From Thermoplasmatales archaeon SG8-52-3 (GTDB taxonomy: Archaea; Thermoplasmatota; E2; DHVEG-1): a stretch of 34,534 nucleotides of DNA. The DNA lies in contig LSSG01000070.1 in NCBI GenBank assembly GCA_001595915.1, positions 1-34,534 on the forward strand, given 5' to 3'. Made by a program: the position numbers and the translations under genes. The notes under the pieces are model-generated. The model was not told where the DNA came from. It saw nothing but the letters and a program-made list of their open reading frames with translations, and did no database searches. Numbering within the stretch: the first letter of the stretch is position 1; the number at the start of each line of letters is the position of its first letter. Below, one piece after another: positions 1-34,534 of the stretch.

Positions 1-23
1 TCTTAGATTTATATGTTAATTGA

Positions 24-488
24 GGTGAGCATATAAATCAAGAAATCTTTGATAAAGTAAAAAAGATATTAGATTCACAAAGATATGCTGTAATTGCTAC
101 GAATAAAGATAATATTCCTTATACAAATATTATTGCTTATGCTTCTACAGAAGGACTTGGAAATATATTTTTTGCAACACGAAAGGATTCAACTAAATTT
201 TTAAATTTAATAAATAATCCATGTGTTTCGTTGCTTATTGATGATAGAAAAAATCTGTCTTCAGATCTTATGAATGCAGTAGCTGTTTCTGCCGAGGCGG
301 AAGTAAAAGAAATAAACGAAGAAAAAGAAAAATTAAAAGAAATGTTATTAAAAAAACATCCAGAATTAGCAGGTTTTTTAAATGAACCAAATTGTGAACT
401 GTTGAAGTTAGAAGTAAAAAAGTATTATTATGTTGATAATTTTGATAATAAACAAGTTTTAACATTTGAAGATGATTTGGTAAGTTAA
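24..488 (+). CDS. Pyridoxamine 5'-phosphate oxidase-like (split-barrel flavin/heme-binding) protein, 5' end uncertain
   Basis: The ORF track starts this gene at a TTG (231), but the same frame stays open back to a stop at 21-23, and the extra residues (QEIFDKVKKILDSQRYAVIAT, then NIPYTNIIAYAS) are the expected first helix and first strands of the PNPOx-like split barrel. The real protein is therefore about 150 residues. Family members bind FMN, F420 or heme; which one applies here cannot be read. There is no ATG, GTG or TTG in frame between 24 and 231. GAGGTGA at 22-28 looks like a ribosome site and would place an ATA (33-35) at the start. An ATG at 13 is in another frame and reads MLIEVSI before a stop, so one missing or extra base near 30 would join it to this frame. 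Either a non-standard start or a sequencing/frameshift error is likely. It is convergent with the next gene. Confidence 0.7.
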   Translation, partial: GEHINQEIFDKVKKILDSQRYAVIATNKDNIPYTNIIAYASTEGLGNIFFATRKDSTKFLNLINNPCVSLLIDDRKNLSSDLMNAVAVSAEAEVKEINEEKEKLKEMLLKKHPELAGFLNEPNCELLKLEVKKYYYVDNFDNKQVLTFEDDLVS

Positions 489-622
489 ATAATTCATAAA
501 AAAACTTATAAAAAATCTTAATAAAAATTCAATTTAACCTGGTAAATAATTAAATTAAAGGTAAGAGACTCAAATTGTTTTAGACGATAATTTGATATTG
601 ATCTCTACACAAAAACATATGG

Positions 623-1156
623 TTAATAATTATTTCGGATATTTTTGATTTCTATTGCTACCTCATTTCTTCTTATAAAACCAGGTGCAAAGGGACTGTT
701 GTATCTCATTAATATTGGTTTGTCAATTATTTGGATTTGGTTTTTTTCTAATGTTCCAAGCAATCTCTCAATTTGTTTTTCAACTTTTTTTCTTGAAGTT
801 TTTCCACTAAATCTTAAAACTGCTAATATTTTTTCAGGTTGATGCTTAATTTTTACATTAGAATTTGTCGGAATTGGAACAGTTTCTTCATCATATGAAG
901 AAGGAATAATAAATGCCATATAATCTTCTTTAGAAATGACAGGGGCAGTCATTGGAATTTTCTCAGATGTAATTACCGGTGCTGTCATTTTAATCTGTTT
1001 TTTTATTTTGTTATTTCCAGAAATGTAGTTGAAAAGTAAACTAAATCCTGAATCACCTTCATAACCCTCCACAAATGCTAAGATAATTTTTGGATATTTT
1101 CTGATTTCAACATCACCAATCTTTTTTATAACCTCATAACTAACCTTTTCAAACAT
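623..1156 (-). CDS. SOUL-family heme-binding protein
   Basis: The 177-residue protein matches the SOUL/HBP family over its whole length. It opens with the family's 'YEVIKKIGDVEIRKYP' pattern, carries two copies of the characteristic MTAPVI (57-62 and 69-74), and ends with RYNSPFAPGFIRRNEV (151-166), a strongly conserved closing block. No signal peptide or membrane segment is visible, so it is probably cytoplasmic. Known members bind heme or other tetrapyrroles in vitro; a role in tetrapyrrole handling is inferred from that. It starts at an ATG and stands alone on the minus strand, divergent from the UbiA-type gene at 1296, with 139 bases of AT-rich promoter sequence between them. It is close to the usual bacterial/archaeal SOUL length, and no part appears to be missing. 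Confidence 0.88.
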   Translation of the reverse strand: MFEKVSYEVIKKIGDVEIRKYPKIILAFVEGYEGDSGFSLLFNYISGNNKIKKQIKMTAPVITSEKIPMTAPVISKEDYMAFIIPSSYDEETVPIPTNSNVKIKHQPEKILAVLRFSGKTSRKKVEKQIERLLGTLEKNQIQIIDKPILMRYNSPFAPGFIRRNEVAIEIKNIRNNY

Positions 1157-1295
1157 TTAATTCACCATTGAAAATATATATAATTATATACCTAATATCC
1201 TAAATTTTTAATAGATTATTGTAATGGATTACTTAAAATATTAAATCTAATATATAAGATTGTAGTTTGTTTAATAAATTTGGGGGTTTCTAAAT

Positions 1296-2222
1296 ATGCT
1301 TCTTACGTATGTAAAACAAATGATAAAATTAACAAGAGCTCATATCGGTATAGCAGTTCTTCCCTCATTTTGGCTTGGAAGCTTATTTGCTCTAGTCCTA
1401 GGTTATGAATTTGATTTATTGATTTTTTTATGGGGATTTTTAATTATATTTCTAATATATGCATCTGCATCATATGTAAATGATTATTATGATTTTGATG
1501 CAGACAAACATAATAGACAATTTGGTTTTTCTGGTGGAAGTGGAGTTCTACAAAAATATCCTCAATTAAGAAACGTTACAAAATATCTAGCTGCTGGATT
1601 TATTTTTATTTCCCTGATTTTGACTGCAATATTATCATTAACAACTTTTATTCCGATTTGGTCAGTGGGTTTTATTGCTCTTGGTGCCTTTTTTTCATGG
1701 TTTTACTCAGCTCCACCAATAAAATTTTCATATAGAGGAATGAGTGAATTTCCACATTTTATTGCAGGAATTATGAACACTGGTTGGGGTTATATTTTAT
1801 TAACTGGAACTTTTGATTTAACGATTTTGATATTTGCAATTCCTCTTTCACTTCATCTACTAAATGTGATTTTAATTTTTGAAATACCTGATAAAGAGGC
1901 AGATGTTCATGGTGGTAAAAAAAACTTTATTGTCAATCGTGGAAGACAAAATAGTTTCTTACTGATTAGCATAATTTTTTGGATTTCAACAATATATTTT
2001 ATATTTCTTGCTTTAATTAGATGGTATGCTGAATATATAAATTTCTGGATTATTGCTATCGTATCAGTTTTTCCAACTATAGTATCAACATATACATATC
2101 TAAAAAAACCCTTAGAACAAAATATTGCAACTAAATATGCAATTCGAAATGCATTATCACTATTTTCTATATCAATTTTCTTTCTTGCATATTTTATAAT
2201 TCTTCAATTTTATAATTTTTAA
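1296..2222 (+). CDS. UbiA-family prenyltransferase (MenA-like)
   Basis: This 308-residue integral membrane protein has about eight or nine hydrophobic segments. It carries the two aspartate-rich motifs of the UbiA superfamily: NDYYDFDAD at 62-70 (NDxxDxxxD, binding of the prenyl diphosphate through Mg2+) and EIPDKEAD at 196-203. The GGSGVL (80-85) and YSAPP (137-141) blocks resemble the MenA/1,4-dihydroxynaphthoate-type branch more than the ether-lipid DGGGP synthase branch. It should transfer an isoprenoid chain to an aromatic or other small acceptor; the acceptor cannot be assigned. A GGGGG ribosome site lies about ten bases before the ATG. No other menaquinone genes are present nearby. The neighbours are a SOUL protein and a TspO-like protein. 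Confidence 0.85.
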   Translation: MLLTYVKQMIKLTRAHIGIAVLPSFWLGSLFALVLGYEFDLLIFLWGFLIIFLIYASASYVNDYYDFDADKHNRQFGFSGGSGVLQKYPQLRNVTKYLAAGFIFISLILTAILSLTTFIPIWSVGFIALGAFFSWFYSAPPIKFSYRGMSEFPHFIAGIMNTGWGYILLTGTFDLTILIFAIPLSLHLLNVILIFEIPDKEADVHGGKKNFIVNRGRQNSFLLISIIFWISTIYFIFLALIRWYAEYINFWIIAIVSVFPTIVSTYTYLKKPLEQNIATKYAIRNALSLFSISIFFLAYFIILQFYNF

Positions 2223-2316
2223 ATTCAAAAAATTTAGAAGTTTTATTTTAAAATTTTTCAAAAGTTTTTTAAAAAAAGAATACATGATTTTTTTAAAAAA
2301 TAAGGTTGTAAAAGTC

Positions 2317-3114
2317 ATGGATAATAAATTTTTAAGAATATTACAGTTAGGAAATATAATAGGAGCATTTCTTACAGTTATTGTAAATTCTCTTGCAAAT
2401 ATATTACCAATAGGAGGTAAATATACTGGTGAATTATCAGATAACATTCCTAATTTATTTGTTCCTACTGGTTTAACTTTTTCAATATGGGGAGTTATTT
2501 ACATTTTAATAATTATTTTTTCAATATATCTTGGTAGAGATATTCTTAAAGAAGAAAAAACAACAAAATTATATATCGAAAAAATTAGCTATTTTTTTAT
2601 TGTTACAAGCATAGCAAATATATTATGGATATTTTTATGGCATTATGAACAAGTTTTATTATCACTATTAGTAATGATATTGTTATTTGCTTCTCTACTT
2701 TTAATATATTTAAGATTAAATATTGGATTAGAAAAGATTTCAAATAAAGATAAATTATTTATTCATGTTCCAATCAGTGTCTATATAGGTTGGATTACTG
2801 TTGCAACAATTGCTAATGTTACAGCAGTATTGGTAAAAATTAATTGGGATGGTTTTGGATTAAGTGAAGATTTATGGACAATTCTAGTAATATTAGTTGC
2901 TATAATAATTACTATAATGATTCTTATTAAAAGAAAGGATTATGCTTATAGTGCTGTAATCATCTGGGCTTTATTAGGAATTTATCTGAAAAGAATGACC
3001 GATGATCCCATATACGGTATAAAAAATCAAATTGCATATACAGCATTAATTGGGATAATTGTAATCTTTGTAATAATTGGGATTATATCATTAATGAAAT
3101 ATTTAAAAAAGTAG
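2317..3114 (+). CDS. TspO/MBR-like tryptophan-rich integral membrane protein
   Basis: I start this gene at the second ATG (2317; MDNKFLRIL) rather than the ORF-track start at 2284, because the upstream residues look like untranslated AT-rich sequence and a short GGTTG lies just ahead of 2317. The resulting 265 residues contain about eight hydrophobic helices. The segment after the first helix (NSLANILPIGGKYTGELSDN, then LFVPTGLTFSIWGVIYI) and the WIFLWHYE block match proteins annotated as tryptophan-rich sensory protein/TspO-MBR relatives in bacteria. Classical TspO has five helices, so this is the longer variant of the family. TspO proteins bind tetrapyrroles and isoprenoids; function here is not established. 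The gene is 62-94 bases downstream of the UbiA gene on the same strand and may be co-transcribed. It converges on the next gene with only 34 bases between. Confidence 0.65.
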   Translation: MDNKFLRILQLGNIIGAFLTVIVNSLANILPIGGKYTGELSDNIPNLFVPTGLTFSIWGVIYILIIIFSIYLGRDILKEEKTTKLYIEKISYFFIVTSIANILWIFLWHYEQVLLSLLVMILLFASLLLIYLRLNIGLEKISNKDKLFIHVPISVYIGWITVATIANVTAVLVKINWDGFGLSEDLWTILVILVAIIITIMILIKRKDYAYSAVIIWALLGIYLKRMTDDPIYGIKNQIAYTALIGIIVIFVIIGIISLMKYLKK

Positions 3115-3148
3115 AAAATGATAGATAAAACTCTATATTACATTTGGT

Positions 3149-4294
3149 TCAAAAACATTCTTTTAGATAATTTTTTGAAAATCGTTCCGATAATAGATAT
3201 AAAAAATTAATTTTGTAACTTGGTTTATATCTTGGAATGGTCACCTCAAGAGTTGCCCAATTACTCTCATAACCATTGGAATCTCTTGCCTTTGCTTCAA
3301 TTGTGAATTTACCTGATTTTGTATATGTATGTTCAATTTCAAAATCTTCTCCTGATAAATGTGGACCATCCCAATTTTCAACATGTCCGTCTCCCCAAAG
3401 AATATAATAGTAAACATCGTCATTTTCTGGATCTATTGAATTGAATGTATAGTTATAGGCAGTATCAATAATTCCATTTGTTGGACCATCTATTATTGGT
3501 GCTTCTGGAGGATAATTTTCAAAGTACAGACCATCAATAGTTACTCGGATCGTAATTTTAGTTGCTTCCATTGCAACCTCAACTGGTAATGAATTTACAA
3601 CATGAATAAAACCTGATAATTGACAAGGATCTGAACTATCATTTTTATGAATTGATTGGTACCACATACCAAGATATGCCATATATTCACATAAAAAAGC
3701 ACCGGGATTACCATTCCAGTCAACCCACGCATTAATTGATATATTTTCATTTACTGCATCTTCAATTTTTTGTACTGGAAGTGTTGAATGACGAACGTGT
3801 CCTGTAGGTACAGTATCATCAGGTGGACATGGACTGGGTTGATATGGTGGATTATAGTCATTTACCCAACTATCAAGATTACGTGCATTATATTCGATTT
3901 CCCATGGCCCAGCACCTGCTCCAAAACTTATTATTGCGATTGGTTTTATTTGGGAAGTAATATCCCAAAAATCTGCCCAAGTATTCTGATAGTCTACTTC
4001 AAATGTACCATTATAACTACCTGGAGTGGGGAAAAATGAATAGATATCATAACCTCTACCTTCCCAGTTTTCACCTTCCCATCCATCAGGATTCAAATAA
4101 GGGTCAGTACTAAAAGGTGCTATCATTTGCCCTGTTGGATTCCAATAACCTGTTAGCATTATGTTTGGGAGATCATTTTCAATTAATGTATAATCATCAA
4201 TCTTTTTTTCTAAATAATGTCCCATAACAAATGTTGATAAAAATGTCATAATTAAAAGAAAAAATATTCCAACTGTAATTATCTTTTTAACCAT
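3149..4294 (-). CDS. Secreted pyroglutamyl-peptidase-like (C15 fold) protein with C-terminal PKD-like module
   Basis: The 381-residue protein begins with a signal peptide (about 1-25, MVKKIITVGIFFLLIMTFLS). Residues 43-250 read as a divergent pyrrolidone-carboxylate peptidase: MLTGYWNP (46-53) for the opening strand, SFGAGAGPWEIEYNARN (123-139) for the block holding the catalytic Glu, STLPVQKI (170-177), GNPGAFLCEYM (195-205) with Cys202 in the nucleophile position, and GFIHV (228-232) with His231 in the catalytic His position. Residues 262-353 are a PKD-like domain (WGDG at 300-303) ending in IPR, followed by a short hydrophobic tail (KINFLYLLSERF). The family removes N-terminal pyroglutamate from peptides and is normally cytoplasmic, so a secreted, anchored form is unusual. 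The fold and catalytic positions are read from the sequence; the substrate is inference. A TATA-like TTTAAATA and a GGGGGT ribosome site precede the start. Confidence 0.75.
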   Translation of the reverse strand: MVKKIITVGIFFLLIMTFLSTFVMGHYLEKKIDDYTLIENDLPNIMLTGYWNPTGQMIAPFSTDPYLNPDGWEGENWEGRGYDIYSFFPTPGSYNGTFEVDYQNTWADFWDITSQIKPIAIISFGAGAGPWEIEYNARNLDSWVNDYNPPYQPSPCPPDDTVPTGHVRHSTLPVQKIEDAVNENISINAWVDWNGNPGAFLCEYMAYLGMWYQSIHKNDSSDPCQLSGFIHVVNSLPVEVAMEATKITIRVTIDGLYFENYPPEAPIIDGPTNGIIDTAYNYTFNSIDPENDDVYYYILWGDGHVENWDGPHLSGEDFEIEHTYTKSGKFTIEAKARDSNGYESNWATLEVTIPRYKPSYKINFLYLLSERFSKNYLKECF

Positions 4295-4358
4295 TATAGT
4301 TTACCCCCTAAAGTATTATAAAAATATGAATATAGGTATTTAAATTCTTTTAAGGAAA

Positions 4359-5408
4359 TTATAAATCAAATGGCTTTAATGCTGGACGCCAATCAAATCT
4401 TGGAATCCAGGGAAAATGATGTTCTATAGCAGTTGGGGGTATTCCTTGTAATCTGCATATAAAAAGTTCTCCAGATATAGATTTTGGAAGTAACCTTGTT
4501 TCATTCCAATAATTTCTCCACCATATATTTCTCCTTGAGTTTTGACAAAAGGCGTCTTGAAAATTTTCAATGAAGTTATTTTTTTTAATTTTGTTATGAG
4601 TTGATCCATCAACAAGAATATTGAAGGCAAAAGTTGGATAAATTGTACCTCCAAGAAATATTCCAAAGTCATTGTGTGAAATCAAATTTAATTCTATAAA
4701 ATTATTTCTGGATTTGCTGTATAGCTTAATTCCATATTCATTGTTAATAATTTCATTAGTTGTAATTAAATTTTTACTGGAAGTTTGTAAAAATAATCCA
4801 TTGAAATTGTTATCAATTTTATTTGCATTAATAATATTATTGTTCGAGTTACTACTAATTATCGTACCATTATCATTATTTGTAATATAATTTATTTCGA
4901 TTAGATTATTACTAGAATCTATAAGAGATATGCCATACCTCTTATTAGATTCAATTATATTGTTAAATATATGGCAATCTTCACTATTCAAAAGTTTTAA
5001 CCCTGAAAGATTACCGTTAATAATACGAAAACCTGAAATAATAACATTACTTGAATTAACAGTAATTGTGCATTGTTTAAGTTCACCGTCTATTGTGGTA
5101 GTTATTGGATCCTCCCCATAAATAAGGATTGATTTATCTACATAGATATTTTCAAAATATGGTGATGAATCATCAAAAACAAATACAGTATCACCATTTG
5201 ATGCATTATCAATTGCATCTTGTATATTTGTATAATTACCTGGTCCACTTCCGCCTACATATAGGACTATATCTAGGGAATTTATTGGATTTTGAGGATA
5301 ATTATCGATATTTTCAATTATTTCTCCATTAGATGATATGACCCCTGTTAAAAGAATTATAATAATAAATGCTAAAACAAGTACTTTTCTTATTAAACTA
5401 TTCTTCAT
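4359..5408 (-). CDS. Secreted NosD-type parallel beta-helix protein
   Basis: The 349-residue protein has a signal peptide (about 1-25) and then the standard opening of archaeal NosD/CASH beta-helix proteins (LYVGGSGPGNYTNIQDAID at 49-67, then NGDTVFVFDDSSPY). From about 95 to 295 it is built of 22-24-residue Asn/Ile-rich rungs (repeated N-I-I-x-x-N-x-x-G-I patterns). Such right-handed beta helices are typical of extracellular polysaccharide-binding or -cleaving proteins, but no catalytic residues can be identified here. It ends with a distinct C-terminal segment (NYWNETRLLPKSISG, then a Trp/Pro-rich end) instead of the PKD-like module of its neighbours. The beta-helix protein at 27474-28610 has the same type of ending and a near-identical VFDDSSPY region, so the two are recent paralogues. 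The upstream promoter carries the shared 14-base element. Confidence 0.85.
   Translation of the reverse strand: MKNSLIRKVLVLAFIIIILLTGVISSNGEIIENIDNYPQNPINSLDIVLYVGGSGPGNYTNIQDAIDNASNGDTVFVFDDSSPYFENIYVDKSILIYGEDPITTTIDGELKQCTITVNSSNVIISGFRIINGNLSGLKLLNSEDCHIFNNIIESNKRYGISLIDSSNNLIEINYITNNDNGTIISSNSNNNIINANKIDNNFNGLFLQTSSKNLITTNEIINNEYGIKLYSKSRNNFIELNLISHNDFGIFLGGTIYPTFAFNILVDGSTHNKIKKNNFIENFQDAFCQNSRRNIWWRNYWNETRLLPKSISGELFICRLQGIPPTAIEHHFPWIPRFDWRPALKPFDL
5157..5199. repeat. Near-identical 43-base segment, copy 1 (paralogous beta-helix genes)
   Basis: This segment, which encodes TVFVFDDSSPY on the minus strand, matches 28365-28407 at 42 of 43 bases, with a single A/G difference. The two genes are 23 kb apart. 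The identity is far above that of the surrounding rungs, which points to recent duplication or gene conversion. Confidence 0.85.
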
Positions 5409-5460
5409 ATCTTTCCTCCCCTTATAGATATTTTATTGGAATTATAATAAAATATGCTAA

Positions 5461-5474
5461 TTTAAATATTTCCT
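5461..5474 (-). promoter_or_regulatory. Shared 14-base BRE/TATA promoter element, copy 1
   Basis: On the minus strand this reads AGGAAATATTTAAA, which resembles a purine-rich BRE followed by a TATA box. It lies 53 bases upstream of the beta-helix gene start at 5408. The identical 14-mer occurs at the same kind of position ahead of the genes starting at 7912 and 10786. Confidence 0.65.
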
Positions 5475-5518
5475 ATAAAAAAATAAAAAAAGAAAAAGGG
5501 GAGTTTATAGTTTTTTTT

Positions 5519-7912
5519 TTAAATTGTTCTTGGTAATTTTACAACTGTTTCATGACTATTAGTTGTTACTTGATATTTCTGTATTCCGTCTTTGTTTCTT
5601 GGAATATTTATCACTTGTTCACTCCAACCACTCTCTAGACCTGTAATATCCTTAGCTTTTGCTCTTACTGTATAGTCTCCTTTCTCTGTCCATGTATGGC
5701 TTTTTGTTTGCCAGGTTCCTGATGGAAATGGTCCGAACCAATCTTCAGATGTTCCATCTCCCCAATCCACATAATAATATACGTTATGACCGTCTCCATC
5801 TATTGATTTAAATTGAAATTCAATAGGTGTATCTGTTCCTCCACTGGACGGACCATTTATTTGTGGATTTTCTGGTGCTGTTCCAATAACAATATCAAAT
5901 GTTTTTGTTTCAGAAACATTTTCATTTCCACTTGTATCCTTTGCAAGTATGTAGAAAGAATAAGTTCCTTCTGGGATATATGTCTGATTTAAGTAGTAAG
6001 TGTCACCAATTTTGTTATCAATTATCGGGTATATTTCTTCACTTGAATCTGGGAATTCGACATGAAGATTTACTTCAGATAGTTCGATATTGTCAATAAC
6101 TACAGCAGAAATATTTACGTAATGACCTGCCATTTGTACTTCTGGATCAACTTTTAGATTTGTAATCTCAGAAAGGTCATTATCTATAATTGTAACATTT
6201 TTGAGGTTACAACAATATCCATTTCCATAAGTGTCTTGTGCATATATTGAATAGTAAATAATTTCAAGGACATGCTCAACTATTATACTTCCCTCCCAAT
6301 AATCTCCTTCTGTATTTACTAAATCAACATTGAGGTTTGGTCCATCATCATATTTGTAATTAACATTTACAAAATCAACCTCAACATTATCTGTAACAGT
6401 TGCATTGAAAGTAAAAATATCACCTGTTGTAGCTGTATCAGGAGTATTGTCTATTACTTCTGGTGGCGTACTGTCGACAAGAACAGATTTAATGGTTGAA
6501 TCAGTTTTACCATCATCATCAGTTACATCTAGTGTAACATCATAATCTCCATCCTCAGTATATGTATGGTCAACATTTAGACCATTTCCAGTGTTACCAT
6601 CTCCAAAGTCCCATTCATATGTAATAATTGTTCCATCATAATCATATGATCTTGATCCATCGAAAGAAACATTTTTTTCATCAACTGAATACTTAAAGTC
6701 TGCTTTTGGAGGGCCATAAGGAGTCATTAAAGGATATTCATCCTGGTTACTATCACCGGGTATGTCATAGGGACTATCTCCAATACCATCCCAGTTATTA
6801 TCATCACCTGTATAATCATCCCAGTAATTTCCCTGTTCAAGTATTGAACTATACCATGTATTTGTCCCATCATCTATTCCATTTTGTGTATTGTCATAAA
6901 TATTATTGTTATAGATTTCATTGTTATTTGAAGAATCGCAATTTATGCCATATATATCATTATCATGTATGTTATTTTCATAAATAGTATTTGAATTCGA
7001 TAGTTCAATGAATATGCCCTGATTATAGTTTGAATCTACATCATTTCCAAAAATTTCATTATTGTGTGAATAAAAGCAAACAAAACCCCCATCTTCGGTA
7101 GGGCCGCCATTATTGTTAACAATGTTATCTGAAACAGTGTTACCATCTGATTGATATAGTCTTATTCCTACTTCTTCATTTGAAGAAACAGTATTACCAA
7201 TAATTTCATTATAATCACACTGATTATTTAAATATACACCTATTCCAGAGTTTAACTCAATTGTATTGCTGATAATTTCACAATATTTTGAAGAAAGACA
7301 CAAAATACCATTGTCTTTATTATTTTTTATGTCATTTGTTGAAATAGTTGTATAATCTGACATATACACATATATACCTTGATTATTATCAGTAAAAATA
7401 TTATCTATAATCTCTGTATAATCAGAGGATTCAACAAAAACACCTCTATCAATGTTATCATCAAATATCGTGTTGTATATTGAACAATGATCAGAATTCA
7501 CTCTTATTCCACCAGAATTACTTCCACCATTTTCAATAGTAAACTCACTAATATTACACCATGCAGAAGTTATTTTTACTGCATTATCTGATTCATCCAA
7601 GCCATGTATTATTGTTGTATCTTTATTCTCACCAGTTAAATCAACTGTTTTATCAACAATCACATTTTCGATATATGTACCTGAGTAAACATATACCATA
7701 TCTCCAGTGGTTGCATTATTTATTCCCTCTTGAATTGTTTTAACATGTGTTGCATCGTACCAGCCAGGATCGGCATCATCATCAACATATATTGTTCCTC
7801 TATCATTTATTGGTTCAAAGATATATTTTCCTAAAATTTGTCCTGTTATAGGTACGGCCGCAGAAGTAATCAATAGCGTACAAATTAATATTCCAACTAT
7901 TTTCTTTTTCAT
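5519..7912 (-). CDS. Large secreted beta-helix protein with PKD and Ig-like domains and C-terminal IPRN module
   Basis: This is a 797-residue extracellular protein. Domain order: signal peptide (about 1-24); NosD-like parallel beta helix (about 40-350, rungs rich in N, I, S and G, starting IYVDDDADPG); the linker NYWDDYTGDDNN...GDSPYDIP typical of archaeal NosD proteins (362-386); a clear PKD domain (403-480, YEWDFGDGNTG then HTYTEDGDYDVTLDVTDDDG); two Ig-like/bacterial-surface domains (about 483-575 and 580-675); and a second, variant PKD-like domain (680-772, WGDGTSEDWFGPFPSG) ending INIPRNK, followed by a 25-residue tail. Unlike its relatives, the tail here is polar rather than aromatic. 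PKD and Ig-like modules usually act as spacers or adhesion modules. A GGGGG plus GGAG ribosome region precedes the ATG, and the shared 14-base promoter element lies 61 bases upstream. Function is probably cell-surface or secreted polymer binding; no catalytic site is identifiable. Confidence 0.85.
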   Translation of the reverse strand: MKKKIVGILICTLLITSAAVPITGQILGKYIFEPINDRGTIYVDDDADPGWYDATHVKTIQEGINNATTGDMVYVYSGTYIENVIVDKTVDLTGENKDTTIIHGLDESDNAVKITSAWCNISEFTIENGGSNSGGIRVNSDHCSIYNTIFDDNIDRGVFVESSDYTEIIDNIFTDNNQGIYVYMSDYTTISTNDIKNNKDNGILCLSSKYCEIISNTIELNSGIGVYLNNQCDYNEIIGNTVSSNEEVGIRLYQSDGNTVSDNIVNNNGGPTEDGGFVCFYSHNNEIFGNDVDSNYNQGIFIELSNSNTIYENNIHDNDIYGINCDSSNNNEIYNNNIYDNTQNGIDDGTNTWYSSILEQGNYWDDYTGDDNNWDGIGDSPYDIPGDSNQDEYPLMTPYGPPKADFKYSVDEKNVSFDGSRSYDYDGTIITYEWDFGDGNTGNGLNVDHTYTEDGDYDVTLDVTDDDGKTDSTIKSVLVDSTPPEVIDNTPDTATTGDIFTFNATVTDNVEVDFVNVNYKYDDGPNLNVDLVNTEGDYWEGSIIVEHVLEIIYYSIYAQDTYGNGYCCNLKNVTIIDNDLSEITNLKVDPEVQMAGHYVNISAVVIDNIELSEVNLHVEFPDSSEEIYPIIDNKIGDTYYLNQTYIPEGTYSFYILAKDTSGNENVSETKTFDIVIGTAPENPQINGPSSGGTDTPIEFQFKSIDGDGHNVYYYVDWGDGTSEDWFGPFPSGTWQTKSHTWTEKGDYTVRAKAKDITGLESGWSEQVINIPRNKDGIQKYQVTTNSHETVVKLPRTI

Positions 7913-7972
7913 ATTATCTCCTATTCCCCCTTTTAATTTAGAATATTATAATTATGTAATATAATAATTTAA

Positions 7973-7986
7973 TTTAAATATTTCCT
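7973..7986 (-). promoter_or_regulatory. Shared 14-base BRE/TATA promoter element, copy 2
   Basis: This is identical on the minus strand (AGGAAATATTTAAA) to the copies at 5461-5474 and 10841-10854. It lies 61 bases upstream of the start of the 797-residue beta-helix protein. Confidence 0.65.
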
Positions 7987-8013
7987 TAACGATAGTTAAT
8001 TTTATTTAAAAAT

Positions 8014-9102
8014 TTATTTTTGGATTACAAATGAATCAAAAATTGTACCATTTAGTTTTATTGCATTAAAAGATAATTGATCATTATTGCAACTAATTAA
8101 ACAATAATGAAATGTTTTTTCAGAATGAACAGTCCACCATTTATTTCCTGTATCATAAGGTGGTGCACCACCTCCTCCTGTAACAATATAATTAACACTT
8201 TTCACTTTTCCACGTTCATAACAATGATCGTGACCATTAAAAACTATATCAACATTGAAATATTCAAAGAATAGACCCCAAATAAATCTTAAATAAATTG
8301 TAGAACCATGATTTCCGGAGCTATATGGTGGATGATGAAAAAATATTATAGTAAATGGCTGATTATTTGATTTCAAATCCTTTAAAAGCCAAGATAATTG
8401 TGATAATTTTATTGAATTTCTAAAATTTGAATCTAAGCTTATAAAATGAACAGAACCATAATCAAAGGAATACCAAGGTTCATTATTTCTTAATAAAAAA
8501 TATTTAAAATATGCTTCGCCGTATTGTTCATGATTACCTAAAGCAGGGTATAAAGTACTGTTATGTATGAAAGTTGATATTGAAAAGAAATCAATCCATT
8601 GGTCAATATAAATACCATTTTTTACAAAATCTCCAGTATGTAAAACAAAATATGGGTGTTCTATTTCAATTTTATCTGCAACTATACTTGCATTTACCCA
8701 GTTGTCCCAAACACCTCTTGAATCACCATATATTACGAATCTAGTAGAGCTATTTTCCTCGAATTTTGTATAAAAAGAATAAATGCTACTTTCAATGTGA
8801 TCAGAAACTACCTTATAAAAATATTTTGTTGATGAAATAAGTCCATTTAATTCAACAGTATGAAAATTACCTGAAATGTTATTATATTTTTTTTGTTCAC
8901 AATCTTGTGTTAGCCCATAATGAACACTGTTATTTGTAGTAGATATATTTGTCTCCCATATAATTGTTATAGAATCAAATTCAGGATTTTGAGGGTAAGG
9001 ACCAATAATAATTTGAGAATTTTTTTCATCTAATCCATTAACTGAAATTGTAGAGTTAATAAAAAAAATTGTAAGAATTATTAAAATTATTAAATTTTTC
9101 AT
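8014..9102 (-). CDS. Secreted purple-acid-phosphatase-like metallophosphoesterase
   Basis: The 362-residue protein has a signal peptide (about 1-23), an N-terminal fibronectin-III-like domain of the purple acid phosphatase type (about 30-115, with ITIIWET and the STKYFYKV strand), and a calcineurin-like phosphoesterase domain (about 120-320). The metal-binding motifs are all present: GDSRG (Asp127), HTGDF (Asp158), GNHE (Asn190/His191), FFHHPPYSSG (His256 or His257) and NGHDHCYER (His291/His293). It should hydrolyse phosphate esters or anhydrides outside the cell, using a two-metal site. The typical C-terminal block GGGGAPPY is also present. It lies between two beta-helix genes in the same orientation but lacks the PKD-like/IPRN ending and the 14-base promoter element of its neighbours. 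Substrate cannot be read; phosphate scavenging is a reasonable inference. Confidence 0.87.
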   Translation of the reverse strand: MKNLIILIILTIFFINSTISVNGLDEKNSQIIIGPYPQNPEFDSITIIWETNISTTNNSVHYGLTQDCEQKKYNNISGNFHTVELNGLISSTKYFYKVVSDHIESSIYSFYTKFEENSSTRFVIYGDSRGVWDNWVNASIVADKIEIEHPYFVLHTGDFVKNGIYIDQWIDFFSISTFIHNSTLYPALGNHEQYGEAYFKYFLLRNNEPWYSFDYGSVHFISLDSNFRNSIKLSQLSWLLKDLKSNNQPFTIIFFHHPPYSSGNHGSTIYLRFIWGLFFEYFNVDIVFNGHDHCYERGKVKSVNYIVTGGGGAPPYDTGNKWWTVHSEKTFHYCLISCNNDQLSFNAIKLNGTIFDSFVIQK

Positions 9103-9201
9103 AAGCTTTTTAACTCCTAATCTATCATAACGTAATTTAATATATAAATGTTTTATATAAAATATAAAAAAATTTTCAATTTCTTGTTTATTAATAAAAA
9201 C

Positions 9202-9348
9202 TTACCATCTTCTACTTGATTTTACAATTCTTTTAATATTTGTAGATTTACAAAACCGGCATTTTCCACAATCATTATTGCCTGTGAAAACCCAGCTGAA
9301 ACTTCTATCACAAGAATTGCATTGATACCAAAAAATCAATTTTTTCAT
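9202..9348 (-). CDS. Small zinc-ribbon protein (48 aa)
   Basis: This gene is below the size limit of the ORF track. It reads MKKLIFWYQCNSCDRSF and continues with NNDCGKCRFCKS, then ends in a basic tail (KRIVKSSRRW). Two Cys pairs (C10/C13 and C30/C33, with an extra C27) form a zinc-ribbon pattern reminiscent of FmdB-type or other small archaeal zinc ribbons. GAGGG lies directly against the ATG, which is close for a ribosome site. The 110-base upstream interval is pure AT-rich spacer. It sits alone between the phosphoesterase and the next beta-helix gene. The regular Cys spacing makes it more than a chance ORF. Function unknown; nucleic-acid or protein binding would be usual for such ribbons. 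Confidence 0.6.
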   Translation of the reverse strand: MKKLIFWYQCNSCDRSFSWVFTGNNDCGKCRFCKSTNIKRIVKSSRRW

Positions 9349-9427
9349 CCCTCTATTTTGCAATTTTGAATCTATTTATAGTTTATAATGTTATTTATAA
9401 AATAAAAAAATTTATTGAATTTTATCT

Positions 9428-10786
9428 TTAGATATTAAAAAAGTATCTAATAAATGAAAATTTATCAATAAATTTCTCAAACAAATTCATGAAAATTTGA
9501 GGAGTATTTCTATTTCTAGGCATTGTTATTCTAAAGGGATCTGACCAATTTGTTTCAAAACCTCTTGTATCTTTTGCTTTTACCCTTATATCGTATATAC
9601 CTGTACTCCAAGTATGAGATTCTGATGCATCAGTGCCTGAAATATATGGTCCAAACCATTCTGAATATGAATCGTCGCCCCAATCAAATTTATAGTATAT
9701 TGGATCTCCATCAGGATCTTTTGCAGATGTTGTATAATAATATTCCTGTCCTGCATTTCCATAGGTTTGACCAGTGAGAGATAAATCAATAGGTGCTTCA
9801 TTATACCAGCTATCTTGATCAATTAAAGGATAATAATCTCTACCTTGTTTAAATGGAATTTCATATGGGCTATCGCCAAATCTATCATGGCCCGGTAAAT
9901 CTTGATTTATTCCATGATAATCATCATTTCCTGTATACTCAGACCAGTAATTACCGCCTGAAGGATATTCATCGCTCCAGCTATTACCGCCACCTTCATC
10001 CTTTGCATTTTCAAGGTTATGGATGAAGCTATTGTGATAGATGTTGTTATTTGATGCATTTATATATAAACCATCATCATTGTTTGATCGAATAATATTT
10101 TTGATAATATTGTTGTTATTACTTGGATAAAAGATACTCATACCATTATTATCATTGAAACTGATTGTATTTTCTGATATAGTATTATGACTTGAACTTT
10201 TTATTATCATACCATTATCAATGTTTGACGTAATAAAATTATTAGTAACGATATTATTGTTTGCAGAATCAATCCACAAACCATCAAGTCCATTTGTATC
10301 AATTATGTTGTCTGATACAAAGTTATACTCACAGTTATTAATCCATAAACCTATTTCAGCATTATTTGAAACAATATTACCTGAGACATTATTGTAATCT
10401 GAATTTATATGAATTCCTCCGTTATAACAAATGCTTCCACTATTTTGTATAGTAAATCCACAAAAAGTTACCTGATTACTTGATATATAAACAACATCTC
10501 CATTACCTCCACCATCAATTATTGTAGAGTTCTTGTCTTCCCCAATCAAATCTATATTGTTTTTATAAATTACTACATTTTCAATATAAATTCCATTATA
10601 AACGAAAATCATATCACCTTGATTTGCAACATCTATTGCACTTTGGATAGTTGTATAGTTACCAGGACCTCCTCCTCCTACATATAATATATTTCTACTT
10701 ATTTTTAAGGTTTGAACAGTTAAAACACTATTCAAAGAGGTAAGTATCATTATTGATATTAAAAATATTATTAATCTTTTTTTCAA
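9428..10786 (-). CDS. Secreted beta-helix protein with C-terminal PKD-like/IPRN-type module
   Basis: I place the start at the internal TTG (10786), giving MKKRLIIFLISIMILTSLNS, a clean signal peptide, with GGGGGT seven bases upstream. The ORF-track start (TTG at 10819) would translate through that ribosome site. The 452-residue product contains the NosD opening (ILYVGGGGPGNYTTIQSAID), a long Asn-rich beta helix (about 60-275), the NYWSEYTGNDD...GDSPYEIP linker, and a PKD-like domain (about 322-420, WGDDSYSEWFGPYISG) that ends ITMPRNR. The tail after PRNR (FMNLFEKFIDKFSFIRYFF) is strongly aromatic/amphipathic. The WGDG motif is WGDD here. The upstream region has the shared 14-base promoter element and is divergent from an Lrp-type regulator. 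The role is probably extracellular polymer binding or processing; no catalytic residues are assignable. Confidence 0.83.
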   Translation of the reverse strand: MKKRLIIFLISIMILTSLNSVLTVQTLKISRNILYVGGGGPGNYTTIQSAIDVANQGDMIFVYNGIYIENVVIYKNNIDLIGEDKNSTIIDGGGNGDVVYISSNQVTFCGFTIQNSGSICYNGGIHINSDYNNVSGNIVSNNAEIGLWINNCEYNFVSDNIIDTNGLDGLWIDSANNNIVTNNFITSNIDNGMIIKSSSHNTISENTISFNDNNGMSIFYPSNNNNIIKNIIRSNNDDGLYINASNNNIYHNSFIHNLENAKDEGGGNSWSDEYPSGGNYWSEYTGNDDYHGINQDLPGHDRFGDSPYEIPFKQGRDYYPLIDQDSWYNEAPIDLSLTGQTYGNAGQEYYYTTSAKDPDGDPIYYKFDWGDDSYSEWFGPYISGTDASESHTWSTGIYDIRVKAKDTRGFETNWSDPFRITMPRNRNTPQIFMNLFEKFIDKFSFIRYFFNI

Positions 10787-10840
10787 TTTAAGTAACCCCC
10801 ATTCAAGATATTGTTGCAAAATCCTAATAAAATATTTAGA

Positions 10841-10854
10841 TTTAAATATTTCCT
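10841..10854 (-). promoter_or_regulatory. Shared 14-base BRE/TATA promoter element, copy 3
   Basis: This third identical copy (AGGAAATATTTAAA on the minus strand) lies 55 bases upstream of the TTG start at 10786. The consistent 53-61 base spacing in three genes fits an archaeal promoter with a 25-35 base leader that holds the ribosome site. The spacing also supports the TTG start chosen for this gene. Confidence 0.65.
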
Positions 10855-11025
10855 CATAGTATATATTTTATAATTTATTAAAAATTAGTTGTAATTTTTA
10901 AAAAATAACAAAACAATAATATTCTATTTAAAAAAAATACTATTTGCAATATCTTTAATAGGTTAAATGTATTTAATATTAAAATTACACTAGTAGTAAT
11001 TTACAAATTGGAGTTGAATAATTAG

Positions 11026-11553
11026 ATGGATGACTATGATAATTTTCAAAAGTCAAATATTGAAGAAAAAATTTTAAATGAACTGAAAAATAATTGTAGA
11101 TTAAATCTTGATGAAATTGGTAAAAAATGTGGTTGTTCAAGGTATAAGGTTGGAAGATTTATAAAAAAATTAGAGGAGAATAAGACAATCCTAGGTTATT
11201 CAGCAATAGTTAACCCCAATAAAACTAATGAAAAACATTTTATTCTCCTTATAAAAAGAACAACTTTACCATTGGATGAGGAAATCCTAAAAAAACTACC
11301 TCTTTTTAGTGGTTCAGATCTAGTACCTAATATTAGGATTAATCTTGATGATACTTTTTATGTTCATGGTGAATTTGATTGGGTGGTAACTTTTACAGCA
11401 GATGATATCTCATTTGCAAAAGATTTTTGTAATAAAATTTTAAAATATTATAATAAATTTATTGAAAGATTAGAACTTTTGGAAACAATAGGTCCTATAA
11501 GAAAAAATGGATTTAGAATAAAGCAATCTGAAAAAATTACAAAGATATTGTAG
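11026..11553 (+). CDS. Lrp/AsnC-type transcriptional regulator
   Basis: The 175-residue protein starts with a winged helix-turn-helix of the Lrp/AsnC type (about 12-62: EEKILNELKNNCRLNLDEIG, then CGCSRYKVGRFIKKLEENKTILGYSAIVNP). The remaining part (about 63-155) has the length and strand/helix alternation of a RAM-like ligand domain but is divergent (FYVHGEFDWVVTFTADD). DNA binding is well supported; the ligand is unknown. GGAG lies 12 bases before the ATG. It is divergent from the beta-helix gene at 10786, so the shared 240-base intergenic region is the natural place to look for an operator, and the secreted-protein genes are its most obvious candidate targets. That link is inference only. 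Confidence 0.8.
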   Translation: MDDYDNFQKSNIEEKILNELKNNCRLNLDEIGKKCGCSRYKVGRFIKKLEENKTILGYSAIVNPNKTNEKHFILLIKRTTLPLDEEILKKLPLFSGSDLVPNIRINLDDTFYVHGEFDWVVTFTADDISFAKDFCNKILKYYNKFIERLELLETIGPIRKNGFRIKQSEKITKIL

Positions 11554-11699
11554 AAATATTTTTTTTAAAAGACATTTTTTAAAAAAATATTAAATTTGCG
11601 CATTATTTAAATTTAAACAAATTTTTTTTAATTTTTGTTTAATTAATTACACCAATTATGAAAAATTATATATAATACGAATTCATTCATTAATATCAA

Positions 11700-11768
11700 G
11701 GGAGACTAGGAAATAATAAACTCATCATATATTCGCATATTAAGTCTAAAAAGGGTAGTAAGTCTTCC
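11700..11768. other. Stem-loop candidate
   Basis: GGGAGACT (11700-11707) can pair with AGTCTTCC (11761-11768) over eight base pairs, including one G-U pair when read as plus-strand RNA, closing a 53-base loop. The stem overlaps the 3' half of the small minus-strand ORF 11706-11816. It could be part of an RNA element or chance in AT-rich DNA. Confidence is low without comparative data. Confidence 0.3.
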
Positions 11769-11816
11769 TAATGGGGGTATTAGAGATTGCAAAGTAGGAA
11801 TTTTAATTTTTTTCAT
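11706..11816 (-). CDS. Possible small protein (36 aa) with strong ribosome site
   Basis: On the minus strand GCAGGAGGAAAGG stands directly before an ATG, with AGGAGG spaced five bases from the start, which is as good a ribosome site as any in the window. The ORF reads MKKIKIPTLQSLIPPLGRL and ends IYDEFIIS. It is basic at the N-terminus and has no recognisable domain. A TATA-like stretch (TATATAGATTTATA) lies about 20-40 bases upstream. The peptide is too short for coding statistics. The strong start signal is the main evidence. It could instead be a leader peptide or part of a structured RNA. Confidence 0.4.
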   Translation of the reverse strand: MKKIKIPTLQSLIPPLGRLTTLFRLNMRIYDEFIIS

Positions 11817-12045
11817 CCTTTCCTCCTGCTATTAGTATAAATCTATATAACTATACAAATAATACTTTAAGTCTCTATACTCCCCTTTTACATAAAAATA
11901 ATAATTAATTCATTGTTTGAATGTGAATATTTTTATTTAATGTAAATTTTAAATATTAGAAAATTTATTACATTCTAGTTTTAGGGCAGGAGGAATACTT
12001 AAAGTAATTGGATTAACTAGTTACTTTTAGTATTTATCATATAAG

Positions 12046-12162
12046 GTGATAGATATCGTTGCGGTATGTAGGATATCAAAAGATGGAAAATTACTTGCAA
12101 TAAAAGAAGTTTCTGATTTATATAGATATTTCCCATATGAATGGGATGAACTATATGGTTGA
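12046..12162 (+). CDS. Possible small protein or gene remnant (38 aa)
   Basis: A GTG-started frame reads MIDIVAVCRISKDGKLLAIK and continues EVSDLYRYFPYEWDELYG before a TGA. The residue mix (aromatic-acidic C-terminus, alternating strand pattern at the N-terminus) looks more protein-like than the surrounding AT-rich DNA, and local GC is higher. There is no good ribosome site ahead of the GTG. It may be a small gene, or the surviving end of a longer one, since the frame closes only 15 bases upstream. I do not recognise the family. Confidence 0.35.
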   Translation: MIDIVAVCRISKDGKLLAIKEVSDLYRYFPYEWDELYG

Positions 12163-12323
12163 GCTTTCGATAGTTAATATTCTTTAATTTAAGTTAATAT
12201 TTTATAAATAAAATATTTTTCTCAAATAAGTTTAATAAAAAAATAATCCTTAAAATTATGTTATAGATAGATTTAAATAAAAATAATATATTACAAATTA
12301 ATATAAGTAGGGGAGGAACATAT

Positions 12324-14846
12324 ATGAAAAAAATTATAGCTAAAAAAATTCTTATTCTAGGAATTATTTTGTTGTTTTTAACAGCAGGTTTTATACCAAA
12401 TATTAGCAGTGTTAAAAATGTCTATGAACAAAATTTTGAGATTTTAAACGCTGATTCATTTTATCCATTTGAAGAAGGATGGTTCTATCAAAAACAAATT
12501 ACAATCAATCATGAGATGGTTAATGGAGATTTTACGTATTTCCCAGTACTTATTCACATTATTGATTCTGATCTAAGTGTTAAGGCTCAAAATGATGGTG
12601 ATGATATTATATTTATGGATAATTTAGGATATGCAAATAAGTTGTCTCATGAAATAGAGTTTTTTGATGATTCTTCTGGTGAACTTATTTGTTGGATAAA
12701 TGTTAGTAGTGTATCTATCAGTGAAGATACTATTTTTTATATGTATTATGGTAATCCAATTTGTGAAAATCAAGAAGAGATTACTGATACATGGGATTCT
12801 AATTATGTGTTAGTTCAGCATCTTGATGAAATTAGTGGTGTTCATTATGATTCTTCTGTTTATGGTAATGATGGTACTTGTTTAAATGGAACTGATCAAA
12901 ATGCAGAAGGTTTTATTGATGGTGCTGATGCTTTTGATGGAACAAATGATTGGATAAATTGTGGTAATAATGAATGTTTCAATCTTACTGAAGAAATGAC
13001 TCTTGAGGCTTGGGTGAATCGTTCTGGTGATGGTACTGGAAAATATTTAGGAATAGTTGGTCGAGCCAAAGATACTTCAGGACCAGGTTACAATCGATAT
13101 CAATTAAGGTATAAGCATGAAGATGATGTTGTCCACTTTTTCTTAGGAAATGATACTAATTATACAATAGTATGTTCTGATAATGATCTGGCTCTAGGTG
13201 TATGGACTCATTTGGTAGTAACCTGGGATGGAACAAACATGTACATGTTTGTTGATGGAATACAACAGTCTGAAGTTGGTTTATTTACTAGTTTCCCAGA
13301 TACTACTTCAGCAGATCTTGAAATAGGACGATATTTTACAATTAATTATTTTGCAGGTTTAATTGATGAAGTGAGGGTTTCAAATATTTATAGGGATCCA
13401 AATTGGATTACAACTGAATATAATAATCAAAATAATCCTTCAAGCTTTTACACAGTCGGAACTGAGAATTCATATTTACAAGATTGGCAATATAGAAAAA
13501 AGATAACAATTAACCCTGATTTGGTTGAAGAAGATCTAGAAAACTTCCCAATCTTAATTAAAACAGTTGATAGTGATCTTGCAAGTAAAGCCCAAGATGA
13601 TGGTGATGATATTTTATTTACAGATGGTTCAGTATATGCAAATAAATTATCCCATGAGATAGAATTTTTTGATGGATCTTCTGGTGAATTAATTTGTTGG
13701 GTAAAAGTAGAAAGTGTATCTAGTGTTGAGGATACAATTATCTATATGTATTACGGTAATCCAGGTTGCATCAGTCAAGAAAATCCTAATAGTGTATGGG
13801 ATAATGGCTTTGTAATGGTCCAGCATCTTGATGAAACTAGTGGTACTCATTATGATTCTACTGTTTATGGTAACGATGGAACTTGTGTTAATGGAACTGA
13901 TCAAAATGCAGAAGGTTTTATTGATGGAGCTGATGGCTTTGATGGAACAGATGACTGGATTTATTCTGGAAATGATGACAGTTTAGATATAACTGATGAG
14001 ATGACTCTTGAAGCTTGGGTGAATCGCTCTGGTGATGGATTAGGTAGATTCTTAGGAATAATTACTCGTAGAGGCAGTGGTTATAATAGGTATCAAATTA
14101 GATATGCTCCCGATGATGATGTTGCACAGTTCTTCCTTGGTGATAGCTCTAGTTATACAATTCTAAATTCTGATAATGATTTAAGTTTAGATGAATGGGC
14201 TCATCTAGCGGCAACATGGGATGGTACAAACATGAAAATGTTTGTAAATGGAATAGAACAAACAAACATTAGTTCTTTTACAAGTTCTCCAAATACTCAT
14301 TCAGCCGACCTTGAAATAGGACGATATACTGAGCAGAACTATTTCCAGGGTTTAATTGATGAAGTTAGAATATCAAATATCAATAGAGGCTCTAGTTGGA
14401 TTATAACAGAATTTAATAATCAAAATGATCCAAATAATTTCGTTGATATTGGACCTGAAGAAGGCGGAGAAAATCTTCCACCATCTGCTCCAGAAATTGA
14501 TGGTCCTACTCAAGGAAGGGTTGGTGAAACCTATTTATACTCGTTTATGTCAATTGATCCTGAAGGTAGTAATGTTTATTATAGAGTAGTTTGGGGTGAT
14601 GGTGAGGAGAATGACTGGTTTGGTCCTTATGAATCAGGTAAAGTTGTATCTGTAACTAAAACATGGATGAGTATGGGTCGTTTCACAATGTATGCATACG
14701 CAAAAGATACTGAAGAATTAGAAAGTGATTATTCAACTTTGGTAGTAAATATCCCAAGAAATAGAGTTGCAAAAATTACTTTTCTCCAATGGTTTATTGA
14801 GGAATTTCCTTTATTAAGTAGAATATTATTAGATATTTTAAAATAA
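12324..14846 (+). CDS. Secreted protein with tandem DUF2341-LamG units and C-terminal PKD-like/IPRN module
   Basis: The 840-residue protein has an N-terminal signal segment (about 1-25). It contains two copies of a 320-330-residue unit (about 54-380 and 388-710). Each unit is a DUF2341 domain (YQKQITIN...GELICWINV...YMYYGNP, and YRKKITIN...GELICWVKV...YMYYGNP) followed by a concanavalin-A-like LamG domain (VQHLDE..., MTLEAWVNRSGDG, FAGLIDEVRVSNI / FQGLIDEVRISNI). After these comes a PKD-like module (718-810, VVWGDGEENDWFGPYESG) ending VNIPRNR, then a tail FLQWFIEEFPLLSRILL. LamG domains usually bind glycans or other polymers, so a surface binding role is likely; no enzyme domain is visible. 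TATA-like TTTAAATA and GGGGAGGA precede the ATG. It converges with a second DUF2341/LamG gene of the same family. Confidence 0.85.
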   Translation: MKKIIAKKILILGIILLFLTAGFIPNISSVKNVYEQNFEILNADSFYPFEEGWFYQKQITINHEMVNGDFTYFPVLIHIIDSDLSVKAQNDGDDIIFMDNLGYANKLSHEIEFFDDSSGELICWINVSSVSISEDTIFYMYYGNPICENQEEITDTWDSNYVLVQHLDEISGVHYDSSVYGNDGTCLNGTDQNAEGFIDGADAFDGTNDWINCGNNECFNLTEEMTLEAWVNRSGDGTGKYLGIVGRAKDTSGPGYNRYQLRYKHEDDVVHFFLGNDTNYTIVCSDNDLALGVWTHLVVTWDGTNMYMFVDGIQQSEVGLFTSFPDTTSADLEIGRYFTINYFAGLIDEVRVSNIYRDPNWITTEYNNQNNPSSFYTVGTENSYLQDWQYRKKITINPDLVEEDLENFPILIKTVDSDLASKAQDDGDDILFTDGSVYANKLSHEIEFFDGSSGELICWVKVESVSSVEDTIIYMYYGNPGCISQENPNSVWDNGFVMVQHLDETSGTHYDSTVYGNDGTCVNGTDQNAEGFIDGADGFDGTDDWIYSGNDDSLDITDEMTLEAWVNRSGDGLGRFLGIITRRGSGYNRYQIRYAPDDDVAQFFLGDSSSYTILNSDNDLSLDEWAHLAATWDGTNMKMFVNGIEQTNISSFTSSPNTHSADLEIGRYTEQNYFQGLIDEVRISNINRGSSWIITEFNNQNDPNNFVDIGPEEGGENLPPSAPEIDGPTQGRVGETYLYSFMSIDPEGSNVYYRVVWGDGEENDWFGPYESGKVVSVTKTWMSMGRFTMYAYAKDTEELESDYSTLVVNIPRNRVAKITFLQWFIEEFPLLSRILLDILK
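12483..13463 (+). repeat. Tandem intragenic duplication, unit 1
   Basis: This is the first DUF2341-LamG unit of the 840-residue protein. It aligns with 13485-14453. A stretch within the LamG start is identical over 38 bases in both units (around 12886-12930 and 13888-13930), so the duplication is recent or is kept homogeneous by recombination. Confidence 0.8.
13485..14453 (+). repeat. Tandem intragenic duplication, unit 2
   Basis: This is the second DUF2341-LamG unit, slightly shorter than unit 1. It is highly similar in the DUF2341 core and the first half of LamG and more diverged after the GYNRYQ block. Confidence 0.8.
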
Positions 14847-14924
14847 AGTTCAAAAACTTACCTCTTTCTTTTATCTTATTACAAAATATATTCTAAAATT
14901 AAGAATTTAATTTTTAATAAAAAA

Positions 14925-16676
14925 TTAAGAGGTATCTGGAGGAAGGACTTGCAATCTCCAAACTCTTATTATATCTGTACCTTCATTTCCTGCAAAGTCT
15001 CTGGCAACAACTTTTAATTCATAAATAAGCAACATTGTTTGATCATTCCATTTCCAAATATATGGAACTTCATAATCCGTATGTCTTAATTCACCTTCTA
15101 CCCAAAACTCCACTTCCTTAACTCCTACATTATCAGATGCATTTGCAATGACATAGATTTTTCCAATAATTAGAGTGATAAATGGAATACTTGGAACGTA
15201 AACATATGAAGTATTCGCGATAGTGAAATAAATACACCCATAATGTGGTGTTAGTATCTCAACATTTGGTGGAATGTTATCAATACCATTACTAACAATT
15301 ACATTTATAATATATTCATCTGAATAATCTTGACCATCAAAGCTTCTTGCAGTAATTTTATGTTGCCCATCTGATAATTCAGTTGTATCCCATTCATATG
15401 CCCAACTGGTTGTACCTGTGGTCTTCTTCCAGGTCTCTTCATCAATTTTAATTTCAACATATTCTACATTACCATCTGTATCATCTGCGTTACCTGTTAT
15501 TGTTATAATACCTGATACAGTTTGCCCATTTTCTGGATATGTTATTTCAACTGTTGGTGGGATATTGTCATGTGGTCTACTTTCTTCAATTCCTATACTT
15601 AAGAAATCTTCAGGGTTGTTCATAGTGTTGTAACTTGTCTTAACCCATCCAGCTGATCTAGGTATTTTTGATACACGGACTTCATCTATAATCCCTTCAA
15701 AATAATTACCATACTCTCCTGCTGCACCAAATCCAAATTCTGCATTTGTCGATTTAGGTTCAGTGGCATCATGAACCGATGAGATATCACCTTCATTATA
15801 AAAAATTATATTTTTCGCATCAAGAGTAACTGTTCCATAATACCATGTATCGGTCATATGTGTTTTATTATCATCTCTGACCCCACCAGTCGTTAACAAT
15901 GAATATCTATTACTCATTAGTATAGTATCTCTAATTCTATATTCATATTGATAACCAATAACTGCTCTTTTTCCCATAAGAGAATTAAAAGAATCACTTA
16001 GGTCATAAGAATTCCACCAGCATTCTAATGTCATATTATCAGTTAGATCTAAAGAACCATGTTCGGAATCATAAACAAGCACTTTTTCATTAATACCACC
16101 AAAAAGAAGTGCCTTTGATATTTTCCCTTCAACTAGATCTCCTGATTCCATATTCTGAGTTGTTCCATGGTTATAATAAATTGTTGAATCTTTTATGTCT
16201 CCTTCACCATTGTCTACCTCATTGTTACAATGCCAAACTCCAACAAAATCACTGTCCCATGTATCGACAATATTTTCTTGGTTACTGACAGTTGGATTAC
16301 CATAGTAAATATAGAATGTAGTATCAGTTGTTGAATTTAAATTAGTGATATTTACCCAAGCAATTAATTCACCTTTTTCACTATCATAATATTCGATTTC
16401 ATGGTTAAATTTGATTGATCCATCATAGCTAATAAATGTAAAATCATCACCATCGGACTGAGCATGGTCAGAAAAATTTGTACTTGTGTCATGAAAAAGT
16501 ATTGTGAAATTTTCAAGGTCATCTTCAACCATATCGTGGGAAATAGTTATTTCTTTTCTAAATTCCCAGTTTAAATCCCACCAATCATTTTTTGTTGCTT
16601 TTACTAAACTTGTTGTTGGATTACATAAACAAACTAAAAGTACACATATTAATAAAGTTGTAATTACTTTTTTCAT
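14925..16676 (-). CDS. Secreted DUF2341-LamG protein with Ig-like domains
   Basis: The 583-residue protein has a signal peptide (about 1-27), one DUF2341 domain (about 35-140, WEFRKEITISHDMVEDDLENF, GELIAWVNI, YIYYGNP), one LamG domain (about 142-362, VGVWHCNNE, MTLECWWN, FEGIIDEVRVSKIPR) and two Ig-like domains (374-462, PTVEITYPENGQTVSGIITI; 469-575, PNVEILTPHYGC...DFAGNEG). It lacks the PKD-like/IPRN module and ends RVWRLQVLPPDTS. It is the single-unit relative of the two-unit protein at 12324 and lies tail to tail with it. GGGGGAGGT is the ribosome site before the ATG. A polymer-binding surface protein is the likely role; no catalytic motif can be seen. Confidence 0.83.
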   Translation of the reverse strand: MKKVITTLLICVLLVCLCNPTTSLVKATKNDWWDLNWEFRKEITISHDMVEDDLENFTILFHDTSTNFSDHAQSDGDDFTFISYDGSIKFNHEIEYYDSEKGELIAWVNITNLNSTTDTTFYIYYGNPTVSNQENIVDTWDSDFVGVWHCNNEVDNGEGDIKDSTIYYNHGTTQNMESGDLVEGKISKALLFGGINEKVLVYDSEHGSLDLTDNMTLECWWNSYDLSDSFNSLMGKRAVIGYQYEYRIRDTILMSNRYSLLTTGGVRDDNKTHMTDTWYYGTVTLDAKNIIFYNEGDISSVHDATEPKSTNAEFGFGAAGEYGNYFEGIIDEVRVSKIPRSAGWVKTSYNTMNNPEDFLSIGIEESRPHDNIPPTVEITYPENGQTVSGIITITGNADDTDGNVEYVEIKIDEETWKKTTGTTSWAYEWDTTELSDGQHKITARSFDGQDYSDEYIINVIVSNGIDNIPPNVEILTPHYGCIYFTIANTSYVYVPSIPFITLIIGKIYVIANASDNVGVKEVEFWVEGELRHTDYEVPYIWKWNDQTMLLIYELKVVARDFAGNEGTDIIRVWRLQVLPPDTS

Positions 16677-16990
16677 TCCTATTTACCTCCCCCAAATCTT
16701 AAATCGACAAAGCAATTTAAGTTCTAAGGTATAATGCTATTTATATATTATAAATCTTTTCATCTTATTTATTATAATGTTAGTTAAAGTATACTTAAAT
16801 TATATTAATTTTATATTAATCTTTCGATTACTTTTGAAAAAATAAAAAATATAATTATGGATAATTGTTGAGGAGATCAAAATTATAAAACGATCAAAAG
16901 ATTTTTTTATATAAATTTACCATTTACCTCTACTTAATAGATAGAAATATTAAATAACTCAATAATTAAGTTTTAAATTTTATAAGTTAT
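16677..16990. other. Intergenic region (about 314 bases), promoter of the DUF2341/LamG gene
   Basis: This very AT-rich spacer lies between two minus-strand genes. It contains the GGGGGAGGT ribosome site and a TATA-like TTTATAATATATAAATAG upstream of the gene starting at 16676. I see no coding frame or RNA gene in the remainder. Confidence 0.6.
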
Positions 16991-17962
16991 CTATGGATTA
17001 TCAGTAACTATCAATTCTTTAACAGGTGTTCCATCACTCCATAAACCCATAAATCTTTGTTCATGTGTATTTCCAAGACAGTATTCTAAGTTCTCATTAT
17101 AAAAAGCATAATCTGTAAGAGCATCAAATAGTTTCCATGTTGAATAATAATCCATTGCATTAACAGAATCAGATAAAAACCTTGGAAGACAGACTGGTGC
17201 TAAATGATCAGCAATAATATCTGGGCTGCCATATTTGTCTGTTACTTGAATAATAAAATCCTTATTTGAATATGGAATTTGAGTTGTATTCTCAAATATT
17301 ATTTTTGCAGAATGATTTCCGACAACTGTATCTTCTTCACCAACAATAACAAGCATTAATGTATTGTTATTTATCTTTAAGAAATCTACTTTTTCAACCA
17401 TATGGAGAAATGGTTGTACTGGCATTATTGCTTTTGGAATAGGAAGGTCTTCATCTAATGCTAAAGCTGCCATATTTGCAGTTATTCCTCCACCTAAAGA
17501 ATGACCAAGGATTGCAAATTTATCTAAATCAGGACGAACATGCCATCCTTTATTTAAAGTTTCAATAGCATCCTTTACAGCATTAACAGCATTTGTTGTA
17601 AAATTTTCAAATCCACGTACTAAACCTTTTTGATATCTTGGGTAAACAACAATGTTACCTTTTTTGACTATATGATTTATCCATGCTCTATACGAGATTG
17701 GATGAATTGCTGACCATCCATGATTGAATACTATTAAAGGTGCTGATTCTGGTTTTGGCATAAATGGTTCAAAAATCCAATATTGTTGTCCACCACGTTT
17801 ATGTATTGTTTTTATTACTAAAAAATGTGAATATTCAGCACTACCAGGTCCTGTTATAGGTTGTTCAGGTTGAGTAGGTTCTTCAAGTGTTGCATTAACC
17901 GATGCAAAAAAAGATGAAAGAAGCATTCCAATTACAAATAATATAGTTATCTTTTTGATCAT
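16991..17962 (-). CDS. Secreted alpha/beta hydrolase (dienelactone hydrolase/PET-hydrolase-like fold)
   Basis: The 323-residue protein begins with a signal peptide (about 1-24). The alpha/beta-hydrolase core shows the oxyanion block PLIVFNHGWS (75-84), the nucleophile elbow GHSLGGG (Ser155), a likely acid in VGEEDTVVG (Asp211) and a C-terminal His in IADHLAP (His253). The arrangement, with VRPDLDKFAILGHSLGGG preceding the Ser, resembles secreted dienelactone-hydrolase and chlorophyllase/PETase-like esterases. It should hydrolyse an ester bond outside the cell; the substrate is not readable. There is no PKD-like or IPRN ending. It is divergent from the ferredoxin gene, and no partner gene is evident. 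Confidence 0.8.
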   Translation of the reverse strand: MIKKITILFVIGMLLSSFFASVNATLEEPTQPEQPITGPGSAEYSHFLVIKTIHKRGGQQYWIFEPFMPKPESAPLIVFNHGWSAIHPISYRAWINHIVKKGNIVVYPRYQKGLVRGFENFTTNAVNAVKDAIETLNKGWHVRPDLDKFAILGHSLGGGITANMAALALDEDLPIPKAIMPVQPFLHMVEKVDFLKINNNTLMLVIVGEEDTVVGNHSAKIIFENTTQIPYSNKDFIIQVTDKYGSPDIIADHLAPVCLPRFLSDSVNAMDYYSTWKLFDALTDYAFYNENLEYCLGNTHEQRFMGLWSDGTPVKELIVTDNP

Positions 17963-18116
17963 ATCAAATTATTCCCCAATTATTCAAAACTTCATTAGTA
18001 TATAAAAAGGTAATGTATGTAATCTAGATTAAATAAACAACAAAAATTAATTGATAAAATAAATAAATTGGTTTGTCTCGAAAACTATTAAAATAAGTTA
18101 ATTATATGGCCGAGCC

Positions 18117-18287
18117 ATGGCAGCGGTAGTCGATAAAGATAAATGTACAGCTTGTGGATCATGTGTTGAAGCATGTCCAGTAGACGCAATAAAGCTAGAC
18201 GAAAAAGCCACTATTGACAAAGATAATTGTATCGATTGTGGTACTTGTGTCGATGAATGCCCCGAAGAGGCAATCAGTCTTGATTAA
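18117..18287 (+). CDS. 2x[4Fe-4S] ferredoxin
   Basis: This 56-residue protein is missing from the ORF track because it is short. It contains two complete cluster motifs, CTACGSCVEACP (10-21) and CIDCGTCVDECP (38-49), each CxxCxxCxxxCP, which is the classic bacterial-type 8Fe ferredoxin. It is a low-potential cytoplasmic electron carrier. No clear Shine-Dalgarno site is seen. A TATA-like TATTAAAATAA lies about 25 bases before the ATG, so the mRNA is probably leaderless. GC content is higher than in the neighbouring genes, as expected of a highly expressed gene. A hairpin terminator follows directly. Possible partners include oxidoreductases such as the MetVF complex (24 kb); that is inference. 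Confidence 0.95.
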   Translation: MAAVVDKDKCTACGSCVEACPVDAIKLDEKATIDKDNCIDCGTCVDECPEEAISLD

Positions 18288-18294
18288 ATTTTAA

Positions 18295-18324
18295 AATCCT
18301 CCTAATTATTGGAGGATTATTTTT
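18295..18324. terminator. Bidirectional hairpin terminator
   Basis: AATCCTCC and GGAGGATT form a perfect eight-pair stem around an eight-base loop, followed by ATTTTT. It lies in the short gap between the ferredoxin (plus) and dtxR (minus) stop codons, so it can serve both. Confidence 0.7.
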
Positions 18325-18325
18325 C

Positions 18326-18811
18326 TTAATTCTTTATTTTTTGATAGTTTTTACATAGTTCATAAAATTCTTCCGGACATTTTGAAAGCTTACCCGTTTT
18401 TACATATTCTTTTAACCGTTCTAACCAAAAAGGTGTTATCTCACAATTCTTAACAACTTCTACAAATTTTATAACAGTATCCATTGTACTTGGATGGAGT
18501 ATATGCTCCATTTCACATGCATCTTTTTCTGCAATGTCTCTGTCTATTCCAAGAATAATTAAAAATTCCTTAAGAGTACTATGTTTGCTCTTTATTTTTA
18601 AAGCAACATTAAGTCCTTTATTTGTTAATTTTATTCCACAATATTTTTTATAACTTACATAACCCTCATTACTCAATTTTTGAAAAATTTCGGTAACACT
18701 TGCTGGAGTTATGTTCAAAGCAGATGCAATATCATTTGTATGTACTCTTTTTTTTCCTTTTTGCACATCATAAACCAACTCAACATAGTTTTCTATTGTT
18801 CTTTTTCTCAT
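18326..18811 (-). CDS. DtxR/MntR-family metal-dependent transcriptional regulator
   Basis: The 161-residue protein has an N-terminal winged helix (about 5-65; NDIASALNITPASVTEIFQKL) and a DtxR-type metal-binding and dimerisation domain. The signature metal ligands are present: His77 in KSKH, and Cys99, Glu102 and His103 in DACEMEHIL, matching the C-x-x-E-H pattern of DtxR. The C-terminal SH3-like domain is absent, as in most archaeal and MntR-like members. The ATG directly follows the feoB stop (TAAATG), so it is the third gene of the feo operon and probably translationally coupled. It is the obvious candidate to bind the two palindromes in front of feoA in response to Fe2+. Confidence 0.88.
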   Translation of the reverse strand: MRKRTIENYVELVYDVQKGKKRVHTNDIASALNITPASVTEIFQKLSNEGYVSYKKYCGIKLTNKGLNVALKIKSKHSTLKEFLIILGIDRDIAEKDACEMEHILHPSTMDTVIKFVEVVKNCEITPFWLERLKEYVKTGKLSKCPEEFYELCKNYQKIKN

Positions 18812-20530
18812 TTAAACACCTAATAATATTAACTTGAGCAAAAAACCAACAATAGCTGCAACTCCTAACATTAGAGCAGCAGATTTTATCATATCCTTTA
18901 CTCCTAATTCTTTTATAAGTACTGCAAATGTAGCAACACATGGAAAATATATTGTCAACATTGTAACTGCAATAACAAGCTGAAGTGGAGTCATATTAAG
19001 AGAAATTAACATCCCAACAGCAAGATCCTTTCTAAGAAAACCAGTTATTAATGCAATACTTGCATCACCAGGCATACCAAATATTCCAGTCATTATCGGC
19101 TGTAATATATTGCTAATAAACTGCAAAACACCAATTGTATAAAGAACATTTATTATTATAACACCTAGAAATAAAAAAGGAATAGCTTCTTTTAGAAACC
19201 ATCTTATTCTCATCCAGGTTTTTTTTATAATTGCTTTGAAACTTGGTCTACGATATGAGGGTATCTCTAAAAATATTTCTGGGCTTATTCCCTTTATAAA
19301 TCTATTTAAAATCATACCTAAAATAATATAGAGTATGATAAGTGTGGCAAAAACAATTCCTATGTAAAAAATACCATATTTTCCAAGAGCTCCGAAAACC
19401 ATTGCAAGTTGCGCCATGCATGGTACACAAATTGCAAGAAGAGTTGCTGAAATAAATCGTTGTTTTCTTGTTTCTAAGGTTCTTGTTGATAATGCTCCTG
19501 GTACATTACAACCTAGTCCAAGAAAAAGAGGAACTATACCATGACCATGCATTCCAAGTTTGTGAAAAACCTTATCAACTAATGTTGCAAGACGGGGCAA
19601 GTAACCTGTATCTTCAAGAATTGACAACATAAAATAAAATGCAATAATATACGGAAGAACTACTCCTATTGGGATATATAAACCAGTTGTTAGCATTCCA
19701 AGTGATTCGATTTTATTTATTGGAACGCCATATTCACCGATTAAAAGACTATGAATTGGCCCTGGTCCAATATAACTACTAAGCTCTTCTATTAATGGTA
19801 AATAATAATTGTCAAATAAGGGATCTAAAATATAAATAATTAAATTTTCACCTATCAATCTAACAATCCAAAAAGAAATAAAAATTATTCCTAATGCAAT
19901 TGGAATTCCAGTAAGAGGTTTAATTGTTAAATCAGATATTTTATCACGAAGTGTATGATGGCGATGCTCAACCATTTCTACCTTTTTTACAATAGAACCT
20001 ATCTCAATCCATCGACCTTCTTCACTTGTTGGTTTAATTTCATCATTAACTTTTGCATTTTTTATGTTTGTAACAAGGTTTTTTATTCCCTCGCCCGTTA
20101 AAGCAACAGTAGGAACAACTGGAACACCTATGAGACGCTCTAATCTTTTTTCGTCTATATGAATTCCAAGATGCTTTGTTTCATCCCATAAATTAAGTAC
20201 CAATACAATTGGTTTATTCTTTTCAAGTAATTCCAGGGTTAGATATAGATTTCTTTCTAGGTTTGTTGAGTCAATTACATTTATTACAATGTCGGCATCC
20301 CTAAGCATTTTTAAAGCAACTTCTTCAGCTTTGTTTGAAGGTTCAAGAGAATAAGTTCCTGGTGCATCAATTATTTCATATATTTCCCCTTCAAATCTCA
20401 TTTTACCTTTTGAGAAATCAACAGTTGTTCCGGGATAATTAGATGCAATAACATTTGCACCAGTAAGTCTTGAAAAAACTACACTTTTTCCCACGTTTGG
20501 ATTTCCCATCAAAACTATCTTTTTTATCAA
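18812..20530 (-). CDS. feoB: Ferrous iron transporter FeoB
   Basis: The 572-residue protein has an N-terminal GTPase domain with G1 GNPNVGKS (9-16), G2 NYPGTT (31-36), G3 DAPG (55-58) and G4 NLWD (113-116). A helical spacer follows and then a membrane domain with two gate regions. The first contains GLGCNVPGALSTRTLETRKQRF with the conserved Cys, followed by VPCMAQLAMVFGALG; the second is the paired gate near the C-terminus (LTIYFPCVATFAVLIKELG). It imports Fe2+ across the cytoplasmic membrane. It is shorter than E. coli FeoB (773 residues), like other archaeal forms, and lacks a FeoC partner. Its ATG overlaps the feoA stop by four bases (ATGA). Confidence 0.95.
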   Translation of the reverse strand: MIKKIVLMGNPNVGKSVVFSRLTGANVIASNYPGTTVDFSKGKMRFEGEIYEIIDAPGTYSLEPSNKAEEVALKMLRDADIVINVIDSTNLERNLYLTLELLEKNKPIVLVLNLWDETKHLGIHIDEKRLERLIGVPVVPTVALTGEGIKNLVTNIKNAKVNDEIKPTSEEGRWIEIGSIVKKVEMVEHRHHTLRDKISDLTIKPLTGIPIALGIIFISFWIVRLIGENLIIYILDPLFDNYYLPLIEELSSYIGPGPIHSLLIGEYGVPINKIESLGMLTTGLYIPIGVVLPYIIAFYFMLSILEDTGYLPRLATLVDKVFHKLGMHGHGIVPLFLGLGCNVPGALSTRTLETRKQRFISATLLAICVPCMAQLAMVFGALGKYGIFYIGIVFATLIILYIILGMILNRFIKGISPEIFLEIPSYRRPSFKAIIKKTWMRIRWFLKEAIPFLFLGVIIINVLYTIGVLQFISNILQPIMTGIFGMPGDASIALITGFLRKDLAVGMLISLNMTPLQLVIAVTMLTIYFPCVATFAVLIKELGVKDMIKSAALMLGVAAIVGFLLKLILLGV

Positions 20531-20766
20531 ATCACCTCAACAGTGATTTTATCTGCCATTCCCCTGCCCAATGTCATTTGACAACCGAAAACTGCGATAG
20601 TTATCGGTCCTCTAAATGGTTGTTTTGTTACAATTTTTATTATTTGCCCTTCTTTTATTCCCATTACTCTAAGTCGTCTTTTGAATCCTTGTCCACCATC
20701 TAAACTAATTATTTTTCCTCTTTGATTAGTTGGTAGTTGAGTAAGAGGTATCGGTTTTTCTTTCAT
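20527..20766 (-). CDS. feoA: Ferrous iron transport protein FeoA
   Basis: The 79-residue SH3-like protein has the typical FeoA patterns GFKRRLRVMGIKEG (27-40), KQPFRGPI (48-55) and LGRGMADKI (66-74). It is a small cytoplasmic partner that supports FeoB activity. It is the first gene of feoA-feoB-dtxR, overlapping feoB by four bases. The start codon lies just downstream of a TATA region flanked by two palindromic operator candidates, so iron-dependent repression is likely. Confidence 0.94.
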   Translation of the reverse strand: MKEKPIPLTQLPTNQRGKIISLDGGQGFKRRLRVMGIKEGQIIKIVTKQPFRGPITIAVFGCQMTLGRGMADKITVEVI

Positions 20767-20784
20767 AGAATATCACATTAAATT

Positions 20785-20800
20785 TTTAGGCATGCCTAAA
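20785..20800. promoter_or_regulatory. Palindromic operator candidate for the feo operon, site 1
   Basis: TTTAGGCATGCCTAAA is a perfect 16-base palindrome 19-34 bases upstream of the feoA ATG. It resembles the TTAGG...CCTAA half-sites of DtxR/IdeR boxes. It lies where the transcription start would be relative to the TATA-like sequence at 20821-20831. Confidence 0.75.
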
Positions 20801-20831
20801 TTATATATAAAATAATAACCAGTATATATAA
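20801..20831 (-). promoter_or_regulatory. feo operon core promoter (TATA region)
   Basis: On the minus strand the segment between the two operators holds TTTATATATA (near 20821-20831) and TTATATATAA (near 20801-20812). Either could be the TATA box, placing the start of transcription at or just past site 1. A bound regulator at either site would block TBP/TFB or RNA polymerase. Confidence 0.55.
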
Positions 20832-20832
20832 A

Positions 20833-20848
20833 TTTTGGTATGCCTAAA
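20833..20848. promoter_or_regulatory. Palindromic operator candidate for the feo operon, site 2
   Basis: TTTTGGTATGCCTAAA differs from site 1 at two of 16 positions and is a near-palindrome. Its centre is 48 bases from the centre of site 1, and it lies on the upstream side of the TATA region, so the two sites bracket the promoter. Confidence 0.7.
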
Positions 20849-20872
20849 TTTTATTTTAAAAAAATTGTATAT

Positions 20873-21988
20873 TTAAGCAATAGTTACATCCTTGCATAAA
20901 TAAACATTTTGAATAGCATTTAAAAGTTGTATTCCCTCATCCATTGGTCTTTGAAATGCCTTTCTACCAGAGATAAGCCCTATTCCTCCAGCACGTTTAT
21001 TTATTACTGCAGTTCTAACAGCTTGAGCAAAATCGTTTTCACCAGAAGGACCACCTGAATTTATCAAACCAACTCTCCCCATATAACAATTTGCAACTTG
21101 AAATCTTGCTAAGTCAATTGGATGATCTGAACTTAGTTCATTATATACATTGTTGTTAAATTTTCCAAATTTAACATTATTTTGATTTAATGCAACATAA
21201 CCACCATTCAATCTAGGTAGTTTTTGTTTGATAATATCAGCTTCAATTGTAACACCCAAATGATTTGCTTGACCTGTAAGATCTGCAGAGGTATGGTAAT
21301 CCTTACCATCAACCTTAAAAGCAGGATTTCTAAGATAACACCATAGAATTGTTACCATACCAAGTTCATGGGCATAACTAAATGCTTTGCTTACCTCTTG
21401 TATTTGATGTGATGATTCCTCCGAACCAAAATAAATTGTACAACCAATTGCTGCTGCACCCATATCCCATGCTTGGTCAACACCTGCAAACATAACCTGA
21501 TCAAACTTATTTGGATATGTTAGAAGTTCGTTATGATTAATTTTTACAATAAACGGTATCCTATGAGCATATTTTCTAGAAACTGATCCAAGAACACCAA
21601 GAGTTGAGGCAACTGCATTACAACCTCCCTTTATTGCAAGTTCAACTATGTTTTTCGGGTCAAAATATATCGGATTTGGAGTAAAAGAAGCATTTGCAGA
21701 ATGTTCAATACCCTGATCAACTGGTAGTATAGATAAATATCCTGTACCTGATAGACGTCCATTATTAAAAATCGATTTTAAGTTTCTTAAAACATTGGTA
21801 GACCTATCAGAATCAGTGAAGATTCTATCAATAAAATCAGGTCCAGGAAGATTTAAGGATTCCTTTTTAATTTTTGGGTTATAAAAATTAAGAAGACTAT
21901 CTGCTTCAGAACCAAGATACTGTCTTATATTTTCAATATCGCTGTTCATAGTATTCTTTATCTCCTCTAATTTCTGCATGTAACTCAA
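20873..21988 (-). CDS. fbaB: Class I fructose-bisphosphate aldolase (FbaB/DhnA type)
   Basis: The 371-residue protein matches E. coli FbaB nearly end to end: [33 protein letters not shown] (86-98), [22 protein letters not shown] (149-154), [38 protein letters not shown] (251-256, region of the Schiff-base lysine), [15 protein letters not shown] and the end DVTIA. It cleaves or condenses fructose 1,6-bisphosphate with dihydroxyacetone phosphate and glyceraldehyde 3-phosphate, without metal. The close match to the FbaB subfamily rather than to the shorter archaeal aldolases suggests possible transfer from bacteria. GGTGAG is the ribosome site. It lies 53 bases downstream of the threonine dehydrogenase gene on the same strand and may be co-transcribed. 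Confidence 0.93.
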
Positions 21989-22041
21989 CTCACCAGATTA
22001 TTGGAATCAGTTCCTGCAAATAAAACTTTCTGGTCAAAAAG

Positions 22042-23019
22042 CTATAGTTTTCCTTCTTTGTTACGTTTCCCAAGTTTTTCTAACATATCTTTTGTCATGG
22101 ATTGCAAATCATAGAAAGGTTTCCAACCCCATTCATTTTTCGCTGCAGTATCGTCTATAGATTGTGGCCATGAATCAGCAATTGCTTGTCTGAAATCAGG
22201 TTTATAGTCGCATTTAAAATCTGGAATGTGTTTTTTAATTTCATCAGCAAGTTCACCAGCTGAAAAGCTCATAGAAGAAATATTAAAATCACAATGATGT
22301 TTTAATTTAGAAATATCTGCTTCCATAATATCCATAGTTGCCTTAATACAATCAGGCATATACATCATGGGAAGTATTGTATCTTTTTTAACAAAACAAG
22401 TGTATTTTTTATTTTTAATTGCTTCATAAAAAATGTTTACAGCATAATCAGTAGTCCCTCCGCCAGGTAAAGTTTCACTGCTGATGATTCCTGGATATCT
22501 AAGACCTCTGACATCTATTCCAAATTTTTTAAAATAATAATCACCTAAAAGCTCACCTGCAACTTTTGTAACTCCATACATTGTTTTTGGTTTCAGAATT
22601 GTTTCCTGAGGAGTATTTATTCTTGGAGTTTCAGGACCAAAAACAGCAATAGAACTTGGAACAAAAACTCGAGTCATATTATATTCATGGGCAATTTCGA
22701 TTATATTGTAAAGACCATTGATATTTACATTCCAACATAGAAGGGGTTTTTCTTCGCCTGTTGCAGACAGAATTGCTGCCATGTTGTAAATGGTATCGAT
22801 ATCATACTCTTTTACAACCTGCTCGACAGTTTCTCTATTAGTTATATCTATGTATTCAAAAGGTCCTGATTTTAATAGTCCATCACTTGGTTTAGTTTTA
22901 CGACCACATGCAATTACGTTTTCTTTTCCATATTTTTTTCGAAGAGCAAGGGTAAGTTCAGAACCAATTTGACCGACAGCACCTGTTATCAATATTTTCT
23001 TCATGTCATTTTTAGGCAT
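22042..23019 (-). CDS. L-threonine 3-dehydrogenase, NAD-dependent epimerase (SDR) type
   Basis: The 325-residue extended short-chain dehydrogenase carries the NAD-binding ITGAVGQIGSEL (10-21, GxxGxxG), SSIAVFG with the active-site Ser, and YGVTKVAGE with the Tyr-x-x-x-Lys pair. RGLRYPGIIS followed by PGGGTTDYA is characteristic of the epimerase-like threonine dehydrogenases known from Thermoplasma, Flavobacterium and animals. It oxidises L-threonine to 2-amino-3-ketobutyrate with NAD+. A GGGGG site precedes the ATG by about ten bases, and an internal ATG (23004) is possible but less well spaced. No adjacent 2-amino-3-ketobutyrate CoA ligase (kbl) is seen. Confidence 0.85.
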   Translation of the reverse strand: MPKNDMKKILITGAVGQIGSELTLALRKKYGKENVIACGRKTKPSDGLLKSGPFEYIDITNRETVEQVVKEYDIDTIYNMAAILSATGEEKPLLCWNVNINGLYNIIEIAHEYNMTRVFVPSSIAVFGPETPRINTPQETILKPKTMYGVTKVAGELLGDYYFKKFGIDVRGLRYPGIISSETLPGGGTTDYAVNIFYEAIKNKKYTCFVKKDTILPMMYMPDCIKATMDIMEADISKLKHHCDFNISSMSFSAGELADEIKKHIPDFKCDYKPDFRQAIADSWPQSIDDTAAKNEWGWKPFYDLQSMTKDMLEKLGKRNKEGKL

Positions 23020-23090
23020 AACGAATAATCCCCCAAAACATTTTAATGGCTATAAGAAAGGTATATACATAATTTACTGTTTTAATTATT

Positions 23091-24008
23091 TTATATAGGC
23101 CTCGGATATAAACCTGTTTCCTTTACAAGTTTTGAAATGATTTCCTCCCAAAATAAAGCAGTAATATGGATTCCATGAACACCTTTTATTTTTTTAACTT
23201 CACAAATTAAATCATATGCAATATTGTATCCCTCTTTTTTTGGATCTTCTGCTTTTTTCATCTTGTCATAAATATGATCAGGAATATCGACACCTGGAAC
23301 ATTAAATTTCATACGCTCTGTCATCTTAATTGACTTAAGTGGAGTTATTCCTGCAAGAATATGCACTTTTGTATCAAGACCTCTTGACCTAACTTCATCC
23401 ATCCAAATATTAAATTTATCTAAATTGAAAACACTCTGAGTTTGAATAAAATCAGAACCTGCATCGATTTTCTTTTCAAGACGATCAACTCTATAATTAA
23501 AAGGATCAGCAAAAGGATTTGCAACACCCCCAATATAAATTTCTGGATTACCTGATATAATCCTATCACCACTCTGAAAAATACCTTCATCCCTCATATT
23601 TTTAACAATCTGGATAAGCTGAATTGAATCTAAATCATAAACTCCTTTTGCATCGGGGTGATTTCCAAACAATTGATGATCACCAGTTATAAAAAGAATG
23701 TTTCTAACACCTATTGCAGATGCACCTAAAACATCACTTTGTAGTGCAATTCTATTTCTATCTCTACATGATATTTGCATGATTGGTTCTAAATTCATTT
23801 TTAATAAAATAGAACAACCACTTAAACTAGATAATCTTACAACAGCAGTTTGATTGTCAGTGATATTAAAAGCATCTGCACAGCCTATTAAATTTTCAGC
23901 TTTTTTAATAATTACATTAGCATCTGAACCTTTCGGTGGTCCTATTTCAGCAGTAACTGCAAATTTTCCCTCTGAAAGAACTTTATTTAAATTACTTCGA
24001 AAATCCAT
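23091..24008 (-). CDS. metF: 5,10-methylenetetrahydrofolate reductase (MetF)
   Basis: The 305-residue TIM-barrel flavoprotein begins FAVTAEIGPPKGSD (16-29, with the catalytic Glu22). It has DAFNITDNQTAVVRLS, ISCRDRNRIALQSD and LFITGDH, all core motifs of the MTHFR family. It catalyses methylenetetrahydrofolate (or the archaeal pterin equivalent) to the methyl form and binds FAD or FMN. It is separated by one base from the upstream metV (stop TAA, one base, ATG), so the two form an operon and, as in acetogens, probably a complex. A diagnostic cofactor choice (NADH, ferredoxin or F420) cannot be read. The link to one-carbon metabolism with threonine degradation is inference. Confidence 0.9.
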   Translation of the reverse strand: MDFRSNLNKVLSEGKFAVTAEIGPPKGSDANVIIKKAENLIGCADAFNITDNQTAVVRLSSLSGCSILLKMNLEPIMQISCRDRNRIALQSDVLGASAIGVRNILFITGDHQLFGNHPDAKGVYDLDSIQLIQIVKNMRDEGIFQSGDRIISGNPEIYIGGVANPFADPFNYRVDRLEKKIDAGSDFIQTQSVFNLDKFNIWMDEVRSRGLDTKVHILAGITPLKSIKMTERMKFNVPGVDIPDHIYDKMKKAEDPKKEGYNIAYDLICEVKKIKGVHGIHITALFWEEIISKLVKETGLYPRPI

Positions 24009-24009
24009 T

Positions 24010-24648
24010 TTATAAAATCCTCCCCATCTCTATTGATTTTGACCAATCCTTTGGTTTTTGTATTGCTTTTAATTTATTTAATTGTCCTTTTTCCCTAAGA
24101 TGAGAATAAATAATGTCCCATATACATTCTAAATCTGTGTTGATTTCACACTTACCTTTGATAGATCCTCCACATGGCCCATTTAACATTTCTTTAGGAC
24201 AACGCGATATTGGGCATAACCCACCGAATAAATCCAATAAACAGTCACCACAAAGAGAACATCTTCTTTGAAAATCTGTTAAACGTTTAATTTCACCTAA
24301 AAATAATGTATCTGTACCAGATATAATATCTGATTTATCAAAAATCTCTGAAACAGTTTGTATGCCATTACCACAAGCTAATACTAGAATTTTTTCTGCT
24401 AGGTTAATTTCATTTATATGACTTTTTAGTAAACGTTTATCATTTAAAAAATGACATGCAGGGTCAAGAATTACCCACCCTGTAACTTTAATATTTTTTT
24501 TCTCAAATTTCTTTTTTATTGCTAAAACCTCTTCTTCTCCACCCGTGTGACATAATGTTGCACATTCACTACACCCTATTAAAAAAACAGGTCCCTTTTC
24601 AACAGAACATAAAATATCTTCGAAATTTTTCTGGCGTGTAATTATCAT
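24010..24648 (-). CDS. metV: MetV-type zinc-finger partner of MetF
   Basis: The 212-residue protein is the MTHFR C-terminal/MetV family. It has an N-terminal domain with GCSECATLC (25-33), and a C-terminal Cys-rich part with CSLCGDC (130-136), CPISRCPKEMLNGPCGG (145-161) and further Cys at 167 and 175. The PKEMLNGPCGG motif is the hallmark of this family. In acetogens MetV carries iron-sulfur clusters or zinc and forms a core complex with MetF. Here the two genes are adjacent with a one-base gap. It is divergent from the Pgi/Pmi gene. The cofactor content is known for homologues, not for this protein. Confidence 0.88.
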   Translation of the reverse strand: MIITRQKNFEDILCSVEKGPVFLIGCSECATLCHTGGEEEVLAIKKKFEKKNIKVTGWVILDPACHFLNDKRLLKSHINEINLAEKILVLACGNGIQTVSEIFDKSDIISGTDTLFLGEIKRLTDFQRRCSLCGDCLLDLFGGLCPISRCPKEMLNGPCGGSIKGKCEINTDLECIWDIIYSHLREKGQLNKLKAIQKPKDWSKSIEMGRIL

Positions 24649-24761
24649 AATTGAGATTAGATAAATATTTTCTTTTTAAGTATTTGCACCAAAATGAAAA
24701 TATCTTTATAGTTACCAGCTTTTACATATTTTATAAGGGATTGTACATAGGTTGATGGTTT

Positions 24762-25820
24762 ATGTTAGATGATTTAAAGGCAATAATGGAAATAGATAAA
24801 TCAAATATGCTACAAAAAATAGCTAGTTTTCCAAATCAAATTATTGAATCTAAGGAAATTGTAAATTCTTCTAAATTAGATAGCTTCTTTAAAATTGATA
24901 ATATTATAATAAGTGGAATGGGGGGCTCTGCGATATCGGGTGATATTGTACAATATCTGCTAAGAGATAGAATCGAGATACCAATTTATGTAAACCGGCA
25001 GTATGATCTGCCCAAATGGGCAAATAAAAATACACTTCTAATATCTCAGAGCTACTCGGGAAATACAGAAGAAACTTTAAGTTCATTCAAGCAAGGTTAT
25101 CAAAAAAGATGTAAAATAATCGGTATATCATCAGGTGGAAAATTACAGGATTTTTGTGAAAAAAGAGATATTTCACTAATTAAAATTCCATCAGACTTAC
25201 CTCCTAGAGCAGCAACAGGTTACATGTTATTTTCTTCTTTATATTGTTTAAAACAAATAAGAATTATAAAATATGATTTAGAGTCTGAAATAAATGAAAC
25301 AATATCAGTTACTCAAGAATTTAGCAATAATAATAGAAAAGAGATTCCAGAAAAGGAAAATATTTCAAAACAAATTGCAAAAAAATTAATAGACACTATA
25401 CCGCAAGTTTATGGATTTGACGTTTATTCACCAATAGCTAAAAGATGGTGTACACAATTCAATGAAAATAGCAAGATAATTTCTAGATATGATCAAGTTT
25501 CAGAGTGTAACCATAATGATATTGTAGGTTGGTCTATGAATCCTGAGAATACAAAAAAATTCACATGCATATTATTTAGGGACAATGAAATAGAATCAAT
25601 CTATATGACAAGACGTTTGGATTTTATGAAAAAACTCTTTGAATCTGTTGCATCTGATGTAATAGAAATACAATTGAGAGGTAAAAAAAGACTCGCAAAA
25701 ATGATGTATGCTATGTATCTTGGAGATTTTATCAGCTGCTATCTTGCTATACTAAGAAAAATTGATCCAACACCCGTATCAATTATAAATGAGTTAAAAG
25801 ATGAGCTATCAAAAATATGA
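24762..25820 (+). CDS. Bifunctional phosphoglucose/phosphomannose isomerase
   Basis: The 352-residue protein has the two SIS domains of the archaeal PGI/PMI family. Visible marks are SGMGGSAISGD (51-61), ISQSYSGNTEET (94-105, sugar-phosphate binding), PPRAATGY (147-154), the catalytic Glu in QFNENSK (Glu235) and the His in CNHNDIVGW (His251). It interconverts glucose 6-phosphate, mannose 6-phosphate and fructose 6-phosphate. AGGTTGATGG is a plausible ribosome region before the ATG. Together with the FbaB aldolase it completes part of gluconeogenesis, although they are not in one operon. The nearest upstream neighbour is the divergent metV. Confidence 0.9.
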   Translation: MLDDLKAIMEIDKSNMLQKIASFPNQIIESKEIVNSSKLDSFFKIDNIIISGMGGSAISGDIVQYLLRDRIEIPIYVNRQYDLPKWANKNTLLISQSYSGNTEETLSSFKQGYQKRCKIIGISSGGKLQDFCEKRDISLIKIPSDLPPRAATGYMLFSSLYCLKQIRIIKYDLESEINETISVTQEFSNNNRKEIPEKENISKQIAKKLIDTIPQVYGFDVYSPIAKRWCTQFNENSKIISRYDQVSECNHNDIVGWSMNPENTKKFTCILFRDNEIESIYMTRRLDFMKKLFESVASDVIEIQLRGKKRLAKMMYAMYLGDFISCYLAILRKIDPTPVSIINELKDELSKI

Positions 25821-25923
25821 GATTCAATTATTAAATACTAATAAAGTAAATTTAAATATTTGCAATGTATTCAATTTTAATAAATTGAAAAAATTCAATT
25901 AGATTGCAGGATTGGGATGCATA

Positions 25924-27462
25924 ATGGAAGGGCAATCTGAATTAAAATATCTTGATGAAAAAAATAAAACCTTATTTGAATGTGTCAATGCCGCTGCATT
26001 TTTAACAGAAATTGATGGAAAAATAATTGAGGCTAATCAAAAATCTTGTGAACTTTATAAACATAATTGGGATGATTTAATAAATCATAATATCTCAAAA
26101 ATTTTTCCTGAGTCAGCGGGTTGGCCCGATCTTAAAGAAGAGATATTATCAAAGGGTGGAATGAATTTTGAATCAATAAATATTCAAAAGGATGGCACAA
26201 CTTTTCCTGTTTCAATCAGTATTTCTCTATTTAAAATGGAAGGAAAACCTGTAATGCTTGCCCTTATTTGGGATATTTCTGAAAGAAGAGAAGCAGAAGA
26301 AAGATTAAGATGTTCTGAAGAACGTTATAGATGCATATTTGAAAACTCAGCTGTAGCAATAATGCTTACAGATGAAAGAGAATGTATAGTTTCTTGGAAT
26401 AAATTCACCGAAACTCTTTTAGATATGAATGAACAAGATTTAAAAAATAAATCAGTTTCAATGTTATATCCACCAAATGAATGGGCTAAAATAAGATTAG
26501 AAAATATTAGAGACAAAGGTGGCCAACATCAATTAGAGACAAAAATTTTTAAGAAAAATGGAGAATTAATTGATATTGATATTTCATTAAGTGTTTTTAA
26601 AAATAATACTGGAGAAATAACAGGCTCAATTGGTGTTATAAAAGATATAACAGAACGTAAAAAAGCAGAGAAAAAATTAAAAGAAAGTGAAGAAAAATAT
26701 GAGGGTCTATTTGAATACACCACAGATGGAATGATTGTACTTGATGCTCGTGGAGAAATTCAAGATGTAAACAACAGATCACTTGAATTGCTCGGACTAA
26801 GTCAGGATCAGATGATTGGCAATAATTTTCTTAGTATGGGATTTCTTACTCCAAAATCACTCTCTATTTTTGTAAATCAGTTCCAAGAACTTTTATCAAA
26901 AAGGATTGCATCAAGTAGTCAAACTGAAATAAAAAATAGTAATGGAAATATAATTGCAGTTGAGTTGAGCTCATTTTTCCTTGTTAAAAAGGAAAATGAA
27001 ATTGATAATTTTGTACTGGTTATAAGGGATATAAGCGAGAGAAAGCAAACAGAAATTAAACTTGCACGTGAGCATGAACTTCTTCAAACTCTTATGGATA
27101 GTATTCCAGATTCAATATATTTCAAGGACGGTGAAAATAAATTTGTCATGGTAAATAAAGCAAAAGCAGCAAGATCCAATGTTAAACCTGAAGATATGGT
27201 CGGTAAGACAGATTTTGATTTTCTACCCGAGGAAGAAGCAAGAAAAGCATTTGAAGACGATGAAGAAGTAATGAAAACAGGGAAGTTTATTATCAACAAA
27301 GTAGAAAGACTAACATCAGTGAATGGAACTGAGAAATGGGTTTCTGTAACAAAATTCCCACGTTTTGATAATGATGGTAATATAATTGGATCAATGGGTA
27401 TTTCTCGAGATATAACCGAAATTAAGAAACTTGAGGCACTGCAACAGCAAAATGTTGTATAA
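25924..27462 (+). CDS. Protein with four PAS domains and no transmitter domain
   Basis: I start at the ATG 25924 (MEGQSELKYL); the ORF-track start is a TTG twelve bases earlier. The 512-residue soluble protein consists of four PAS domains (about 14-125, 133-247, 257-376 and 386-503), each ending in the usual hinge (LIWDISERR, VIKDITERKKAEKKLKESEE, VIRDISERKQTE, ISRDITEIKKLE). It stops nine residues after the last PAS and has no HisKA, HATPase, GGDEF or output domain. There are no membrane segments. It may sense cytoplasmic signals and act through protein contacts, for example with the kinase 1.4 kb away, or be a truncated kinase. No frameshift or kinase remnant is visible downstream, since the next gene converges within 12 bases. 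Confidence 0.83.
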   Translation: MEGQSELKYLDEKNKTLFECVNAAAFLTEIDGKIIEANQKSCELYKHNWDDLINHNISKIFPESAGWPDLKEEILSKGGMNFESINIQKDGTTFPVSISISLFKMEGKPVMLALIWDISERREAEERLRCSEERYRCIFENSAVAIMLTDERECIVSWNKFTETLLDMNEQDLKNKSVSMLYPPNEWAKIRLENIRDKGGQHQLETKIFKKNGELIDIDISLSVFKNNTGEITGSIGVIKDITERKKAEKKLKESEEKYEGLFEYTTDGMIVLDARGEIQDVNNRSLELLGLSQDQMIGNNFLSMGFLTPKSLSIFVNQFQELLSKRIASSSQTEIKNSNGNIIAVELSSFFLVKKENEIDNFVLVIRDISERKQTEIKLAREHELLQTLMDSIPDSIYFKDGENKFVMVNKAKAARSNVKPEDMVGKTDFDFLPEEEARKAFEDDEEVMKTGKFIINKVERLTSVNGTEKWVSVTKFPRFDNDGNIIGSMGISRDITEIKKLEALQQQNVV

Positions 27463-27473
27463 GGAATTTTTTA

Positions 27474-28610
27474 TTATATGTTATATGGTTCTTCCTGTGG
27501 ATTCATATCATAGGCTCGAAATGAAACACCTCTTATGCTTTTTGGAAACATCTTAAAGAATGGGATATCAAATTTTAATCCTATCCAGTCGTCCCAATAG
27601 TTTGAATCCCAAGTGTTACGAAAAGATGCAACATATCTGGCATTTCTACGGTTTCCTATAAAATTGTTCATCTCAATTATGTTTTCGTTACTAAACATAA
27701 AATATAAACCTTCTATAGTATTATCTTTGAAATTATTACTGCTTATAATATTCTTACCACCATTAGATACCTTCATACCTGCGTTATTACCTGTTACATT
27801 GTTTCCGGTTATTTCATTAGTTGTTGTTAGTACCCCTTCAATTAATATTCCTTCTCTTTCATTATTAATTACATTATTTCCAGAAATTGTATTCTGACTG
27901 CTGCTTCCAGCAAGTTGTATACCTCCAAAGTTATTTTCAACTGTGTTATCAAGGATATCATTTTGTTTACTGACAGCCTCAAGTGATATTCCAAAATCTC
28001 CATTTTCTGTAATTGTATTTCCAGATATAATATTACGATCAGATTCTTGTAATAAAATTCCCTCAAACTCGTTATTTGATATTATATTGTCAATAATTGT
28101 TATTTTAGTACTAGTTGCTTGAAGATAAATGCCATAGGAACTATCTTCTACTTTATTATTTGAAATTATGCAATCTTCCATAAGTGGATAAACTAATATT
28201 CCATCTTGTCCATCAGCAGTTCCACTTATTGTAAAACCACTTATTTCAGCATTTTTTGCAGAAATCCGGACTGCATGATCCTGTCCACTAATACCATTAA
28301 TAACAGTTGTGTCTTTATTTTCACCAATAACACTTATTTGCTTGTTTATTCGAATATTTTCTTGATATGGTGATGAATCATCAAAAACAAATACGGTATC
28401 ACCATTTATTGCGTCATCTATTGCCTCTTGAATAGTTGAATAATTACCACTTCCATTTCCACCAACATATAATACATTTCCAAGAGGATTACCTAAAACA
28501 CCTATATTTTTCTTTACTGGAACTCCGCTACTCATTGGTATAATGCAAAGACCAATAAATAGAAATGCTATGGTAAAAACCAAACTCATTCTAATTTTTT
28601 TATTTTCCAT
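27474..28610 (-). CDS. Secreted NosD-type parallel beta-helix protein (paralogue of 4359-5408)
   Basis: The 378-residue protein has a signal peptide (about 1-29) and the NosD opening (VLYVGGNGSGNYSTIQEAID), then NGDTVFVFDDSSPYQENI. A beta helix of about ten rungs follows (about 95-315). It ends NYWDDWIGLKFDIPFFKMFPKSIRG with a short tail. The C-terminal NYW...PKSI.G pattern matches the protein at 4359-5408 and lacks the PKD-like/IPRN module. Asn-rich repeats (NNEF.GILL, NNFGGIQLAG) dominate. Polymer binding outside the cell is probable; catalytic residues cannot be assigned. It sits between two PAS-rich genes, head to head with the large kinase. Confidence 0.84.
   Translation of the reverse strand: MENKKIRMSLVFTIAFLFIGLCIIPMSSGVPVKKNIGVLGNPLGNVLYVGGNGSGNYSTIQEAIDDAINGDTVFVFDDSSPYQENIRINKQISVIGENKDTTVINGISGQDHAVRISAKNAEISGFTISGTADGQDGILVYPLMEDCIISNNKVEDSSYGIYLQATSTKITIIDNIISNNEFEGILLQESDRNIISGNTITENGDFGISLEAVSKQNDILDNTVENNFGGIQLAGSSSQNTISGNNVINNEREGILIEGVLTTTNEITGNNVTGNNAGMKVSNGGKNIISSNNFKDNTIEGLYFMFSNENIIEMNNFIGNRRNARYVASFRNTWDSNYWDDWIGLKFDIPFFKMFPKSIRGVSFRAYDMNPQEEPYNI
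28365..28407. repeat. Near-identical 43-base segment, copy 2 (paralogous beta-helix genes)
   Basis: This is the counterpart of 5157-5199, with one mismatch. It encodes TVFVFDDSSPY on the minus strand. Confidence 0.85.
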
Positions 28611-28810
28611 TTTTTGTTACCTCCCTAAATATTATAATTAGAGTTTAAAATAAAAAGTTTTTCATTATAATTAGAAATTAAAAATTTAGCTAAAAAGGAT
28701 TTTATATGTTTAATGTATTTATATCATGAAGATGGGATGTATGCTGAAATTCAAAATAATTGTTTCTAATCTTAAAAATATACATATTTCTAAAAATTTG
28801 AATAATCTAA

Positions 28811-28820
28811 TTTTAAATAC
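28811..28820 (+). promoter_or_regulatory. TATA box for the large histidine kinase
   Basis: TTTTAAATAC is centred about 23 bases before the ATG at 28838, and no ribosome site is visible between them. A leaderless transcript is likely. Confidence 0.5.
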
Positions 28821-28837
28821 TTTTGGTTGTGTAAGAA

Positions 28838-31800
28838 ATGGTTTCTGAACCAGATATTATAAAAATATTGAAAGAAGAAGAAAAATTAGGAAAATTATAT
28901 TCTAATAATACAATGACAGATCAAGAATTAGAGATATTTAGTCCTCCTGATAAAGACATTCATAATATTTCTACATTTAAATATGAAAAATCAGATTTTA
29001 ATAATTATGATGAAAAAATATCTGATAATTATAATAAAATTTTTTCCGATTTAATGGAAATAATTAATTTCACAGAAAAGGTTTCTTTAAGTTTACATGG
29101 TGATTTATCACAAAAAGAAATAATTGATATTATAATAAATGAATTTAAAAAATCTGAAAAATATACTGGTAGCATTTTATTTTTATCAGAAGACGGTAAA
29201 AATCTTGATATTGTAGGTACTTCTAGTGAAGCTAAAAAATTCAAAAGAGCAGAAAGAATTTCTGGATATAAAATTAAGAACTATAAAATATCACTTGATA
29301 AATCAAAAATTTACAGTCAAGTAATATATGAAGGAAAAACTGTAGAATTTAAGATAATTGAACTATTGGAGGAAGTTTTACCTAAAAAAATAGCTTATAT
29401 TATTTCTAAAACTCTCAATTTTGATAAAAATGTTCATATTGCTACACCTTTGGAACTTGATGGTAAAATTATTGGAGCTTTTGCAATGAGTTCCACTATT
29501 CTACATAATTATTTCATACCTTCAGTAAAAAATCTTGCAATACATATTTCTAGATCACTAGAACATGCAAAGCATATTATTGATAAAAAAAATACTGAAA
29601 AAATTTTGTCTGAATCAGAACAAATCCATAGAACAATGAAGCAAAAATCTCCTTTGGGAATTTTTACTGTTAATACTAAAGGTATTGTAACATCATGTAA
29701 CGAAGCTTTTATAAAAATGGCAGGATACTCAAGGGAAGAACTTGTCGGTAAAAATATTGTCAATTTTCCAACTTTACGTAAAAGAGAGATTCCAAAATAT
29801 TTGAAAATTTTTAAGTCGATTATCAAAGGTGAAGTACCAAAACCCTTTAAATTCAATTGGATAAATAAATCTGGTATAGTTTGTACTGGGGAGCTTTTTA
29901 TTAGTTTGATAAAAATTGATAACAAAATAACTGGTATTCAAGCAATTATAAAGGATATTTCTGAAACTCAAGAAACAAAAGCCAAACTAAGGGAAACTGA
30001 AGAGAGATATAATTCCTTATTTGAAAGTTCTATGGATTTAGTTTATATCTGTGATTTTAAAGGAAATTTTATAGATGCAAATAAAGCAGCATTAGAAAAG
30101 CTTGGATATGAGTATAATGATATAAAATCTCTAAGTTTCTCATCTATAATTGAAAATAAACAGTTAATTAAAGCGTATAATGTTATTAGAGAATTAAAAA
30201 AAATCGGCTATCAAAAAAGCGTTCGGGAATTTAAATTAAGGAAAAAAAATGGTGAGTTTCTATATGTGGAATCAATCAGTTCATTAATTTATCGTGATGG
30301 AAAACCTTATGCGGTTATAGGAATAGCTAGAGATATAACTGACCGAAAAATAACTGAACTTAAAATTAAAGATAGAACAGAAGAATTGGAACTTATAAAT
30401 CTTGTAAATAAAGCAATTATTACTAATCAGAATATAGAAAAAATTTTTGAATTGATTTCAAAAGAAACTGGAAGAATTTTCAACTCTTATAATGCAACAA
30501 TTTACTTGCTTTCAAAAAACAAACAATTTTTATTATTGAAACAATCTGGATTAAATGATAAAGATAAAAAAAATATTCAAAAATTAACTGGGATTGACTT
30601 TAATGATTTTAAAATTTCATTAAATAAAGATAGTATTTATTTGAATGCCATTAAAAATCAAAAACCAATACTAATAAATGATAGAGAAGAAATTTTAGAT
30701 ATGGTAAGAATTACAACAGATAGTAAGTTTCTAAAAAGATTTGCACCTCTAATTGTAAAAAAATTAAACCTCAAATCTACAATGTTAATACCATTAATAA
30801 CTGATAATAAGAGTATCGGTGTAATTGATATTTCTCGTGATACTTATTTTACTGAAATAGATATAAAACGTTTTGAAAATATTGCAAAGCAACTTGTAAT
30901 TGCTATAGATAAAATTATTTTAAAGGAATCTAAAGAATTAAGTGAAGAAAAATATCGCCATTTATATGAAAGATTAAGAGATGCTTCAGCAACTGTAGAT
31001 ATGGATGGGAGAATTATTGAATATAATTCAATATTTCTAAACATGCTTGGCTACAAACCTGATGAAATAGCTGAACTTACATATGAAGATATTACGCCAA
31101 AAAAATGGCATGTGATGGAAAAAAATATAATAAAAGAGCAAGTTCTTAAACAAGGATTTTCAGAATTATATGAAAAGGAATATATTCGAAAAGATGGAAC
31201 AATACTACCAATAGAATTAACAACATATTTGCTAAAAGATAAATATGATAATCCAACGGGTATGTGGGCGATTATCAGAGATATAACAGAAAGGAAAAAA
31301 TATGAAAAAAATATTTTGGACTCAAGAGAATATTTTCAAACTTTGTTTAATAAAATAATAGATCCAGTTGCGATAGTAGATTATAAAGGAAAAATTTTAG
31401 AAATAACAGATAAAGTGACTGAAATTACTGGTTTTACTCGCGATGATTTAGTTGGAAAAAATTTTTTATTAACAAAATTTGCCAGTAAAAAAACAAAATC
31501 AATTTTAATTGAAAATTTAATAAAAAGAATGACAGGAGAAAAAGTTTCGCCATATGAAATTGAAATATTAAAAAAAGAAGGGGGAATAGTACCTGTTGAA
31601 ATTAATGCAGCAAAAATTGATTATTTTGGAAAAAGAGCTGATATGGTAGTTTTTAGAGATATTTCCGAGCGCAAATATGCTGTTCAGCAATTAAAGGAAT
31701 CTGAGGAAAGATTTAGAAAAATTGTTGAACTTGCTCCTGATGGAATAATAACTGTAAATATTAAAGGAATTGTTAATTCATGTAATCCAGCTTTTTTAAA

Positions 31801-32854
31801 TATGACTGGATATACAAAAGAAGAAATTGTTGGTAAGCATATTTCACATCTTCCTACAATGAATAAAAGAGATATTCCAAAATATTTGACAATTTTCGGA
31901 TCGCTTTTAAGAGGAAATAAACTTCAATCATATGAATTTCAATGGATTCATAAAAATGGGACTTATCATTATGCTGAAGCTCGAGCTAGTTTACTGAAAG
32001 AGGGTAGTAAAATTATTGGTATGCAATCAATATTAAGAGATATTACAGAACAAAAAAAGGCACAAAAAGAACTTAACGAAGCACATGAAAGATTGAAAAA
32101 TATGAACGAAGAACTTGAGAAAAAGGTTGAAGAAAGGACTGCTGAAATAAACAAATTGTTAAAACAGAAAGATGAGTTTATTAATCAGCTTGGACATGAT
32201 TTAAAAAATCCATTGACTCCTATAACAAATTTACTTCCTCTTATAAAAGACAAAGTAAATGATGATCAAATACTTGACCAATTAAAAATAATTATGAGAA
32301 ATGTCGATTTTATGAAAAATCTTGTCATAAAAACAATAGAACTTGCTAAACTTAATTCGCCAAACACTGAGTTTAATATGGATATTACAAATCTAACAAA
32401 TGAGATTGATATTGCAATTGAAAAGAATATGACAATGTTAAAAGATTATAATATGGAAATTATTAAAAATATTAATGAAAAAATTATTGTTCGAGCAGAT
32501 AAGCTTAGATTGGGAGAACTATTTGATAATGTTATAACAAATGCAGTAAAATATAGTCCTAAAGGTGGAACTATAACATTTGACGTTGAGGATTCTGGAG
32601 AATTTATAAAAGTATCAATTAAGGATTCAGGCATTGGTTTAAATGAAGAACAAAAAAAGCATATATTTGATGAATTCTACAAGGTGGATAAATCTAGACA
32701 TGATTTTGAATCATCAGGTCTTGGTTTAACTATTTGTAAACGTATTGTTGAAAAACATGGAGGTCGCATTTGGGCGGAAAGCATGGGAAATTTAAAGGGA
32801 ACAACTATAAATTTTACAATTCCTAAGACCTCAAATAAATTAACTATAAAATGA
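28838..32854 (+). CDS. Large soluble GAF/PAS sensor histidine kinase (1338 aa)
   Basis: No signal peptide or membrane helix is present, so the sensor is cytoplasmic. Domain order: GAF-like (about 80-245), PAS (260-378), PAS (385-505), GAF-like (520-695), PAS (705-820), PAS (830-945), PAS (955-1072), coiled coil (1072-1110), HisKA (1110-1175) with phospho-acceptor His1120 in LGHDLKNPLTPI, and HATPase (1220-1330) with N box NVITNAVKYSP, G1 KDSGIGL, and G2 SSGLGLTICKRIVEKHGG. The first and last PAS are paralogous to each other (FTVNTKGIVTSCNEAF / ITVNIKGIVNSCNPAF), and the two GAF domains also resemble each other, so an older array has been duplicated. Signal identity is unknown. It is followed 56 bases later by a receiver-domain protein, its likely phosphotransfer partner. 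Confidence 0.88.
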   Translation: MVSEPDIIKILKEEEKLGKLYSNNTMTDQELEIFSPPDKDIHNISTFKYEKSDFNNYDEKISDNYNKIFSDLMEIINFTEKVSLSLHGDLSQKEIIDIIINEFKKSEKYTGSILFLSEDGKNLDIVGTSSEAKKFKRAERISGYKIKNYKISLDKSKIYSQVIYEGKTVEFKIIELLEEVLPKKIAYIISKTLNFDKNVHIATPLELDGKIIGAFAMSSTILHNYFIPSVKNLAIHISRSLEHAKHIIDKKNTEKILSESEQIHRTMKQKSPLGIFTVNTKGIVTSCNEAFIKMAGYSREELVGKNIVNFPTLRKREIPKYLKIFKSIIKGEVPKPFKFNWINKSGIVCTGELFISLIKIDNKITGIQAIIKDISETQETKAKLRETEERYNSLFESSMDLVYICDFKGNFIDANKAALEKLGYEYNDIKSLSFSSIIENKQLIKAYNVIRELKKIGYQKSVREFKLRKKNGEFLYVESISSLIYRDGKPYAVIGIARDITDRKITELKIKDRTEELELINLVNKAIITNQNIEKIFELISKETGRIFNSYNATIYLLSKNKQFLLLKQSGLNDKDKKNIQKLTGIDFNDFKISLNKDSIYLNAIKNQKPILINDREEILDMVRITTDSKFLKRFAPLIVKKLNLKSTMLIPLITDNKSIGVIDISRDTYFTEIDIKRFENIAKQLVIAIDKIILKESKELSEEKYRHLYERLRDASATVDMDGRIIEYNSIFLNMLGYKPDEIAELTYEDITPKKWHVMEKNIIKEQVLKQGFSELYEKEYIRKDGTILPIELTTYLLKDKYDNPTGMWAIIRDITERKKYEKNILDSREYFQTLFNKIIDPVAIVDYKGKILEITDKVTEITGFTRDDLVGKNFLLTKFASKKTKSILIENLIKRMTGEKVSPYEIEILKKEGGIVPVEINAAKIDYFGKRADMVVFRDISERKYAVQQLKESEERFRKIVELAPDGIITVNIKGIVNSCNPAFLNMTGYTKEEIVGKHISHLPTMNKRDIPKYLTIFGSLLRGNKLQSYEFQWIHKNGTYHYAEARASLLKEGSKIIGMQSILRDITEQKKAQKELNEAHERLKNMNEELEKKVEERTAEINKLLKQKDEFINQLGHDLKNPLTPITNLLPLIKDKVNDDQILDQLKIIMRNVDFMKNLVIKTIELAKLNSPNTEFNMDITNLTNEIDIAIEKNMTMLKDYNMEIIKNINEKIIVRADKLRLGELFDNVITNAVKYSPKGGTITFDVEDSGEFIKVSIKDSGIGLNEEQKKHIFDEFYKVDKSRHDFESSGLGLTICKRIVEKHGGRIWAESMGNLKGTTINFTIPKTSNKLTIK

Positions 32855-32910
32855 TAAAAAAATATTTATAAACTAGATAGATTATAGAAAAAAAAAATTT
32901 GGGATGAACT

Positions 32911-33285
32911 ATGGTTAAAATAATGGTAGTTGATGATGATCCAGATCAGATATCCACTGTTAAATATGTATTAGAAAGTACAAATGATAATTATGAAGTG
33001 GTTGGAGCTAATGATGGAACGCAATGTCTTCAATTATTGAAAGATAAAAAGATACCTGACCTAATATTACTGGATATTATGATGCCTGTGATGAATGGAT
33101 GGGAGGTTTACAACCGATTAAAGGAAAATTTTTCATGGAAGAATATACCTGTTATATTTCTTACAGCAAGAACAGATAGAATAGCAAAAAATGCAGGTGG
33201 TTTTTTAGGTGATGATTATATCGAGAAACCTTTCAATAGAGAAGATCTTTTAAAAAGAATTGATAAGATTTTAAGAAAAAAATAA
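32911..33285 (+). CDS. Stand-alone CheY-like response regulator receiver
   Basis: The 124-residue receiver domain has all functional residues: acidic pocket VDDDP (Asp8/Asp9), phospho-acceptor Asp55 in LILLDIMMPVMNGWE, Thr85 in FLTARTD and Lys106 in YIEKPF. There is no output domain, so it acts by protein interaction or as a phosphotransfer intermediate, as is common in archaea. A TATA-like AATATTTATAAA (about 32861-32872) and GGGATGA are placed before its ATG. It therefore probably has its own promoter, besides any read-through from the kinase gene 56 bases upstream. Confidence 0.92.
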   Translation: MVKIMVVDDDPDQISTVKYVLESTNDNYEVVGANDGTQCLQLLKDKKIPDLILLDIMMPVMNGWEVYNRLKENFSWKNIPVIFLTARTDRIAKNAGGFLGDDYIEKPFNREDLLKRIDKILRKK

Positions 33286-33436
33286 AATTATTATCAAACA
33301 ATTTTTTTAAGATTTAAATATTAAAAATTTTTTTATTATAAAATTAATAAAATGCAAAAAATTTATAAATGTATAATAATTATAGTACACTAAATAAATT
33401 ATAGATTTAAACCACTTAAGAGGGAGGAAATTTACA

Positions 33437-34534
33437 ATGGCAAAAAGAAAATATGCAATATATAGAACGAGTTATAAAAATAAGCTGGTATTGACATCAA
33501 TCATTCTTTTTATGGGATTAATCGTCTCAAGTTTTGCGGTAGCAACAATAAATGTTAATCAATTTCAAACAAATTCATTTTTATTAAACCGCAATATAAT
33601 TAATGTTGAAAATCCTTTAATTGAAAAAAATTTACCATTCGATGACCCTGAACGAGATACTACTTGGGATGCAACAATTAATTTTGATGAACCTGGTAGT
33701 TATACAGATTATATTGTTTTTGGAGAGGCAACTGATGGTTCTGATGGGCAGGATAGTTATGATATACCAAATCCACCTCCGGGAATTCCACCTTTTATTG
33801 ATGCATACTTTACTACAAATCTATCAAGTCCATATAATACATTACTTCAAGAAATTAAATTCTATCCAGATACATACAAGGTCTGGAATTTCACTTCATT
33901 GTGGACTGGTAGTTCATCAACAACTATAACAATATCATGGGATCCTGATGAAGTAAATGCTAGTGAATATGATTCTGTTAATTTATATTTAGGTAAAATA
34001 GGAACTATATGGTATAATACAACTGTTGAAAATATGATAACAAATGATAATTATTCATATACGGCAGGGGCATATACTATTGCAACATTTAAGATAATAT
34101 GTATGGTTGATTTAGAACCTCCTGAAATTACTGATAATTCCCCTGGTTCAGGTACAACTGGTGATTCATATACCTTTAATGCTTCAATAATTGATAATTT
34201 ATTTGAAGCTAACGATTTGCTAGTAAAGGTAAATTGGTCACATGGTACTCTCTCAAGTAATGATACAATGAGCATTACAGGTGGAAATTATTTTGAAAAA
34301 ACTATTACTTTAGATGAATATAGTATTAGCGATTTAACATATCATTTTTATGCAATAGATGATGCAAAAGTTCCTAATGCAAATTATACTAGTCAATATT
34401 CCACAACTATTACTGATAATGATCCTCCTGTGATTACTGATGATAGTGGTGATGTTGGTGTTGGTACTGGTGATAGTGTTACTTTGTGGGTGACTGGTTC
34501 TGATAATATTGCTGTTGTTAGTGCTAATGTTTCT
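33437..34534 (+). CDS. Large secreted Ig-like-repeat surface protein, 3' end outside the window
   Basis: This frame is open from the ATG at 33437 to the window end (366 codons) and is absent from the ORF track because it has no stop. The start follows GGGAGG. Residues 14-40 form a signal/anchor segment (KLVLTSIILFMGLIVSSFAVA). Then comes a unique region (about 60-210, with a proline-rich IPNPPPGIPPF), followed by Ig-like repeats: PPEITDNSPGSGTTGDSYTFNASIIDN and PPVITDDSGDVGVGTGDSVTL. These resemble an Ig-like domain of the 797-residue protein. More repeats are likely past the window end. The role is probably adhesion or cell-envelope structure; no catalytic domain is seen in the visible part. 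Confidence 0.85.
   Translation, partial: MAKRKYAIYRTSYKNKLVLTSIILFMGLIVSSFAVATINVNQFQTNSFLLNRNIINVENPLIEKNLPFDDPERDTTWDATINFDEPGSYTDYIVFGEATDGSDGQDSYDIPNPPPGIPPFIDAYFTTNLSSPYNTLLQEIKFYPDTYKVWNFTSLWTGSSSTTITISWDPDEVNASEYDSVNLYLGKIGTIWYNTTVENMITNDNYSYTAGAYTIATFKIICMVDLEPPEITDNSPGSGTTGDSYTFNASIIDNLFEANDLLVKVNWSHGTLSSNDTMSITGGNYFEKTITLDEYSISDLTYHFYAIDDAKVPNANYTSQYSTTITDNDPPVITDDSGDVGVGTGDSVTLWVTGSDNIAVVSANVS

Follow-up and report, generated by a model that had tools for sequence, protein, structure and literature searches.

Archaeosortase signals (PGF-CTERM, Loki-CTERM and Heimdall-CTERM) are portable C-terminal signals carried by many surface proteins, and need a transmembrane helix and a basic end. 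The T9SS C-terminal domain, an Ig-like domain of ~70–80 residues that requires an outer membrane, is common to unrelated peptidases, including C25, and PAD. In Escherichia coli, PBP5 (DacA) has a beta-sheet stalk and an amphipathic C-terminal helix of ~18 residues that ties the exported enzyme to the outer face of the cytoplasmic membrane, an anchor described on PBP5 and its close relatives (PMC2909392). In Sulfolobus solfataricus, several secreted proteins including AmyA carry a bipartite C-terminal motif; when it is truncated, the AmyA enzyme escapes into the medium and cells grow more slowly on starch (PMC5023256). Here we compare these systems with a locus of Thermoplasmatales archaeon SG8-52-3, an uncultured sediment archaeon of the Marine Benthic Group D (MBG-D) type, contained in a window (the whole stretch of DNA analysed, 34,534 nucleotides of contig LSSG01000070.1) in which four proteins with different N-terminal parts had been proposed to share a C-terminal PKD-like module, read as a dedicated export, surface-attachment or scaffold-docking signal (the original prediction).

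Four secreted proteins share a C-terminal module

The four predicted open reading frames (ORFs) are all present in the window at the coordinates given, and three of the encoded proteins end in a PKD stalk followed by a hydrophobic tail. On the reverse strand, a secreted protein of 381 residues (3149..4294) contains a marginal Peptidase_C15-like region (E 2e-4, just under the Pfam cut-off), a PKD stalk (residues 259–353; 3236..3520) and a weaker copy of the tail, PRYKPSYKINFLYLLSERFSKNYLKECF (residues 354–381; 3152..3235; tail-model E 6.8e-4). A secreted NosD/beta-helix protein of 463 residues, also on the reverse strand (9428..10819), ends in a PKD stalk (residues 339–433; 9521..9805) and the tail PRNRNTPQIFMNLFEKFIDKFSFIRYFFNI (residues 434–463; 9431..9520). 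The forward strand encodes a secreted protein of 840 residues (12324..14846) with two DUF2341 and two Laminin_G_3 regions, a PKD stalk (residues 716–810; 14469..14753) and the tail PRNRVAKITFLQWFIEEFPLLSRILLDILK (residues 811–840; 14754..14843; tail-model E 1.1e-12). The exception is a secreted protein of 797 residues on the reverse strand (5519..7912), which has NosD/beta-helix, PKD and Ig-like regions and a C-terminal PKD stalk (residues 676–770; 5603..5887), and ends without an amphipathic tail in PRNK and a polar, non-canonical stretch, DGIQKYQVTTNSHETVVKLPRTI (5522..5602). The interfacial energy of this end is −2.0 kcal/mol, compared with −9 to −12 kcal/mol in the other three proteins, and inspection of other frames nearby revealed no tail.

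Alignment of the last ~120 residues of the four proteins gave 21 invariant columns, with the predicted motif order kept and 34–46% identity to the first alignment row. A model of the module had 128 matches (best E 2.5e-60) in the organism's own assembly (1.9 Mb, 84 contigs, 79% complete). These figures are far beyond chance and bear out the claim that four unrelated proteins share a C-terminal module; the report of a hydrophobic tail on three of them was likewise correct.

The PKD domain is a known fold and not the signal

Profile matches and a beta-sandwich fold identify the ~90-residue part of the module as an ordinary PKD domain (PF00801/PF18911). Three window proteins had Pfam PKD matches above the cut-off; the match in the fourth, at 12324, was weak (E 0.0095), and the C-terminal copy of this protein was modelled by AlphaFold with a pLDDT of about 97 in the PKD part. 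Profile comparison with PDB 4xed gave an E value of 7.8e-42, and the model of the 12324 stalk matches that structure with an rmsd of 0.7 over 97 columns. In 4xed, the crystallized PKD domain belongs to an M14-like peptidase of the MBG-D member Thermoplasmatales archaeon SCGC AB-540-F20; its chain stops at MPK, exactly where the tail would begin, and the tail lies outside the PKD family.

PKD domains also occur in tandem, at internal positions and on proteins without the tail. From fetched stretches of the genome we extracted 107 distinct PKD-module ORFs; the C-terminus is defined in 104, the four window proteins included. In 86 of these 104, the segment that starts at the PR motif and runs to the stop measures 20–43 residues. 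About 16 PKD ORFs have other endings: a 'KGGLFxVxAxIxNIG' domain, transmembrane C-termini or Hint-like sequences. The proposal that the PKD-like module is itself the signal was therefore rejected: its structure has been solved without the tail, and the two are separable in both directions, with PKD domains lacking tails and tails lacking PKD domains. The C-terminus-bound, portable element is the tail.

The tail is a portable, genome-wide C-terminal tag

A PKD match is present in 186 of the 213 distinct ORFs with a tail. In the other 27, the tail is preceded by an Ig-like domain that is similar to ASH/PapD-like domains when modelled, by a beta-helix to which it is directly joined, by FG-GAP-like repeats or by other sequences. 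The frequent PKD–tail adjacency would suit a reading in which the tail merely caps or stabilizes the PKD domain and the module represents an ordinary expanded PKD family, but PKD folds without the tail in the 4xed crystal, PKD copies exist without it and unrelated domains bear the same tail. Already largely refuted by the PKD-less tail proteins, this explanation is highly improbable.

The tail match lies no more than 3 residues from the C-terminus in 199 of the 213 ORFs, 4–10 residues away in 12 and 11–27 residues away in 2; many of these loci were retrieved via tail or PKD matches, with position playing no part in selection. The supposed confinement of the module to the extreme C-terminus thus holds for the tail (211 of 213 within 10 residues) and fails for PKD, given the PKD ORFs with other endings. 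A 34-position model of just the tail matched the organism's own genome 72 times at E ≤ 1e-3. About 80–95 exported proteins of this genome bear the ~30-residue tail, with the consensus IPRxR-x(8-10)-LLxRLFERFPNxFPILRxLLGL; with the gene total estimated from genome size, carriers would make up roughly 5% of the proteome.

Cargo among 77 carriers includes peptidases (M14, M28, S8, C1, C10, C25 and S15), PAD-like and arylsulfotransferase-like proteins, and LamG, beta-helix and propeller domains. Signal-peptide-like N-termini, assigned by a simple heuristic rule rather than by SignalP, were found in 137 of 155 carriers versus 128 of 357 other ORFs. The cargo families and these counts support the predicted carriage by unrelated signal-peptide proteins. 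Searches of the tails against Pfam and NCBIfam yielded nothing credible, 37 tails matched no CTERM model in NCBIfam, and no viral contigs with the tail were found. A literature search, with most subscription papers outside its reach, found no earlier description. The tail is a real, genome-wide C-terminal tag, and apparently an undescribed one.

Tails are predicted to be amphipathic helix pairs with interfacial membrane affinity

The hydrophobic moment of the tails is maximal at 100–110 degrees (z about 27–28 versus shuffles) and reaches 0.46–0.48, compared with 0.33 in other C-termini; mean hydrophobicity is 0.76–0.79 versus 0.46, and median interfacial transfer energy −11.4 versus −5.7 kcal/mol. 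Two short helices around FP were predicted with moderate confidence (pLDDT 54–84) in both stalk contexts, including the tail at 14754..14843, and basic residues precede the hydrophobic part. The tail is thus predicted to be a strongly amphipathic helix pair with interfacial membrane affinity. Only 2 of 84 tails had a KD19 above 1.6 which, along with the lack of CTERM matches, agrees with the original prediction that the element differs from PGF-CTERM archaeosortase signals. On the octanol scale, full insertion was marginally favourable for 91% of the genome's own tails, so a short transmembrane, shallow or re-entrant state is possible.

Amphipathic hydrophobic helices can also form bundles, and the cargo consists mostly of degradative enzymes and binding domains. 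Tails might accordingly serve as docking or oligomerization helices that bind each other or a scaffold and assemble extracellular enzyme complexes, with a dockerin/cohesin-like purpose. However, their mean hydrophobicity would be high for soluble bundles, and the fetched loci, a small part of the genomes, showed no receptor domain that occurs repeatedly; we regard docking as distinctly unlikely. From the physical chemistry of the tail, we infer surface attachment in preference to scaffold docking or an export role.

The peptide is conserved within one family

Codon agreement at identical residues of paired tails was 0.454, versus 0.473 expected from codon usage. Agreement is therefore at chance level and synonymous sites are saturated, indicating that the peptide rather than the DNA has been kept; a conserved DNA element and recent copying were ruled out on this basis. 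The regular-expression anchor of the codon test forces an acidic residue or Gln three positions before P, and conservation figures were taken from an unforced profile instead. In the genome's own tails, position 5 is R or K in 100% and position 7 is basic in 91%. Tails of relatives have P26 in 91%, L28 in 93% and R29 in 82%, positions outside the search-pattern stretch; part of this set was gathered with a central-stretch pattern, so specificity can be judged without bias only from these three residues and the PK/PR start. Tail identity is 0.59–0.93 between close orthologues (>60% overall identity), one pair having 0.93 in the tail versus 0.51 in the passenger, and the tail drifts strongly between diverged homologues, to identities as low as 0.14. 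Within the family, the motif has a specificity beyond what lipid binding requires; this suggests a protein partner and counts against direct membrane retention.

The ERFPN form of the tail is confined to one archaeal family. In a class-wide search at E ≤ 1e-3, matches were found in most own-family genomes (up to 97 per genome) and almost nowhere else; across 390 genomes of the phylum, two other genomes had marginal matches (2e-5 and 5e-5). The tails first aligned were too varied to serve for scanning a genome collection. A GTDB-wide pattern scan returned 68 loci from Thermoplasmatales/Thermoplasmatota MAGs, with a few identified no further than Euryarchaeota or uncultured archaeon and a single locus, at a contig edge, in a Parcubacteria MAG. 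These loci include SM1-50, described as MBG-D/Thermoprofundales (PMC6461988). Own-family members without matches have shorter or divergent tails, and in families f3, f9 and f10, amphipathic tails of unrelated sequence follow PKD, as would be expected if membrane affinity were the conserved property.

A dedicated recognition protein is the main rival to direct retention. An envelope protein could read PRx[R/K]...ERFPNxFPILR by receptor binding or by a protease cut near the basic PRxR, after which cargo would be attached or released by a logic like that of T9SS or archaeosortase. High residue-specific conservation inside one family would fit such a reader, as would the separateness of the tail from archaeosortase, and basic positions 5 and 7 could form a cleavage motif. 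Against this stand the retention of amphipathicity rather than sequence in relatives, the loss of tail identity between diverged homologues, the lack of a T9SS C-terminal domain in the genome and the gene neighbourhoods. Clustering of carrier neighbours in the fetched loci gave no recurrent machinery candidate; what recurred was limited to cargo families, housekeeping genes and regulators. No partner protein was found in these loci, and archaeosortase occurs independently of tails. On balance, we consider a dedicated reader rather unlikely.

Comparison with known systems

The archaeosortase TIGR04178 was detected in 44 of 52 genomes of the order, including genomes without tail matches, and was not detected in two incomplete MAGs with 91 and 7 tail matches. 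This phyletic pattern ruled out archaeosortase as the tail's partner. The tail genome also encodes a Heimdall/Loki-CTERM protein. Like archaeosortase signals, the tail is portable and occurs on many proteins, but it has neither their signature nor a KD-type transmembrane helix. The T9SS C-terminal domain TIGR04183 had no match in the genome or in two same-genus relatives, and T9SS was rejected because a domain of this type is absent from the genome; the cargo is similar in kind, whereas the domain differs from the tail in fold, length and its need for an outer membrane.

The tail shares with the PBP5 anchor a predicted C-terminal amphipathic helix of about 18 residues, a beta-rich stalk and an exported protein. 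Unlike that anchor, it occurs on many unrelated proteins of one genome, starts with PRx[R/K] and has an FP kink, and family matches of the tail and its carriers (25 families listed for carriers) included no PBP5 C-terminal family. By analogy, the tail may work like the PBP5 anchor; we claim neither homology nor membership. The AmyA motif has an 18-residue hydrophobic stretch followed by charged residues, whereas in the tail the basic residues precede an amphipathic helix. The view that the element is not covered by known archaeal sorting systems therefore stands at the level of sequence families, but not for its mode of action, which resembles known C-terminal amphipathic anchors.

Proposed mechanism and implications

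We lean modestly towards the tail being a portable, non-archaeosortase C-terminal surface-retention tag that acts by direct membrane retention. Carriers would be exported via an N-terminal signal peptide, and a beta-sandwich stalk, usually PKD and sometimes an ASH/PapD-like Ig domain, would space the enzyme or binding domain away. The final ~28 residues, with a basic PRx[R/K] start and then a putative amphipathic helix pair kinked at FP, would lie in the outer face of the cytoplasmic membrane, holding the protein at the cell. Less probable, and in our judgement doubtful, is a further archaeal C-terminal sorting system in which an MBG-D-family envelope protein recognizes PRx[R/K]-...-ERFPNxFPILRxLL and anchors or processes the estimated 5% or so of the proteome alongside archaeosortase, the stalk being exchangeable.

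MBG-D archaea (Thermoprofundales) have a wide distribution in marine sediment, where they are believed to break down detrital protein by means of extracellular peptidases, the genes for which are among those that they express highly (PMC6461988). Who gains from the degradation products depends on whether these enzymes diffuse away or are retained at the cell, and a tag that predicts retention on dozens of enzymes makes this question testable. A direct-retention tail would add a route of surface display outside the archaeosortase pattern, and would allow the cell-bound exoproteome of these uncultured archaea to be recognized from sequence.

Secreted proteins with and without the C-terminal tail

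Tails in the SG8-52-3 genome fall into two subtypes, ERFPN(x)FPILR(x)LLG versus ERFPMLERLLxLL. Arrays of adjacent secreted-protein genes are where tail-bearing genes concentrate in genome G000 (contigs C53, 73-121 kb; C62, 5-39 kb; C82, 9-31 kb). A tail of the type found in Marine Benthic Group D (MBG-D) also lies at the start of a contig from the Parcubacteria MAG RS_3_30 (locus L147:2-91). Because the genes adjoining it had no match among the MBG-D loci, this contig end is likely chimeric or misassembled.

C25 (gingipain-like) peptidases, frequent both with and without the tail (for example, L125:1141-3135 and L073:1198-3816), showed weak similarity, far below the cut-off, to the type IX secretion sortase PorU. 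One SG8-52-3 (Thermoplasmatota) protein (L057:964-1632, + strand) exceeded the cut-off of two sorting models, Heimdall-CTERM and Loki-CTERM.

Other C-terminal ends recurred. Two tail-less NosD beta-helix proteins of the window (4359-5408 and 27474-28610, both - strand) share a further C-terminal pattern: LPKSI.G.. or FPKSI.G.., then a few residues that include PA or NP, with PF or PY closing the chain. Two PKD-module proteins (L016:1057-3297, - strand; L079:1-2547, + strand) finish in Hint-like (intein/hedgehog-type) sequence closing with VGGY(D/N). On several PKD-module proteins the tail is replaced by a second common domain of ~100 amino acids (KGGLFxVxAxIxNIGxxEAxNVxWxIxLxGG...), carried in SG8-52-3 at L037:1467-2951, L073:1198-3816, L064:12766-14796, L062:141-1496, L076:11885-14302, L033 and L039, and elsewhere at L231 (genome G004). 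This domain perhaps serves as an alternative anchoring or capping domain.
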